This document shows positions 1 to 56,134 of a stretch of DNA of 56,134 nt, piece by piece (position 1 is the first letter of the stretch; every line of letters begins with the position of its first letter). The stretch is from a bacterium (GTDB lineage Bacteria > Armatimonadota > Zipacnadia > Zipacnadales > UBA11051): the NCBI GenBank assembly GCA_021372615.1, contig JAJFUB010000091.1, positions 1 through 56,134 on the forward strand, given 5' to 3'. The position numbers were made by a program, and so were the translations under genes. The notes under the pieces are model-generated. The model was not told the DNA's origin, did not search any database, and worked only from the letters and a program-made list of their open reading frames with translations.

Positions 1-38
1 CGCGATCCACACGCCACGCCAATCGGGAGAATGTGACC

Positions 39-3000
39 ATGCCTCGCACCCTCGTGGCCCTCAGCCTCCTCGCCCTCACCACCCTTACGGCCGCCGTCCA
101 CGCCCGCGACGTCCTCGTCCTGGACGCTACGAAGCCTGCGACGACGATCGTCCTGGCCGCCAACGCCACCACCGCTGCCCAGTACGGCGCCCTGGAACTG
201 CAGGTCCATCTGGAGAAGATCACGGGGGTGAAGCCGGCGGTCGTGCGCGAAGGCGTCCCACCCCCTACCCCCTCCGGCGGTCGCGAGCGAGCGCAGAAGG
301 GAGGGGGAACGGCTATCGCCCTCGGCAACACCGCCCTCGGCAAGTCCCTCGGCTTCCCCGTGGACCAGCTCCAGCCCTGGGAGTTCCTTATCGGTGAGAA
401 GAACGGCGTCATCGTCCTCGCCGGCGGGGATGCCCCCGTCACCGACGAGGCGAAGTGGGAGAGCCTCAACCACCTCTTCAACGGCGAGCCCAACGGCTCG
501 GCGCTGGCGGTCTTCGAGTTTCTCGAGCAGTGCTGCGGGGTGCACTGGTACCTGCCCTCGGAGGCGGGGATGGTGTACCCGCAGACGAAGCGGCTGGTGG
601 CGAAGATGGGCCAGACCATCCGCCGCCGCACCGACTTCCGCTCCAGTTCGTTCTACCCATACCAGGTCAGCAAGAGCATGTTCTGCCGCCCGATGCGGCC
701 GGACCTGACCGGCCAGGATGTGCCGGACGACGAGAGCGAGCGCTGGCGGCGCGGCCTGTACCGCATCCCCATCAAGCTGTCCGACATGCTCCCCGTCGTC
801 GAGGTCCAGCGCTGGCTGCTACGCAACAAGGTCGGCGGCGAACGCTATGGCCCGAACCACAGCTTCGGCAACTGGCTGCAGCGGTTCGGCAAGGACCACC
901 CGGACTGGTTCTCGTACAAGTCCGCCGACAAGATCGCCGACCTCATGGCCAAGCGCCCGAACGACCTCTCGAACGCCTTCCATGAGACCGGCAACCCGTG
1001 CCTGACTGCCCCCGGCGTCTTTGAGCAGCAGATGGCCGACGCGCGCGACCACTTCGACAGCCAGGCCAGGGGCGCCAAGCCCGGCGCGGCGTACTTCGGC
1101 ACCGCCGGCCGCTTCTTCGGCATCGTGCTCAACGACAACTACGCCATGTGCCAGTGCGAGGCGTGCCGGGCACAGTACAACCGGCCGGTCGCGGACACGC
1201 CGATGTGGGGCGGGGCCGACGGCTCGGTCAGCTTCTACCTGTGGGACTTCGTCAACCGCTGCGCCCGCGAGCTGCGCAAGACCCACCCCGACAAGTGGAT
1301 CGCCGGCATCGCCTACCACAACTACATGCCGCCGCCCAAGGACTTCACGCTCGAGCCCAACGTCGCCGTGACCGTCTGCACGTACCTGGGCAACTGGACC
1401 GCCGAGCTGCGCGAGACCGCCTACAAGCTCATCCGCGCCTACCGCGACCAGGCCAAGTGCCAGTGGATCGGCACCTGGGAGTACTCGTGCTACAGCGCCA
1501 TGCGGGGCTGGCAGCCCGGGTTCCCGCGGGTGGCCCCGAAGCTACTGGGTGAAGACGTGAAGAAGCTGTACCAGATGGGCGTCGTCGCGGAGTTCAACGA
1601 GGGCGAGGACCGCTACGGCTTCGAGGACGCCAAGAACAGCTGGGCCGTGTGGTCCAACCCCATCTGGCTGTACCTGAACTACTGGGTCCGCATGAAGATG
1701 TACGACGACACGAGCCGGGATGTCGGCAAGCTGCTCGCCGACCACTACCGGCTCTTCTACGGCCCCGCCGCCACACCAATCAGCCGCTTCTGGACGCGCA
1801 TCGAGGACCGCGTCACTGACCCGAAGCTGCGCGGTCCGGACACCTTCACCAACGAACGCTCCTGGAACGGCGCCGTGGACTGGGAGATCCTCTTCCCGCC
1901 GGCCGTGCTGCAGGAGTTGCGGGGGTACGTGGTGGAAGCGACTAGGCTCGCGACCGAGGAGCCCTACAAGACGCGCGTGACGTGGGTGCGCGAGGGCTTC
2001 CTGGAGCACGTCGAGACCGAGGCCCGCATATACGCCGAGCAGAAGAAGCAGCAGCCCGTGGCCGGCATCTCCCAGACGATGTCCTACGCAGCCCCACAGC
2101 CCCCCGCCCTTGACGGCCGGGGTGATGACCCCTGCTGGGCCGCCGCCCCGGTCGGCGTGATGAACGACTGGAAGTCGGGCAAGGCGCCACAGGCCGGGAC
2201 GACCTTCCGCTTCGCCCACGACGCCGCGAACCTGTACCTGCTGGTGCGCTGCGCCGAGCCGCAGGTCACCAAGCTCAAGGCCGAATGCACGACCCACGAT
2301 GAGGACGTGTTCTGCGATGACTGCATCGAGCTGCACGTCACCGGTGTGGCCGACCAGTCACGCACCTACCAGATCATCGTCAACAGCAAGGGTGTCGTCG
2401 AGGACCTCGACTACCAGCGCAACGAAGGCGGCGCGATGATCGCCTCGAAGGCCTGGAACTGCCAGGGCCTCAAGGCCGCAGCGCAGACCGACGCGGGCGG
2501 CTACACGGTCGAGTTGTCCGTGCCGCTGTCCGAGATCGGCTGCACGGTCGCCCCCGGCGTGCGGATCACAGGCAACGTCTGCCGCGAGCGCTATGCCGGT
2601 CAGCAGGGAACGCAGGGCGCCGAACTGCAGTCCTGGTCCGTCACCCCGGAGGGCTTCAACGACGCCAAACGTTTCGGGCAGATCCTGCTCACCGGTGGCG
2701 ACGGCTTCCACGCCTTCTGCTCCGGCGACAAGCCCCCGGCACCCGTGCTGTATCGCGTGTACAAGAACAGCCCCGACTGGAAGAGCACCCCGGAGGCGAT
2801 CAGTGTCACGCCGATGGGCGACTTCGCCCGCTATGCGATGAATGTCGCCCCCGAGGCGGAGCTGAGCGGCATCAAGGCCGCCACAGGCTTCAAGTGTGAT
2901 CCGCCGGTGTCGGTGGCCGACTACCCGTACTTCGAGATCCGCTACCGCAAGCCATCCCGCGAGGTCTTCCTGCAGCTTGTGTACAATTACTTGGCTGCGG

Positions 3001-3263
3001 ACGGCAGCAAGCAGTTCAACTGGTTCATCTTCTCGCCCACTGGCACGGCACAGCTAGCGCCCACCACGTACATCTGGAAGCCGGGCCTCGGCGGCGACCC
3101 CGGCAAGCCCGCGCCGGCACAGATCACGGCCCTGACGCTGTACGGCGTGATCTACGGCACCAAGACACCGCCGGACTGCACCTTCGACCTGTACTGGGTG
3201 CGGCAGTGCAAGCAGACCATGCAGGGCGAACAGCCCAAACTCACGACTTCAGAGGCCATGTAA
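39..3263 (+). CDS. Secreted DUF4838 / alpha-glucuronidase-like protein with CBM9-like domain
   Basis: Predicted 1074-aa exported protein, probably acting on polysaccharide outside the cytoplasm. Residues 1-23 form a signal peptide ending near HA. Residues about 25-160 resemble the N-terminal domain that precedes alpha-glucuronidase-type barrels. About 190-620 is the DUF4838-type region, with a Cys motif MCQCEACRAQYN. About 680-860 looks like a CBM9-type carbohydrate-binding domain (ALDGRGDDPCW start), and a C-terminal beta-rich domain follows. ATG 39 is preferred to GTG 33 because GGGAGA at 25-30 is 8 nt from the ATG. Residues 72-90 are a Pro/Gly/Arg stretch encoded by a GC-rich hairpin and look inserted. 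Family assignment rests on overall likeness; the substrate is unknown. Confidence 0.75.
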   Translation: MPRTLVALSLLALTTLTAAVHARDVLVLDATKPATTIVLAANATTAAQYGALELQVHLEKITGVKPAVVREGVPPPTPSGGRERAQKGGGTAIALGNTALGKSLGFPVDQLQPWEFLIGEKNGVIVLAGGDAPVTDEAKWESLNHLFNGEPNGSALAVFEFLEQCCGVHWYLPSEAGMVYPQTKRLVAKMGQTIRRRTDFRSSSFYPYQVSKSMFCRPMRPDLTGQDVPDDESERWRRGLYRIPIKLSDMLPVVEVQRWLLRNKVGGERYGPNHSFGNWLQRFGKDHPDWFSYKSADKIADLMAKRPNDLSNAFHETGNPCLTAPGVFEQQMADARDHFDSQARGAKPGAAYFGTAGRFFGIVLNDNYAMCQCEACRAQYNRPVADTPMWGGADGSVSFYLWDFVNRCARELRKTHPDKWIAGIAYHNYMPPPKDFTLEPNVAVTVCTYLGNWTAELRETAYKLIRAYRDQAKCQWIGTWEYSCYSAMRGWQPGFPRVAPKLLGEDVKKLYQMGVVAEFNEGEDRYGFEDAKNSWAVWSNPIWLYLNYWVRMKMYDDTSRDVGKLLADHYRLFYGPAATPISRFWTRIEDRVTDPKLRGPDTFTNERSWNGAVDWEILFPPAVLQELRGYVVEATRLATEEPYKTRVTWVREGFLEHVETEARIYAEQKKQQPVAGISQTMSYAAPQPPALDGRGDDPCWAAAPVGVMNDWKSGKAPQAGTTFRFAHDAANLYLLVRCAEPQVTKLKAECTTHDEDVFCDDCIELHVTGVADQSRTYQIIVNSKGVVEDLDYQRNEGGAMIASKAWNCQGLKAAAQTDAGGYTVELSVPLSEIGCTVAPGVRITGNVCRERYAGQQGTQGAELQSWSVTPEGFNDAKRFGQILLTGGDGFHAFCSGDKPPAPVLYRVYKNSPDWKSTPEAISVTPMGDFARYAMNVAPEAELSGIKAATGFKCDPPVSVADYPYFEIRYRKPSREVFLQLVYNYLAADGSKQFNWFIFSPTGTAQLAPTTYIWKPGLGGDPGKPAPAQITALTLYGVIYGTKTPPDCTFDLYWVRQCKQTMQGEQPKLTTSEAM
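251..312. repeat. In-frame GC-rich hairpin insertion inside the DUF4838 gene
   Basis: A C-rich stretch (256-272) faces a G-rich stretch (297-307) across a short spacer. Its style resembles the intergenic elements near 5560-5606 and 40177-40213. It encodes PPPTPSGGRERAQKGGG in an otherwise ordinary alpha/beta domain and keeps the frame. The boundaries are approximate. Confidence 0.45.
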
Positions 3264-3285
3264 CGCCGTGCCGCAAAGGAGCACC

Positions 3286-4293
3286 ATGCTGACTGCACAG
3301 GACGTCAAGGATTTCGCGAAGCAAGCCGGGGCCGATCTCGTCGGCATCGGCTCGCTGGACCGCTTCGAGGGGGCCCCGCCCGAGATGGACCCCCGGTTCA
3401 TCTTCCCCGACGCCAGGGCCCTCATCGGCCTGGCCTTCCGCATCCCGCGCGGCTACCTGCGCGGCATCGAGGAGGGCACGCACTTCTACCAGTACCCGGC
3501 GATGGGCTACGCCAACATCAACGAGGTCTATGGGCCCGTCGTGCTGCACGAGCTGGCCTGCTTCCTGGAGGACCATCGCTACGAGGCCTGCGTCTTCCGC
3601 AACACCGGCGCGCGGCAGGTCGTGTCGGACATGACCGGCGGCCAGGACACGGCCGACCACGGGCGCTCCCTGCGCTTCTCCGAGCCCGTTGCGCCGGGCC
3701 GCCCGGCCCCGGATGTCATGTTCCACTTCCGCATCGCCGCCTTCATCTGCGGCCTGGGCGAGATCGGCTACTCCAAGGTGTTCCTCACCCCGGAGTTCGG
3801 CCCGCGCCAGCGCTTCGCGTTCATGCTCACCGACGCCCCGCTGGAGCCGGACCCACTCTATGAGGGCGGTCTGTGTGACCGCTGCCAGTCCTGCGTGCGG
3901 GAATGCCCCGTGGACGCCATCAGCGGCACCGAGCAGGTGAAGGTCACGGTCGCCGGCCGCGAACTGGCGTGGGGCAAGCTCGCCGAGTGGCAGTGCTTCC
4001 ACGGCTACATGGGCAGCAACAAGGAGACCAATCCGTTCCTGCCGCGCGATGCCTTCGCCGAACTGCCCGATGGCGACGCGATCTTGCGCGGCGAGAAGGC
4101 CCTCACGCCGGCCGAGACGCTGCAGGTGCAGGGCCTCCTGCGGCGGTACTACGGCAGCGCCTCGGGCTACAACTCGGCCCTGTGCGGCGGGCGCGGCTGC
4201 CTGCGCGCCTGCATGGTGCATCTCGAGCAGCGCGGGGCCCTGACGCGCGACTTCGAGTCGCCCTTCCGCAAGCGCCCCCCGTGGCGCCTGTAG
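3286..4293 (+). CDS. 4Fe-4S ferredoxin-type reductase, QueG/reductive-dehalogenase-like
   Basis: A 335-aa cytoplasmic iron-sulfur protein. Around residue 195 it has CDRCQSCVRECP, the CxxCxxCxxxCP signature of a 4Fe-4S cluster. Near the C terminus CGGRGCLRACMVH could supply ligands for a second cluster. The N-terminal two thirds resembles the domain shared by epoxyqueuosine reductase and reductive dehalogenase relatives, but I cannot assign a substrate. Start: AAAGGAG at 3275-3281 is 4 nt before ATG 3286, so the in-frame GTG at 3268 is rejected. It begins 22 nt after the DUF4838 gene and is probably co-transcribed with it. Confidence 0.7.
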   Translation: MLTAQDVKDFAKQAGADLVGIGSLDRFEGAPPEMDPRFIFPDARALIGLAFRIPRGYLRGIEEGTHFYQYPAMGYANINEVYGPVVLHELACFLEDHRYEACVFRNTGARQVVSDMTGGQDTADHGRSLRFSEPVAPGRPAPDVMFHFRIAAFICGLGEIGYSKVFLTPEFGPRQRFAFMLTDAPLEPDPLYEGGLCDRCQSCVRECPVDAISGTEQVKVTVAGRELAWGKLAEWQCFHGYMGSNKETNPFLPRDAFAELPDGDAILRGEKALTPAETLQVQGLLRRYYGSASGYNSALCGGRGCLRACMVHLEQRGALTRDFESPFRKRPPWRL

Positions 4294-4318
4294 GGCGAGA
4301 GACGCCCCACATTGACCA

Positions 4319-4374
4319 GTAGCGCGGGCGGCTCGCCCGCGCAATGCCATAGGCGGGCGAGCTGCCCGCCCTAC
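4319..4374. repeat. GTAG-headed paired hairpin (REPIN-like), intergenic
   Basis: Two inverted arms, 4319-4340 and 4353-4374, match except at 2 of 22 positions. Each arm is itself a hairpin (GCGGGC, 5 nt, GCCCGC). The outer ends are GTAG and CTAC. It lies in the 95-bp gap before the deacetylase gene. This is the layout of REP doublets mobilised by RAYT transposases in other bacteria; no such gene is in this window. Confidence 0.7.
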
Positions 4375-4388
4375 TGACGGAGGCTAAC

Positions 4389-5210
4389 GTGACCCGCTAC
4401 ATCGCCGCGTACGACACCGAGCACATTGATCTGTGCCTGCCCGCCGCTGAGCAGCTTGTGGCCCTGCACCGCAAGCACGAGGTGCCGGCCACCTTCTTCA
4501 TCGTCGGCAAGCTGCTGGAGAAGCACGGCCCGGCCTTCCGCAAGCTGCTGGACGACCCGCTCTTCGATGTGGAGAGCCACTCGTATTCCCACCGGATGTT
4601 GCGCACCAGCCCCCAGCACGGTCCGGGCATCAGCCTCGAGGAGATGGAGTTCGAGGTGGCCGAGGGCAAGCGTCTGGTGGATGAGGTCTTCGAGTGCAAC
4701 AGCATCGGCTTCCGGCCTGGCTGCGGCTTCGAGAACGGCTTCACCGGCGCGCCGGACCGCCTGGAGATGTTCCGCCGCCACGGGATCCAGTTCATCAGCG
4801 CCGACCTGCGCGGCCCGCTGGGCACCATCCCCAACGACATGGCCCAGCCGTACACCTACGAGGCCGATGGCTACGGGGACATCACCGAGATCCCCGGCCA
4901 CGGCTGGCATGACAACGTACTGAAAGCCTGGACCGCCCACGCCACGTACTTCCCGCCGGTCTACGACTTCGCGCTGCCGACGCGGGCGCCGAAGACCGTG
5001 GTCGAGCTCTTCGCCCAGGAGGGCCGCTGGCTGGAGCACGCCTGCGAGACAGAGCTGGACTTCGTGTCGCTGGTGCAGCACCCGTCCTCGATCGCCCGCT
5101 TCGGCGCCGGCGTGGACCCGATCGAGTTGCTGCTCGTGCGGGCCAAGCAGCTCGGGATGACGTTCACGACGTATGCGGGGTACTACGAGGAGTTGCGCGC
5201 CGGGGCGTAG
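4389..5210 (+). CDS. Polysaccharide deacetylase (NodB fold) family protein
   Basis: A 273-aa protein without a signal peptide. The N terminus AAYDTEHIDLCLPA carries a DTE in place of the usual DDG catalytic motif. VPATFFIVGKLLEKHG and ESHSYSHRML (an HxxxH metal motif) are typical of NodB-fold carbohydrate esterases. It likely removes acyl groups from a sugar or acts on a related amide. The GTG start at 4389 is supported by GGAGG at 4379-4383, 5 nt upstream. It stands between the Fe-S protein and a repeat-rich gap. Confidence 0.75.
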   Translation: MTRYIAAYDTEHIDLCLPAAEQLVALHRKHEVPATFFIVGKLLEKHGPAFRKLLDDPLFDVESHSYSHRMLRTSPQHGPGISLEEMEFEVAEGKRLVDEVFECNSIGFRPGCGFENGFTGAPDRLEMFRRHGIQFISADLRGPLGTIPNDMAQPYTYEADGYGDITEIPGHGWHDNVLKAWTAHATYFPPVYDFALPTRAPKTVVELFAQEGRWLEHACETELDFVSLVQHPSSIARFGAGVDPIELLLVRAKQLGMTFTTYAGYYEELRAGA

Positions 5211-5277
5211 GGTGACCGCGAGCGAAGGGGTGTCGCCCCTCCGGGGCTCTTGGCGGAGGGGAGGAGGGGGCACCGGA

Positions 5278-5554
5278 GTGACGGGGGCTTCCGCCCCCGC
5301 CTATCATGAGCCGCGCCTCCGGCGCTCAAGGATCAACGGCCGCTAACGTCGCATCGAGGCCATCGCGACCGTGTCGTCTCACCGAGGCCGCCGCGACTGC
5401 GTCGTCTCAGCAAGGCCGTTGTGACCGCGCCGCTGTGCCGAGTCCGCCGCGGCTGTTGCGGCGCCGCCGCCATGGCGAGGCTGTCGCGGCGGGGCCGTCG
5501 CCGTGAGGCCCGGAGGGCCGACTCAATCTAGGCGGGGGCGGAAGCCCCCGTCAC
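5278..5554. repeat. Element bounded by perfect 26-bp inverted repeats
   Basis: The arms 5278-5303 and 5529-5554 are exact reverse complements, and each contains a GGGGGC-TTCC-GCCCCC hairpin. The interior is about 225 bp and non-coding. Size and structure resemble a miniature inverted-repeat element; no target-site duplication was resolved. Confidence 0.65.
5355..5466. repeat. Four-unit degenerate 28-bp tandem repeat
   Basis: Units 5355-5382, 5383-5410, 5411-5438 and 5439-5466 align without gaps around a core like GAGGCCGCCGCGACTGCGTC. Since 28 is not a multiple of three, the repeat is not protein-driven. There are no unique spacers between units, so it is not a CRISPR array. Confidence 0.6.
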
Positions 5555-5616
5555 GCGGCGCCACTCCCCTCTCCCTCCCGGGCACGAGCCCCGGAGGGGC
5601 GACTCATGGAGGCCAC

Positions 5617-6963
5617 ATGACCCGCACCCTTGCCGCCCTCACCCTCCTCGCCACGCTACCCGCCTGCGCGCAGGACGCCGACGCGCTCCTGAAGGCGATG
5701 AGCGACTTCAACGCCGTGCAGATCGTGTACCGCGGCGGCGTCCCGCACACCGACAAGAACGGCAACCGCCTCATGGCCTACGACCCCCAGAAGTCCTTCT
5801 TCCAGGTCGGCGTGTGGGGCAATCCGTACGGCGAGATCTACGGGGTCAAATATGACCTCAGGGTGCTCACCGACGCGGGCTTCAACACGATGTGGCCGTG
5901 GCGGATGCGCAGCATCGAGGACCAACTCAGCAAGGGCCGGGACGCGGGACTGCAGGTCGTCATCATGAACCCGATCAAGCCCGAGGAGGCGGCCCAGTTC
6001 AAGGACCACCCCGCGTGGCTGGGTAACGTGTGGCGCGACGAGCCGACCGGGTCATTCTGGGGCAAGGACATGGAGGGGAAGTACCAGGAGTTCCTGGCCT
6101 ACAAGCAGCAGATCAACGCCGCCGCGCCCGGGCGCGTGGTGTTCATCAACGACGTCCCGTGGGTAACCGCCCCGGCGACGACGTGGTGGGCCAAGTGGAA
6201 CACCGCCGGCGACGTCTCGTGCCACGACAACTACCCGATCCTCGCCCGCAAGCATCGCTCACCGACCATCAGCGACGAAGGCTCGCGCAGCGGCATCCCC
6301 ACCACCGTCTCCCTGGCCGCCGGGGTGAACAAGGAGCAGAAGCCCGTGTGGCTGATCGTCGGCGCTTTCAGCCAGCGCTCCCACGGCGCCTTCCCCTTCC
6401 GCTTCGCCACGCCGATGGAGCTGCGCGCGCAGGTGTACGCCGGCCTCATCCACGGCGCCACCGGGATCATCTACTTCTGCTGGGACACGTACGTCTGCCG
6501 CGATGGCGGCGTGATGGGGATGGCGCCCGAGCCGCTGACGCAGTACCTCAAGGGCGTCCCCGGCCAGCCGCATCCCACACCCGTCAAGCCGATGGAGCGG
6601 GTCGAGTCCGCGGCCCTGTGGCAGGCCGCCACCTTCATCAACCGGGAGATCAAGGAGCTGACCCCGGCGCTGCTGTCACCCACCGCGCCCGAGGGCGTGA
6701 AGTACTCGGTCAAGACCGAGGGCGAGCCGATCAGCCAGTCGCCCCTCCGTTGCCTGCTCAAGCAGCACCCCGACGGCGGGTATGTCCTGCTGACCGTCAA
6801 CCTCGATGACGCGGTGATGAAGGGCACGTATGAGTTCCCCGGCGGGCTCAAATCCGTCCAGCCGCTCTTCGAGGAGCGCCCCGCCTTTGAGCTGAAGCCC
6901 GACCAGAAGACCTTCATGGACATGTACGACCCGTTCGAGGTGCACGTCTACCGCATCATGTAG
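5617..6963 (+). CDS. Secreted TIM-barrel glycoside-hydrolase-like protein
   Basis: A 448-aa exported protein. Residues 1-19 are a signal peptide (LAALTLLATLPACAQ). The body alternates like a TIM barrel: LTDAGFNTMWPW, LQVVIMNPIK, AWLGNVWRDEP, RVVFINDVPW, CHDNYPI, WLIVGAF and ATGIIYFCWDTY. A small beta-rich tail (PDGGYVLLTVNLDD) follows. The acidic residues of WRDEP are a plausible catalytic site, but no CAZy family can be named. ATG 5617 has GGAGG at 5608-5612. It precedes a sulfatase and another secreted barrel protein, which fits a glycan-degrading group. Confidence 0.65.
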   Translation: MTRTLAALTLLATLPACAQDADALLKAMSDFNAVQIVYRGGVPHTDKNGNRLMAYDPQKSFFQVGVWGNPYGEIYGVKYDLRVLTDAGFNTMWPWRMRSIEDQLSKGRDAGLQVVIMNPIKPEEAAQFKDHPAWLGNVWRDEPTGSFWGKDMEGKYQEFLAYKQQINAAAPGRVVFINDVPWVTAPATTWWAKWNTAGDVSCHDNYPILARKHRSPTISDEGSRSGIPTTVSLAAGVNKEQKPVWLIVGAFSQRSHGAFPFRFATPMELRAQVYAGLIHGATGIIYFCWDTYVCRDGGVMGMAPEPLTQYLKGVPGQPHPTPVKPMERVESAALWQAATFINREIKELTPALLSPTAPEGVKYSVKTEGEPISQSPLRCLLKQHPDGGYVLLTVNLDDAVMKGTYEFPGGLKSVQPLFEERPAFELKPDQKTFMDMYDPFEVHVYRIM

Positions 6964-6981
6964 CGGCGCGGCCTCGGTCGT

Positions 6982-7010
6982 GTGGGCGGGCGTGTCCTCA
7001 CGCCCGCAAC
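6982..7010. repeat. Single GTGG-headed hairpin, REP-like
   Basis: GTGG followed by a 9-bp stem, GCGGGCGTG-TCCT-CACGCCCGC. The same layout recurs at 29570-29653 (as a pair) and 51871-51898. It fills the gap between the TIM-barrel gene and the sulfatase gene. Confidence 0.6.
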
Positions 7011-7030
7011 TGTTCGTCAGGAAGGCTCCC

Positions 7031-8542
7031 ATGCCCCGACCGAACGTCCTGCTCTTCATCGTGGACGGCCTGCGCACGGACTTCCTCGGCTGCCTGGGCA
7101 GCCCGCTGGGCGCCACGCCCCATACCGACGCCTTCGCCGCCTCGGGCGTCACCTTCAGTCAGGCCTACTGCGTCCACTCGGTCTGCATGCCCACCCGCGC
7201 CTCCATCGCCACCGGCCGCTTCCCGCACATCCACGGCGTGTGGGCCAATGGCGTGCCCTTGCGCACCAGTGAGGTGACGCTCGCGCAGACGCTCAGCGAG
7301 GCCGGCTACGCCACCTGTGCCACCGGCAAGATCCACCACGAGCCCCAGCAGCCGTACCGCCCGCTGGCGCCCGCCATCGCCGGGCCGTACTACGGCTTCC
7401 AGGAAGTACACCTGAGCGAGAACCACCTCGGCGCCGAGTACATGCAGTTCATCGAGGAGCGCTTCCCGGAGCTGCGCGACCGCGCCCTCAAGCGCGACCA
7501 CATGCCCGAAGAGGCCCACGACTTGACGTGGATCACCGACCAGGCGCGCGGCTTCATCGAGCGCCAGGCGCAAGCGGGACAGCCCTTCTTCTGCCAGTGC
7601 TCCTTCCACGAGCTAATCCCGCCGTGCACGCCGCCGCCGAGCTATGCCGGCCTGTACGACCCGGCCGACATGACCGTGCCCGAGCTGCGCGAGGACGACC
7701 TGGCACGCCGACCCCCGTGGTACCGCCAGTGCTATGAGGGCTACGTCGCCAACGGCCGCCAGCCCGACGAGGCGACACTCCGGCAATACATCGCCGGCGC
7801 CTACGACCAGTTGCGCTTCGTGGACCACCAGTTCGGGCGGCTCCTGCAGACGCTCGACCAGTGCGGCGTGGCGGACAACACCATCGTGCTCTTCACCGCC
7901 GACCACGGGCTGTCACTCAACGACCACTGGCAGTGGCGGCACGGGCCGTTCCTGTTCGACGAGGTCATCCGCATCCCGATGATCTGGCGGGCGCCAGGGG
8001 TCTGTCCCCGGAAGACCGACAGCGTCGGCCTGCAGGGGGCTGACCCCGACGAACGAGGGAGGGGGTCAGCCCCCTGCGGCTGCGCTGGCGCGCCGCCTCC
8101 GGGGACAGACCCCGCCCAGGTCGAGCAGGTGGACATCATGCCCACACTGCTCGAGCAGTGCGGCGTCGCTATCCCGCCCGGCGTGCAGGGCCGGTCCCTC
8201 GTGCCCCTGCTGCGCGGTGAGCCCGGCGCGCGCGGCCAGGAGGCGGTGCTGATCCAGGAGCGCCACGCGCCCGACCTGGCCGCTCGCGGCCTGGACCCTC
8301 AACTGGTCTGGCAGGTCGGCATCCGCACGCCCGAGTGGAAGCTGATCCACTACGTGGACTATCGGGACGCCGGGGAGCGCTTCGGCGGGGAGCTGTACGA
8401 CCTGCGCCACGACCCGGGGGAGTTCGTCAATCTGTGGAGCGAGGCCGGCTGTCTGTCGCAGCGCCGCGAGCTGGAGGCCCTGCTGATGGACCGCCTGGCC
8501 GCCACCCAGGACCCCCTGCCGGTGAACGAGCACGACTACTGA
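7031..8542 (+). CDS. Type I sulfatase (arylsulfatase A family)
   Basis: A 503-aa sulfatase. NVLLFIVDGLRTDFLG gives the N-terminal metal site. CMPTRASIATGR contains the C-x-P-T-R formylglycine signature with modifiable Cys. TADHGLSLNDHWQW and WKLIHY also fit the family. No signal peptide is visible at the chosen start, so it would be cytoplasmic unless exported by another route. ATG 7031 has AGGAAGG at 7019-7025; the in-frame ATG 6980 lies upstream of the REP-like hairpin and is rejected. A 39-codon insertion (residues about 323-361) separates RIPMIWRAPGV from QVEQVDIMPTLLEQ, which are normally close together in this family. It likely desulfates glycans handled by the neighbouring secreted proteins. 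Confidence 0.85.
   Translation: MPRPNVLLFIVDGLRTDFLGCLGSPLGATPHTDAFAASGVTFSQAYCVHSVCMPTRASIATGRFPHIHGVWANGVPLRTSEVTLAQTLSEAGYATCATGKIHHEPQQPYRPLAPAIAGPYYGFQEVHLSENHLGAEYMQFIEERFPELRDRALKRDHMPEEAHDLTWITDQARGFIERQAQAGQPFFCQCSFHELIPPCTPPPSYAGLYDPADMTVPELREDDLARRPPWYRQCYEGYVANGRQPDEATLRQYIAGAYDQLRFVDHQFGRLLQTLDQCGVADNTIVLFTADHGLSLNDHWQWRHGPFLFDEVIRIPMIWRAPGVCPRKTDSVGLQGADPDERGRGSAPCGCAGAPPPGTDPAQVEQVDIMPTLLEQCGVAIPPGVQGRSLVPLLRGEPGARGQEAVLIQERHAPDLAARGLDPQLVWQVGIRTPEWKLIHYVDYRDAGERFGGELYDLRHDPGEFVNLWSEAGCLSQRRELEALLMDRLAATQDPLPVNEHDY
7997..8113. repeat. 117-bp nested palindromic element inserted in frame in the sulfatase gene
   Basis: The outer arms 7997-8009 and 8101-8113 are exact 13-bp reverse complements (GGGGTCTGTCCCC). 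The inner arms 8033-8047 and 8062-8076 are exact 15-bp reverse complements. The element is 117 bp, or 39 codons, with no stop, and encodes a Gly/Pro/Cys-rich linker unlike sulfatases. Confidence 0.7.
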
Positions 8543-8552
8543 GGAGACGGCC

Positions 8553-11150
8553 ATGCGGTACCTCGCGCTGCTTGTCGCCCTGGCTGTTGTGACTCCGGCT
8601 CTGGCGCTGGACTTCCGCGACGACTTCTCCTCCCGCCGCCCCGGCTGGGAGCTGCCCAGCGGCGACTGGCAGTGGCAGGACGGCGCTCTCCTCCAGCAAC
8701 GCGCCACCGACATCTACACCTACGCCGTGCGCGAGGAGCAACTGACCGAGGGCGTCATCACCGTCGAGGCGACGGCCACGGACCGCAACTCCAGCGGCGA
8801 CGGCTGCTTCGGCCTCATGTGCAAGTTCCTCGACGACCGCAACTGGGTCGCCGTGCGTTTCGGAGCCTACGGACAGACCGCACTGCTGATGAGGGTAGAC
8901 GGCGAGAAGCGCATCACCGGCCTGCGCCCCTTCGCCTGCGAGCCGGGGCGGAGCTACCGTGGAAGCGTCACGATCACCCGAGGTCTGTTGCTCGTCGAGC
9001 TGGACGGCAAGCCGGTCGGCGTGTCCCGCGACCCCTTCGCCGGGCGCGCCGGCCGCCCGGGCGTCTATGCCCAGTCCCCCGCGCGGTTCCACCTGCTGAC
9101 CGTGAGCGACGCCCCGGCCCTGCCCGACACGACGCCGGCCGCACAGGCCGCCCTCCAGGCCGGGCCGCAGGTGCGACAGGCCAGCGCAGTCTGGAGCGTG
9201 GAGGCGGTGGAGTATGCCGTCGCGCCGCTCTCGCCGACGATCAGTGGGCCGGATCGCTGTAGCCTCGCGCTCTATGTGCGCAATCGCAGCCAGGCGCCAG
9301 CGGCAATTACGGACCTGGCCCTCGACGGCGTACCGGCCGCGACGCTCCGCGAGCAGGGCCGCCTCGCCTGGTGGCGAGCATGGCCGCAGACAGTGCCGCC
9401 GGGCGCCGTGGCGCAGGTGCTCGTGAAGTTCTCCAGCCTGTCTCTCGCGCACGCCGCGCAGGTCGTGCTGGGCGCCCCGGTCGGGCCCATGTGCCTGCGG
9501 CTGGAGGGCGACGGCGGGCCGCTGGAAGTCATCTTCGCGCTGTCCCCGCAACCCCCGCCGCTGTGCGTCAACTTCATCGCCTTCGACGACGCCCTGCAGA
9601 CACTCGACACCTACGTGGCCGCCTCGGGCAAGCTCGTCGGTCGGCCCCTCGAGCGCGTGGCCGTGAACGGGCAGGAGGTGACGGCGCGACTGCAGCCCGA
9701 CGTGAAGACGCTCGGCGGCTTGCGGGCCGATACGCTACCCCTGCATGTGAAGCTGCCGCAGCCCCTGACGCCCGGCGCCCCGACCGTCGTCACCGTCCGC
9801 GCCGGGGGCGTCACGGCCGGACACGCGGTGCGCGCCTTCCCCTCGCGCTTCCCCGTGCAACTGGTCATCCTCGGCCGGCAGCCCGGCCCGGCCGAAGTTG
9901 CCGAGATCGCCGGCCTGTGCTTCTCCGAGGTCGGCTTCTGCGGCGCGAAGTGGGAGAACCTGCCCGAGCTGGCGCGCCACGGCTTGCGCTACTTCCCGTA
10001 TGCTTACCCTGACGCCAAAACGCTGGACGCCTACCTCGGCCGGCCCGCCGCGCGTGCCCCGCTGGTCGGCTGGTGGATTGACGAGATTGACGGCTGGAAG
10101 AAGACGCCTGAGGACGCCCGGCAGATGCTCGTCGCCGCGGACGCGCTGATGGCCGACAAGGGCCTGCCCCTGGCGCCGTACTGCATGAACATCATGGCCC
10201 CGTGGGCCGACATCGGCTATGTCGAGCTGGCCGATGCGCTCTCCCACGAGTACGGCATTGACTTCGGCATCCCCGACTCCGAGGGCTTCCGCCGCGCGCT
10301 GGACTTCCAGACCCCCGGCGACATCTCCCGGCGCGAGCTGCGCACCGCGCGCCGCCCGTTCTGGCCGTACTTCCGCAACCTGGAAGCCGCGGTGCTGCTC
10401 GACCCGCAGACCAAACAGGTCGTCGGCCAGTACCGCCCGTTGGACCCGCGCGAGCACCGCCTGCTGGTGTACTCCTGCCTGGCCGACGGCGCCAAGGGGG
10501 CGCTCAACTGGAACTACGGGGTCAACTACCTCAAACCCCCTTCATGGCTGTCCAAGCAGTACGACGCGATTCGCCTCAACATGACCGCGCAGAAGGACCC
10601 ACAGGCCTTCGGGGTCACGATCCCACCGGAGCTCCTGGAGGGCCTCAGGGCTGCCACGGCCGAGTGCGGCCGCGTCAATGCCGAGCTGCAGTTGCTGGGG
10701 CCGCTGCTGGCGATGGGGGACGTGTCCGACCTGGCGTCCGTCACCCGCTGCACCCCCGAGCACAACCCGCGCGGCGGCCCCGCGGCCCATGCCCGCGCCA
10801 TCGTCTGCGGCCCCGAGACCCTCGTGCTGCTGGTCGTGAACCTCAACATCGACTCGAACTTCAACGCCCGTCAGCCCCAGCCCGTGAAGAGCTATGAGGC
10901 GGCGGACGTGACAGTCGAGGTCGCCCTGCCACAATGGCTCCAGGTATCCGACGTCTTCAGCGTGTCATGTCGGGGGATACAGGCGCAGGAGGCGGAACGA
11001 AGCGGGCGAGTCATCCGCCTGCGCTTCCCGTCGCTGGCGGTGTCGGGGGCGGTGGTCCTCACTGCGGACCGGAGCTTGCGGCCGCGGCTGTCGCGGGAGC
11101 TGCCCGTCTGGCAGGCGAAGCTGCGGGCAGCGGGCTACGACGTGCGCTGA
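8553..11150 (+). CDS. Secreted protein with lectin-like N-terminal domain and TIM-barrel-like core
   Basis: An 865-aa exported protein with a signal peptide at residues 1-18 (LALLVALAVVTPALA). Residues about 19-195 form a concanavalin-like or DUF1080-like beta-sandwich (FRDDFSSRRPGWELP, GCFGLMCKFLDDRNW). A linker and beta domain follow. From about 440 there is a barrel-like region (LVGWWIDEIDGWKKTP, APYCMNIMAP, YFRNLEAAVLL, GALNWNYGVNY), and then a C-terminal beta domain. WWIDEID is the best candidate catalytic strand. The ribosome site GAGGAG overlaps the sulfatase stop, so the two are almost certainly in one operon. No family name can be given securely. Confidence 0.6.
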   Translation: MRYLALLVALAVVTPALALDFRDDFSSRRPGWELPSGDWQWQDGALLQQRATDIYTYAVREEQLTEGVITVEATATDRNSSGDGCFGLMCKFLDDRNWVAVRFGAYGQTALLMRVDGEKRITGLRPFACEPGRSYRGSVTITRGLLLVELDGKPVGVSRDPFAGRAGRPGVYAQSPARFHLLTVSDAPALPDTTPAAQAALQAGPQVRQASAVWSVEAVEYAVAPLSPTISGPDRCSLALYVRNRSQAPAAITDLALDGVPAATLREQGRLAWWRAWPQTVPPGAVAQVLVKFSSLSLAHAAQVVLGAPVGPMCLRLEGDGGPLEVIFALSPQPPPLCVNFIAFDDALQTLDTYVAASGKLVGRPLERVAVNGQEVTARLQPDVKTLGGLRADTLPLHVKLPQPLTPGAPTVVTVRAGGVTAGHAVRAFPSRFPVQLVILGRQPGPAEVAEIAGLCFSEVGFCGAKWENLPELARHGLRYFPYAYPDAKTLDAYLGRPAARAPLVGWWIDEIDGWKKTPEDARQMLVAADALMADKGLPLAPYCMNIMAPWADIGYVELADALSHEYGIDFGIPDSEGFRRALDFQTPGDISRRELRTARRPFWPYFRNLEAAVLLDPQTKQVVGQYRPLDPREHRLLVYSCLADGAKGALNWNYGVNYLKPPSWLSKQYDAIRLNMTAQKDPQAFGVTIPPELLEGLRAATAECGRVNAELQLLGPLLAMGDVSDLASVTRCTPEHNPRGGPAAHARAIVCGPETLVLLVVNLNIDSNFNARQPQPVKSYEAADVTVEVALPQWLQVSDVFSVSCRGIQAQEAERSGRVIRLRFPSLAVSGAVVLTADRSLRPRLSRELPVWQAKLRAAGYDVR

Positions 11151-11175
11151 GGAGACGGCGTAGCCGCCGTAGCGG

Positions 11176-12564
11176 TCACGTCAGATAGCTCCGGGGATCG
11201 CACAGCTTGCGCAGGGCCTGCCGGAGCCGTCTCACTTGCGCCACGTCCACCTCGCCACGCAACATGGCGAGCAAGCCCCGCCACAGGCGGCGTAGACGCC
11301 GCTGCCGCGACGCCGATCCCGCCGCCGCCTGCCACAGGCTGGCGAACTCCGCGTAGAACTGCTCGACCGGCAGCTTCGTGGGCAGGACGCTGTGCCACAG
11401 GTCGAACTGCTCCCAGTCCCGCGTGACCAGTTGCTCCTCCAGCTCCCCGAACAGCAGCGTCCCCGGCAGCGGCGTCAGGACCGAGAAGGAGCTGTTGAAC
11501 AGCCCGCGCTCCCGCACGTGGGTGCGCAACTGAGCGAAGTCGCGCGGTTCCCACTGCGGGTCCACGATGAAGTTGCCAGTGAAGCCGATGCCGAGGTCCT
11601 GGAGCAGTCGGATGGCCGCCTCATTGTTCGCGGCCGTGTTACCCTTGTCGATGTCGGCCAGCGCCTCGTCAGTGGTCTTCTCCAGCCCTAGGAAGACACA
11701 GACCAGGCCGATGTCGCGCCACTGCGCCAGCAGGTCCGGGTGTTGCACGATGGTGTCGGACCGCGCCTGGAAGGTATAGTGCTTGCGCAGCCCGCGGGCG
11801 GCGATGAGTTCCGCGGCGCGGCGCGCGCGCGGCACGCTCAGGAGGAAGTTGTCGTCGGTGAACAGCACCCACGGAGCCTCCACAGCCGCGACTTCCGCCG
11901 CCACCCGCTCGGGCGACGCATACCGCACCTGTGAGCCGTGGAACCGCCAGACGCTGCAGAAGTTGCATCGATATGGACAGCCGCGCGAGGTTTCCACCAG
12001 CGCATGGGGGTGCTGGTTCATCCAGTGGTACCGGCGGCGCCAGCGTGCCGTGAGATGCCGGGCGGGCAGGGGAAGGCTGTCGAGATCGGCGATGGCGGGA
12101 CGCGGCGCCGTCGGCTCCTGGACCCCGGCGCGGTTGAGAACCAGCCCGGGCACGCGCGCCGGCTCATCCCCGTTGCCAAGACACTCGGCCAGCTCCGCCA
12201 GCGTGTGCTCGCCCTCGCCGCAGGCGATGGCGTCCACGTGAGGATGCAGGAAGTCCCCGGGCCGGAGCGAGGGGTGATGTCCGCCCACCAGCACGAACGC
12301 GCTCGGACAGGCCTGCTTGACGCGCGCGGCCAGGGAGAGCAGAACGCGGACTTGCGTGGTGAAGGGGCACGTGAGGCCGACCAGGTCGGGCTGCAGGTCC
12401 GCCAGAGTCGCGTCCAGGTCGGGCTCCAGGCGCATGTCCAGCAACGCGACCTCGGCCTCGGGCACGGCCGCCGCCAGACGCTCCAGAGCCAGTGGCTCCA
12501 CCAGCACCATGTCCTGCAGTCCCAGACGCCCCACGTGGGGCGGGTGGACAAGCAGCACCCTCAT
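11176..12564 (-). CDS. B12-binding-domain radical SAM protein
   Basis: A 462-aa enzyme. Residues 1-140 are a cobalamin-binding-like domain (VLLVHPPHVGRLG, VGLTCPFTTQV, VLVGGHHPSLRP). The radical SAM core starts at C196, C200 and C203 (CPYRCNFC), the ligands of the SAM-cleaving 4Fe-4S cluster. A C-terminal helical tail follows. The arrangement matches class B radical SAM methyltransferase relatives, including HpnR-like and BchE-like proteins, but the substrate is unknown. ATG 12564 has AAGGGG 6 nt upstream. It starts 10 nt after the preceding radical SAM gene, so the two probably form an operon and may act on one product. It converges with the gene ending at 11150. Confidence 0.8.
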   Translation of the reverse strand: MRVLLVHPPHVGRLGLQDMVLVEPLALERLAAAVPEAEVALLDMRLEPDLDATLADLQPDLVGLTCPFTTQVRVLLSLAARVKQACPSAFVLVGGHHPSLRPGDFLHPHVDAIACGEGEHTLAELAECLGNGDEPARVPGLVLNRAGVQEPTAPRPAIADLDSLPLPARHLTARWRRRYHWMNQHPHALVETSRGCPYRCNFCSVWRFHGSQVRYASPERVAAEVAAVEAPWVLFTDDNFLLSVPRARRAAELIAARGLRKHYTFQARSDTIVQHPDLLAQWRDIGLVCVFLGLEKTTDEALADIDKGNTAANNEAAIRLLQDLGIGFTGNFIVDPQWEPRDFAQLRTHVRERGLFNSSFSVLTPLPGTLLFGELEEQLVTRDWEQFDLWHSVLPTKLPVEQFYAEFASLWQAAAGSASRQRRLRRLWRGLLAMLRGEVDVAQVRRLRQALRKLCDPRSYLT

Positions 12565-12574
12565 GCGGGCCCCT

Positions 12575-14020
12575 TCAGGTTTGTCGAGTGATCTTGGCAG
12601 GCAGCGGTCCCCCGACAGACTGACAGGCTACAGAACAGGGCGCATGGGGCTCGTCACGCAACGCATCGAGGGCTGGCCAGGGCAGCAGCGCCTCGTCGGG
12701 GATGTGGTCTATGTACTGGCGGCGGAACTCGGGATCCTGCATGCGGCAATGGTCGCACCGCTGCTGGTACGCCGGGTGGCTCAGCATCCTCTCCCAGCAC
12801 TCCAGCAGCGTGTGGTCGCGGACGTTCCCGAAGGTCAGGGGCGTGAAGTCGCAGGGCGTCAGGTCGCCGAAGGCCGTCATGTAGAACTGCGCGTGCCCTG
12901 CGAAGCACCCCGCCCCCTCCGGCCCGTTGATGAAGGCCTGAGTCACGATGTGCGGGTACCCCGGCGTCGCGTTGTACCTCCGCTCCAGTGCCATCAGGCT
13001 CTGCTTGTCGGCGGGGGAGAGGAGCTGATCCTGCTCCAGCGGCAGCAGCCGGCCCGTGGGCACGGTGTCGAAGATCGTCAGTTCGTGGACGCCCAGGTCG
13101 CGCGCCAGCTCGATCATCTGCTCCGCGCGGCCCTCGTGCACGTCCTCAGGCGTCGCGTACGTCGAGATGCCCACCAGCAGCCCCGCCTCCAGGGCGCGGC
13201 CGATGCCGGCCCTCGTCCGCTCGAACCCGCCCTCAAAGCACCGCAGCCGGTCATGGGCCTCCGGGCGCGGATCATCTAGTGAGACCATGAGCGAGTAGAG
13301 GCCGGCCTCCGCCAGGCGTCGGGTGTTCTCCTCGGTCAGGAGCAGCCCGTTGCTGAACATGGCGACATGTGCCCGGTCGCGGTTGACAGCCCCGATCAGC
13401 TCGAAGATGTCCGGCCGCAGCAGCGGCTCGCCGCCGGTATAGACGATGTTGTAGCACCCCAGACGCTCCGCCTGGCGCACCACGGACACCCATTCCTCGG
13501 TGGACAGCTCCTCCCGGTCGCGCGTCTTGAACCGGGCCGCGCTGCAGTGCGCGCAGTTGAGCTGGCAGCGCGTCGTCACTTGCAGGGTGCAGGTCGTCGG
13601 GCGGAAGGGCGTCCGGCCCTCCAGTGCCACCCGGCACAGATGGTTGGCGAAGCGCACCGAGGGCAAGGGGGGCTGGTAGAGGTTGTAGACGAAGCCGCCA
13701 TCGCGCATCCCCACCGGCGGCGGCACGCGCTCGAACAGCCGGCGCAGGCGCTTGATCTGGTCCTTCATCAGCGGCGCCAGCAGGCCCGTGGCATGCACGT
13801 CCAGGTGTGCCGTGCTGGCCTCCACGCCGAAGTCCAGGCCCAGCAGTTGCATGCGGCGGCGCGGCGTCAGGCGCGCCAGCCCGGCCGCCAGGCGCAGCGG
13901 CACAGGATAGCGCGTGGACACATCCACCTGCTGCTCGGCCATCAGGCCGCGCACCGTGTAGGGTCGTCCCGCTCCGGGTGTGGGTTCGACGCTGAGCAAG
14001 TCGTACTGCGTGCGTTGCAT
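12575..14020 (-). CDS. Radical SAM protein with SPASM-like C-terminal Cys cluster
   Basis: A 481-aa enzyme. CQLNCAHC (C152, C156, C159) is the radical SAM cluster motif and VYTGGEPLLRPD the typical GGEP strand. The C-terminal CDFTPLTFGNV and CDHCRMQDPEFR resemble a SPASM/twitch auxiliary cluster, as in peptide- or cofactor-modifying enzymes. The N-terminal 150 residues are unassigned. The frame is open to ATG 14161. I prefer ATG 14020 because a sigma-70-like promoter at 14077-14106 lies inside that extension and GGAG sits 10 nt before 14020. The upstream start stays possible. It pairs with the B12 radical SAM gene 10 nt downstream. Confidence 0.78.
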   Translation of the reverse strand: MQRTQYDLLSVEPTPGAGRPYTVRGLMAEQQVDVSTRYPVPLRLAAGLARLTPRRRMQLLGLDFGVEASTAHLDVHATGLLAPLMKDQIKRLRRLFERVPPPVGMRDGGFVYNLYQPPLPSVRFANHLCRVALEGRTPFRPTTCTLQVTTRCQLNCAHCSAARFKTRDREELSTEEWVSVVRQAERLGCYNIVYTGGEPLLRPDIFELIGAVNRDRAHVAMFSNGLLLTEENTRRLAEAGLYSLMVSLDDPRPEAHDRLRCFEGGFERTRAGIGRALEAGLLVGISTYATPEDVHEGRAEQMIELARDLGVHELTIFDTVPTGRLLPLEQDQLLSPADKQSLMALERRYNATPGYPHIVTQAFINGPEGAGCFAGHAQFYMTAFGDLTPCDFTPLTFGNVRDHTLLECWERMLSHPAYQQRCDHCRMQDPEFRRQYIDHIPDEALLPWPALDALRDEPHAPCSVACQSVGGPLPAKITRQT

Positions 14021-14076
14021 GACAAGCTGGCTCCAGACCCAACTCCCACGCCAAGTGGCATGATGGTAGAGCAGCA

Positions 14077-14106
14077 ATTGTATACGATAGCCCGTTCCGG
14101 AGACAA
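14077..14106 (-). promoter_or_regulatory. Sigma-70-like promoter for the radical SAM pair
   Basis: On the minus strand, TTGTCT (14101-14106 on plus) is followed after 16 nt by TATACA (14079-14084), or after 18 nt by TACAAT (14077-14082). It is an AT-rich patch in a GC-rich region and gives a leader of about 50 nt before ATG 14020. Confidence 0.5.
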
Positions 14107-14335
14107 GCACCTGATGGGGCGGGGTACAGGCATCGTCTGTCGGCTCTGTGTCAGGGGCCACGGCGGGGGGCTGTCGGCGTCAGACTGCGCACCACTCTGG
14201 GCCGCCACCCCGCCTTCGATGTGGAGCATCGTCCCCGCAACAAACGAGACCACACGTTGATGCAAGCAAGTACTTGCATGTAGGGTAGGGGATGCGCCCG
14301 CCTCTGTCAAGCAGTAGGTGCCGTCCCCCGCTCGC
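14107..14335. other. Non-coding remainder of the PhoH / radical SAM gap
   Basis: With the start at 14020, the intergenic gap is 315 bp. Besides the promoter it holds a perfect 12-bp palindrome, GCAAGTACTTGC at 14266-14277, inside the wider sequence ATGCAAGCAAGTACTTGCAT. It could be an operator but has no recognised match. Nothing else was seen. Confidence 0.4.
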
Positions 14336-15673
14336 TTACCCCACCGGACCCCCGAGCCGCATGCGGTCCGCCACCAACTGGGCGAACGGGGAACGCTGGG
14401 ACACCGTCATCGACACGACCGCAAACATCGCGTGGTTCTGCAGCTTGTTGACCGCGAAGGCGGCCCCGCACGACTGGGCGTCTACGTAGGGGTTGTCGAT
14501 CTGGGAGGGGTCGGCCAGCAGGATACACTTGGTGCGCTCGCCGATGCGCGACAGCGCCGTGGTCGCCTCCAGGGGCGTGGTGTTCTGCATCTCGTCCAGG
14601 ATGACCCAGTACCCATGGAGCGTCCGACCCCGCAGGTACGTCATGGACTCCATCTGCAACTGCCCCGACTCGCGCATCATCTCCGGGTCCAGTGGCCGCT
14701 TGCGGTACATCTGCAGCACCCGCAGGTTGTCGAAGATAGGCATCAGCCACGAGTAGAGCTTCTCGTCCTTGTCGCCCTTGAGGTAGCCGATATCCCGCTT
14801 GCCCACCGGGATGATCGGCTTGATCGCCACGATGCTCTCGTATTCGTGCGCATCCAGCATCTCCAGCCCCGCCGCCAGCGCCAGCAGCGTCTTGCCCCCG
14901 CCCGCCACGCCGATCAGCGCCACGCAGCGCACGTCCTCATCCAGCAGCACATCCATCGCCATGCGCTGCTGGTCGTCCAGCGGTTTGATGCCCTGGGTGT
15001 TGCGCCACTTCGTGGGCACCAGGTGCAGCTTCCCCTGCTTGTGGCGACACAGGAACTGGCCCGAGGAGGCATGGCCGGCCAGCGTCACGTAGCAGAACTC
15101 GTTCTCCATCAGGCCGTCGGGCGCCGGGACGGTGTCGGTGTGCAGGTCCGGCCCGTACGCGGCCGGAATCTCCAGCACCTCCGGGCGCAGGCCGGCGCAG
15201 GCGTAGTCCACCTGTTGCACCTTGCTGCGCCGGTAGTCCTGCGCGGCCAGCCCGTGCGCCGAGGCCTTCACCCGCAGGCCCAGGTCCTTGGAGACGATGA
15301 TGACTTCCGGGCGGACGGTGGAGATCTCTCTGGCGCAGGCAATGATGAGATCATCGCGCAGCGACTTGGGGACATCTTCGGCGGGGGGGAGGCTAATGGA
15401 ATCCGGGAGATAGACCGAAAGCAAACCGCCCTGCTCGCCGAGGGGGACATCATGCAGGGAGGGCTGCTTGAGACGCAGTTCCTCGAGGTGTCGCACGACC
15501 TGGTTGGCCGCCGCCCCGCGACCATTGGGCGAATGCCGCAGGCCATCCACCTCGTGCACGACGACATACGGCAGGATCAGCTCGTGCTCGTCAAAGGCAA
15601 AGAGCGCATCCGGGTCATGGATGAGCACGCTGGTATCAAGGACAAAGGACCGCCTGACACGCGAAGGCTCCAT
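14336..15673 (-). CDS. PIN domain - PhoH ATPase fusion protein (YlaK type)
   Basis: A 445-aa cytoplasmic protein. Residues 1-150 form a PIN ribonuclease domain starting RRSFVLDTSVLIHD, with D13 the first metal-binding Asp. The PhoH P-loop NTPase follows: Walker A GVAGGGKT at 255-262, Walker B around VILDEMQNTT, and the conserved LADPSQIDNPYVD and SQRSPFAQLVADRM. Such fusions are linked to RNA unwinding and cleavage and occur as toxin-antitoxin-derived or housekeeping genes. The start is M at 15673 (GGAG 7 nt upstream); the open frame back to 15829 is rejected for lack of conserved sequence. No antitoxin-sized partner was seen beside it. Confidence 0.88.
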   Translation of the reverse strand: MEPSRVRRSFVLDTSVLIHDPDALFAFDEHELILPYVVVHEVDGLRHSPNGRGAAANQVVRHLEELRLKQPSLHDVPLGEQGGLLSVYLPDSISLPPAEDVPKSLRDDLIIACAREISTVRPEVIIVSKDLGLRVKASAHGLAAQDYRRSKVQQVDYACAGLRPEVLEIPAAYGPDLHTDTVPAPDGLMENEFCYVTLAGHASSGQFLCRHKQGKLHLVPTKWRNTQGIKPLDDQQRMAMDVLLDEDVRCVALIGVAGGGKTLLALAAGLEMLDAHEYESIVAIKPIIPVGKRDIGYLKGDKDEKLYSWLMPIFDNLRVLQMYRKRPLDPEMMRESGQLQMESMTYLRGRTLHGYWVILDEMQNTTPLEATTALSRIGERTKCILLADPSQIDNPYVDAQSCGAAFAVNKLQNHAMFAVVSMTVSQRSPFAQLVADRMRLGGPVG

Positions 15674-15911
15674 CGGGTGGCTCCGATTTGCAGGCCCCAG
15701 GCTAGCGGTGAACAAAGGGCCTGCCGCGATATTGGCTGCGATGTGCCGTGCCCCGGGGTGTCGTGTCCGGACACCACCTCCTGTCGCGATGGCTGCGCCC
15801 CCCGCCCCCAACAGTGGGAGTCTACCCACTTCCCCCGGCCATGTCCAATAAAGATTTCGCTAGGTTTGGGCCTGTTTCCTTCTACACCCGCCGGTCCGTG
15901 CCTGGCCCCCA

Positions 15912-15981
15912 TTGGAGCGCGGCTTTCCAGAGCCGCACCGGAAGGCCACGCGGGTTGCGGCTCTGGGGAGCCGCGCTCCAA
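15912..15981. repeat. GGAG-headed paired hairpin, REPIN-like
   Basis: The arms begin at 15912 (TTGGAGCGCGGC) and end at 15981, and pair with two mismatches over about 25 bp. Each arm has a GCGGCT/AGCCGC stem. GGAG, like GTAG, is a known REP head tetranucleotide. Confidence 0.6.
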
Positions 15982-16012
15982 CGGCACTGCCGCTCGCCTG
16001 CCGCGTCTCCTC

Positions 16013-16041
16013 TTGATTCCGCGCCGGGTATGGCGCATAAT
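16013..16041 (+). promoter_or_regulatory. Sigma-70-like promoter for the glycosyltransferase operon
   Basis: TTGATT (16013-16018), a 17-nt spacer and CATAAT (16036-16041) match the consensus at 4/6 and 5/6. Transcription would start near 16048, leaving a leader of about 160 nt before GTG 16208. Confidence 0.55.
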
Positions 16042-16081
16042 GCCTTCGGTTCTCGCCTCGCCGGTCCCCGTGGTCGTCGCC

Positions 16082-16182
16082 GCACCGCCCCCGCCCCAGG
16101 CGATTCTGCGTGCCTGCGGGCCACTGGCGGCGCAGAGCGACGCCGCATCCGATGTGCGGCGCAGTCCTGGGGGCGGGGGGTG
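16082..16182 (+). promoter_or_regulatory. Structured 5' leader upstream of the glycosyltransferase gene
   Basis: GCACCGCCCCCGCCCCAGG (16082-16100) can pair with 16165-16182 in an imperfect stem of about 18 bp. Inside is a perfect 7-bp hairpin, CGCCGCA/TGCGGCG (16141-16147 with 16155-16161). The stem ends 10 nt before the ribosome site at 16193-16200. It could be a cis-regulatory leader or a degenerate mobile hairpin; no known riboswitch was recognised. Confidence 0.35.
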
Positions 16183-16207
16183 CCGTGGTCGTAGGAGGAG
16201 CGCAGCA

Positions 16208-17359
16208 GTGGACACACGAGTACTGATCCTGTCGGCCAGCCTGGGCGAGGGACACCGGCAGGCCTCCGTGGCGATCGAGGATGAGCTGCGCCGGCAGTGC
16301 CCATCCGCCACAGTGCATGTGGCCGACTTCGGCGAGTTCCTCAACCACACGTTCTACTCGCTCATGCGCTTTGGGTACCTGCAGAGCCTGCGCCTGGCGC
16401 CGCGCATCTACGGCGACTTCTACCGGCGCACCATGGCCATCGCCCCGGACTCACGCGTCCAGCGCCGCCTCAACCGCCTCGGCCTGGCTGCCCTGCATGG
16501 CTTCATCGCCGACTACGATCCCGATCTCGTCATCTGCACCTACCCCACACCCGCCGGCGTGCTGTCCCGCCTGCGCGAGCTGGGGGCGACGCGAGTGCCG
16601 GTGGCCACCATCGTGACCGACTACACCGTCCACAGCCAGTGGCTCCACCCGGCCGTGGACATGTACTTCGTCGGGGCCGAGCAGATCCGCGAGGCCGTCA
16701 TCCAGCGGGGCTTCGACCCCGCCCGCATCCACGCCACCGGCATCCCCATCCGCCACCAGTTCGCCGAGCCGCTCGACCGCCGCGCGGCGCGCCAGCAACT
16801 CGGTCTCGACCCGGACCGCCCGGTGCTGCTGATGATGGGCGGGGCCTACGGCGTGCTGCCGCGTCTGGGGAAGATGCCGCGGTTGCTGCGGCGACTGCCG
16901 CCGGAGGTGCAGGTGCTGGTGGTGTGCGGCCGCGATCCGCGCTCGTACCGGCGGTTCCAGCGCGAGGCGCTCGCGTGCGACCTCGGCCGCATGCGCGTCT
17001 TCGGCTTCGTCGAGCCGGTGCATCTGTTCATGGCTGCCTCGGACCTGGTCGTCACCAAGGCCGGCGGCCTCACCACCTCCGAAGCCCTCGCCATGAACCT
17101 GCCCATGCTCATCTTCCGGCCGCTGCCCGGCCAGGAGGAGCAGAACACGCGCTTCCTGACCAGCTCCGGCGCCGCCGTGGTCGCTCACCGCACCACCGAC
17201 CTGCGCTGGGCGCTCTCTGATCTGCTGACCCATCCCGAGCAACTCGAGGTCATGCGCGAGGCCGCCGCCCGTGTCGCCCGGCCCCGGGCGGCCGAGACCA
17301 TCGTGGCCACGATGCTGGGGCACGTGCAGGCCGCACAGACGACCCAGCGCCCGGCGTAA
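16208..17359 (+). CDS. MGDG-synthase / diacylglycerol glucosyltransferase family glycosyltransferase (GT28)
   Basis: A 383-aa membrane-associated glycosyltransferase. The N terminus LILSASLGEGHRQAS matches the SxGxGH-type acceptor loop of MGDG synthase and UgtP. DPDLVICTYPTPAGVLS and VATIVTDYTVHSQWLHP lie in the N-terminal Rossmann domain. The C-terminal donor domain has LMMGGAYGVLP and VTKAGGLTTSEALAMNLPMLI. It probably transfers a hexose to diacylglycerol or another envelope lipid. GTG 16208 is set by AGGAGGAG at 16193-16200. An MFS and a deacetylase gene follow on the same strand. Confidence 0.8.
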   Translation: MDTRVLILSASLGEGHRQASVAIEDELRRQCPSATVHVADFGEFLNHTFYSLMRFGYLQSLRLAPRIYGDFYRRTMAIAPDSRVQRRLNRLGLAALHGFIADYDPDLVICTYPTPAGVLSRLRELGATRVPVATIVTDYTVHSQWLHPAVDMYFVGAEQIREAVIQRGFDPARIHATGIPIRHQFAEPLDRRAARQQLGLDPDRPVLLMMGGAYGVLPRLGKMPRLLRRLPPEVQVLVVCGRDPRSYRRFQREALACDLGRMRVFGFVEPVHLFMAASDLVVTKAGGLTTSEALAMNLPMLIFRPLPGQEEQNTRFLTSSGAAVVAHRTTDLRWALSDLLTHPEQLEVMREAAARVARPRAAETIVATMLGHVQAAQTTQRPA

Positions 17360-17390
17360 CTGTCAGGCGTAGAGATCCCTTGCGATCTCA

Positions 17391-17420
17391 GGGGGTACGC
17401 CCGACACTTCTGTCGGGCTC
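17391..17420. repeat. GTAC-headed hairpin, REP-like
   Basis: GTACGCCCGACA-CTTC-TGTCGGGC. Near-identical hairpins occur inverted at 41920-41949 and 51909-51937. It sits between the glycosyltransferase and MFS genes, and its presence argues against the upstream MFS start at 17380. Confidence 0.6.
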
Positions 17421-17448
17421 CACAGGGCTCGCCGACTCCACAGCAACC

Positions 17449-18684
17449 ATGATCACCCGCATCCCCTACGGCCTCAAAGGCGTCGTCGCAATGGCTCAGC
17501 TCCTCGTGCTGGGGTGCGGCGAGTTCGCGCGCAGCGCACTCTTCCTGGCGGCGCTCCCCGCCGTCCTGCAGCACCGCCTGCACCTCCCCTCTGTCATCAC
17601 GCTCGGCTGGCTGTCCGGCGGCTTGCTGTATGGCTCCGACACGCTCCTGCGCTCGCCCTCGGGCTGGATGGTGGACCGCCTCGGCGCGGCCCGCACCTCG
17701 TGCCTCGCGGCGCTGCTGTTGCTGGCCGGGGTCGCCACCATCGCCTGCTCCCGGGCCCTGGGCGGCCTGGCGGTGGGTGTGATGCTCGTCGGCGCCGGCA
17801 TGGCTCCCGTGTGGACCTCCGTCATGGCCGGCATCACCGGCGTGGCCGGGCCGACCCGTCAGGCCCAGGCGCTCAGCGTCATCTTCATCGCCTGGCTGGT
17901 CGGCGGTGGCCTGGGCACGCTGGGCAGCCTCCTCCTGCTCGACCGGCTGCTGCTGGGCCCCACCTTCGCCATGTTGACCGGGGCGGCGGCGGTCGCGGCG
18001 GGGGCCGGTGCTGTCGCCTGGCTGGGCACACGCCTGCTGCACGAGCGGACGCCCCACCGGGCGGCCCGCCCGCGCGTCGGCGTGCGCACCTATGTCAGAC
18101 GCCTGGGCGCGGCGCTCCTGGCGGCCCGGGCCCTGGTGCCGGGCCTGTTCCTGCAGACCTTCATCCTGGCGATGGTCCTGGCCGTCGTGCAGCGCTATGC
18201 CACGACCGTGCTGCAGTGGACCTCCGGGCAGGTCGTGTGGCTGCTGCTGGGCGGCGGGTCGGTGGCGGTGCTGCTGCTGGTGCCCATCTCGCGGCTGGTG
18301 GACCGCCGTAGCCCGCGCCTCTTCCTCCGCGTGGGGTTCGTCATCGCCGCCGGCCCGCTGGCGGCGCTGGCGTGGGTGCACCGGCCGGTTGAGGGGGCAG
18401 TCGTGGCGGGGCTGCTGGGCGGCTCGTATGCCCTGATTCTGACCTCCTGGAATGCCCTGCTGGCGCGCACCGTGCCGGATGACCGCCGCGGCGGCATGTG
18501 GGGCGTGTTCACCACTCTCGAGGGCCTCGGGGCCGCGTGCGGTCCCCCGATGGCGGGGCTGCTTTGGGAGCGGATCAGTCCGGCCGCGCCCTTCGTCGGC
18601 GGCGCCGTCGCCCTGCTGCTCATCGCGCTCGTGTACAGCCTGTACCCGATAGACAGGCAGCTTGCCCTCCCGCAGGCGGAGTGA
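17449..18684 (+). CDS. Major facilitator superfamily transporter
   Basis: A 411-aa inner-membrane protein with about 12 hydrophobic segments. The region GWLSGGLLYGSDTLLRSPSG followed by WMVDRLGAART corresponds to the MFS loop 2-3 signature (G-x-x-x-D-R-x-G). It may export or flip a glycolipid or other product of the flanking enzymes, judged only from its position between a lipid glycosyltransferase and a deacetylase. ATG 17449 follows the REP-like hairpin; no strong ribosome site is visible. The stop is 1 nt before the next gene. Confidence 0.78.
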   Translation: MITRIPYGLKGVVAMAQLLVLGCGEFARSALFLAALPAVLQHRLHLPSVITLGWLSGGLLYGSDTLLRSPSGWMVDRLGAARTSCLAALLLLAGVATIACSRALGGLAVGVMLVGAGMAPVWTSVMAGITGVAGPTRQAQALSVIFIAWLVGGGLGTLGSLLLLDRLLLGPTFAMLTGAAAVAAGAGAVAWLGTRLLHERTPHRAARPRVGVRTYVRRLGAALLAARALVPGLFLQTFILAMVLAVVQRYATTVLQWTSGQVVWLLLGGGSVAVLLLVPISRLVDRRSPRLFLRVGFVIAAGPLAALAWVHRPVEGAVVAGLLGGSYALILTSWNALLARTVPDDRRGGMWGVFTTLEGLGAACGPPMAGLLWERISPAAPFVGGAVALLLIALVYSLYPIDRQLALPQAE

Positions 18685-18685
18685 C

Positions 18686-19918
18686 ATGCTCGTCGCCCTG
18701 TGCGCTGTCATCCTGATCGTGCTGGTCGTGTGGCTCCTACCGGAGCTGTGGGTGCGGCTGTGCCGGCGCCGCCCGCTGCGTGTCCCTGGTCCCCCACAAG
18801 TGGCGTTGACCTTCGACGACGGCCCCGACCCGCAGACCACCCCCCTGGTGCTCGACGCCTTGGCCGAGCTGGACCTCAAGGCTACCTTCTTCGTCCTCGG
18901 CGAGCGGGCCGCTGCCCATCCGGAGCTGTTGCGCCGCATGGTCACCGAGGGCCACGAGGTGGCGCTCCACGGGCACCAGCACCGCCACCACTGGCTGCGC
19001 CCGACCCCGTGGGTCCGCACCGACATGGCGCGAGCCCGTGCGACGGTCGCCGGGACCCTCGGCTCCCCGCCACACCTGTTCCGCCCGCCGTGGGGCATGG
19101 TCACCGCGTTCACGCTGCGGGCCGTGCGGCGGTCGGGCCTGCGCCTGGCGCTGTACGACGTCGAGAGCGGGGATTGGCTGCGCGACGGCCCGGCAGCGAT
19201 CGAGCGTCGCGTGCTGGCGCGGGTGCGGCCGGGGTCGGTCGTGCTACTGCATGATGCCGCCCGCGAGAGCGCACAGGTGGCGGACATGCTCGCCGCCCTG
19301 CGCGCGGTGGCGCCGCAGTTGCGCGAGCGGGGCTACGGCCTCGCCCGGCTGTCCGACCTGCTGGCGGCGGCCCCTCGGCGCTCGGCGCTGGTGCGAACCT
19401 GGATCGCCTGGGAGCGGCTCTTCGCCCGCCTCAGCGGGGCCCTGGGGATGACCGACAGCATTCACGTGCTGCCCTACACGTACCGCGGACCCGCGCGACT
19501 GCTGGACGGCCGGGAGGTTCTCAAGACGGGGGACCGCTGCCTGGACATCCACTTCCACAACGAACTGCTCCACCAGCTTCCCGGCGAGGCGGCCGAGCGC
19601 TTCGGGGGCCTGATGCGGCACACCATCCCGGACATGGGCAAGATCGCGCGCCTGCTGGTCGAGGACCCTCGCCTGGCCAACGTCCGGGGCCTGACGGCCA
19701 TCACGCTCTTCCACCGCCCCGCCGCGCGTGCGGGCTTCCACTGCGAGCCGCTCGAGCCGCTCTGGCGGCGCCGGTTCTTCACCTGGTACATGCGGCTCAT
19801 CAAACGCGTCTACCAGGGCCCGGCGGCCGCGGGCTCGGGGCACGAGGTGCGGTTCGTCTGGATGACCCGCGAGGAGTTCATCGCCCGGATGTCGCCGGGC
19901 GCCGATCAGGGCCGGTAG
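18686..19918 (+). CDS. Membrane-anchored polysaccharide deacetylase with YkoP-like C-terminal domain
   Basis: A 410-aa protein with one N-terminal membrane segment (residues about 2-20). A NodB domain has LTFDDGPDP (D44, D45) and HGHQH (H95, H99) for metal binding, then LFRPPWGM and SVVLLHDA. From about 235 a second domain (IHVLPYTYRGPARLL, CLDIHFHNELLH, GLTAITLFHR) resembles the Bacillus YkoP family. It probably deacetylates an extracytoplasmic polysaccharide or glycolipid. ATG 18686 is 1 nt from the MFS stop and has GGAG just upstream, so the genes are likely coupled. The last 13 nt overlap the convergent DUF2339 gene. Confidence 0.78.
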   Translation: MLVALCAVILIVLVVWLLPELWVRLCRRRPLRVPGPPQVALTFDDGPDPQTTPLVLDALAELDLKATFFVLGERAAAHPELLRRMVTEGHEVALHGHQHRHHWLRPTPWVRTDMARARATVAGTLGSPPHLFRPPWGMVTAFTLRAVRRSGLRLALYDVESGDWLRDGPAAIERRVLARVRPGSVVLLHDAARESAQVADMLAALRAVAPQLRERGYGLARLSDLLAAAPRRSALVRTWIAWERLFARLSGALGMTDSIHVLPYTYRGPARLLDGREVLKTGDRCLDIHFHNELLHQLPGEAAERFGGLMRHTIPDMGKIARLLVEDPRLANVRGLTAITLFHRPAARAGFHCEPLEPLWRRRFFTWYMRLIKRVYQGPAAAGSGHEVRFVWMTREEFIARMSPGADQGR

Positions 19919-22191
19919 TCGCTGTGGTCCTCGGTCTCCTCCGCCGTCGGGCCGGCCTCGCCCCGCATGAACTCCCGCAGCCGCTCGCCGTACAGATGGT
20001 ACAGATACGACACCCCCAGCAGCAGGCCGCCCAGGCAGACGAAGGACAGCACGCGCCAGATGCCCCCCAGCGCCCGGGCATCCACCAGGAACACCTTCAC
20101 CACGGCGATCCCGAACAGCCATACGCCCATGAGCCGGGTGGCGGCATGGCGCCGCCACATGCCGACAGCGACCAGCCCCGTGGCGTAGACACACCACAGG
20201 ACGCTCACGAGGAAGCCTCGCCCCGCCCCGACGCTCGCCAGCGCGCCGGCCGTCTGGTGGATCTCTGCGGTCAACCCCCACAGACCCATGAAGGCCAGGA
20301 CCGGCGGCACAAGCGCGCGCAACGGCCACGCGCCGGTCAGGTCGTTCACCAGCCGCCGCCGGCCCAGGAGGTGTAGGCTCCCCAGCGACGCCAGCCCCAG
20401 CACGAAGAGCCCGAAGTTGAGCCGGACGAAGGGGACCGGCATCGCCTCGGGCCGGTACAGCCACCAGATCTGCAGCGTCCAGATCGCCAGCACGCCCTGG
20501 GACAACAGTCCCACCCACGCCGCAGCCTTGCCTTCCCTGCCCAGGCCCGCCAGGCTCACGAGCGCCGGGCCACACAGCGCCCACCAGGCGAACAGGAAGC
20601 GTCCGTCCACCTCGGCCCGTATGCACTCCATCGTCGGCAGGGCCAGCGCCAGGATAGCCAGCCAGAACAGCAGGCCTCCGCGCGCCTGGGCGGTCTCCTC
20701 GTCGCGGCCCGCCGGGGGCGCGCAGACGTAGAGCAGGTATGACGCCACCAGCGTCAGCACGACCCCGACGCACGACAGGAAGACCCGGTTGAGAAACGGG
20801 ACGCTGCCGGGAGGCAGACTGTCGCCGTACAGGAACACGATGAGCAGCACCCACACCCCCACGACGACCTGCAGCACGCCCCCGATGGCCCGGACGGCGA
20901 CGCTCCCGAGGGCCAGCCCTGCGCCGATCAGCAGCGCCCCCTCCAGCCCCCAGGCCAGCGGCACCCACAGCCCCTCGAACTGCAGCGGCACGGCCACCGT
21001 CACGAAGGTGGCCCCGAGGCTGAGCCACGACAGGCTCAGCAGGTTGTCCGCCCGGTTGATGCGCCACGCGGCCGTCGTGAGCACGAAGTAGAGCACGGCG
21101 ACTGCCACGGCACTGGCCCCCAGCACCTCGTCATGCTGCTGGGACAGGACCATGGCGACCGTCGGGAAGAAGACCACGGGGTTGGTCAGGATGAGCCCCA
21201 TGTCCAGTTCGTCCGCCCTCGCGCGGCGCCACCAGCCGTACGCTGCCGGCATGAGCGCGAAGACCAGGAACAGCACGGTCATGGGCGTGATGGCGGCCAG
21301 CTCCACCGCCGGATCGTGCAGGTCGCTCAGCCAGCCCCAGATCACCAGCCAGGTGGCGATGAGGCTGAGCAACTGCAGCGCCCGCCACCGCTTGAACAGC
21401 CCCAGCGCCAGCAACCCCGCGTCCAGCACGATGAGATAGCCGAAGAGATTGACCATCGAGGCGTACGCATCGCCCGGTCCGCCATGGCTGCGGACCAGGA
21501 CCGGGGTCAAGAGCCCGCCCAGCGTCGCCAGCACGGCCATGCTCAGCGCATCGGCATACACCGCCACAGCCACACCCAGGGCGGTCACGATCGCCATCAG
21601 CACGAAGGCCGGGAGCTGGTCCAGCAGCGGCGGCCGGTACAGGGCATAGGCCGCGTAGACGCAGACATAGAACAGGGCAATGCCCCCGCCCATCATCGCC
21701 TCGGCCAGCGCTTGCCGGCCCTTAGCGCGGTTCCGCTCGCCCAACGCCAGGAGCACCACGCCGACCAGCACCCCCAGCGCCACCTGCCCCGGCGGCCCGA
21801 TCCAGTGGTTGGCAAAGGCATACTGCAAGAAGAAGGCCGCCGCCACAACGAGCGCCAGCGCCCCGACGCGGCCCAACCACTTCAGTGCGATCTCCGCCTC
21901 AAAGCCCTCGGGCGCCGCGGGCCGCGGCTGTCGAGCCGGCCTCGGGGCGGTCGGCGTTGGCAGTGGTGCAGGCGGCATCACGGACGGCGCGGGTGCGGGC
22001 GGTGGCGGTGGTGCCGGCACAGGCGGAGGGGGCGGTGGCGCGGGTCGCCCTGCGTACCGCAGGCCGAAGGCGGTCTCGATGCGCTCCAGGCGGTCGCGCA
22101 GGGCTGCCAGTTCATCTTCGAGGCGCTGGAGGCGGTCTTCGGGGCCGTGTGCACTTCCGGACGGCGGCATCACTGGAGGATCATGGTCCAT
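19906..22191 (-). CDS. DUF2339 multi-spanning membrane protein
   Basis: A 761-aa integral membrane protein. Residues about 10-45 form a short coiled coil (RLQRLEDELAALRDRLERIE). A Pro/Ala-rich linker of about 60 residues follows, and the rest is some 20 or more hydrophobic helices beginning LKWLGRVGALALVVAAAFFL. This is the DUF2339 layout; the family has no established function. ATG 22191 is chosen because AGGAGG lies 7 nt upstream; the frame extends open to 22245. It overlaps the convergent deacetylase gene by 13 nt. Confidence 0.82.
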   Translation of the reverse strand: MDHDPPVMPPSGSAHGPEDRLQRLEDELAALRDRLERIETAFGLRYAGRPAPPPPPPVPAPPPPPAPAPSVMPPAPLPTPTAPRPARQPRPAAPEGFEAEIALKWLGRVGALALVVAAAFFLQYAFANHWIGPPGQVALGVLVGVVLLALGERNRAKGRQALAEAMMGGGIALFYVCVYAAYALYRPPLLDQLPAFVLMAIVTALGVAVAVYADALSMAVLATLGGLLTPVLVRSHGGPGDAYASMVNLFGYLIVLDAGLLALGLFKRWRALQLLSLIATWLVIWGWLSDLHDPAVELAAITPMTVLFLVFALMPAAYGWWRRARADELDMGLILTNPVVFFPTVAMVLSQQHDEVLGASAVAVAVLYFVLTTAAWRINRADNLLSLSWLSLGATFVTVAVPLQFEGLWVPLAWGLEGALLIGAGLALGSVAVRAIGGVLQVVVGVWVLLIVFLYGDSLPPGSVPFLNRVFLSCVGVVLTLVASYLLYVCAPPAGRDEETAQARGGLLFWLAILALALPTMECIRAEVDGRFLFAWWALCGPALVSLAGLGREGKAAAWVGLLSQGVLAIWTLQIWWLYRPEAMPVPFVRLNFGLFVLGLASLGSLHLLGRRRLVNDLTGAWPLRALVPPVLAFMGLWGLTAEIHQTAGALASVGAGRGFLVSVLWCVYATGLVAVGMWRRHAATRLMGVWLFGIAVVKVFLVDARALGGIWRVLSFVCLGGLLLGVSYLYHLYGERLREFMRGEAGPTAEETEDHSDYRP

Positions 22192-22332
22192 GGCACGACC
22201 TCCTCGTCGGCGTGAAGACCAGTTGTCCCGGCTAGCCTTCGCCATGGGCGGCCCCCCGTCCTGCGCCCGCGCAGGTTGCGCGCCACTGGGGGGCGAAGGA
22301 GCCCCGTACCGACGGCACCCCAGGAGCCTGCC

Positions 22333-25300
22333 ATGCGCACTCGCTGCCTGTACCTGACCCTTCTGCTGGTGGCGGCGTCACTGGCGCACAGTCAAACGAC
22401 GCCCCTGGTGGCCCCCGCCGAGGTGATCGCCGCTCCGCTGGAGATCGAGGAGGGCCAGACGCGGGACTTCACCGTCGCGGCCCCGCACCTGGCGCCTGAC
22501 CAGGCGCCGGTGCTCTTCGTCCGCGCACGGGTCCCGGCCGGGGGCGGCGGCGGCAACTTCATCCTGCGCGTGCTCGTGGACGGCGCCCCTGTGCGCGACA
22601 ACTGGTTCGCGCCCCGGCTGCTGAACAAGCAGCCCAACTTCGATCCCCCCGGCACCCAGTACCACTTCCAGTGGTACCGCGACACCTCATGGGGCAACTT
22701 CAGCTATAGCTGGTTCACCGTCTTTGACGCCAACCCCAAGGGGAACTGGGCCGGGACCGGGCAGGACTACGACTACCTGCTCAGCCTCGACGGCCTCGTG
22801 TCGGGCCAGACGATCAAGCTGACGGTAGAGCACACCTTCCTCGGCCTGGCGGCGGCCATGAAGGCCGACCGGGCGCCGCTGCTGGTCGAGAAGCTCACCG
22901 TCGGGGCCCTGCCCCGCGCCGAACTGGAGCGCCTCCAGCGCGCGGTCCTCGGCGGCCTGGACATCAAGCACGCCCCGGCCGTCGCGCAAGTCCCGGCGGG
23001 CGAGACCGGCGTGCAGGCCTACGAGTTGACCTGGTCCGGCCGCCCCAACCCCGGGCTGCAGGTGACGTTCGACCGGCTGGACGGCTGGACCGTGGACTAC
23101 CGCAGCGCGGGCAGCGTCACGTTGGCGGCCTCGGTGGCCCAGCGACTGTGGCGCCCCTCGGTGGGCAAGCTGACCCTCGGCCAGTCCGACAAGCCCGTGG
23201 CCATCGCGCTGCGCCCGCCGCAGCCAATCCGCCTGGACGGCACGTGCGACTCCGCCAACTGCTGGGTCTATGGCCCCTTGCACTTCATGGACAAGAACTT
23301 CACGCAGATCAATGCCAGCGCCCTGCTGGCCGACGCCCGAGGAGCCGAGACCGTGGTGGATCTCGGCCCGATCCGCATGGGTTACTGGATGCTGCTGCAT
23401 GGCGCGATCCCGGCGCAGCAGCGCGCCCGGTGGCAGCCGCCGCTTTACTTCAAGGCCCTGCAGTTCACCGCCGACAAGACGAAGGCTGACTACACGCTCT
23501 ATCTGGAGGGCCTGCATTTCTACAACGGCAACCGCCACCCCAGGCCTGCCGGCCGCCCCGAGAAGCCGGTCTTCCCTGTCACCGATCGGGGTAACCTGCC
23601 CACCCCGCCCGCCGGCGTGAAGACGGCCGCGGAGCAGACCCCCGCCGGGGCCCGCTTCACCAGCACCGCCCCCACCGGGAAGCTGGTCTACGAGGTGGAC
23701 CTGGGCCAGGGCTGCATGGACGGGATCAGCGCCCGGTGGAATGGCGGTCCGCCGTTCCGGCCCTGCGTCGGGGGCGGGGTGCTGGCGGCGGACACGAAGC
23801 CGCTGGCCGGCAAGCTGGTGTCGAGCAAACTGGCCGGCGGCAAGCTGACCGCCCGGTGGCGCGCCGCCGACGGCCAGCAGTGGAGCACGGACTACGCCCT
23901 CGACGGGCGCAGCCTGATCGTCAACGTGTATGCGACCGGCGGCTGGGCGAGCGGCACGGCCTTTGGCGCCGTCGAGGGCCTGCCGGATGTCAAGGCCGTG
24001 GAGGTGCCGTACCTGAAGTTCAGCCGCTTCGGCGGTATGACCGGCATGGCCGTCGGCGGCGGGCTGCTTGTGTCCGTAGTGCCGGACCTGTACCACTCGG
24101 ACTACTCCAACGTCGAGGGCGTCCTCGCCAAGCCCGACGGGGGTCGCCTGCAGCTCTTCAAGCAGACGGTCTACACGCCGCTGACCAACGGGCAACGCAA
24201 CGACCTGCACGACCGGCTGCTCATCACGGCCTCACCCGAGTTCGCCGACGCACTCCCCAACCACCAGAACCCGCGCTCGCCCAACCTGGAGCGCCTCGCC
24301 CCATACATGTTCATCATGAGCCGCACCATGTTGCTCAACCAGTGGGATACGCTCAAGCGCTACGGGCTGGACCATGTCATCGCCAACGACTTCGCCGGCA
24401 TCTTCGTCAAGTCGTACTCGGAGGGCTTCGGGGTGCGCTGGCGGCCTCACCCGGACTACACCATCCAGCAGGTCCAGGAGGCCCGCGCCAAGATCAAGGG
24501 CCTGGGCTTCATGTTCGGGGCCTACATTGATGTGACCGACCAACCGCCGCTGAACGAGTGGTGGGATGAGGACCGGGTCTCGATCACCGCCACCGGCGAC
24601 CTGGCCGAGGCCTGGCCGGGCAGCTACTGCCCCAAGACCGACCAGATGTGGGTGCTCGCGCGCAAGACCGGGCAGAAGATGAAGGAGCTGTACCCGCCCG
24701 AGTGCGTCTACCTCGATGTCACCACCAATCGCGGCCCGGACGCGGTGGACTTCGAGGCTGGCTACCCGGGAGCGGGCATGGCGCGCGCCATGGTCCTCGG
24801 CGTGGGCGACAGCCTCGTCGAGACCCGCAAGTGGTACGGCTCGACGGTCAGCGAGGGCATCTACCGCTGGATGTACGCCGGCCTGAGCGACATGGACTAC
24901 GCCCAGGTGCGCATGAGCGACGGTCAGCCGCGCCTGCCGCTGGACTTCGACCTGCTCAAGCTGCACCCCTACCAGATCGGCACAATGATGGGCTACGGCC
25001 CGACGTGCTTCCTGACCGACGAGGAGATCAAGACCCTCGGCACCGGCGCCGTACCCGGCCCGCAGGTCTTCTATAAGTATGTCGCCACCAGCCTCGCCTA
25101 CGGCCACATGGCGCTGCTCGGGTATGGCTACCTTCCGCCCATCTCGCGCACCATCCACTACTACGCGCTCATGCAGGGCGTGCAGCAGGAGTACCTGGCC
25201 GACACGGTCGCGGGCATTGCCTACTGGGACGGCGCGAAGTTCCTGCCCACCAGCCAGGCGCTCCAGAGCGACGCTTACCGGCGCGGTCAGGTGCGGGTGA

Positions 25301-25821
25301 CGTATCGGGGCGGGCTCGTCGTCACGGCCAACCTAAACGAGTCGGAGAACTGGACCGTCACGCAGGGGGGCAAGCAGCACGTGCTGCCACCGTTCGGCTG
25401 GGTCATTACCGGCGGCAAGAGCGGCGTCACGGCCTACAGCGCCCTGGTGGACGACAAGCGCATGGACTATGTCCAGTGCCCTGACTACGTGTATCTCAAC
25501 GGGGGCGAACTGGCGCGGCGCGTCGGGCCGCTGGAAGTGCAGGGCGCGGCGTGGCTGAAGCGTGACGGCAAGGGCTGGCTCGTGATCCCCTGCGGCAAGC
25601 TGGGCCAGTGGGACAAGGACTGGCGCGTGGAGAAGAACCCGGCGGACCGCGGGACGCCGTTGCTTACTGTGGACCTGCCGGCGTTGGGGCTCAAGGGCGC
25701 GCAGGTGACGGGGCTGGCGGAGATGGGCGAGACGGCGGCGGCGCAGACGGAGGCACTGGCCGACGGGCGGCTGAAGATCACGACGAGCGCGCAGGTGCGA
25801 GCGTACCGGCTGCAGCCGTGA
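22333..25821 (+). CDS. Giant secreted GH101-like glycoside hydrolase
   Basis: A 1162-aa exported protein with signal peptide LYLTLLLVAASLAHS. Residues about 20-350 are beta-rich, probably sugar-binding (HFQWYRDTSWGNFSYSWFTV). About 380-640 look like a galactose-mutarotase-type sandwich. A barrel region from about 660 (YGLDHVIANDFAGIFVKSY, FMFGAYIDVTD, CVYLDVTTNRGPDAVDFE, MGYGPTCFLTDEE) is followed by a beta tail. The YLDVTT strand resembles the nucleophile region of endo-alpha-N-acetylgalactosaminidases, but the family call is tentative. ATG 22333 has AGGAG 7 nt upstream. It is divergent from DUF2339. Confidence 0.62.
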   Translation: MRTRCLYLTLLLVAASLAHSQTTPLVAPAEVIAAPLEIEEGQTRDFTVAAPHLAPDQAPVLFVRARVPAGGGGGNFILRVLVDGAPVRDNWFAPRLLNKQPNFDPPGTQYHFQWYRDTSWGNFSYSWFTVFDANPKGNWAGTGQDYDYLLSLDGLVSGQTIKLTVEHTFLGLAAAMKADRAPLLVEKLTVGALPRAELERLQRAVLGGLDIKHAPAVAQVPAGETGVQAYELTWSGRPNPGLQVTFDRLDGWTVDYRSAGSVTLAASVAQRLWRPSVGKLTLGQSDKPVAIALRPPQPIRLDGTCDSANCWVYGPLHFMDKNFTQINASALLADARGAETVVDLGPIRMGYWMLLHGAIPAQQRARWQPPLYFKALQFTADKTKADYTLYLEGLHFYNGNRHPRPAGRPEKPVFPVTDRGNLPTPPAGVKTAAEQTPAGARFTSTAPTGKLVYEVDLGQGCMDGISARWNGGPPFRPCVGGGVLAADTKPLAGKLVSSKLAGGKLTARWRAADGQQWSTDYALDGRSLIVNVYATGGWASGTAFGAVEGLPDVKAVEVPYLKFSRFGGMTGMAVGGGLLVSVVPDLYHSDYSNVEGVLAKPDGGRLQLFKQTVYTPLTNGQRNDLHDRLLITASPEFADALPNHQNPRSPNLERLAPYMFIMSRTMLLNQWDTLKRYGLDHVIANDFAGIFVKSYSEGFGVRWRPHPDYTIQQVQEARAKIKGLGFMFGAYIDVTDQPPLNEWWDEDRVSITATGDLAEAWPGSYCPKTDQMWVLARKTGQKMKELYPPECVYLDVTTNRGPDAVDFEAGYPGAGMARAMVLGVGDSLVETRKWYGSTVSEGIYRWMYAGLSDMDYAQVRMSDGQPRLPLDFDLLKLHPYQIGTMMGYGPTCFLTDEEIKTLGTGAVPGPQVFYKYVATSLAYGHMALLGYGYLPPISRTIHYYALMQGVQQEYLADTVAGIAYWDGAKFLPTSQALQSDAYRRGQVRVTYRGGLVVTANLNESENWTVTQGGKQHVLPPFGWVITGGKSGVTAYSALVDDKRMDYVQCPDYVYLNGGELARRVGPLEVQGAAWLKRDGKGWLVIPCGKLGQWDKDWRVEKNPADRGTPLLTVDLPALGLKGAQVTGLAEMGETAAAQTEALADGRLKITTSAQVRAYRLQP

Positions 25822-25840
25822 CCGGGCGTCCCACAGACGA

Positions 25841-25869
25841 TGGAGACGCGGCGCCTGGCCGCGTCTCCA
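25841..25869. terminator. Hairpin between convergent genes, possible bidirectional terminator
   Basis: A perfect 12-bp stem, TGGAGACGCGGC (25841-25852) with 25858-25869, and a 5-nt loop. It lies between convergent genes ending at 25821 and 25893. There is no clear T tract on either side, so terminator function is inferred from position. Confidence 0.45.
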
Positions 25870-25892
25870 CTTGATGCAGGGCCGAGGCGGGA

Positions 25893-26561
25893 CTATGTTG
25901 TCGGGTTCATGGCCCCGGCAACGTACTGGCCCCAGCAGGTATTGCCCTGAAGCCACTTGGCGTGCCCGTCAATGAACCCGATATTGAGGCCCTCGTTGTG
26001 CGGCACGAGCCAGATGTGCGTGGAATTGACGTTGGTGCTGTTAGGGCAGCTAGCGCTGGGGGCGCCCCACATCGCGCACCTGCTGGCCGTCAGGAAGCCC
26101 CGGATGTCACCCAACGACGGGTGGTTGCTATCGGCGACCAGGAACTTGGCGGCGGGCGTCGGTATCTGGGCGAGGGCGATCGAGGAGCCCCACAGGGAGT
26201 TGACGAAGGCATAGCACGGGCGCTGCGGGTATGTCATCCCGTGGTAGCCCATGCTCGTGCCCCCATAGACACTGCTGGGGCAGTTGAAGACCTGCCAGCC
26301 CTTGATGTAGGGCTCCAACTGGTGGGGCCAGAAGATCCACGGAGACACTGTGTAGGACCCGGAGGCGTAGGCAGGGAACCTCTCGTCGTAGTCCTGGACA
26401 TACTGCAACATGGCCAGGGTGATCTGTTTGACATTGCTCAGGCAGCTTGTCTGTCGTGCCTTCTCTCGTGCCTTGGCGAACACCGGGAACAGGATCGCGG
26501 CCAGGATCGCGATGATTGCGATCACGACCAACAGCTCAATCAGCGTGAAGCCCTTGCGCAT
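25893..26561 (-). CDS. Prepilin-like (type IV pseudopilin) protein with H-x9-DG motif
   Basis: A 222-aa protein. The N terminus [14 protein letters not shown] is a class III prepilin leader: PilD-type cleavage after Gly4, methylated Phe and Glu at +5. A long hydrophobic helix and [12 protein letters not shown] follow. The C-terminal [16 protein letters not shown] fits H-x9-DG, common in the expanded pseudopilin families of Armatimonadota and Planctomycetes. Several Cys in the globular domain may form disulfides. ATG 26561 has AAAGGAGA upstream; the frame runs open for 307 more codons but that part is antisense to the next gene. Likely surface or secretion-system associated. Confidence 0.85.
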
Positions 26562-26669
26562 ACAGTCTCTCCTTTCAATGCCAACAATAGCCACCATTGT
26601 CTTTATTCGCACCACAGTCACCGGACTCCTGCTGCCCCACCCGCCCCCCTGAGGACAAGGAGCGCCCAC

Positions 26670-27620
26670 ATGCCCGACGACCGCACCAAGGCCATGGACT
26701 TCGACTACCCCGCGTTCATCCCCGTCTCCGTGAGCCTCCTGCCCTCGGCCTGGATCAGGCACCGTGAGGCGCTTGAACAGATCGTGCTGCGCCACCCGAT
26801 CATCTTCGGCGACCGGCAGCAGGGCGCGACGGACTTCGACGTAGTGCCCACGACGTACGCCGCCGGCGAGCACGTGGACGCTTGGGGCTGCGTGTGGAGC
26901 AACATCCACCAGGGCGCCGAGTCCATCGTCACCGGCCATCCTGTCCCCACGCGGGCCGAGGTCCGTCGGCTGCAGGCCCCACCGCCCGGCTCGGGCTTCA
27001 AGCATGGCTTCATGTGGCTCATCCTGGCGGACCTGCGCGGCTTTGAGGAGCTGATGGTAGACTTCGCCGAAGAACCCCCGGAGCTGCAGATGCTCATTGA
27101 CATCGTGCTGGAGTACAACTGCGGAGAGATCGCCCGGATGCTGGAGAGCAAGCCCGCCGTGATGGGCTTCGGCGACGACCTGGGCATGCAGCACGGCCTG
27201 GCCATCGGCGAGCACAAGTGGCGGAAGTACATGAAGCCCTGCTACCGGCGGATGTACGGCATGTGTCACGCCGCCGGGGCGAAGGTGCACATGCACACCG
27301 ACGGGCACATCATCCCGATCATCAAGGACCTGATCGAGTGCGGGGTGAACGTCCTCAACCCCCAGATCCGCGCCAACGGGCTGCACCACCTGGCCCGCGA
27401 ATGCAAGGGCAAGGTCTGCGTGGCCCTGGACCTGGACCGCCAGCTCTTCCCGTTCTGCAAGCCGCAGGACATTGACGACCATGTGCGTGAGGCGGTGGAG
27501 GTGCTGGGGTCGCCGGAGGGCGGGCTGATGCTGGTGGCCGAGTGCGCCGATGATGTGCCGCTTCAGAACATCGAGGCCATCTGCTGCGCTTTGGAGAAGT
27601 ACCGGGGGTACTACGCGTAA
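26670..27620 (+). CDS. Uroporphyrinogen decarboxylase (URO-D) family protein
   Basis: A 316-aa cytoplasmic barrel protein. The C-terminal half ([62 protein letters not shown]) follows the UroD/corrinoid methyltransferase fold. Family members in such genomes are usually methyltransferase-like and not heme enzymes; the HMHTDG segment may bind zinc. The N terminus is shorter and different from HemE. ATG 26670 has AAGGAG 7 nt upstream. It is followed after 45 nt by a PHP-domain gene. Confidence 0.7.
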
Positions 27621-27665
27621 GGAATGGCGACAGCCGCAACAGCATCAGTGACAGGAGCAAGCACC

Positions 27666-28550
27666 ATGACCAACCCGTTTGCGCAGTCCGGCGAGTGGCT
27701 CAAGGGCAATCTGCACACCCACAGCAACCAGTCCGACGGTGAGCCCTCGCCCCAGCAGATCGTGGACATCTACGCCGAACGCGCCTACGATTTCCTGTCC
27801 ATTACGGACCATAATCGCCTTACGGATGTCACTATTCTGGACGATAAGGGAATAACGCTCATCCCCGGCTCCGAGCTCAACGGCGGGAAGGGTGAGCTGG
27901 GCCAGAGCTTCCATTTGGTGCTCATCGGCCAGCACCGGGAAGTGAAGCCCAGCCCCGAGATGAGCGTCCACGACCTCGTGGCCCTGGCGCACAGTGCGGG
28001 TGAGTTGTGCTGGATCGCCCATCCGAGCTGGAGTTCGCTCACGTCCGGCGATCTGCTGCCTGTGGAGGGCATCATCGGGATCGAGGTCTACAACACGACT
28101 TGCCACCACGGCATCGGGCGCGGGGAGTCGGTCGTGCAGTGGGATGAGCTGTGGGCGCGCGACCGGCAGCCGCTGGGCCTGGCCGTGGACGACGCCCACT
28201 GGCACTACCCGGACGCCATCGGTGGCTGGGTGTGGGTGAAGGCCGCCAGTCGCGACCAGGCGGACCTGCTGGCCGCGATCCGCGACGGGATGTTCTACGC
28301 CAGCACCGGCCCGACCATCGAGGCCGTGGAGTTCAACGGGCGGCAGATGCGGCTGGAGTGCAGCCCGGCGCAGGAGGTGCGCGTGGTCAACCCACGGCCC
28401 GGCGTCGGCTGGACCAGCTTCCGGCTCGGGCGCCCGGGCCCGTACACGCAGATCGAGTGGACCATCCCCGACGCCTGGAACATGGTCCGTGTGGAGATCA
28501 TGGACGAGACCGGACGCCGGGCCTGGACGAACCCGTTCATCTTTGACTGA
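27666..28550 (+). CDS. PHP-domain metal-dependent phosphoesterase
   Basis: A 294-aa protein. NLHTHSNQSDGEPSP gives the HxH and Asp of PHP motif I, and LSITDHNRLTD motif II. CWIAHPSW and GLAVDDAHWH supply later His/Asp ligands. The last 70 residues (MRLECSPAQEVRVV, FRLGRPGPYTQIEW) look like an added beta domain. It probably hydrolyses a phosphomonoester or diester of unknown identity. ATG 27666 has AGGAG 8 nt upstream; ATG 27624 lacks a good ribosome site. Confidence 0.8.
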   Translation: MTNPFAQSGEWLKGNLHTHSNQSDGEPSPQQIVDIYAERAYDFLSITDHNRLTDVTILDDKGITLIPGSELNGGKGELGQSFHLVLIGQHREVKPSPEMSVHDLVALAHSAGELCWIAHPSWSSLTSGDLLPVEGIIGIEVYNTTCHHGIGRGESVVQWDELWARDRQPLGLAVDDAHWHYPDAIGGWVWVKAASRDQADLLAAIRDGMFYASTGPTIEAVEFNGRQMRLECSPAQEVRVVNPRPGVGWTSFRLGRPGPYTQIEWTIPDAWNMVRVEIMDETGRRAWTNPFIFD

Positions 28551-28573
28551 GTCAGTCCGTAGGAGGGAGACCT

Positions 28574-29554
28574 ATGAAACGAGTGCTGGCGGTAGCGGTT
28601 GCGATGCTGTGTGTCGTCGCCCTGGCGGCGGCGCAGGAGCAGCCCATTCTGCTCCGGTACAAGTTCACGGCGGGGCAGACGGACGTATACACCACCCGGG
28701 CCACCGGCACCTTGCCGGTCAACCTCAACCCCGGGCCAGAAACCGGCATCCCGGCCATGGGCTTTGACACCACGCTTGAGATGTCGCTCACGATGCAGAA
28801 CGCCTGCAAGGCGGTGAACCCCGACGGGTCGGCACAGGTCGAGACGACCATCCCCGTCATGACGGTGCGCATGGGCATCGCCGTGGCCGAGCAGCCCATG
28901 GACATCGTGATGAAGTGGGAGAACGGCAAGCTCACCAGCAGCGTCAACGGGCAGGAGCAGCCGCTGGACGAAAACGGCCAGAAGCTGGCCCAGGCGCTCG
29001 CCTCCACCTTCAAGTACACGGTCAAGCCCACGGGTGAGCAGACGCCGGACGCGGAGACCATCAAGCTGATGAACGCGCTGTACAACGCGTCTTCGTTCAC
29101 CGGCCTGGACTTGAGCCGCCTCAGCGCGCTCACCTCCCGCCTCCCGGACGAGGCTGTCGCGCCCGGGGCTGTGTGGAAGGTCGAGGACGAGCAGACCAAC
29201 GCGCAGGGCGGTCTGTCGGGCAAGAGCGAGATCAAGTTCGCCGGCTACGAGGACCTGCAGGGCGTCCGCACCGCGCGTCTGGAGGGCCAGGCCACCATGT
29301 CCATGCACGGCCAGACCCCGGGCACGGGTGGCCCCATGGGCATGAGCTTCAACATCACCAAGCTCGAGACCAACATCGCCTTCGTGAACCACTTTGACCC
29401 CGCCAAGGGCGTCACGCCACTGTCGCAGGCCAACATCGCGCAGAACATGATCATGCTGGTCAGCATGGGCGGCATGGCCGGGGGCCAGGCGATCAACCTG
29501 CCGGTCACAATCGAGAACGCCCAGATGACGATGGAGATGCGCAAGCAGCAGTAG
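28574..29554 (+). CDS. Secreted beta-rich protein, DUF6263-like
   Basis: A 326-aa exported protein with signal peptide VLAVAVAMLCVVALAAAQ. The mature chain starts PILLRYKFTAGQTDVYTTR and alternates hydrophobic beta strands, with GAVWKVEDEQ and TARLEGQATM, as in periplasmic DUF6263-type proteins. No enzymatic motif is seen. The ribosome site AGGAGGGAG is just after the PHP gene stop, suggesting co-transcription. Met is unusually frequent in the C-terminal 70 residues. Confidence 0.6.
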   Translation: MKRVLAVAVAMLCVVALAAAQEQPILLRYKFTAGQTDVYTTRATGTLPVNLNPGPETGIPAMGFDTTLEMSLTMQNACKAVNPDGSAQVETTIPVMTVRMGIAVAEQPMDIVMKWENGKLTSSVNGQEQPLDENGQKLAQALASTFKYTVKPTGEQTPDAETIKLMNALYNASSFTGLDLSRLSALTSRLPDEAVAPGAVWKVEDEQTNAQGGLSGKSEIKFAGYEDLQGVRTARLEGQATMSMHGQTPGTGGPMGMSFNITKLETNIAFVNHFDPAKGVTPLSQANIAQNMIMLVSMGGMAGGQAINLPVTIENAQMTMEMRKQQ

Positions 29555-29569
29555 ACGTGGGCGCAGATG

Positions 29570-29653
29570 TCGCGTGGGCGCGCGTGTCCCCACGCGCGCA
29601 ACCGCCGGGAGCCGACCCCCCCAGCGCGCGTGCGGACACGCGCGCCCACGCGA
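29570..29653. repeat. Paired GTGG-family hairpins, REPIN-like
   Basis: 30-nt arms 29570-29599 and 29624-29653 are reverse complements with one mismatch, each with a 9-bp GCGCGCGTG/CACGCGCGC stem. A single-arm relative is at 51871-51898 and a GC variant at 6982-7010. Confidence 0.7.
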
Positions 29654-29760
29654 CTGCATACCGTCCACGCGGCCAGTCGGCCCGGGCATGAAGGTGTCCG
29701 CCCGGCGCCTGGCGAAAAGACGCCTTCAGTGAGACGCTACTGCTCGAAAGGCGGGATCCT

Positions 29761-30411
29761 ATGGGTAAGTACTGTCTACCGCTGCTAGCGCTACTGGTCG
29801 TTGCTGTGGTCGTGCTGCCGCTGTGTGGCTGTCCGAAGAAGACGGTGGAGACGACGCCGCCGACACCCGACGCCAACCCGCCGTCGGCTACGCCGGCCGC
29901 TCCCCCCGCGGCAGCCCCGGCCGCTGCGGGTGAAGCCAAGTGGATGGAGAATCCCACGGTGGCCGACATTCCGGCCGGCCAGGTCAAGGGCATGGTCAAC
30001 GGCGTGGCCTTCGAGGCCGCTCTGGTCCGCATCGAGAAGGGTGACGGCAAGTGCAAGCTGGAGATGACGGACAAGGCGCCTGACAAACCCACCGGGATGC
30101 TGATTGACGACACTGAAGTGAAGATGGAGTTCACGCTGGAGCCGGGCAAGCCGGGCGAGTTCATCAAGAAGATGGCTGACAAGGACCCCGAGAACACCGA
30201 CGGGTGGTACAGCTACGAGCAGAAGGACGGCTCGCCCATGACGATGAACTCCGACTGGGCCGTCGCGCTGAAGATTGATGAGTGGACGCTGGCCAAGGAC
30301 CCCAGTGACACGGCCGTCCTCGGCAAGGTCAAGGGCAAGATCTTCCTGGTCTTCAAGGACGACCCGAAGACGTTCGTGGCCGGCGAGTTTGAGGGGGTCT
30401 ACTTCGAGTAG
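29761..30411 (+). CDS. Hypothetical lipoprotein
   Basis: A 216-aa protein with hydrophobic segment LLALLVVAVVVLP and lipobox PLCGC, giving an acylated Cys24. A Pro/Ala-rich tether of about 35 residues precedes a beta-rich domain (VKGMVNGVAFEAALVRIEKG, KVKGKIFLVFKDD). It is likely anchored in a membrane facing outward; no function is recognisable. GGCGGG lies upstream of ATG 29761. A strong terminator follows at 30436. Confidence 0.7.
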   Translation: MGKYCLPLLALLVVAVVVLPLCGCPKKTVETTPPTPDANPPSATPAAPPAAAPAAAGEAKWMENPTVADIPAGQVKGMVNGVAFEAALVRIEKGDGKCKLEMTDKAPDKPTGMLIDDTEVKMEFTLEPGKPGEFIKKMADKDPENTDGWYSYEQKDGSPMTMNSDWAVALKIDEWTLAKDPSDTAVLGKVKGKIFLVFKDDPKTFVAGEFEGVYFE

Positions 30412-30435
30412 CCGCTAGTCACCGTTGAGCCCCGG

Positions 30436-30465
30436 AACGCGCCCTCCCCTCGGAGGGCGCGTTTT
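30436..30465 (+). terminator. Rho-independent terminator
   Basis: A perfect 12-bp stem, AACGCGCCCTCC (30436-30447) with 30452-30463, a CCTC loop and a short T run (30462-30465), just after the lipoprotein gene. Confidence 0.8.
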
Positions 30466-30483
30466 CCGTGGGGACAGGCAGTG

Positions 30484-31800
30484 ATGGCCCGGCGGGTGGC
30501 GAAGTGTTCTGTCATGGATGAACTGGCCGCCGCCCTGTCAGACCAGCTCCGCGCCCTGCCCGTCGTGGATGCCCACGAGCACCTGCACGCCGAGGAGAAG
30601 CGTGTGGCGCGGCGGGTGGATGTCTTCCTGCTGTTCTACCAGTACCTCGCCGCCCAGTACATCTGCGCCGGGATGCCGCCGGAGCGCGCGCAGGCCCTCG
30701 AGCGCGAGGACGTGCCCCTGGACGAAAAGTGGAGCATCCTGGCGCCGTATCTGGACCTGGTGCGCGACAACGCCGTGGCGCGGCCGCCGTTTGAGGCGCT
30801 CAGGCACTACTTTGGCGAGGACGACCTGACGGCCGACAACTTCGCGCGGCTGACAGAGAAGATGCGCGCCCACAACCAGCCGGGCCTGTTCGAGCGCTGC
30901 CTGCGGGAGGACTGCGGCATTGTGGCCGTGCTCAACCAGAACCGCACCATGTGGCGGACCGACCTGTTCCGGCCGATCCTGTTCGAGACGCGCTTCATCG
31001 GCGGGCCCAACCGGGAGGGCTACCAGGCCGTGATGACCGAGGCCGCCGACCCCGACCGCTGGGCGCTGTGTGATGATGCCCTGGGCGGCGTGGACGATGC
31101 CCTGTTGCTGCCCCCCACCCTCAACGGCCTCCTCGAGGCCATGGAGGCCCTCCTGGAGCGCCGCCGCGAGGAGGGCATGATCGGCGTCAAGAGCATCGGC
31201 CTCGCCCATGTGCCCGTCGAGCAGACACAGGCCCTGGCCGCCTACCAGCACCTGCGCGCCGGGCACGCCGACGGCGACGACCTGGCGGCGCTGCAAAGCT
31301 ACCTGCGCGACCGAATGTGGGAGGCCTGTGGGCGGCTGGGCCTCGTGGCGGTGATCCACACCGGCGTCTGGGCGGGCAACTATGCCGACCCCACGACCAT
31401 CCGCCCCACGAACGTCCTGCCCATGGCCCTGGCGCACCGGGACACGCGCTTCGACCTGTTCCACGCCGGGACGCCCTCGCCCGCCGACGCGGGGATGGTG
31501 GCGCGGGCCACCCACAATGTCTGGCTGAACCTGTGCTGGAGCCACCTCATCTCCCCGCTGCTGTACGGGCAGGCCCTGGACCTGTGGCTCGACTTCGTCC
31601 CCGCCAATCGTGTCATCGGCTTCGGCGGGGACTACTGGTGGAACGTAGAGAATGTGTACGGGGCGCTGCTGCAGGCGCGGGAGGCCATGGCGCAGGTGCT
31701 GGCCCGGCGCGTTCGAGCAGGCAGCCTCACCGAAGCCCGTGCGCTGCACCTCGCGCAGCGCTGGCTACACGACAACCCGCGGGATCTGTACAGCCTGTAG
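30484..31800 (+). CDS. Amidohydrolase-superfamily metal-dependent hydrolase
   Basis: A 438-aa cytoplasmic barrel enzyme. VVDAHEHLHAEEKR has the HxH metal motif, VAVIHTGVWAGN supplies a later His, FHAGTPSP another, and GFGGDYWWNVEN the terminal catalytic Asp. The order fits the amidohydrolase_2 / uronate isomerase-like group. The substrate is unknown; a sugar acid or aromatic acid is possible. ATG 30484 (AGG 5 nt upstream) is chosen over GTG 30481 and ATG 30514, but the evidence is weak. It lies after a terminator, so it likely has its own promoter. Confidence 0.72.
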   Translation: MARRVAKCSVMDELAAALSDQLRALPVVDAHEHLHAEEKRVARRVDVFLLFYQYLAAQYICAGMPPERAQALEREDVPLDEKWSILAPYLDLVRDNAVARPPFEALRHYFGEDDLTADNFARLTEKMRAHNQPGLFERCLREDCGIVAVLNQNRTMWRTDLFRPILFETRFIGGPNREGYQAVMTEAADPDRWALCDDALGGVDDALLLPPTLNGLLEAMEALLERRREEGMIGVKSIGLAHVPVEQTQALAAYQHLRAGHADGDDLAALQSYLRDRMWEACGRLGLVAVIHTGVWAGNYADPTTIRPTNVLPMALAHRDTRFDLFHAGTPSPADAGMVARATHNVWLNLCWSHLISPLLYGQALDLWLDFVPANRVIGFGGDYWWNVENVYGALLQAREAMAQVLARRVRAGSLTEARALHLAQRWLHDNPRDLYSL

Positions 31801-31932
31801 CGGCGCGCCCGCTGTGACGACTGCGTCGAACCGCTCGACAGCCAGGAGTCGCCGGTGCAGGCAGGTGGCTCTTGATGTCGCCTCGAATGTGGTATCGCGG
31901 GAGCGAGTACCCCAGACAGCGGTGCATACACC

Positions 31933-33132
31933 ATGTATGAGTTCACCTCCTCCGAAGACATCGCCGCACTCCGATCACGCGATGCCGCCTTCAGCATGCT
32001 CGATGGTCACGCCGCGGAGCGCTACGCCGAGATCCGGACCGACGGCCGGTACCGCGCGCCGGTGGTGAAAAGCTACGTCATTGAGACCGTCCCGAAGCGC
32101 CAGCAAGGGCAGCTGACAATGGAGCAACTGCTTCGGGGGTCGGGACTCTGCACGCAGCAGTTCGACGACATGATCTTCCGCGTTGGCGATGAGACGTTCG
32201 GCAAGTGGCTGGGGATTCTGGAGCGTGTGTCGCCACGGTTCCTAGTCCTTCACACCACCGAGAAGGTTCATTACACAGACAATATCGTCCACAAAGCCCT
32301 CGCTGCCAGCCCGTACCTCGACAACATGTGGGTTGCAGGGCTCTACTTCGACCGCCTGTGGGACTCGGTCCGCCAGTCGGCCTCCAACAACGCCTGGATC
32401 AGGATGAAGTTCGAGAGCGAGAACCGGTATGAGACGGACGTTGACACCGTTGACGCGCCCGAGAATGTTGTCCGGGAGAGGGGGATAACCCGTTCGGCGG
32501 CGACCACGTTCAGCGAACGCCTTCGGGTGCTGGGCAGAGTTCTGCCTGGACTTCGCGACAACTACGCGCCATTCCACGCGATGTCGATGCTAAGGCTGCC
32601 CCCGGCAGGCGGAGGAAAGGGCGGGTCGGACCTTCACTCCACCGGGAAGGTCACGAACTGGGCCCAGAGCTTCTACGAGCACCGCCTCACGGTGGTGAGG
32701 GCCCTTCGCGGTTACGAACACAGCACTGCTGCCATCGAGGAGGACCTCCCGGTCGGTCTGGAGCCAGTGCCGGACGGTTCCGCTGTCTCCATTCGGGGCT
32801 CAGCGCTGCACGTCAAGTTCCTGCACCCGCTGTCTGAAGAAGCACTGGAACGCTTCCTCTCATCCACCATCGCGAAGGGCAGACCGCCCTTTCGCCTGTG
32901 GGGACAGCCGATCCGCATATCCTCGCGACGCTATCACGTGTACGGTGTCGACCTCCACCTACTCCAGCAGTTCACCATGGAGATCACTCCCGACGGGTGC
33001 GTCGTCACCATCGGCTCGGGTACCTGTGGGAATGTGGTCCATCGCCTGATTGCCAACATACAGCAACACCTTGTGCCCCGAGTAGAAGCGACCATAGGCG
33101 GAAAGCCGTATGCGGACTACATTCAGGCCTGA
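31933..33132 (+). CDS. Hypothetical protein, first gene of a two-gene island
   Basis: A 399-aa protein with no signal peptide or membrane segment that I do not recognise. It is mixed alpha/beta, with charged N-terminal half (VVKSYVIETVPKRQQGQLTM, FGKWLGILERVSPRFLVLH) and a beta-rich C-terminal third (ALHVKFLHPLSEEALERFL, FTMEITPDGCVVTIGSG). Codon use differs from neighbours: four ATA codons and many A/T-ending codons where flanking genes are almost all G/C-ending. There is no clear ribosome site before ATG 31933. GTG of the nuclease-like gene follows after 12 nt with AGGGGGA between them, so the pair is probably one transcript. Confidence 0.65.
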   Translation: MYEFTSSEDIAALRSRDAAFSMLDGHAAERYAEIRTDGRYRAPVVKSYVIETVPKRQQGQLTMEQLLRGSGLCTQQFDDMIFRVGDETFGKWLGILERVSPRFLVLHTTEKVHYTDNIVHKALAASPYLDNMWVAGLYFDRLWDSVRQSASNNAWIRMKFESENRYETDVDTVDAPENVVRERGITRSAATTFSERLRVLGRVLPGLRDNYAPFHAMSMLRLPPAGGGKGGSDLHSTGKVTNWAQSFYEHRLTVVRALRGYEHSTAAIEEDLPVGLEPVPDGSAVSIRGSALHVKFLHPLSEEALERFLSSTIAKGRPPFRLWGQPIRISSRRYHVYGVDLHLLQQFTMEITPDGCVVTIGSGTCGNVVHRLIANIQQHLVPRVEATIGGKPYADYIQA

Positions 33133-33144
33133 CAGGGGGACGCC

Positions 33145-34197
33145 GTGACCTGGGATGATCTTGCCAAGGACGAGCTCTACCAGCTGAATCTCTACCTACA
33201 CCTCGCCGGCATCGGCCCCGCGACCGGTGGCGCGGACAGCATCCGCCCGGTCTTCGCACAGCATGGCTATGCCGTCAAGGCTCTGTCCCCACCGCTGCAC
33301 CCGGTACCCTCCGCGACCAGTGGCAGCGTCGGAGCCAGGGTCAACAGCCACTGCCGACCCGACATACTGCTGTATGCGGCTGCGGGTGCAGCGATCATCC
33401 TTGAGCTGAAGACAGCGAGTTTCGGAGCCAGGTCGTCCACAGCGGCGCAGCTGAGGGTGCTGTTGACTGTCGACCCCGAGGACCTTGCGCAGAGACTGGG
33501 CCGCGCTCATCCGCCCTCCCCTGTGCGCCTCGTCGTGGCCGTGAATGGCGCGAGAAGCAGGATGGAGGAAGGGCTTGCCGAAGTGGCTCAGCAGTGCGCG
33601 GGATGGCAGACCTGTCAGAGCGCCACGGTGTTTGGTCTTGACTTCGACGGCGAGTGCCTAAGGCTGTTACGCGAGGCGCATGAGCCGGTCCTCAGTAACG
33701 AGGGCCCCAACACCGGGGTGATCATAGCAGATGTGGAGCCGGGCGACCTACCTGCCGTCGTCTATCACATACCATATGACCCCGACATCGGGTTGCACAG
33801 CCCCCTCGCGGAGATGCAGTTCACGCAGCGTGTGACGGCTACGCTCTTCGCCTTTCTCCTGGCAGTCCAGCCCGACAAGACGGTTTCGTACCGACTCACC
33901 GAATGCTCGGAGCAGCTCTGTCCCTCCCTGCTTGAGTTGCTGAAGCACAGCGCCTGCCGCAAGAAGTACTTGGAGCGGATCCGCCAGGAGATACAGAATC
34001 TGTGCCCCGACCTGGAACGGTTGGGGCTCAAGACGCAGTACATCGGGCCTACGAAGACGTTCAGCTTCGAGACTCCGCCATCGCACCCCGAGGGGCTACT
34101 CCAGATGATGGGTGCGCTCATCCCTCGGCGTCACGCGCATGGCCAGTTGCGCCTCCCCGAAACAGGCTCAATGGCAGAACAGGCGGGGCACCCATGA
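33145..34197 (+). CDS. Putative PD-(D/E)XK nuclease-like protein
   Basis: A 350-aa cytoplasmic protein. CRPDILLYAAAGAAIILELK has D73, E87 and K89 in the spacing of a PD-(D/E)XK active site on a beta hairpin, and Q102 (AQLRVLL) fits the next helix. The rest is unassigned; the C-terminal half is helical (SLLELLKHSACRKKYLERIR). It could cut nucleic acid in a defence or repair role, but this is inferred from one motif. GTG 33145 has AGGGGGA at 33134-33140. It has four ATA codons, like its partner and unlike neighbours. Its stop overlaps the M55 start (ATGA). Confidence 0.55.
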   Translation: MTWDDLAKDELYQLNLYLHLAGIGPATGGADSIRPVFAQHGYAVKALSPPLHPVPSATSGSVGARVNSHCRPDILLYAAAGAAIILELKTASFGARSSTAAQLRVLLTVDPEDLAQRLGRAHPPSPVRLVVAVNGARSRMEEGLAEVAQQCAGWQTCQSATVFGLDFDGECLRLLREAHEPVLSNEGPNTGVIIADVEPGDLPAVVYHIPYDPDIGLHSPLAEMQFTQRVTATLFAFLLAVQPDKTVSYRLTECSEQLCPSLLELLKHSACRKKYLERIRQEIQNLCPDLERLGLKTQYIGPTKTFSFETPPSHPEGLLQMMGALIPRRHAHGQLRLPETGSMAEQAGHP

Positions 34198-35051
34198 GGA
34201 TGTATGTCGTCACCGACCTGGAGGGGGTGGCCGGGGTCTACCAGTGGGAGAACCGGACGGACACCAGCCCCGAGAACCAGGAACGCCGCTGCCGCCAGCG
34301 CCGCTGGCTGGCTGGGGAGGTCAACGCCATGGCCGATGGCTTCCGCGCCGGCGGAGCCACCGACATCTGGATCAATGACGGTCATGGCGCAGGCTACACG
34401 ATTGACCTCGATCTGGTGCGCCCGGGCGTGCGCATCGAGCACGGCGGCAACCGGCCGCAGTACTGCACCGGCCTGGACAGCACCTTCGCCGGCCTGGGCA
34501 GCCTCGGCACCCACGCCATGGGCGGCACCCCCCACGCCAGCCTGGCCCACACCATGGGCACGGAGATCAAGTCGTACTCCATCAATGGCATCCAGGTGGG
34601 GGAGACCGGCTACCAGGCCTTCCTGGCCGGCTACTACGGCGTGCCCTATGTCTTCTGCGCCGGCGACGTGGCCGCATGCCGCGAGATGGAGGAGCTGTGC
34701 CCCGGGTGTGTGACGGTCCCGCTGAAGGTGGGCCTGAGTCTGCTGTCGGCCATGACTGTCACCCCGGTCCGTGCCCGGCAGATGATCCGCGAGGGCGCCG
34801 AGGAGGCCATGCGGCGGATCGGGCAGGTCAGGCCGCTGACCATCGAGGGCCCGGTGCTGTTCCGCGACGAATGGCACACCCAGGTCTTCGACCCGGCCAA
34901 CCCGCCCCAGCACAGCCGCGTTATTGACAGCCACACCCGCGAGATCGAGGCCGAGAACATGAAGGACTTCATGGACAAGATGTACGGCTTCGACCCGGAG
35001 TACAAGCCGCTCTGGGCGGATGACCCCACGATACTGGAGCGTCCCTCATGA
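34194..35051 (+). CDS. M55 family D-aminopeptidase (DppA-like), first tandem copy
   Basis: A 285-aa metallopeptidase. D8 and E10 (VVTDLEGVAGV), H64 (NDGHGAGYTID), H107 (GTHAMGG), H119 (LAHTM) and E137 (GETGYQ) match the zinc-binding and catalytic positions of DppA. It would release D-amino acids from short peptides, such as peptidoglycan fragments, as a decamer in the family's known structure. It starts by ATGA overlap with the nuclease-like gene and ends by ATGA overlap with the second copy, so translation is coupled in both directions. Confidence 0.85.
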   Translation: MRMYVVTDLEGVAGVYQWENRTDTSPENQERRCRQRRWLAGEVNAMADGFRAGGATDIWINDGHGAGYTIDLDLVRPGVRIEHGGNRPQYCTGLDSTFAGLGSLGTHAMGGTPHASLAHTMGTEIKSYSINGIQVGETGYQAFLAGYYGVPYVFCAGDVAACREMEELCPGCVTVPLKVGLSLLSAMTVTPVRARQMIREGAEEAMRRIGQVRPLTIEGPVLFRDEWHTQVFDPANPPQHSRVIDSHTREIEAENMKDFMDKMYGFDPEYKPLWADDPTILERPS

Positions 35052-35890
35052 AGATCTACCTGATGACGGACTACGAGGGTGTGGCGGGCGTCTACACTTG
35101 GGAGAACCGCGACGACGAGTCGGCGGAGAACCTCGAACGCCGGTTGCGGAGCCGCAAGTGGCTCGCGCGCGAGGTCCAGGCCGCCGTGGACGGCTTCTAC
35201 AACGGCGGGGCCACGGAGGTCCTCGTCAACGACGGCCACGGCGCCGGCTACACGATTGACCTGGACGAACTCGACGACCGCCCGCTGGTCATCCATGGCC
35301 GCGAGCGCCCCTTCTGGCTGCCCTATCTGGACGCCACTTGCCAGGCTACCGGCCTGGTCGGCGGCCACGCCAAGGCGGGAACAATCCAGGGCAATCTGGC
35401 ACACACCATGTGTATGGAGGTGCGCAACTACACCTTCAATGGCCTGTCTCTAGGAGAGGCGGGTCTGCAGGCGGCGATCGCGGGACACTATGGCGTGCCC
35501 TTCGTCTTCGCCAGCGGTGATGCGCACCTGTGCCGCGAGGTGGAGGCCCTGATCCCGGGGGTCGTGACCGCCCCGGTCAAGGTAGGCCTGAGCCGCCTGG
35601 GGGCGCTGACCTTACCCCCGCAGGAAGCGCAGGACCTGATCCGCCAGCGGGCCGAACTCGCGCTGAGCCGCATCGGCCAGATCGAGCCCTTCAAGCTGGC
35701 CTATCCCATTGTGTTCCGTGAGGAATGGGAGAAGCCCGTCTACGACGAGTGGAACCCGCCGCCGCACAGTCGGGTTATAGATTCGCGCACTCGCGAAGTC
35801 GAAGGCGCCGACATCATTGACCTGGTCTGCAAGCTCTACGGCTACGATCCCGCCTTCCAGCCCCTGCCGTATGACGCCCTGAAGCCCTGA
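35048..35890 (+). CDS. M55 family D-aminopeptidase (DppA-like), second tandem copy
   Basis: A 280-aa paralogue of the preceding gene with the same key residues at identical positions: D8, E10, H64, H107, H119 and E137. The first 70 residues are highly alike (GVAGVYTWENR, NDGHGAGYTIDLD). Differences cluster around the His107 loop (GGHAKAGTIQGNLAHTM versus GTHAMGGTPHASLAHTM), suggesting different peptide preference. ATG 35048 overlaps the previous stop. A mixed oligomer of the two is possible but only an inference. Confidence 0.85.
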   Translation: MKIYLMTDYEGVAGVYTWENRDDESAENLERRLRSRKWLAREVQAAVDGFYNGGATEVLVNDGHGAGYTIDLDELDDRPLVIHGRERPFWLPYLDATCQATGLVGGHAKAGTIQGNLAHTMCMEVRNYTFNGLSLGEAGLQAAIAGHYGVPFVFASGDAHLCREVEALIPGVVTAPVKVGLSRLGALTLPPQEAQDLIRQRAELALSRIGQIEPFKLAYPIVFREEWEKPVYDEWNPPPHSRVIDSRTREVEGADIIDLVCKLYGYDPAFQPLPYDALKP

Positions 35891-35937
35891 CCTGAGCGCC
35901 GCCGGGGCCGGCGCCGCAGGTCCCGGAGAACGCTCAC

Positions 35938-37764
35938 ATGCAGAACCACAACCACAGCAACAACCCCGCGCGTCGGGCCGGACGGCCTTGGCGCGTGCAG
36001 GATGTCCGCGCCCACGCGGCCCCACGCTGCGCCCACGCAGTCGCCGCCGTCCTGCTGGGGCTGCTGGGGGCCTGTGCCCTCGGCCAGGCCGCCACCTTCC
36101 CCTTCAACGGCAGCTTCGAGCTGGTCGCCGGCGGCCAACCGGTTGGCTGGCAGGTCGAGGGCGCCTGGTTCGTTCGCCCCGACGCCGCCACGGACGGTCG
36201 CAACGGTCTCAGCGTGTTCGGTGACTTCGGCAAGCAGGGCGCGCGGCTCGCCACCGTGGGGTACCTGCGCGTCACGCACGAGCCCCTGACGCTCTCCTTC
36301 ACGTACTCCAGCCGCACCGGCAACGTCTCGTACGGGTTGGAGTTCTGCGACGCCCTGGGCCATCCCCTCGCCATCGGTGCCTGGGAGAGCCTGCCGACGG
36401 CCGATACGACCACGCGGTATGTACGCGAGATCGCGCTACCGGAGACGGTCGAGGTCCCCGCTCCACTGCCCGCCGAGCCGCCTGCCGCCCCTGCGGAGGA
36501 CGCTGCTCCAGCTACGCAGCCGGCACCCGCCACTCCCGCTGAGGGCGCTGCCCCGGCCACTCAGCCGACTCCGGCTGCTCCCGCGGAGGGCGCTGCTCCC
36601 GCCACTCAGCCGACCCCGACCGCTCCCGCTGAGGGTGCTGCCCCGGCCACTCAGCCGGCACCCGCTGCTCCCGCCGAGGGCGCTGCCCCAGCCACTCAGC
36701 CGGCACCTGCCGCCCCCGCCGAGGGGACCGCTCCGGCGGCGGCTCCGGCGACGGAAACCGCTCCCGCCGTCGAGACAGCTCCCGCCCCCGAACCTGCCCC
36801 TGCTCCTCCGGCGACAGTCCAGGTGCACTATGACAGTGTGCGCCTCGTGTTCCGCCTGGAGACGGACGGCGCGCAGATCAAGCTCGACAACGTGAAGCTG
36901 ACGCACGACACCACGTATGTGCCGCTGCCGGCGCCGCCGAAGATCAGGGCAGAACTGCGGCCGAACCTGCTGCCCAACGGGGGCTTTGCCATGGCCGGCG
37001 AGTGTGACCCGCGCGGCTGGGCGGCCCTGAGCGACACCCATCACGCAGCGGACCTGGCCACGGCGATCCCGCAGTCCAACTTCCTGGTTCTCCAGAGCGC
37101 ACGAGGTCTGGGCGCAGCGTGGCTGTCTGATCCGGTGCTGCTGGACGGCGCCCTGCCGTACCGCCTGCAGGCCAATGTGGCCGCCGCGGAGACGCCGGAC
37201 TGCCGCCTGCGTCTGGTCGTGGCCTGCCTCGACCCGCAGGACAACGCGGCAGTGTGGCTACAGCAGGCGGAGGAGGTGCCGGTTGGGCAGAGCGGCGCGG
37301 TGACGCTGTCGCTGCCGCGGCTGTGGACCAAGCCTGGGGCCGTGCGCGTCCGGGTGGGCTTCGAGGTGCTGCCCGGCGCCTCCGGCACGGCCCAGGTCCG
37401 CAGCGCAGCCCTGTACCCCGAGCCCCTGTCCGTAAGCGTGCGTTCGGCGGCGGTCGCCGGCGGGTTCAGGCGCCCCTCCGACGTGTCGCTGTTCGTGGCC
37501 GCGGTCAACAACACATACGCGGCGCTGAAGCCCAAGGCCGTTCTGCAGACCTATGATGCCGACGGCGCGCTCGTGTCCAGCGAGACCCGCGCCATCGTGA
37601 TCGGCTCGCGCAGCGCCGCCTACTTCCCGTACAGGCCTAAGCTGCGCACCAGTGGGTCGTATCGGCTGGCGGTGCGCATCGTGAACTCGGGGCTCGAACT
37701 GGGGAGTTCGAGCTATGAGTTCCGAGTGGGGGAGGTCGCCCCGCCGCCCGCACCGACGGAGTAG
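35938..37764 (+). CDS. Secreted protein with Pro/Ala-rich 15-residue repeats between beta domains
   Basis: A 608-aa protein with an unusual start: about 36 hydrophilic, Arg- and His-containing residues before the export helix AVAAVLLGLLGACALGQ. The mature N-terminal domain (FPFNGSFELVAGGQPVGWQV) is a jelly-roll, carbohydrate-binding type. Residues about 185-290 are tandem PAEGAAPATQPAPAA repeats forming an extended linker. The C-terminal half has a second jelly-roll (NLLPNGGFAMAGECDPRGW) and an Ig-like end. It probably binds a surface or cell-wall glycan. GGAGAA sits 8 nt before ATG 35938. The N-terminal extension overlaps sequence resembling the GTGG hairpin family. Confidence 0.65.
   Translation: MQNHNHSNNPARRAGRPWRVQDVRAHAAPRCAHAVAAVLLGLLGACALGQAATFPFNGSFELVAGGQPVGWQVEGAWFVRPDAATDGRNGLSVFGDFGKQGARLATVGYLRVTHEPLTLSFTYSSRTGNVSYGLEFCDALGHPLAIGAWESLPTADTTTRYVREIALPETVEVPAPLPAEPPAAPAEDAAPATQPAPATPAEGAAPATQPTPAAPAEGAAPATQPTPTAPAEGAAPATQPAPAAPAEGAAPATQPAPAAPAEGTAPAAAPATETAPAVETAPAPEPAPAPPATVQVHYDSVRLVFRLETDGAQIKLDNVKLTHDTTYVPLPAPPKIRAELRPNLLPNGGFAMAGECDPRGWAALSDTHHAADLATAIPQSNFLVLQSARGLGAAWLSDPVLLDGALPYRLQANVAAAETPDCRLRLVVACLDPQDNAAVWLQQAEEVPVGQSGAVTLSLPRLWTKPGAVRVRVGFEVLPGASGTAQVRSAALYPEPLSVSVRSAAVAGGFRRPSDVSLFVAAVNNTYAALKPKAVLQTYDADGALVSSETRAIVIGSRSAAYFPYRPKLRTSGSYRLAVRIVNSGLELGSSSYEFRVGEVAPPPAPTE
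36490..36735 (+). repeat. 45-bp coding tandem repeat
   Basis: Five near-identical 45-bp units from 36490 to 36714 plus part of a sixth. Each encodes 15 residues of the PAEGAAPATQPAPAA type. Nucleotide similarity between units, including synonymous sites, suggests recent slippage or gene conversion. Confidence 0.8.
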
Positions 37765-37793
37765 AGGCGCCCGTGGGTCCGTGGCGGCCCTGC

Positions 37794-37836
37794 CGGCCCT
37801 CCCATTGCCCATTGCCCGTTCGTTGCTGTCCGTTGT
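37794..37836. repeat. Degenerate heptamer tandem repeat overlapping a promoter
   Basis: CCCATTG is repeated twice and followed by degenerate period-7 units (CCCGTTC, GTTGCTG, TCCGTTG). It overlaps the -35 to -10 interval of the promoter at 37812-37841. Another heptamer array is at 40123-40157. Confidence 0.45.
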
Positions 37837-37841
37837 ATAAT
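37812..37841 (+). promoter_or_regulatory. Sigma-70-like promoter for the TolB-like lipoprotein gene
   Basis: TTGCCC (37812-37817), an 18-nt spacer and a perfect TATAAT (37836-37841). The leader would be about 90 nt before ATG 37940. Confidence 0.6.
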
Positions 37842-37939
37842 CCCTGCCGCGGCGGAAACTTCACCGCCGCGCCGCTGTCAGAACCCCATGCGTATTCTTC
37901 AGATGCCGCGGCCCCGGCCGTGACGAAGGGAGCACCAAG

Positions 37940-38908
37940 ATGTCCAAGCTCGTGGCGGTGAGTCTGGTTCTGGCTGTCGCAGCGATGCTGCTCATCGGCT
38001 GTAGCGGCAGCAACGACCAGCTCGTCTACCAGTGGGTCATGGAGCGCGTGAGTTGGAACCCGGCCGGCACGCGCCTGGCGTTCACCGCCGAAGGCGCCAA
38101 CGGCAACCGCTATGTCTACTCGATCTCGACCGGCAGCGGCAACCTGACGCTCCTGACTCGGACTGACAATGACAAGGACCTCACCGACGAGGGCGGCAAG
38201 CAGCCGGCATGGGCGCCCGATGGCGGCGACATCGCGATTGTGGCCCGCCGTGGCGGTGGCACCCAGTCACTCTACTTGATGGACCCCAGCGCGGGTGACG
38301 ACGAGCGCCTGGATCCGCTGACCAGTGCCGATGCCACCGTCCCCGGCGCCGACGCCCAGCCGAGCTGGAAAGCCGACAGCACCCAGATCGTGTTCGTCAG
38401 CACCAAGAACAGCCCCACGGGCCGCTGGGAGATCTGGGTCATTGACCGCGACGGCACGGACCTGCACATGGTCAACCGCACCGACGACGCCACCGACGCC
38501 CAGTGGCCTGTCTTCAGCCCCGACGGCACACAGATCATCTACCAGAGCCGGCAGGGCGATACCGGCGTGGACACGAGCCTGCGGGTGGTCAGCGCCGGCG
38601 GCGGGGCCACCACGGCGATCAATGGCACCGAGGGCAACAACTTCCGCGAGGAGCACCCCTCGGTCGCTGCCACAGGCACCGGGACGGTCGTGGCCTTTGC
38701 CTCCAACCGCAACGGTGACTTCGACATCTGGACGATCGGCCTCGACGGCACCGGCGCCGCCCCTGTCAGCGTGGACGCCCGCTCCGATGGCTTCCCTGTC
38801 TGGAGCCCGGACGCCAGCCGCATCGCCTTCACCCGCGAGAACGAGGTCTGGACCATGGAGCCCGACGGCACCGACCAGGACCGCGTGACCAAGCGCTACA
38901 GCGACTAA
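37940..38908 (+). CDS. TolB-like WD40/PD40 beta-propeller lipoprotein
   Basis: A 322-aa lipoprotein; MLLIGC gives the lipobox with acylated Cys21. At least five PD40 blades are visible: ERVSWNPAGTRLAFTAE, KQPAWAPDGGDIAIVAR, QPSWKADSTQIVFVS, QWPVFSPDGTQIIYQS and GFPVWSPDASRIAFTRE. These propellers usually serve as protein- or ligand-binding scaffolds in the cell envelope. It has its own promoter (37812-37841), AGGGAG before the ATG and a terminator (38939), so it is a single-gene unit. Confidence 0.85.
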   Translation: MSKLVAVSLVLAVAAMLLIGCSGSNDQLVYQWVMERVSWNPAGTRLAFTAEGANGNRYVYSISTGSGNLTLLTRTDNDKDLTDEGGKQPAWAPDGGDIAIVARRGGGTQSLYLMDPSAGDDERLDPLTSADATVPGADAQPSWKADSTQIVFVSTKNSPTGRWEIWVIDRDGTDLHMVNRTDDATDAQWPVFSPDGTQIIYQSRQGDTGVDTSLRVVSAGGGATTAINGTEGNNFREEHPSVAATGTGTVVAFASNRNGDFDIWTIGLDGTGAAPVSVDARSDGFPVWSPDASRIAFTRENEVWTMEPDGTDQDRVTKRYSD

Positions 38909-38938
38909 CCACGGCGCTATCCTCCACATGCGCACACC

Positions 38939-38965
38939 GGGGCCCTCCGTTCGGAGGGCCCCTTT
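38939..38965 (+). terminator. Rho-independent terminator
   Basis: GGGGCCCTCC (38939-38948) pairs perfectly with 38953-38962 across GTTC and is followed by TTT. It lies 30 nt after the TolB-like gene. Confidence 0.75.
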
Positions 38966-39046
38966 CCACGTCAGTAGGCCGCTTTCTGTCTGACTGCAAG
39001 GGTTCTATCCGCCGCGCAGGGAACCAGCGACCCGGGAGTGATGACA

Positions 39047-40123
39047 GTGACCTTCTACGACAATGCCTTCACAGCCCCGCCAGGACTCATGGCGCGCGGT
39101 GCTGAAGACCGTCAGGGCCTCCTGCGCCACGAGGCCGAGGACTTCCTGCGCGGCCTGTCCGAAGCCTACCCCGAGCGCGCCGATCGCCTCTGGCAGCGCG
39201 ACTACTCCTCGCCCGAGGCCTACGCCCGGTCCGTCCAGCCCAACCGCGAGCGCTGGCTGCAGGCCGTCGGCGACTGGGGCGCCCCCGACGCCGACCTGGC
39301 CCCCGTGGTCGAGCCGTTCGCCGAGAACGAGCACTTCACCGCCTTCTGGGTGACCATCAATCTGTACGGCCACCTGCGCGGGCGCGCCGTCCTGGCGCTC
39401 CCCAAGGGTGGCGACAAGCCCTTCCCACTCGTCGTCGCTCAGCACGGCATCGGCAGCTCGCCCGAGCGCGTCTTCGGCTTCGGCGATGACGCCGTGCTCT
39501 ACCACTGCTACGGCCAGCGCCTGGCCGAGGCCGGCTATGCGGTGCTCGCGCCCCTGAACGTCACCGGCGCCAAGCCCCGTGAGCGCCTCACACGCCTGTG
39601 CACAATGCTGGACAAGACGCTGTGGGGCCTGGAGATCGCCAAGATCAAGCGTCTGCTGGACTATGCCGAGACCAGGGAGGAACTCGACACCACGCGGGTG
39701 GCGATGTGGGGCATCAGCCTGGGCGGCGCCTACACGCTGTTCACCATGCCGCTGGAGCCGCGCCTGAGGGTCGGCATCTGCACCGCGTGGTTCAACCACC
39801 GGGTCAAGAAGATGGCGATTGACGACCCGCGCTACAGTTGCTTCCTGTCGGTGGATGAGAACCACATCTTCATCCCCGGCTGGCTCCGAGAGTTCAGCGA
39901 CAGCGACCTCGTCTCCCTGATCGCCCCCCGCCCCTTCATGAGCCAGACCGGCAAGGGCGACGGCATCGCCTGGTGGCCCTTCGTGGTCGAGGAGTTCGAG
40001 CGCGCGCGGGAGCACTATGTGAAGCTGGGCTTCGAGCCTGAGCGCATGACTCTCGACCTGCATGAGGGCGGCCACGAGATCCGCGTGCAGGCCGGCCTGG
40101 ACTTCCTGGAGAAGTGGCTGTAG
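39047..40123 (+). CDS. Alpha/beta hydrolase (acetyl-xylan-esterase / dienelactone-hydrolase-like)
   Basis: A 358-aa protein without a signal peptide. FPLVVAQHGIGSSPERVFG is the oxyanion region, WGISLGGAYTLF the nucleophile elbow (G-x-S-x-G), LIAPRPFMSQTGKGD the usual strand before the acid, and LHEGGHEIR the catalytic His. It probably hydrolyses an ester, for example an acetylated sugar. Start: GGGAG at 39034-39038 is 8 nt from GTG 39047 but only 2 nt from ATG 39041, so the GTG is preferred; the difference is two residues. Confidence 0.78.
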   Translation: MTFYDNAFTAPPGLMARGAEDRQGLLRHEAEDFLRGLSEAYPERADRLWQRDYSSPEAYARSVQPNRERWLQAVGDWGAPDADLAPVVEPFAENEHFTAFWVTINLYGHLRGRAVLALPKGGDKPFPLVVAQHGIGSSPERVFGFGDDAVLYHCYGQRLAEAGYAVLAPLNVTGAKPRERLTRLCTMLDKTLWGLEIAKIKRLLDYAETREELDTTRVAMWGISLGGAYTLFTMPLEPRLRVGICTAWFNHRVKKMAIDDPRYSCFLSVDENHIFIPGWLREFSDSDLVSLIAPRPFMSQTGKGDGIAWWPFVVEEFERAREHYVKLGFEPERMTLDLHEGGHEIRVQAGLDFLEKWL

Positions 40124-40157
40124 TGGCAAGTGGCAAGTGGCAGGTGGCAAGTGGCGG
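40123..40157. repeat. Five-unit GTGGCAA heptamer tandem repeat
   Basis: Units GTGGCAA, GTGGCAA, GTGGCAG, GTGGCAA and GTGGCGG begin at the last base of the hydrolase stop codon. The array may vary in length by slippage. Confidence 0.75.
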
Positions 40158-40176
40158 GGGGCGGGGCTGTTGTCGC

Positions 40177-40213
40177 TCCCCTCTCCGGAGGCCGAAGGCC
40201 GAGGGAGAGGGGC
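40177..40213. repeat. CCCCTCTCC/GGAGAGGGG hairpin in an intergenic gap
   Basis: Exact 9-bp arms at 40178-40186 and 40204-40212. The style resembles the C-rich/G-rich element inside the first gene (251-312) and the one near 5560-5606. Confidence 0.5.
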
Positions 40214-40284
40214 AGGGGTGAGGACGCCGTTCGGCGTTGCCGTTGCGTCCGCAGGACGCTCGCAGACATACCTGAGATGAGACA

Positions 40285-41031
40285 ATGACTGCCGACAGCG
40301 ACCGCACAACTGACCCCGGCCCGCTGCGCCCCGGCCTGAGCATCCTCATTCCTGCGTACAACGAGCAGGAGCTGCTCGCCCAGTCGGTGGCGCAGATCCG
40401 CGCGGCGGCCGCCGAGGCGGCCGAGGACTTCGAGCTGGTCATCGTCAACGACGGCAGCGCCGACCGCACCGGAGAGATACTCGACGGCCTGGCCGCCGCT
40501 GACAGCCATATCCGCGCCCTACACCACGAGCAGAACCGGGGCATCGGGGGCGGCATCACCACCGCCGGGCGCCATGCCCGGTGCGACCGGGCCATCATCT
40601 GCCCGGTGGACAGCCCCCTGTCGGCCGCGCAGCTCCGGGCCTTTCTGGCCGCCTCGGGGCCGGACACCATCGTCGTCGGCTACCGGCCCCGGCGCCTGGG
40701 CTATCGGGGCTGGCAGCACGTGGGCAGCGGCGTCTACCACGCGCTGGCCTGCACACTGCTGGGCCTGCGCCTGCGTGACGTCAACTGGATCCACCTCTAT
40801 CCCACGCGCCTGTTCTCCGAGTTGCACATCGAGTTTGGGGGGATTGTCTACCTGGCCGAGGTCCTGGCCAAGGCGAAGCGTCTGGGCTATCGGTTCGTCG
40901 AGATCGAGTCACCGATGGCGGCGCGGATCACCGGCGTGGCCACGATCAGCAAGCCGCGCACGATCTGGCGCACGTTCTGGGAACTGTGGCGGCTGTGGTG
41001 GCGCCTGACCACCGCCCCCGGCCGGCGCTGA
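40285..41031 (+). CDS. Family 2 glycosyltransferase
   Basis: A 248-aa GT-A fold enzyme of the DPM1/polyprenol-phosphate-sugar synthase type. LSILIPAYNEQELLAQSV is the nucleotide-binding strand, LVIVNDGSADRTGEIL a family motif, HEQNRGIGGGITTAGRHA the NxGxG helix, and AIICPVDSPLSAAQL occupies the position of the usual metal-binding DxD, here with only one Asp. It has no C-terminal membrane anchor and is probably peripheral. The ribosome site is weak (TGAGA). It converges with the sugar isomerase-like gene. Confidence 0.8.
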   Translation: MTADSDRTTDPGPLRPGLSILIPAYNEQELLAQSVAQIRAAAAEAAEDFELVIVNDGSADRTGEILDGLAAADSHIRALHHEQNRGIGGGITTAGRHARCDRAIICPVDSPLSAAQLRAFLAASGPDTIVVGYRPRRLGYRGWQHVGSGVYHALACTLLGLRLRDVNWIHLYPTRLFSELHIEFGGIVYLAEVLAKAKRLGYRFVEIESPMAARITGVATISKPRTIWRTFWELWRLWWRLTTAPGRR

Positions 41032-41046
41032 AGCGCATGCCCCCGT

Positions 41047-41883
41047 CTACCACTGCGCGATCCGCCCGAAGGCCTCCCAGTTCGCCAGCGTGATCTCCGT
41101 CGCGCGCTCCACATCCAGGTCCTGGCCATGCCGCGTGGTGCGTATCCCCTCGAACATGACGGGCTCCACGAAGCCGACCTCGTCCAGGGCTCGCAGAACC
41201 TCCGGCCAGTGGATGGTGCCGAGGCCCGGCGCCAGGTGCCGGTCCACGTCCGCCACCTGCGCCTCCGCCGCGCACGCGCCGCAATTGTCGTGGAGGTGCG
41301 TCGTGTAGAGCCACCCCGCCGCCTGCCACACCGCCCCCGCCACGTCAATCCCCGCCAGGTGCGCATGGCCGCTGTCCAGGCAGCAGCGCACGTTCGGCAG
41401 GGCCAGCAACTCGAGGAAGCTGATGATGTCCTCGATGCGGCAGCCCGCCGGGTACTGCGGCGGCAGGTTCTCCAGGGCGATGACGACCCCCTCGGCGGCG
41501 GCCTGCGGAGCCAGCCAGTGGAGCAGGTCGGCACTGCGCCCGAAGTGCTCGTCGCGCGGCAGCGGCCGGGGCAGAATGCCGAAGTGGAGCACGACCACCC
41601 GCGCCCCGAAGGCGGCCGCGCGCTCCACGACGTGCCGGTGCTGGGCCCGCAGCGCCTCCTCCTCGCCCTCAGCCGCTACCAGCCCGGGCTCCCCATGCAC
41701 CGCCTGCACAGTGACGCCGCTGCTCGCCACCGCCGCCTTGACGTACTCGCGCGCCGCCTGATCCTCACGGCCCATGCCGTCGAAGCCGATGTGCCCCATA
41801 CCGCGCTCGCGCAGCCACGCCAGCCGGGCCGCCAGTCTCGGGTCACGCGGGTCAATGTAGCACCCCAACTGGAACGGCCCCAT
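41047..41883 (-). CDS. Sugar phosphate isomerase/epimerase (xylose-isomerase-like TIM barrel)
   Basis: A 278-aa protein of the AP-endonuclease-2 / xylose-isomerase-like family. GVVIALENLPPQ, CCLDSGHAHLAG and TTHLHDNCG carry the Glu, Asp/His and His metal ligands, and LGTIHWPEVLRAL follows. It probably isomerises or epimerises a ketose or inositol derivative. The start is M at 41883, with AGGAGG 6 nt upstream. It is the last gene of the minus-strand operon of three secreted glycoside-hydrolase-like proteins, consistent with intracellular use of released sugars. Confidence 0.82.
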   Translation of the reverse strand: MGPFQLGCYIDPRDPRLAARLAWLRERGMGHIGFDGMGREDQAAREYVKAAVASSGVTVQAVHGEPGLVAAEGEEEALRAQHRHVVERAAAFGARVVVLHFGILPRPLPRDEHFGRSADLLHWLAPQAAAEGVVIALENLPPQYPAGCRIEDIISFLELLALPNVRCCLDSGHAHLAGIDVAGAVWQAAGWLYTTHLHDNCGACAAEAQVADVDRHLAPGLGTIHWPEVLRALDEVGFVEPVMFEGIRTTRHGQDLDVERATEITLANWEAFGRIAQW

Positions 41884-41919
41884 GGCCGACCTCCTGGCAT
41901 GGGGGGGATGCCCCATGCG

Positions 41920-41949
41920 CGAGCCCGACAGGAGTGTCGGGCGTACCCC
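41920..41949. repeat. GTAC-headed hairpin (inverted copy), REP-like
   Basis: It reads as GGGGTACGCCCGACA-CTCC-TGTCGGGC on the minus strand, matching 17391-17420 except for the loop. It lies between the isomerase and the upstream gene of the operon. Confidence 0.6.
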
Positions 41950-41958
41950 GCCCCCGCC

Positions 41959-44049
41959 CTACAGACCCGACAGGCTCACCGGCCCCATGATCCGCTGCGG
42001 CGCGGGCTGCGGCAGGCGCGTCACGTTGACCGTCAGGCCCTTGGCGTCCAGCCTGGCGCTCGTGATGACGAAGCGTGCGTCGCCCTGCACCAGGTTGTCC
42101 CTGTAGTAGTCCCGCCAGGCCTGTTCGGCCCCGGCGAAGGCGTGCTCGATGGCCGTGAGCGTTCCGGACGTGAGGGCGAAGCCCTCAGGGTTCGTCCAGC
42201 CCAACGACCAGGGGTTGTCCGTCGCCCCGTCCACATGCGCGTACTGGATCCAGAAGCCGGCGATGTTGCTGCCCGCGCGGATGGCCTCGACGAAGTCACC
42301 CTCAATCCCGGCGGGCTTGCGGTTCATGCCCCACAACAGCGTGACGACCGGGAAGTCAGCGACCCGCGGCCACAGCGCAGCGACGCTGCAGGGGGGCTCG
42401 ACATAGACCATGTCGCCGGCGAAGTCGAAGACGCCCCGGAAGGCAATGGGGCCGCGCTGGCCCGTCCAGCCGCCGACCGGCTTGCCCTGCGCGGCACAGA
42501 GGTCATGGACACGCTTGCAGAACTCCAGCTTGCGCTCCACCCAGAAGGCCTTCCACGCCGGGCCGGCGCTATCGGCCTTCGGGTCGGGCTTGCCCGGCTG
42601 CTTTGCGCACCACGCCGCGAACTTCGCCAGGCACGCCGCGCAGTAGCATGGCTGCCGGTCGAACTCGAAGTTGTCGTCGAGGATGACGCCATCGAGCGTC
42701 GGGTAGCTGTCGAGTAGCGTCTGCACAATCCCCAGGTTGTGCTCCCACACGCCCTGATCGAGCGGGCAGACGGTCTGGCGGAGCTTGGGTTCCGGCACGA
42801 CGCGATCTCTGCCGACATACGGCGGTGCGTCCTTCAGGTGCACCGGGAACCGCTTCCAGTCCAGGTAGAGCCCGCCGATCACCTGGATGCCGCGCGCCTG
42901 GCACGCGGCGAGGGCGTCAGCGAACTTGTCGCCCGGGTAGTCCTTGAGCGAGCCGCGCAGCGCGTCGCCGGGGATGCTGTGGGCGCAGTTGATCCCGCCG
43001 CCCTCATACCGCAACAACGGCTGGACCGTGGCGACATGCAGCCGTGTCAGGAAGTCGGCGGCTTCCGGAGGTGTGAAGCTCGTGAGGAGGCATGCCGAGG
43101 GGTCATGCAGCCAGGTCTCGAGGTGCTGCTTGACGCGCGGCAACTCGCAGGCCACGCGGACCGACGCCGTCTTCCCGTCGGCCAGGCCGGCCACGGGGAT
43201 CGTCACCGCCGTCAGCGACCCCAGCGTCTGCGCCTCCGGTCGCGCCAGCCGCTTCCCGTCCACCGAGACCGACGAGACCCTGGCCCCGCGCGGGAGCGCG
43301 ACCCGGAACGTCTGCGGCAGGGGGTGGACGCCCGGGCCATGGGGCAGGAGCCAGGCCAGGAGGTTATCGAGCACCTGCGCTGCCGTGCCGCTGTCGTCGG
43401 TGACGAAGCGGTAGTTCGATGGGCAGAAGCCCAACACCGCGCAGCGTCCCTGACCCTCCTCGCGCAGCGACCCCAGACAGCGCCCCTCGGCATCGCGGGC
43501 CACCTCGAGGCCGTCCAGCCGGTCGAAGGCGACCATCTCGCGGCCGCCGTCGCCCAGCTTCAGATGGCCCGCAAACACCGGGAAGGCCCAATGCTGCTCC
43601 CCGAGGCCGGCCGTCAGGGGCGAGTCGGGCAGCGTCAGCCCCTTGATGTACACACTCCGCGCGTTCTTGACGCCGCAGGCGGCCAGCAGCTCCGGGCAGG
43701 ACATCGGCCCGCCCCAGTTGCCGTACATCGCGCCACCGGCAGCCACGTACGCCTTCAGTCCCGCGATCTGCTCGGGGGTGAAGTGGCGCTTCAGGCTGGT
43801 GACGACGAGGTCGTAGGCGGCCAGCTTCGCCGCGTCGGCCAGGTCGTCCGGCTGGCCCTGCGTCACCGCGAACCCCCGCCGCAGCAGCGCGGAGTAGATC
43901 GTGAAGTCATAGCCGTTATAGCTGTTCTCAGGCTGCACGACGAGAGCCGTGCCGCCGGCGAAGGAGACCGGCGCAGCGGCGGCGAGGCCAGCGGCCAAGC
44001 AGACAATCCCCGCGAGAACTGCCGTGAGTCGTCGCTGGCCGGTTAGCAT
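41959..44049 (-). CDS. Secreted glycoside-hydrolase-like protein with GATase-like N-terminal domain
   Basis: A 696-aa exported protein with signal peptide AVLAGIVCLAAGLAAAA. Residues about 30-230 resemble a class I amidotransferase-like/ThuA-type flavodoxin fold (YDLVVTSLKRHFTPEQIAGL, GGAMYGNWGG). A small beta domain follows. From about 330 there is a barrel: GIQVIGGLYLDWKRF, LDGVILDDNFEFDRQPCYCAACLAKF, FDFAGDMVYVEPP. VILDDNFEF is the likely catalytic strand, next to a C-x-C-x-x-C motif. GAGGG lies before ATG 44049. No CAZy family is assigned. Confidence 0.65.
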   Translation of the reverse strand: MLTGQRRLTAVLAGIVCLAAGLAAAAPVSFAGGTALVVQPENSYNGYDFTIYSALLRRGFAVTQGQPDDLADAAKLAAYDLVVTSLKRHFTPEQIAGLKAYVAAGGAMYGNWGGPMSCPELLAACGVKNARSVYIKGLTLPDSPLTAGLGEQHWAFPVFAGHLKLGDGGREMVAFDRLDGLEVARDAEGRCLGSLREEGQGRCAVLGFCPSNYRFVTDDSGTAAQVLDNLLAWLLPHGPGVHPLPQTFRVALPRGARVSSVSVDGKRLARPEAQTLGSLTAVTIPVAGLADGKTASVRVACELPRVKQHLETWLHDPSACLLTSFTPPEAADFLTRLHVATVQPLLRYEGGGINCAHSIPGDALRGSLKDYPGDKFADALAACQARGIQVIGGLYLDWKRFPVHLKDAPPYVGRDRVVPEPKLRQTVCPLDQGVWEHNLGIVQTLLDSYPTLDGVILDDNFEFDRQPCYCAACLAKFAAWCAKQPGKPDPKADSAGPAWKAFWVERKLEFCKRVHDLCAAQGKPVGGWTGQRGPIAFRGVFDFAGDMVYVEPPCSVAALWPRVADFPVVTLLWGMNRKPAGIEGDFVEAIRAGSNIAGFWIQYAHVDGATDNPWSLGWTNPEGFALTSGTLTAIEHAFAGAEQAWRDYYRDNLVQGDARFVITSARLDAKGLTVNVTRLPQPAPQRIMGPVSLSGL

Positions 44050-44104
44050 GATGTGCCCTCATGTATGCTCTTCACTCGTCGCTCGCCACGCCGGCGGGAT
44101 CGGC

Positions 44105-44178
44105 GTAGTGGCGCGATTCATCGCGCCGCCATTCGGCCTCGCCGCTCCATCGTTGGGCGCGATGAATTGCACCGCTAC
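44105..44178. repeat. GTAG-headed paired hairpin, supplies a stop codon
   Basis: The arms 44105-44127 and 44156-44178 differ at 3 of 23 positions; each holds a GGCGCGA-TTCA-TCGCGCC type stem, and the ends are GTAG and CTAC. The stop codon of the WbsX-like gene (44175-44177) lies inside the terminal CTAC. A sister copy is inside the same gene at 44653-44701. Confidence 0.7.
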
Positions 44179-46946
44179 TGCAGCCGCATCTCGTCTATCG
44201 CCACCTTCACTCCCTGGGCGCTGCAGGGGTCGAAGCGGAACTGCACGACCTTGCCGCGCCAGCGGGGGTTGGCCTTCAGGTCCATGACCAGGTCGTGCCA
44301 CTGCCCGTCGGCCACAATGTCCGCGCGGCAACTGAGCGCCTCGCTGACGCCCGAGCCGACCGACCAGAAGAGCTGCGCCGTGTCCTTGCCCGCCGGCAGG
44401 CCCTCATACTTGAGGCGAATCACGAGCCGGCTGAACTTGCTCGCGCGCACGCCCTGGAGCGCGGCTGTCAGGGCCGGATCGCGGCTGGCCGTGACGAAGC
44501 TCAGCACACCGTTCTCGGCCTTGAAGTCGCCCACGCCCATCGCCGCGCCCCAGCCCTGCGTGCCGTCGCTGAAGTCCCAGCTCGTGCGCGGCGGCACATC
44601 CATGTCGGTGAAGTCGTACGGCCCGAGACCCACATCCTGCGGCCCGAAGTTCGTAGGGGCGCGATTCATCGCGCCGGGGGCGCCATGAATGGCGCCGCTA
44701 CAGAACACATCGCGCACCGTTTCATACATCCCGAAGCCGAACTCCGCGCAGGGCTCGGCGTAGGAGCCCTCGCCCCACTCGTTCAGCGGGCCGAGCATCA
44801 GCCGCTTGATGCCGTGCTCGTCGGCGAACTTCTTGGCCTCCTCGCAGATCTGGCGGAAGAGGGGCACCGTGCGGCCGGTGATGACCACGCCGCGGTCGCC
44901 ATGCCACGGGCGGCTGTCCCAGCCGGTCGAGATGTTCGGCATGAACGGCAGCGTGTCAATGTCCACGAACTGCTGCCAGTGCTCGCGGCTGGAGCCCGCG
45001 ACCAGGTCGAAGGAGAAGCGCATGGGGTTGGCGGCCTTGCCGCCGTGGCCCATGTAGTGATAGGTCGTCGTCTCCGAGTAGCCCTCGTCCTTGAGCAGCT
45101 TGACGGCGCCGGCATCGGGGCTGCACATGGCCATGAAGTAGATGCCCTTGTAGCCGGCCGCCTTCACCATCTCCTGCGAGATGTCCAGCAGCTTCTTGGC
45201 CCCGGCGCTGCCACCCATGTCCCGCCGCATGTTCCCCGGCGCCCAGATGCATACCACCGGCATGTCGTTGATGCGGTAGTACTCGGGCATGGCGAAATAG
45301 TGGTCAATCCAGTACTGCGTCACGGCCCGCTGGTCCGCCTCCGAGTGCGTGTTGGGGGCGTTGTGGTTGGCCCACATCATGCACCACTTCAGGTACTTGT
45401 GGTACTTGCTCTTCATGTAGGCATTGTGCAGCCAGTGCTCCAGGTGCCGCCCGCCGGCGCTCCAGTACCAGTCCACGCTGAAGTACTTGATGCCGTTCTC
45501 CACGGCCCACTTGATCTGCCAGTCCGCGCACTCGGGGTTGCCTTCGTCATACCAGCCCAGCACCGGCTTGCGGATCGGGGCGACATCGCGCACGCAGCGC
45601 CACTTGTTCGCCCCGTCCCAGCCGGGGAAGTAGTAGGCGCCGATCTCGTAGTCACACTGCACGGGCTTGGGCTCGGGGACATATGAGGCCTTCGGCAGCT
45701 TGAGGTCCGGTAGCAGGCGCACCTCCGCCGCCGCCGGCGCCGCGGGCGCGCCCGGCCCGGTCAGCGTCGCCTGCACGCGCGCTGCGATGGGCCGATCAGC
45801 GCGCACGATCAGCCGCTGCCGCACCGTCTCGGCAGGCGGCACCTCCGGCAGGTTCAGCGCCGCCCCGGTGCCCACCAGCCGCATGCCGGCCGGCAGGTCC
45901 AGCTTCCCGATTTTCAGCCCCTGGGCGGCCGTGCCGCCATGGTTGGTCACCGTCAGCAGCAGCGGGGAATCGCGCCCGGCGCGGTTAAGCGCATCCTCGG
46001 CGAAGAACCCCGTCACCTCGACATCGGGCGGGCCCTCGGGCTCGGCGGCCAGGGCCACCGTCTGGACCGTCCCCGCGGCGCCCCGGGGCAGGCTGATCCC
46101 GAGCAGCAGGCAGTTGCCGACCCAGCCGGACGAACCCGAGACATCCAGGTTGTAAACATGCGGCCGCCCATCCGCGCGCAGCGGGAAGGCCAGCCGCTGC
46201 AGACCCGAGGCCTTGTCCGAGGCCCAGGTGAGCGTGGCCGCCTCGGCGCCGGTCGCGGTCATCTGCACATGCACGACCCACTTGTCATCCACGGGCACCT
46301 GCAGGGGCGGGCTCACGAGCTGGAAGTCGTCGCCCGTGGCCGCGAACTGCAGCCCCCGGGCGGGCGTGACCGTGCCGCCGCCTTGGCCGGTCCAGCCCTG
46401 CAGCCCGCCGGCGAAGTTCCACCGCTCCTCTTTGACCGGCGCCGCCGCCCCCAGGTCCACGATGCGGATCCAGTCAATGGCGAAGGTCTTCTGCCCGCCG
46501 CGCACCGCCGGCAAGTCCAGCCGCAGCAGGATGATCTTCCCCTCGCCCTGCCAGTACGGCTGAATGCGGACCTCGTGCCACTCGTTATCCCCGGTGACGG
46601 CGAAGTGTGTCTCCTTGCCGGGCGAGAAGCCGCCGTACTGCGTCTGGGTGGTGTTGGTCCAGAAGATCTCGCCGTCGCCGCCGTCATCGGTCTTCAGCCG
46701 CACCTCGACCGCCTGCCACGGCGTCGCCGTGATCTCGAACTGCGGGCCGATGAGGAACGGGTCCCAGTCCACGATCGTGCCCTGCAGCAGGCCGTCGGCC
46801 ACCTTGACGTCCTTGATGTGGTTGGCGCCCTTCCAGCCCTCCACGTCGCCGGCGGTGTTGAAGTTCCACTCCTTCACCACCTGCGGGGCGGCGAAGATGC
46901 AGCTTGCGAGCAACGTCCCGAGCAGCACCAGCATCCCGGCTCTCAT
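44175..46946 (-). CDS. Secreted WbsX / GH99-like protein with carbohydrate-binding domains
   Basis: A 923-aa exported protein with signal peptide MLVLLGTLLASCIFA. Residues about 20-400 hold two or three jelly-roll, CBM-type domains (VKEWNFNTAGDVEGWKG, ERWNFAGGLQGWTGQ). The WbsX-type barrel from about 430 includes IGAYYFPGWDGANKW, GIKYFSVDWYWSAGGRH, MPVVCIWAPGNMRRDM and LMLGPLNEWGEGSYAEP. A final jelly-roll ends at 923. Residues about 749-765 are encoded by a GTAG-type hairpin element. ATG 46946 has AGGAGG 6 nt upstream; a TTG at 46961 is rejected. It begins 11 nt after the upstream gene. Confidence 0.78.
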   Translation of the reverse strand: MRAGMLVLLGTLLASCIFAAPQVVKEWNFNTAGDVEGWKGANHIKDVKVADGLLQGTIVDWDPFLIGPQFEITATPWQAVEVRLKTDDGGDGEIFWTNTTQTQYGGFSPGKETHFAVTGDNEWHEVRIQPYWQGEGKIILLRLDLPAVRGGQKTFAIDWIRIVDLGAAAPVKEERWNFAGGLQGWTGQGGGTVTPARGLQFAATGDDFQLVSPPLQVPVDDKWVVHVQMTATGAEAATLTWASDKASGLQRLAFPLRADGRPHVYNLDVSGSSGWVGNCLLLGISLPRGAAGTVQTVALAAEPEGPPDVEVTGFFAEDALNRAGRDSPLLLTVTNHGGTAAQGLKIGKLDLPAGMRLVGTGAALNLPEVPPAETVRQRLIVRADRPIAARVQATLTGPGAPAAPAAAEVRLLPDLKLPKASYVPEPKPVQCDYEIGAYYFPGWDGANKWRCVRDVAPIRKPVLGWYDEGNPECADWQIKWAVENGIKYFSVDWYWSAGGRHLEHWLHNAYMKSKYHKYLKWCMMWANHNAPNTHSEADQRAVTQYWIDHYFAMPEYYRINDMPVVCIWAPGNMRRDMGGSAGAKKLLDISQEMVKAAGYKGIYFMAMCSPDAGAVKLLKDEGYSETTTYHYMGHGGKAANPMRFSFDLVAGSSREHWQQFVDIDTLPFMPNISTGWDSRPWHGDRGVVITGRTVPLFRQICEEAKKFADEHGIKRLMLGPLNEWGEGSYAEPCAEFGFGMYETVRDVFCSGAIHGAPGAMNRAPTNFGPQDVGLGPYDFTDMDVPPRTSWDFSDGTQGWGAAMGVGDFKAENGVLSFVTASRDPALTAALQGVRASKFSRLVIRLKYEGLPAGKDTAQLFWSVGSGVSEALSCRADIVADGQWHDLVMDLKANPRWRGKVVQFRFDPCSAQGVKVAIDEMRLQ
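44653..44701. repeat. GTAG-headed REPIN-like element inside a coding sequence
   Basis: The arms 44653-44675 and 44679-44701 pair with 3 mismatches in 23; the ends are GTAG and CTAC. It encodes roughly SGAIHGAPGAMNRAPT on the minus strand without a stop, between the barrel and the last jelly-roll of the WbsX-like protein. Confidence 0.75.
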
Positions 46947-46957
46947 GACAGTCCTCC

Positions 46958-49549
46958 TCAATCCGGCAAGCGTTCGAAGCGGATGCTGTCCAGGCTGAAG
47001 CTCCCCGGCGTGTCGCCGGAGCCCACGAAGTAGACGCTGTCACACAGGAAGAACCACTCGGTCGCGTACTTGAGGTCCGCGAAGACCTTCGGCTCCTGAC
47101 CGGGTGCTGTGACCGTCAGCGTGTACGCCGGTTTCTCGACGCCGAGCGCGAAGTCACACTGGACGTGCAGCCACTGCCCGAGCGGGAAGGCCATGGCCTC
47201 GCCGGCGGTGGTGGAGAGCTTCCCGTCGTGGTTGAAGCGCGCCAGCGGGCCGGCGCCCTTGCCCTCGTAGCGAACTTCGAGCAGGCAGTCGGCGCCGTCC
47301 ACCCGCACGTCGAAGGTCAACCGCGCCCGGCCCGTCCGGAAGGGTGTCACCGAGCGGTGCATGAACGGCCAGAAGCTGCAGCCGGCCGCGTCGGTGAACT
47401 TCACGCAGCGCTTCCCGGCCGCGGGGTTTTGATCGCTGACGGCGACCGTCGCCGCGTCGCGGTTCCAGGACTGCCAGGGCGTCGCTGGCCTGCTGCCCAC
47501 CGCGAGGTCCTCGAAGTCCTCGGAGAAGCCACTCGTCTTGGGGTCGAGGGGGTGGAAGTCCCCCAGCGTCTCGGGGACGTTCTGGCCGCACAGGCCGAAC
47601 TGCGGGGGCGCGTCATACCCGAGCACAACCGCCGCGTGGTCCTTGAGGTACTCGAGTCGCACCGCCAGGAACTCGCCCTGCCGCGTCACAGTGGCGCCGC
47701 TTAGCGCGGGATAGGCCGCCAGGAGGCGCGCCTCGCCCTGCAGCGGCAACCACACCCGCACGTTGCGCAGCTCGGGGTTCAGGTCGGTGTAGTCGTCGGC
47801 GTTCAGGTCGGTCATGCGCCCGCCGACGCGGCTGCTCATGTCCACGATGTGCAGGACGATCTGCCCCTGCTTCTGGCGCAGCGTACACAGCAACGGGGCC
47901 AACCCGGCATTGGCCACCGCGCCGTACGACGGCCCGCAGCCCAGGGCCTTCAGCGCCCCCAGCAGCGCCTCATCCTGCGGGTAGAGCACCTGGTCAGTCG
48001 CCAGGTACGCCACCTTCCCCTGCCCCAGCGTGTGCACGGTCAGCGCCGGGCGGCCGTCGGCGAACGACAGCAGCGTCTGCGCCGTCCCCGGCGTCACATC
48101 CCACGACCCCAGCATCCAGCAACTGCGGTCGCCGATCCTGATCGCCGCGGGCTTGTTGGCCTGACGCGCCGTGCGCTTGAGGCCCAGGAGGCCGTCATCG
48201 CGCAGGCCGTCGCCGCACACCAGCAGCACGCCGCCCTGGCGGACGAAGGCCTCCAGCCACTGCATCGTCTCGGGGGCGAGGGCGTTCCCCATCGGCAGCA
48301 CCACCACGCGGTACGGCGCCAGGCCCTGCCGGAGCGTCTCCTCATTGACGATGTCGGTGAAGTAGCGCGCCTCCTGCAGACACCGGGCCGCATTGCCAGC
48401 GACGGTCGTGTCCCACTTGCGGCCCTGCGCCAGCCAGGTCGTCTCGCTGTCCAGCACGGCCACCTGCGACAGCGACGTGGAGGGCCCCAGGGCCGGGGCG
48501 CGGTCGCGCACGAACTGCGCCATGCGCCGCGTCATCTCGATGGCCGAGGGCGGGAGGTCGCCACCGACCGTCCAGGCGAACCACTGGCCGCCGTGGGCCA
48601 TCGTCAGCGCGCCTTCCTGGAAGGTGCGCTGCGGCGAATAGACCCGCGTCAGCGCCCGGTAGGGGGCCGCGTAGCTCATGATGTCCCAGGGGATCTTCTG
48701 CTGCGCCCCCCAGCGCATGACCACCGCCGGCAGTTGCCGGATCGAGCCACAGTCGCCCGTAAGGGTGTCCGCCCAGTCCGGCATCGGTTCGGGTTTGTGC
48801 GACCATGACCAGTTGCTCGTGTACATCGCCCGCTTGCTGGCGGTGTGGATCGTCTCGGCGACGAGGCGGCGGTACTCGTGGAAGCGCTGGTAGTGCCAGT
48901 CGCACCACTTGGCCCACAGCGGGGAGGCCTCATCGCGCGGCGCGTCCTGACCCGTGTCAGCTTTCCATTCCCTGAGGCAGTTGTCGCACCAGCAGGGCTT
49001 CGTGAGGATGTAGTCACCGTCGAACCAAAAGCCATCGGGGTCGTACCGGGCGATGATCTCCTTGATCTGCGGGAGGAACTGCTCGTAGAGGTAGCCCCTT
49101 TTATCGCGGTTGGGCCGGTTGCACACGCACGGGTCGCCGTTGATGGTGATCTCGCCCTTGGCTGTGCGCATGGCCCACTCGGGGTGGTCCTTGACCTGCA
49201 GCGGCCGCCGGTCCACCGACATGTAGATGCAGAGCTTCTTGCCCAGCTTCTGCGTGACCGTCTTGAACGTCGCGAGGGTGTCATAGCCGTCGGCGTTGGG
49301 GTTGTTCAGGCCGACCTTGGTGGGGTAGGTCGCGTAGCCGTTGCTCTGGGCCGAGACCTGGACCATGGTCACTGGGACACTGCGGAAGGCCTCGAGCAGC
49401 TCGTCCGGGGGCACCCCCTTGCCCAGCAGCCCCGAGTGGTTGTCGCAGTGGATGTTGACCAGCGAACTGCGGTACCAGTCGTTGCGCGGCTTCTGGGCCA
49501 TCGCGCAGGAGGCTACAGCCAGCAGCAGGGCAAGCAGGGCCAGGCGCAT
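46958..49549 (-). CDS. Secreted GHL6-like glycoside hydrolase with beta-galactosidase trimerisation-like domain
   Basis: An 863-aa exported protein; signal peptide LALLALLLAVASCAMAQ. The N-terminal barrel (residues about 20-390) fits hypothetical glycosyl hydrolase 6: KLCIYMSVDRRPLQVKDHPE, RYDPDGFWFDGDYILTKPCW, then a CWCDNCLREWK Cys motif. About 400-600 resembles the trimerisation domain of GH42-type enzymes (VAVLDSETTWLAQ, VVVLPMGNALAPETMQWLEAFV). A C-terminal jelly-roll begins near 690. ATG 49549 has GGAGGG 9 nt upstream; the frame is open to 49702 but lacks a signal peptide there. It is the first gene of a four-gene minus-strand operon. Confidence 0.75.
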   Translation of the reverse strand: MRLALLALLLAVASCAMAQKPRNDWYRSSLVNIHCDNHSGLLGKGVPPDELLEAFRSVPVTMVQVSAQSNGYATYPTKVGLNNPNADGYDTLATFKTVTQKLGKKLCIYMSVDRRPLQVKDHPEWAMRTAKGEITINGDPCVCNRPNRDKRGYLYEQFLPQIKEIIARYDPDGFWFDGDYILTKPCWCDNCLREWKADTGQDAPRDEASPLWAKWCDWHYQRFHEYRRLVAETIHTASKRAMYTSNWSWSHKPEPMPDWADTLTGDCGSIRQLPAVVMRWGAQQKIPWDIMSYAAPYRALTRVYSPQRTFQEGALTMAHGGQWFAWTVGGDLPPSAIEMTRRMAQFVRDRAPALGPSTSLSQVAVLDSETTWLAQGRKWDTTVAGNAARCLQEARYFTDIVNEETLRQGLAPYRVVVLPMGNALAPETMQWLEAFVRQGGVLLVCGDGLRDDGLLGLKRTARQANKPAAIRIGDRSCWMLGSWDVTPGTAQTLLSFADGRPALTVHTLGQGKVAYLATDQVLYPQDEALLGALKALGCGPSYGAVANAGLAPLLCTLRQKQGQIVLHIVDMSSRVGGRMTDLNADDYTDLNPELRNVRVWLPLQGEARLLAAYPALSGATVTRQGEFLAVRLEYLKDHAAVVLGYDAPPQFGLCGQNVPETLGDFHPLDPKTSGFSEDFEDLAVGSRPATPWQSWNRDAATVAVSDQNPAAGKRCVKFTDAAGCSFWPFMHRSVTPFRTGRARLTFDVRVDGADCLLEVRYEGKGAGPLARFNHDGKLSTTAGEAMAFPLGQWLHVQCDFALGVEKPAYTLTVTAPGQEPKVFADLKYATEWFFLCDSVYFVGSGDTPGSFSLDSIRFERLPD

Positions 49550-49691
49550 GGGCACGGTCCCTCCACGATAGTGCTGCTCTGTTCCATTTCCTCCCCGGCC
49601 GCACCTGCCTCCGCATCCTCCGGGCAGCACGCAGGAGTGTCGCAGCCCCGCGCGGAACTCTCCCCTCAGAGACCAATGTGTGAGGCCGACC

Positions 49692-50489
49692 ATGGACATC
49701 ACGGCGCTATCACGTCACGCCGGCAACCTGCGTAGCATCTACGAGGGGCTGCTGGAGTCCGAACTAGATCGCGGCCTGCAGCGCCTGCTGGCCGACGAGC
49801 AGTGGGGGTTGCTGGCCATCTGGGCCATCACGGCCGCCGAGGTGCCGGCGCGGCGCATCATCACCAAGCTGCTGGAGGCCGAGCGCTTCCAGGAGTTGGC
49901 GCTCCCCGCGTGTCTGCGGCGGCAGGTGCGGCGGCAGGAAGTCATCGTGCACAACCCCGCCCGCGCCAAGCGCATCTTCCGCGACATGGATGCCGAGGAG
50001 GACGAGGCCGGGATTCCCGAGCACATCATGCAGGAGGCCCAGGACATCGCCGACGCGGCCGACACCAGCCGCATGGCCGCGCTGAGCCGCGAGGCCGGCA
50101 TAGACCGCGACCCTCTGCGCGAGCTGATCGTCAACGGCATCGCCCAGAAGCTGAACACCTCGGAGATCGCCGGCGAGGTGCTGATAGCCATCGCCAAGGC
50201 CGGCGCCTTCGAGGACGCGCGGCGCATGGCCGCCCTGAAGTTGGCCAACAATGACCTCGTGATGCGCCGCCTGGCGCGCGAGGGGCGTGGCGCGGACATG
50301 ATCGTCGTGGCCGAGAACTCGGGGCTCGAATCGGTCCGCACCAACGTCGCCCGCGCGCTCGGGCCCGTGATGGGCGCCATGCGCTCCCAGAAAGACTGGG
50401 ACAGCCTGCGCTGGGCCGGCAAGCACCACCCCGACCCCAAGGCCCGCGAGGCCGTCGCCAAGGTGCTGGCCGACGAAGCACAGGCGTAG
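49692..50489 (+). CDS. All-helical hypothetical cytoplasmic protein
   Basis: A 265-aa protein predicted by eye to be almost wholly helical, with repeated helix pairs that could be HEAT- or armadillo-like (LLAIWAITAAEVPARRIITKLLEA, EVLIAIAKAGAFEDARRMAALKLA, VRTNVARALGPVMGAMRSQ). No signal peptide, membrane helix or catalytic motif. I do not recognise the family. ATG 49692 has GAGG at 49682-49685; an in-frame GTG at 49680 is less likely. It is divergent from the glycoside hydrolase operon and 53 nt before a ceramidase-like gene. Confidence 0.6.
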   Translation: MDITALSRHAGNLRSIYEGLLESELDRGLQRLLADEQWGLLAIWAITAAEVPARRIITKLLEAERFQELALPACLRRQVRRQEVIVHNPARAKRIFRDMDAEEDEAGIPEHIMQEAQDIADAADTSRMAALSREAGIDRDPLRELIVNGIAQKLNTSEIAGEVLIAIAKAGAFEDARRMAALKLANNDLVMRRLAREGRGADMIVVAENSGLESVRTNVARALGPVMGAMRSQKDWDSLRWAGKHHPDPKAREAVAKVLADEAQA

Positions 50490-50542
50490 GGGCGGGGATC
50501 AGGGGACCGCGCCGTTACCCTTGTCGGGGAGAGGCACCACCG

Positions 50543-51844
50543 ATGGCACTGCGCGTCGGCGCACACCGCAGCAACATCACACCCCACCTGGGCTGCCATC
50601 TGGCAGGCTACTTCCAGGACCGCCTCGCCGCCGATGTCGCCGACGAACTGCAGGCGCGCACCGTCGTCTTCGAGAGCGACGACACGGCCCTCGCCTGCTG
50701 CGTCCTCGATCTCATCGTGGCCGACCAGGTCTACCTCAACGCCGCCAAGCAACGCGCGCAGGAGCTGACCGGCATCCCCGCCGACCACATCTTCATCTCC
50801 TGCACTCACACCCACTACGGCCCCTCGCCGTTCACCCTCGGCAACGTCGTGTGTGAGGAGGAGTACCTGCAGTGGGCGATGGTCACGGTGGGGGATAGCG
50901 TGAAGCTGGCGCAGAACCGGTTGCGGCCCGCCGAAGTCGCCTCCGCCTCAGGCGCTTGCCCCGAGGAGACGCACAACCGCCGCTGGCGCATGCGGGACGG
51001 CAGCGTGCGCATGAACCCGGGCTATCAGAACCCGGACATGGTCGAGCCCGCCGGCCCGACGGACCCGGAGGTTGTGCTCCTCGTCGCGCGCGACGCCGAC
51101 ACCCAAGACCCCATCGCAGCCCTCGCCAACTACTCGCTGCACTACGTGGGCGGGCCGTACCATGACCGAGTGAGCGCCGACTACTTCGGGTACTTCGACC
51201 GGGCTCTTACCCGCATGGCCGGGGGCGAGTTCGTCGCCGTGATGGCCAACGGCTGCTGCGGCGACATCAACAACTGCGACTTCACGCGCCCGGCCTCCGC
51301 GTACCCACACCCCTTCTACCAGGCCGAGCGCGTCGCCAACCGCGTGGCGGCGGCGGCCTACTACGCCTGGCTGGGCATCCGCGACTATGACGCCGCGCCG
51401 GCCCTCGGCGTCGCCCACGAGACCGTCACCTTCACCCGGCGCGAGCCCTCCGCCGACGAACTGGCCGCGGCCAGGGCCCTGCGCGAGAGCAAGCACGATC
51501 CGGCGGACCTGGATTGGATCTACGCGGGGGAACTCATCGGGGTCAGCGAGGAGCCGCTGCACCGCCCGACGCCGGTCATGGCGCTGCGCGTGGGCGATGC
51601 GGGGATCGTGGGCCTGCCGGGAGAGATGTTCGTGCAGTACGGCCTGCAGATCAAGCGGCGCTCGCCCTTCGACCGCACGCTGACGGTCGAGTTGGCGAAC
51701 GACTACGTCGGCTACTGCCCGACCGACCGCGCTCTGGACGAGGGCAGCTACGAGACCCGTCTGGCTCGCACCGCAAAGGCAGCCCGGGGCACCGAGGGGC
51801 TCTTCGTCGAGGCGGCGGTGAGGCTACTGAACCAACTGGCGTAG
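50543..51844 (+). CDS. Neutral/alkaline ceramidase-like hydrolase
   Basis: A 433-aa protein related to neutral/alkaline non-lysosomal ceramidases. ISCTHTHYGPSPF corresponds to the conserved THxHSGP metal region, FVAVMANGCCGDINN to the later zinc motif and VGLPGEMFVQYGLQIK to the family's C-terminal core. It lacks a signal peptide and the Ig-like C-terminal domain of true ceramidases, so an amide of another lipid or sugar may be the substrate. ATG 50543 has GGGGAGAGG upstream. Confidence 0.78.
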   Translation: MALRVGAHRSNITPHLGCHLAGYFQDRLAADVADELQARTVVFESDDTALACCVLDLIVADQVYLNAAKQRAQELTGIPADHIFISCTHTHYGPSPFTLGNVVCEEEYLQWAMVTVGDSVKLAQNRLRPAEVASASGACPEETHNRRWRMRDGSVRMNPGYQNPDMVEPAGPTDPEVVLLVARDADTQDPIAALANYSLHYVGGPYHDRVSADYFGYFDRALTRMAGGEFVAVMANGCCGDINNCDFTRPASAYPHPFYQAERVANRVAAAAYYAWLGIRDYDAAPALGVAHETVTFTRREPSADELAAARALRESKHDPADLDWIYAGELIGVSEEPLHRPTPVMALRVGDAGIVGLPGEMFVQYGLQIKRRSPFDRTLTVELANDYVGYCPTDRALDEGSYETRLARTAKAARGTEGLFVEAAVRLLNQLA

Positions 51845-51870
51845 GGCGCGGGAGCCGCATGGCAGAGGCC

Positions 51871-51937
51871 GCGTGGGCGCGCGTGTCCCCACGCGCGCAT
51901 CGGTCGTCGGCCCGACAAGAGTGTCGGGCGTACCGCC
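51871..51937. repeat. Adjacent GTGG- and GTAC-family hairpins between convergent genes
   Basis: 51871-51898 carries the GTGG hairpin (GCGCGCGTG stem). 51909-51937 carries the inverted GTAC hairpin (GCCCGACA/TGTCGGGC stem). Two families side by side in a 126-bp convergent gap may also serve as a terminator. Confidence 0.6.
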
Positions 51938-51970
51938 CCATATCCCCGCCATCCCCCCATCAGGCGCCCC

Positions 51971-52972
51971 CTACTTCAGCTCCTCCGCCAGTTCCTTCAG
52001 CACTGCCAGATCCTCCTCTTCCAGCGCCCGGACGTGGAAGAGACAGATGCCCTCGGCGCCCTGGGCGGCAGCGTGGCGAGTCTGGGCGGACATCTCCTGC
52101 GCGTCAATCTTGCCCAGGCTGGAGCTGCGCCCGATGCCGCAGTACAGCGGCGTGCCCACGCCCGTCAGCAGGCCGGTGTGCTCGGCCACAAAGCGCTGGA
52201 AGCGGTCGTGGCACGGGTTGTAGCTCATCGGGCAGACGAAATCAAGCAGGCCCTCGGCGCACCACTCCACCCAGTCCTGGCCCTCGGGCACGGCGTCCTT
52301 GAGGTAGCGCGCCCGGGCCGCCAGTGACAGCGGCGCGCCCGCGTCGTCGGCGACCTCGCGCAGGCCGTGCACGACCGACTTCACGAACCGGCCGCGCATC
52401 TTGATCTCCTGGTACACCATCCCCGGGTTCTGCAGGTCGTCGGCGTCGAGGAGCGGCTTGCCGAGCCACTGCTCGCGCTCGGCCTGGCAGCGCTCGCACC
52501 GGCACGGGTGGGTGTTGAGGACCATCGAGTTCGGGTAGCGCAGGTAATCCATGTGCAGGCCGTCGGGGCGGTAGATCTCCATCATCTCGCGGGCGACCGT
52601 GCAGGTGCGGCTGCGGTTCTCGCTCCACGCCGCGCAGGGCCAGTTGAGTGCCCAGGACGGCAGGGGCTCGTCGGACGGGCCGGGATCGTACAGCCCTTCC
52701 CCGGTCGAGGCCGAGACGGCCCCCAGGCCGATGATCGGGTGGACCTCCAGGCCAACCTGCGCGCCGGCTTCCACACACGGGCCGAGCAGATCGCGCTCCG
52801 GCGCCCCGAGCGTCTGGGACTCGAAGTAGTGCTTGCCGCCGCTCATCACAAAGGCGTGGTAGACGTCCAGGCCGCAGTCCTTCAGACGCCCAAACGCGCC
52901 CGCAATGTCCTTCAGGCTGTCCTGTCCGGCAGGGAACTCGCTGGCGGGATGTCCCCAGGCTGCAAAATCCAT
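51971..52972 (-). CDS. GHL10-like family 10 glycosyl-hydrolase-like protein
   Basis: A 333-aa TIM-barrel protein without signal peptide. IYRPDGLHMDYLRYPNS is the hallmark GHL10 strand with the likely catalytic Asp, followed by HPCRCERCQAEREQW, a C-x-C-x-x-C motif. LLDFVCPMSYNPCHDRF and CGIGRSSSLGK also fit. Unlike the other glycoside-hydrolase-like proteins in the window it appears cytoplasmic. ATG 52972 has AGGAG 6 nt upstream. It is the last gene of a minus-strand group with a small unknown and a NagB-like gene. Confidence 0.72.
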   Translation of the reverse strand: MDFAAWGHPASEFPAGQDSLKDIAGAFGRLKDCGLDVYHAFVMSGGKHYFESQTLGAPERDLLGPCVEAGAQVGLEVHPIIGLGAVSASTGEGLYDPGPSDEPLPSWALNWPCAAWSENRSRTCTVAREMMEIYRPDGLHMDYLRYPNSMVLNTHPCRCERCQAEREQWLGKPLLDADDLQNPGMVYQEIKMRGRFVKSVVHGLREVADDAGAPLSLAARARYLKDAVPEGQDWVEWCAEGLLDFVCPMSYNPCHDRFQRFVAEHTGLLTGVGTPLYCGIGRSSSLGKIDAQEMSAQTRHAAAQGAEGICLFHVRALEEEDLAVLKELAEELK

Positions 52973-52999
52973 GGCGGTCTCCTTGTGGTTGCGTGTCGG

Positions 53000-53308
53000 C
53001 TATTCGCCTATGCCCCAGGCCACGATGTAGGGCTTGTCATCTGGGTCGACCGTGCGGTACTCCACAAAGGCTCCGGCGGGGGGAATGGTCGGGCCGGACT
53101 CGAATGGCCGGTTGTCGAGGATGCCGAAGCCACTCTCCTGGTCGCCTTCCAGGATGATTACCCAGACACCCTCGCAGTTGTCATCGCCCACCGGCAGCAG
53201 CACTTTGGCGAAGCTGACATGGGCGTCGATCTGCTGCTCCAGTTGCTCTTGAGTCCATCGCTCCGCGGCCTGGACCGCATAGGGTCGGTCCCCTCCGTCG
53301 TTCGTCAT
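53000..53308 (-). CDS. Small hypothetical protein
   Basis: A 102-aa acidic protein I do not recognise: a helical N-terminal third (RWTQEQLEQQIDAHVSFAK) followed by beta strands (GVWVIILEGDQESGFGIL, GAFVEYRTVDPDDKPYIV). No signal peptide. The start at 53308 is supported by AGGAGGA about 8 nt upstream; the frame runs open to 53725 but that part is antisense to the NagB-like gene. It lies 26 nt after the NagB-like gene and 27 nt before the GHL10 gene, all on one strand. Confidence 0.6.
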   Translation of the reverse strand: MTNDGGDRPYAVQAAERWTQEQLEQQIDAHVSFAKVLLPVGDDNCEGVWVIILEGDQESGFGILDNRPFESGPTIPPAGAFVEYRTVDPDDKPYIVAWGIGE

Positions 53309-53334
53309 GTGATGCTTCCTCCTCCATTGGCGGG

Positions 53335-54267
53335 CTACTGCCAACTCGTCCGCGGCCCGCCGATGTCCTCGGCCACCGCCTGCAGGAACACGACCTCGCC
53401 CGGTGCGGTCTGCAGGAACGAGGCCGGCACGAGCGGTGTGACCGGCCCGTGGGTGGCCAGGCGGCCGATGAAGCGCTGCCAGCTCATGCCGCTGCCGAGG
53501 TACGCGTCGAGCCAGAAGCTGCGGAACTGCGCCGACAGCATGATGTTCGGTCCGATGGTATACGCGCACGGCGGGATGGACGACCAGTCGCCCCCCGCGC
53601 GCAGCGCGTTGTGCAGGATGGTCATCGGGTGCAGACGCACGTGGGCAGCGTGGGCCCCGCGCCAAGCCGCCACGTCGGCGAACTCCTCCGCCAGGTGCGG
53701 CTCCCAGAAGGCGAAGTGCCCGCACCAGCCGATGCCGCCATAGATGACATCGGCCCCCCGCCCTTCGCTGGCCTCGGCGATCATCTCGTCATAGCGGTCC
53801 ACGTTGTCGGGGCCGGGGAAGTGGATGGCGGCCGGGCGCAAGTCCGGGTGGATCGGCTCGATGAGCTTTTGGCGCGCGGTGTGCTCGAACGACCACGGCG
53901 ACTGCTCGTCAATCGTCGTGCCGTCTTCGTAGGCGTATTCGTCCAGGAAGAACAGGTGGGCATGGGCGAGCGACACGCCGCGCTCGTTGATCTTGTTGGC
54001 GAGCAGAGGGTACTGCCCCGTCGGACCGACGGGGAAGACGCCGACGAAGCGCCGCCCCGCCTCCGCCGCCTGCACGAAGCGCCCCAGCATGTCCTCGGCC
54101 ATCGCGTCGTACAGCGCGGCCGGCTCCGCGATCACCCGGATCGAGAACTCCGGGTGGTGATGCGGCTCGCGGCGGGTGATGTCCGCCGCGGCGATGGCGC
54201 GCACGGCGTCACACGCCGCGGCGTCGCGGAAGGGGATCATGTCGAGCAAGTCACGACCGAGTGGCAT
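53335..54267 (-). CDS. NagB-like glucosamine-6-phosphate deaminase/isomerase family protein
   Basis: A 310-aa protein of the NagB/RpiA/DevB fold. HLFFLDEYAY (D109, E110, Y111) corresponds to the MDEY motif and IYGGIGWCGHFAFWEP to the GxGxDGHxxFNEP motif. The usual catalytic Asp is Cys182 here, while H184 and E189 are kept. FPVGPTGQYPLL is the phosphate loop. It may act on a related amino sugar or have altered chemistry. ATG 54267 has AGGAG 6 nt upstream. It is preceded by a REPIN-like element and a PIG-L deacetylase gene, a logical partner for amino-sugar catabolism. Confidence 0.75.
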   Translation of the reverse strand: MPLGRDLLDMIPFRDAAACDAVRAIAAADITRREPHHHPEFSIRVIAEPAALYDAMAEDMLGRFVQAAEAGRRFVGVFPVGPTGQYPLLANKINERGVSLAHAHLFFLDEYAYEDGTTIDEQSPWSFEHTARQKLIEPIHPDLRPAAIHFPGPDNVDRYDEMIAEASEGRGADVIYGGIGWCGHFAFWEPHLAEEFADVAAWRGAHAAHVRLHPMTILHNALRAGGDWSSIPPCAYTIGPNIMLSAQFRSFWLDAYLGSGMSWQRFIGRLATHGPVTPLVPASFLQTAPGEVVFLQAVAEDIGGPRTSWQ

Positions 54268-54306
54268 CTCCAACTCCTGCAGACCATCCGTGTCCGAGGA
54301 AAAAGT

Positions 54307-54368
54307 GTAGTGCGGGCTTCCAGCCCGCCCAGGGCCAGTCCTTCTGGCGGGCTGGAAGCCCGCACTAC
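54307..54368. repeat. Perfect GTAG-headed paired hairpin, REPIN-like
   Basis: A 25-bp perfect inverted repeat at 54305-54329 and 54346-54370 with a 16-nt spacer. Each arm holds a GCGGGC-TTCCA-GCCCGC hairpin, and GTAG and CTAC are just inside the ends. It is the best-preserved member in the window, between the NagB-like and PIG-L genes. Confidence 0.8.
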
Positions 54369-54397
54369 ACGAACTGACTGGGGTGCCGGCCTGCCCC

Positions 54398-55126
54398 CTA
54401 CGGGAAGAACTGCGCCAGCTTCTGGATCGGCGCCGGGCGGTTGAACTGCCGGCACAGGGCGTAGGCCTCGGCGTACCGCACCCCGCAGGACACGCCATGC
54501 AGCACGGCCGCCGCCCTGATCTGCTCGAAGACATCGGTGCGGTGGTGGTCCTGCAGGTACTGGTGCTGGCTCACATGGCAGCGCATCGCCTCGAGCTTGC
54601 GCTCGAAGACGGGCGTGATGTCCACGTACAGGTCGGGCACGAACTCCCCGCCGGGCAGGGGGGCCATGTGCAGGGCGCTGGGGATGCCCGACGACGGGGG
54701 CTCCTCGGACACAATGGCCGGATTGCCCGCGTTGTTCGAGGCGTTCAGCGCCAACTCCGCCGCCGCCCGGTGGTGCTGGTGGTAGTCGCTCAGGGCCGGC
54801 ACGATGAGCAGGTCGGGTTGCGTGCGGCGGATCAGGTTGCGAAAGGCCATCTCCGTCTCGCCGTAGTGGGTGCGCACTTGGTCCATGAGGTCATCGTCGC
54901 CGAAGCCCAGCCACTCCAGCCTCGCCCCCAGCACCTCGCACGCCGCGGCCATCTCCGCCTGGCGGACGCGGCTCCGCTCGGCTCTCTCCACCCCGGGGAG
55001 CCCCCCGAGGTTGCCGTTGCAGGCCACGGCCAGCGTCACCTTCAGCCCGGCGGCGGCCTGCAGGGCGACCGTGCCCGAGCACTGCATCTCGTCGTCAGGA
55101 TGGGCGATCACCACAAGCACGCGCAC
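54398..55126 (-). CDS. PIG-L family N-acetylglucosaminyl deacetylase
   Basis: A 242-aa zinc hydrolase of the LmbE/PIG-L/BshB family. [15 protein letters not shown] has the AHPDDE metal motif, and DYHQHHRAA near residue 113 supplies the distal His. It would remove an acetyl group from an N-acetylglucosamine-containing molecule. The GTG start at 55126 is preceded by GGAGGTGAGG. With the NagB-like gene downstream it suggests deacetylation followed by deamination of amino sugars, though their order in a pathway is inferred. Confidence 0.83.
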
Positions 55127-55294
55127 GGCACCTCACCTCCCCATGCCTATGCTTCCCACCCGGGCGGTTCACCTTCTCGTCGGCGGAACATGGGGCGGCG
55201 TCGGAACGAAAGAAGGAAGATAACGGCACGACGGAGAAGAACGACATGTTATAGGCTCGGCGGACGTTCACATCTTGCGAAGGGTGGGCTCCCG

Positions 55295-55933
55295 ATGCGG
55301 AAGGGTTTCACGCTCATTGAGTTGCTGGTCGTGATCGCCATCATCGCGATCCTGGCGGCCATACTCTTTCCCGTCTTCGCCAAGGCCCGTGAGAAAGCCC
55401 GTCAAGCCAGTTGCGTCTCGAACCTGCGGCAGATCGGCACCGCCTGCGCCATGTACTCGCAGGACTATGACATGCGCTACGTCCCCAAGTGCCTGGACCG
55501 CACCGGCACGGACATGGGCCGGTACTGGTACTACCTCATCATGCCGTACATGAAGAACGAGCAGATCCTGCGCTGCCCCAGCCGCCCGTGGGGCGGCAGC
55601 AAGTGTGGCTGCAGCGGCGGGGAGGACCGGCCAAACAACCCCTCCTATGACATGCCCTGCAGCAGCACGGGCACGGCCAGCTCCATGGGGATCATCGGCG
55701 CCGGCCGCGCCGAGACGGACGTGCAGGCGCCCTCCACGACCATCTACATCAGCGACATCTACTGCTCAGCCACCACCATGGGCACCACCACCGCCGATGG
55801 CGTGGTCACCCGCATGTCCTACGCGACCTCCAAGCGCCACAACGACGGCTACAATGCCGTCTATGCCGACGGCCACGCCAAGTGGCTGAAGGAGGCGCTG
55901 TACGGGTACTGGACCATAGACCCGAGCGACTGA
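55295..55933 (+). CDS. Prepilin-like (type IV pseudopilin) protein with H-x9-DG motif, plus-strand copy
   Basis: A 212-aa protein with leader [14 protein letters not shown], hydrophobic helix, [12 protein letters not shown] and a Cys-rich globular domain ([16 protein letters not shown]). It ends [20 protein letters not shown], fitting H-x9-DG. It would be processed by a prepilin peptidase and assembled at the envelope. ATG 55295 has AAGGGTGGG upstream; the frame to its left is antisense to the PIG-L gene. The last 27 codons and the flank are repeated inverted at the window end. Confidence 0.85.
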
Positions 55934-56134
55934 GGCGGCGTCCGCGAGTCACGAACTGGGAAACTGTGGGAGCGGTCACCGACCGCGACGCGGATCGTCG
56001 CGGTCGGTGACCGCTCCCACAGCCTCCCAGTTCGTGACTCGCGGACGCCGCCTCAGTCGTTCGGGTCTATGGTCCAGTACCCGTACAGCGCCTCCTTCAG
56101 CCACTTGGCGTGGCCGTCGGCATAGACGGCATTG
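55852..56134. repeat. Near-perfect 141-bp inverted repeat with central palindrome
   Basis: Positions pair symmetrically about 55993 (p with 111986 minus p), with no indels and only three mismatches (55926, 55962 and 55963 with their partners). At the centre a perfect 27-bp stem, 55964-55990 and 55996-56022, has loop CGGAT; each arm carries a GGAG-headed GCGGTC-ACC-GACCGC hairpin. The repeat extends past the window edge. Confidence 0.85.
56053..56134 (-). CDS. Partial prepilin-like protein, convergent near-identical copy
   Basis: Only the last 26 codons and the stop (56053-56055) are in the window. They read [20 protein letters not shown] then TIDPND, identical to the end of the plus-strand copy except Asn for Ser next to the last residue. 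The rest lies beyond the right edge. Confidence 0.75.
   Translation of the reverse strand, partial: NAVYADGHAKWLKEALYGYWTIDPND

Follow-up and report, generated by a model that had tools for sequence, protein, structure and literature searches.

A WbsX-like gene in an Armatimonadota (Candidatus Zipacnadia-like) genome carries, in frame, a REPIN-like, non-autonomous GTAG REP doublet from a multi-copy family. Comparison with orthologues indicates that the doublet replaced a stretch of the gene, rather than being added to it. Most sampled copies of the family are seated exactly on the stop codons of upstream genes.

The doublet and its family

The element at positions 44653-44701 (Table 1) reads GTAGGGGCGCGATTCATCGCGCC-GGG-GGCGCCATGAATGGCGCCGCTAC, that is, 49 bp made of two 23-bp arms and a GGG spacer. 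The arms are inverted and head-out, with GTAG heads, and their consensus is GTAGNGGCGCGATTCATCGCGCC. The window, by which we mean the whole stretch of 56,134 nucleotides analysed, contains four arm matches with at most three mismatches, against 0.01 expected from shuffled sequences. As single-stranded DNA, the 49-mer is predicted to form one long hairpin (-21.5 kcal/mol, z -5.8), and a single arm a short one (-9.3 kcal/mol). The doublet at 44105-44178 folds as a single long hairpin as well. No Rfam match was observed within 43900-44900.

Table 1. Positions and properties of the doublets, their arms, the host gene and the intragenic copies with lost host sequence
Feature	Position	Strand	Properties
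Host gene	44175..46961	-	928 codons; secreted protein with a WbsX/GH99-like catalytic domain and a C-terminal beta-rich domain
GTAG REP doublet, REPIN-like	44653..44701	-	in frame within the WbsX-like gene; appears to replace about 9 ancestral codons
Left arm	44653..44675	+	GTAGGGGCGCGATTCATCGCGCC; exact consensus
Right arm	44679..44701	-	GTAGCGGCGCCATTCATGGCGCC; two compensating stem changes relative to the consensus
Second GTAG REP doublet	44105..44178	-	28-nt private spacer; seated at the stop of the WbsX-like gene above
GTAG head, TAG being the stop of the WbsX-like gene	44175..44178	-	C-terminus aligns with the G001 orthologue, whose stop is TGA
Intragenic copy	L102		net +30 against a 50-nt element; one orthologue
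Intragenic copy	L101		net +54 against a 67-nt element; four homologues
Intragenic copy	L081		net at most +21 against a 53-nt element
Intragenic arm	L082:13431		net 0 against 23 nt; one orthologue (G001)

The complete genome assembly (6.41 Mb, 171 contigs) was searched for the arm with up to three mismatches, the reversed pattern serving as control. There were 129 arms on dozens of contigs, and the control gave none. The sequence-only reading had noticed a GTAG/CTAC-ended hairpin element and proposed this search; the paired 23-bp arms and their genome-wide copies confirm a genuine, repeated REPIN-like GTAG REP doublet. The four positions of the GTAG tag are each more than 95% conserved (124 arms), and the stem pair 11-18 covaries (GC 101, CG 10, AT 7). 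Every one of the 38 two-arm elements has its arms head-out, and spacer length ranges from 3 to 139 nt. The spacers are private to their loci: the 22 longer ones are mutually unrelated, though the arms are nearly identical. Arms of one doublet resemble each other no more closely than do random pairs or arms of different doublets, and copying between them was thus rejected. No T-run that would indicate an intrinsic terminator was seen by eye after the arms. In two doublets (L118, 2244-2353, and L094, 14643-14750) the spacer holds one more arm copy, which has no head, as well as repeats of spacer sequence; this suggests internal duplication.

The arm is absent from 39 of 46 genomes of the class, and its distribution is patchy. 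With at most one mismatch, the exact 23-mer was found 279 times in G030, seven times in its same-genus sister G029, and 38 times in G042. A recent burst in G030 is likely. The G030 arms (L330 and the odd-numbered L337-L363) lie for the most part in direct pairs (GTAGGGG...GTAGGGG), not inverted ones.

Positions relative to genes were determined in 1.88 Mb of tiles lying mostly around arm hits, so that element density is biased while gene-relative position should not be. Genes were called with a self-trained codon model and 77 elements were classified. The expectation that REP elements normally stay outside genes holds for the majority, as 66 of the 77 are extragenic while 88% of the sequence is coding; yet 11 (14%) lie wholly within open genes.

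Host sequence at intragenic sites

The Pfam WbsX domain covers residues 468-745 of the host protein (E 1.6e-22), with a weaker GH99 match, and the nearest named relatives come from Candidatus Zipacnadia and Armatimonadetes genomes. The doublet is indeed read through between two domains, as had been proposed: the frame is open from the WbsX domain into the C-terminal domain, and the element encodes the peptide (C)SGAIHGAPGAMNRAP(T) immediately past the catalytic domain. The predicted structure (mean pLDDT 70) has a helix at 309-318 followed by a low-confidence structureless stretch at 322-354 (model numbering), which fits a tolerant interdomain linker.

All five orthologues considered (G001, G005, G006 and two Zipacnadia records) share a conserved linker FC-x-x-P-x-GGWP, followed by a short stretch and DVGLGPYD. 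Protein identity is 66% for G001 and 57% for G005 and G006; these three orthologues come from two other genera of the same family. The element-bearing gene reads VFC-SGAIHGAPGAMNRAP-TNFGPQDVGLGPYD, and the GGWP motif is gone. Both GTAG/CTAC ends of the doublet are intact, and exactly the adjacent host codons are lost. The sequence-only reading had predicted a lineage-specific insertion of 17 residues exactly bounded by the element. The residues are lineage-specific, as none of the five orthologues has them. However, the orthologues hold nine other residues at this place, and the change in length is net +7 residues (21 bp), not 17. Thus the alignment, in which the nearest comparator is 66% identical in protein, points to replacement of the ancestral linker.

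Base-level empty sites were sought in G004 and G005, which are about 92% identical to each other, and none was found; the elements there belong to a different doublet family of 66-131 bp. G006 does not have the loci sought for this comparison. The G004 and G005 doublets (L197-L266; 66, 97 and 131 bp) are related to the present ones but distinct, with conserved spacers and a position within larger repeats, and some hold a further nested hairpin.

Four other intragenic copies have also lost host sequence, the net gain being smaller than the element (Table 1). At L082:13431 the terminal CACTAC of the arm aligns with CAC TAC (His-Tyr) codons in the orthologue. A different situation is seen at L082:8871 (8871-8893), where 33 nt (11 residues) have been gained around a single 23-nt arm; this region may contain a decayed partner arm. 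The intragenic sites in L067 and L096 lie in variable loops. One more in-frame copy (L099, 1702-1751) is in a gene that by eye resembles the N-terminal region of alpha-L-rhamnosidase.

One possibility is that the doublet was inserted cleanly and that nearby linker codons were then deleted by ordinary events until length and function were recovered, replacement being secondary. Interdomain linkers do vary in length among homologues, and the sites in L067 and L096 are, as noted, in variable loops. However, deletions of this kind would have had to spare both ends of the element and remove exactly the codons flanking them, including a motif retained by every orthologue, and to leave a similar net shortfall at several unrelated sites. 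We consider this scenario possible, but not probable.

It is highly improbable that the SGAIHGAPGAMNRAP linker is a domesticated coding element selected for protein function: an open frame in an intact gene would suit this view, but orthologues do without the peptide, and it recurs unchanged or nearly so (GAMNRA, GATNGA) in most of the other, unrelated intragenic hosts, because that frame has no stops.

Seating on stop codons

In 49 of the 77 elements the TAG of the GTAG head is the exact stop codon of the upstream gene, and in two others the head placed there is GTAA. Another 15 are situated elsewhere, six of them 1-5 nt from a stop. The doublet at 44105-44178, described as intergenic in the sequence-only reading, is real but only partly intergenic, since its GTAG (44178-44175, minus strand) ends the WbsX-like gene itself.

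In the tiles, 403 free GTAG sites lie at stops and 915 in intergenic regions. If the elements merely settled on GTAGs already present, 31% of them should be at stops; among the 66 non-genic elements the fraction seated on stops is 74% (p 4e-13). Within this genome seating is specific to this family, with 47 of 106 heads on stops against 3 of 92 for three further families of GTAG hairpins from these tiles (p 2e-12). TAG is used more than any other stop codon (52% in tiles L066-L166 and the window, the latter having 69% G+C) and is preceded by G in 66% of cases, so that about one third of genes end in GTAG.

Compared with their G001 homologues, 20 seated genes show C-terminal length differences that cluster about zero and are indistinguishable from those of 25 control genes (p 0.16); general truncation or extension of proteins by seated copies is thus unsupported, although a shortening by 6-10 residues is seen in five of the seated proteins. 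The seated elements therefore coincide mostly with native stops. Of 21 seated cases, only four have GTAG at the stop of the G001 orthologue, a share close to the 14% of sampled G001 genes that end in this way. A pre-existing GTAG as the target at seated stops is therefore no more than plausible.

The preference might have been intrinsic to the arm sequence. This was rejected, as G030 and G042, which belong to the same order and have the identical arm, seldom show it: one of 17 sampled elements in G030 and three of 16 in G042 are seated, four of 33 together. Seating is therefore a trait of this lineage rather than of the arm.

Putative positive selection could also have set the hairpins at stops, for protection of mRNA 3'-ends or coupling to termination, the intragenic copy being a by-product of the family. 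A role as RNA elements has been proposed for REP hairpins that follow genes (PMC3733652), and the restriction of seating to one family in this genome, together with its rarity for the same arm in G030 and G042, would agree with this. On the other hand, a hairpin a few bases downstream should serve equally well, yet the exactly seated elements far outnumber those within 1-5 nt (49 against six). We find this explanation rather unlikely.

A distinctly unlikely alternative dispenses with insertion altogether: a short arm tract would be copied over host DNA beside an existing GTAG/CTAC by template switching or gene conversion. The net-zero arm at L082:13431, with its aligned CACTAC end, is what such overwriting would produce, and locus-private spacers between near-identical arms and the coincidence of docked heads with native stops are also in agreement. 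However, this is just one clean net-zero site, seen against a single orthologue, and doublets at other sites add length. Nor are the arms within a doublet more alike than those of different doublets.

Candidate mechanism and mobiliser

Taken together, a REPIN-like GTAG doublet that is mobilised by a Y1 transposase, replaces target DNA and becomes seated through GTAG recombination and purifying selection is the account that we regard as probable. The doublet would spread in single-stranded form, with a Y1 (RAYT/TnpA-REP) transposase acting on it in trans, GTAGCGGCGCGATTCATCGCGCC being a candidate single-stranded substrate of the RAYT-like proteins, and its arrival would remove a short stretch of target DNA. 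Intragenic survivors would be those with a frame open through both arms, a net length that is a multiple of three, and a tolerant linker; the encoded residues would need no function. Seating on stops would result from recombination at pre-existing GTAG tetranucleotides combined with purifying selection, which seems the best explanation because GTAG is so abundant at gene ends. A more specific and rather speculative version, which we think unlikely as a whole, is that this Armatimonadota REP family spreads by replacing short host segments beside existing GTAG/CTAC, is thereby steered to GTAG stops, where the protein is unaltered, and occasionally rewrites linker codons.

The genome contains seven Y1 transposase genes. 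Five of the proteins are RAYT-like (L033, L034, L035 and L037 are loci of such proteins), matching the REP-associated tyrosine transposase model NF047646 at E 1e-18 or better, and one of these is above the curated cut-off. The earlier assignment to RAYT-type doublets stands insofar as RAYT-like genes are present; the cognate gene was not found, none of the seven being flanked by these arms in the fragmented assembly (171 contigs), where absence is not final. Since no Y1 gene adjoins these arms, we infer mobilisation by a RAYT from the features of the class. The IS200-like Y1 transposase gene of L031 (1174-1934) is the only one with GTAG hairpins on both sides. There are several of these hairpins, which read GTAGCCGTGGGC-GGCA-GCCCACGG and represent a GTAG family other than that of the 23-bp arm.

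The element class is already known. Its presence within a gene, which had seemed an unusual combination, has a precedent in the GTAG REPs and dimers inside ORFs reported in 2013 by Di Nocera et al. (PMC3733652) and recurs in the 11 intragenic elements found here. In the REP/REPIN papers searched we found no defined insertion target site and no description of host-codon loss at REP sites or of majority stop seating at native C-termini. Dozens of stop-seated copies and several in-gene copies with orthologues make the target choice of REPs testable. Moreover, mobile hairpins can be the source of linkers and C-termini in the proteins predicted from such genomes.

The resemblance to Rickettsia palindromic elements (RPE-1, RPE-4, RPE-6), noted in the sequence-only reading, lies in the occurrence of palindromic repeats in frame within genes. 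RPE-4 and RPE-6 were assigned to the sister CGTC class (PMC3733652) and RPE-1 is of a longer type, whereas the present arms carry GTAG. The TnpA-REP/RAYT Y1 transposases of the IS200/IS605 type (PMC2817692, PMC8266576) recognise GTAG with a hairpin in single-stranded DNA, and RAYT-like genes are present here. However, the described cleavage by TnpA-REP is at CT beside the REP (PMC8266576), not at GTAG, and the pairing of arm and transposase in our case is putative.

The doublets resemble REPINs (Bertels and Rainey 2011, PMC3116915) in having two inverted head-out REPs, a hairpin in single-stranded DNA and a diverse spacer; REPINs with highly diverse spacers have been described (PMC3116915, PMC8049555). 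In both, single arms may be decayed remnants. They differ in that no flanking RAYT was found here, spacers range over 3-139 nt, and 14% of the elements are intragenic, whereas REPINs are described as extragenic. The GTAG REPs of Di Nocera et al. (PMC3733652) are likewise GTAG palindromes that form dimers and occur within ORFs, where dimers or groups encode 20-30 amino acids, and in many cases the TAG that stops a gene comes from their termini. What distinguishes the present family from them is that orthologues show a loss of host codons at intragenic sites, and that stop seating concerns the majority of elements and is precise to the native C-terminus.
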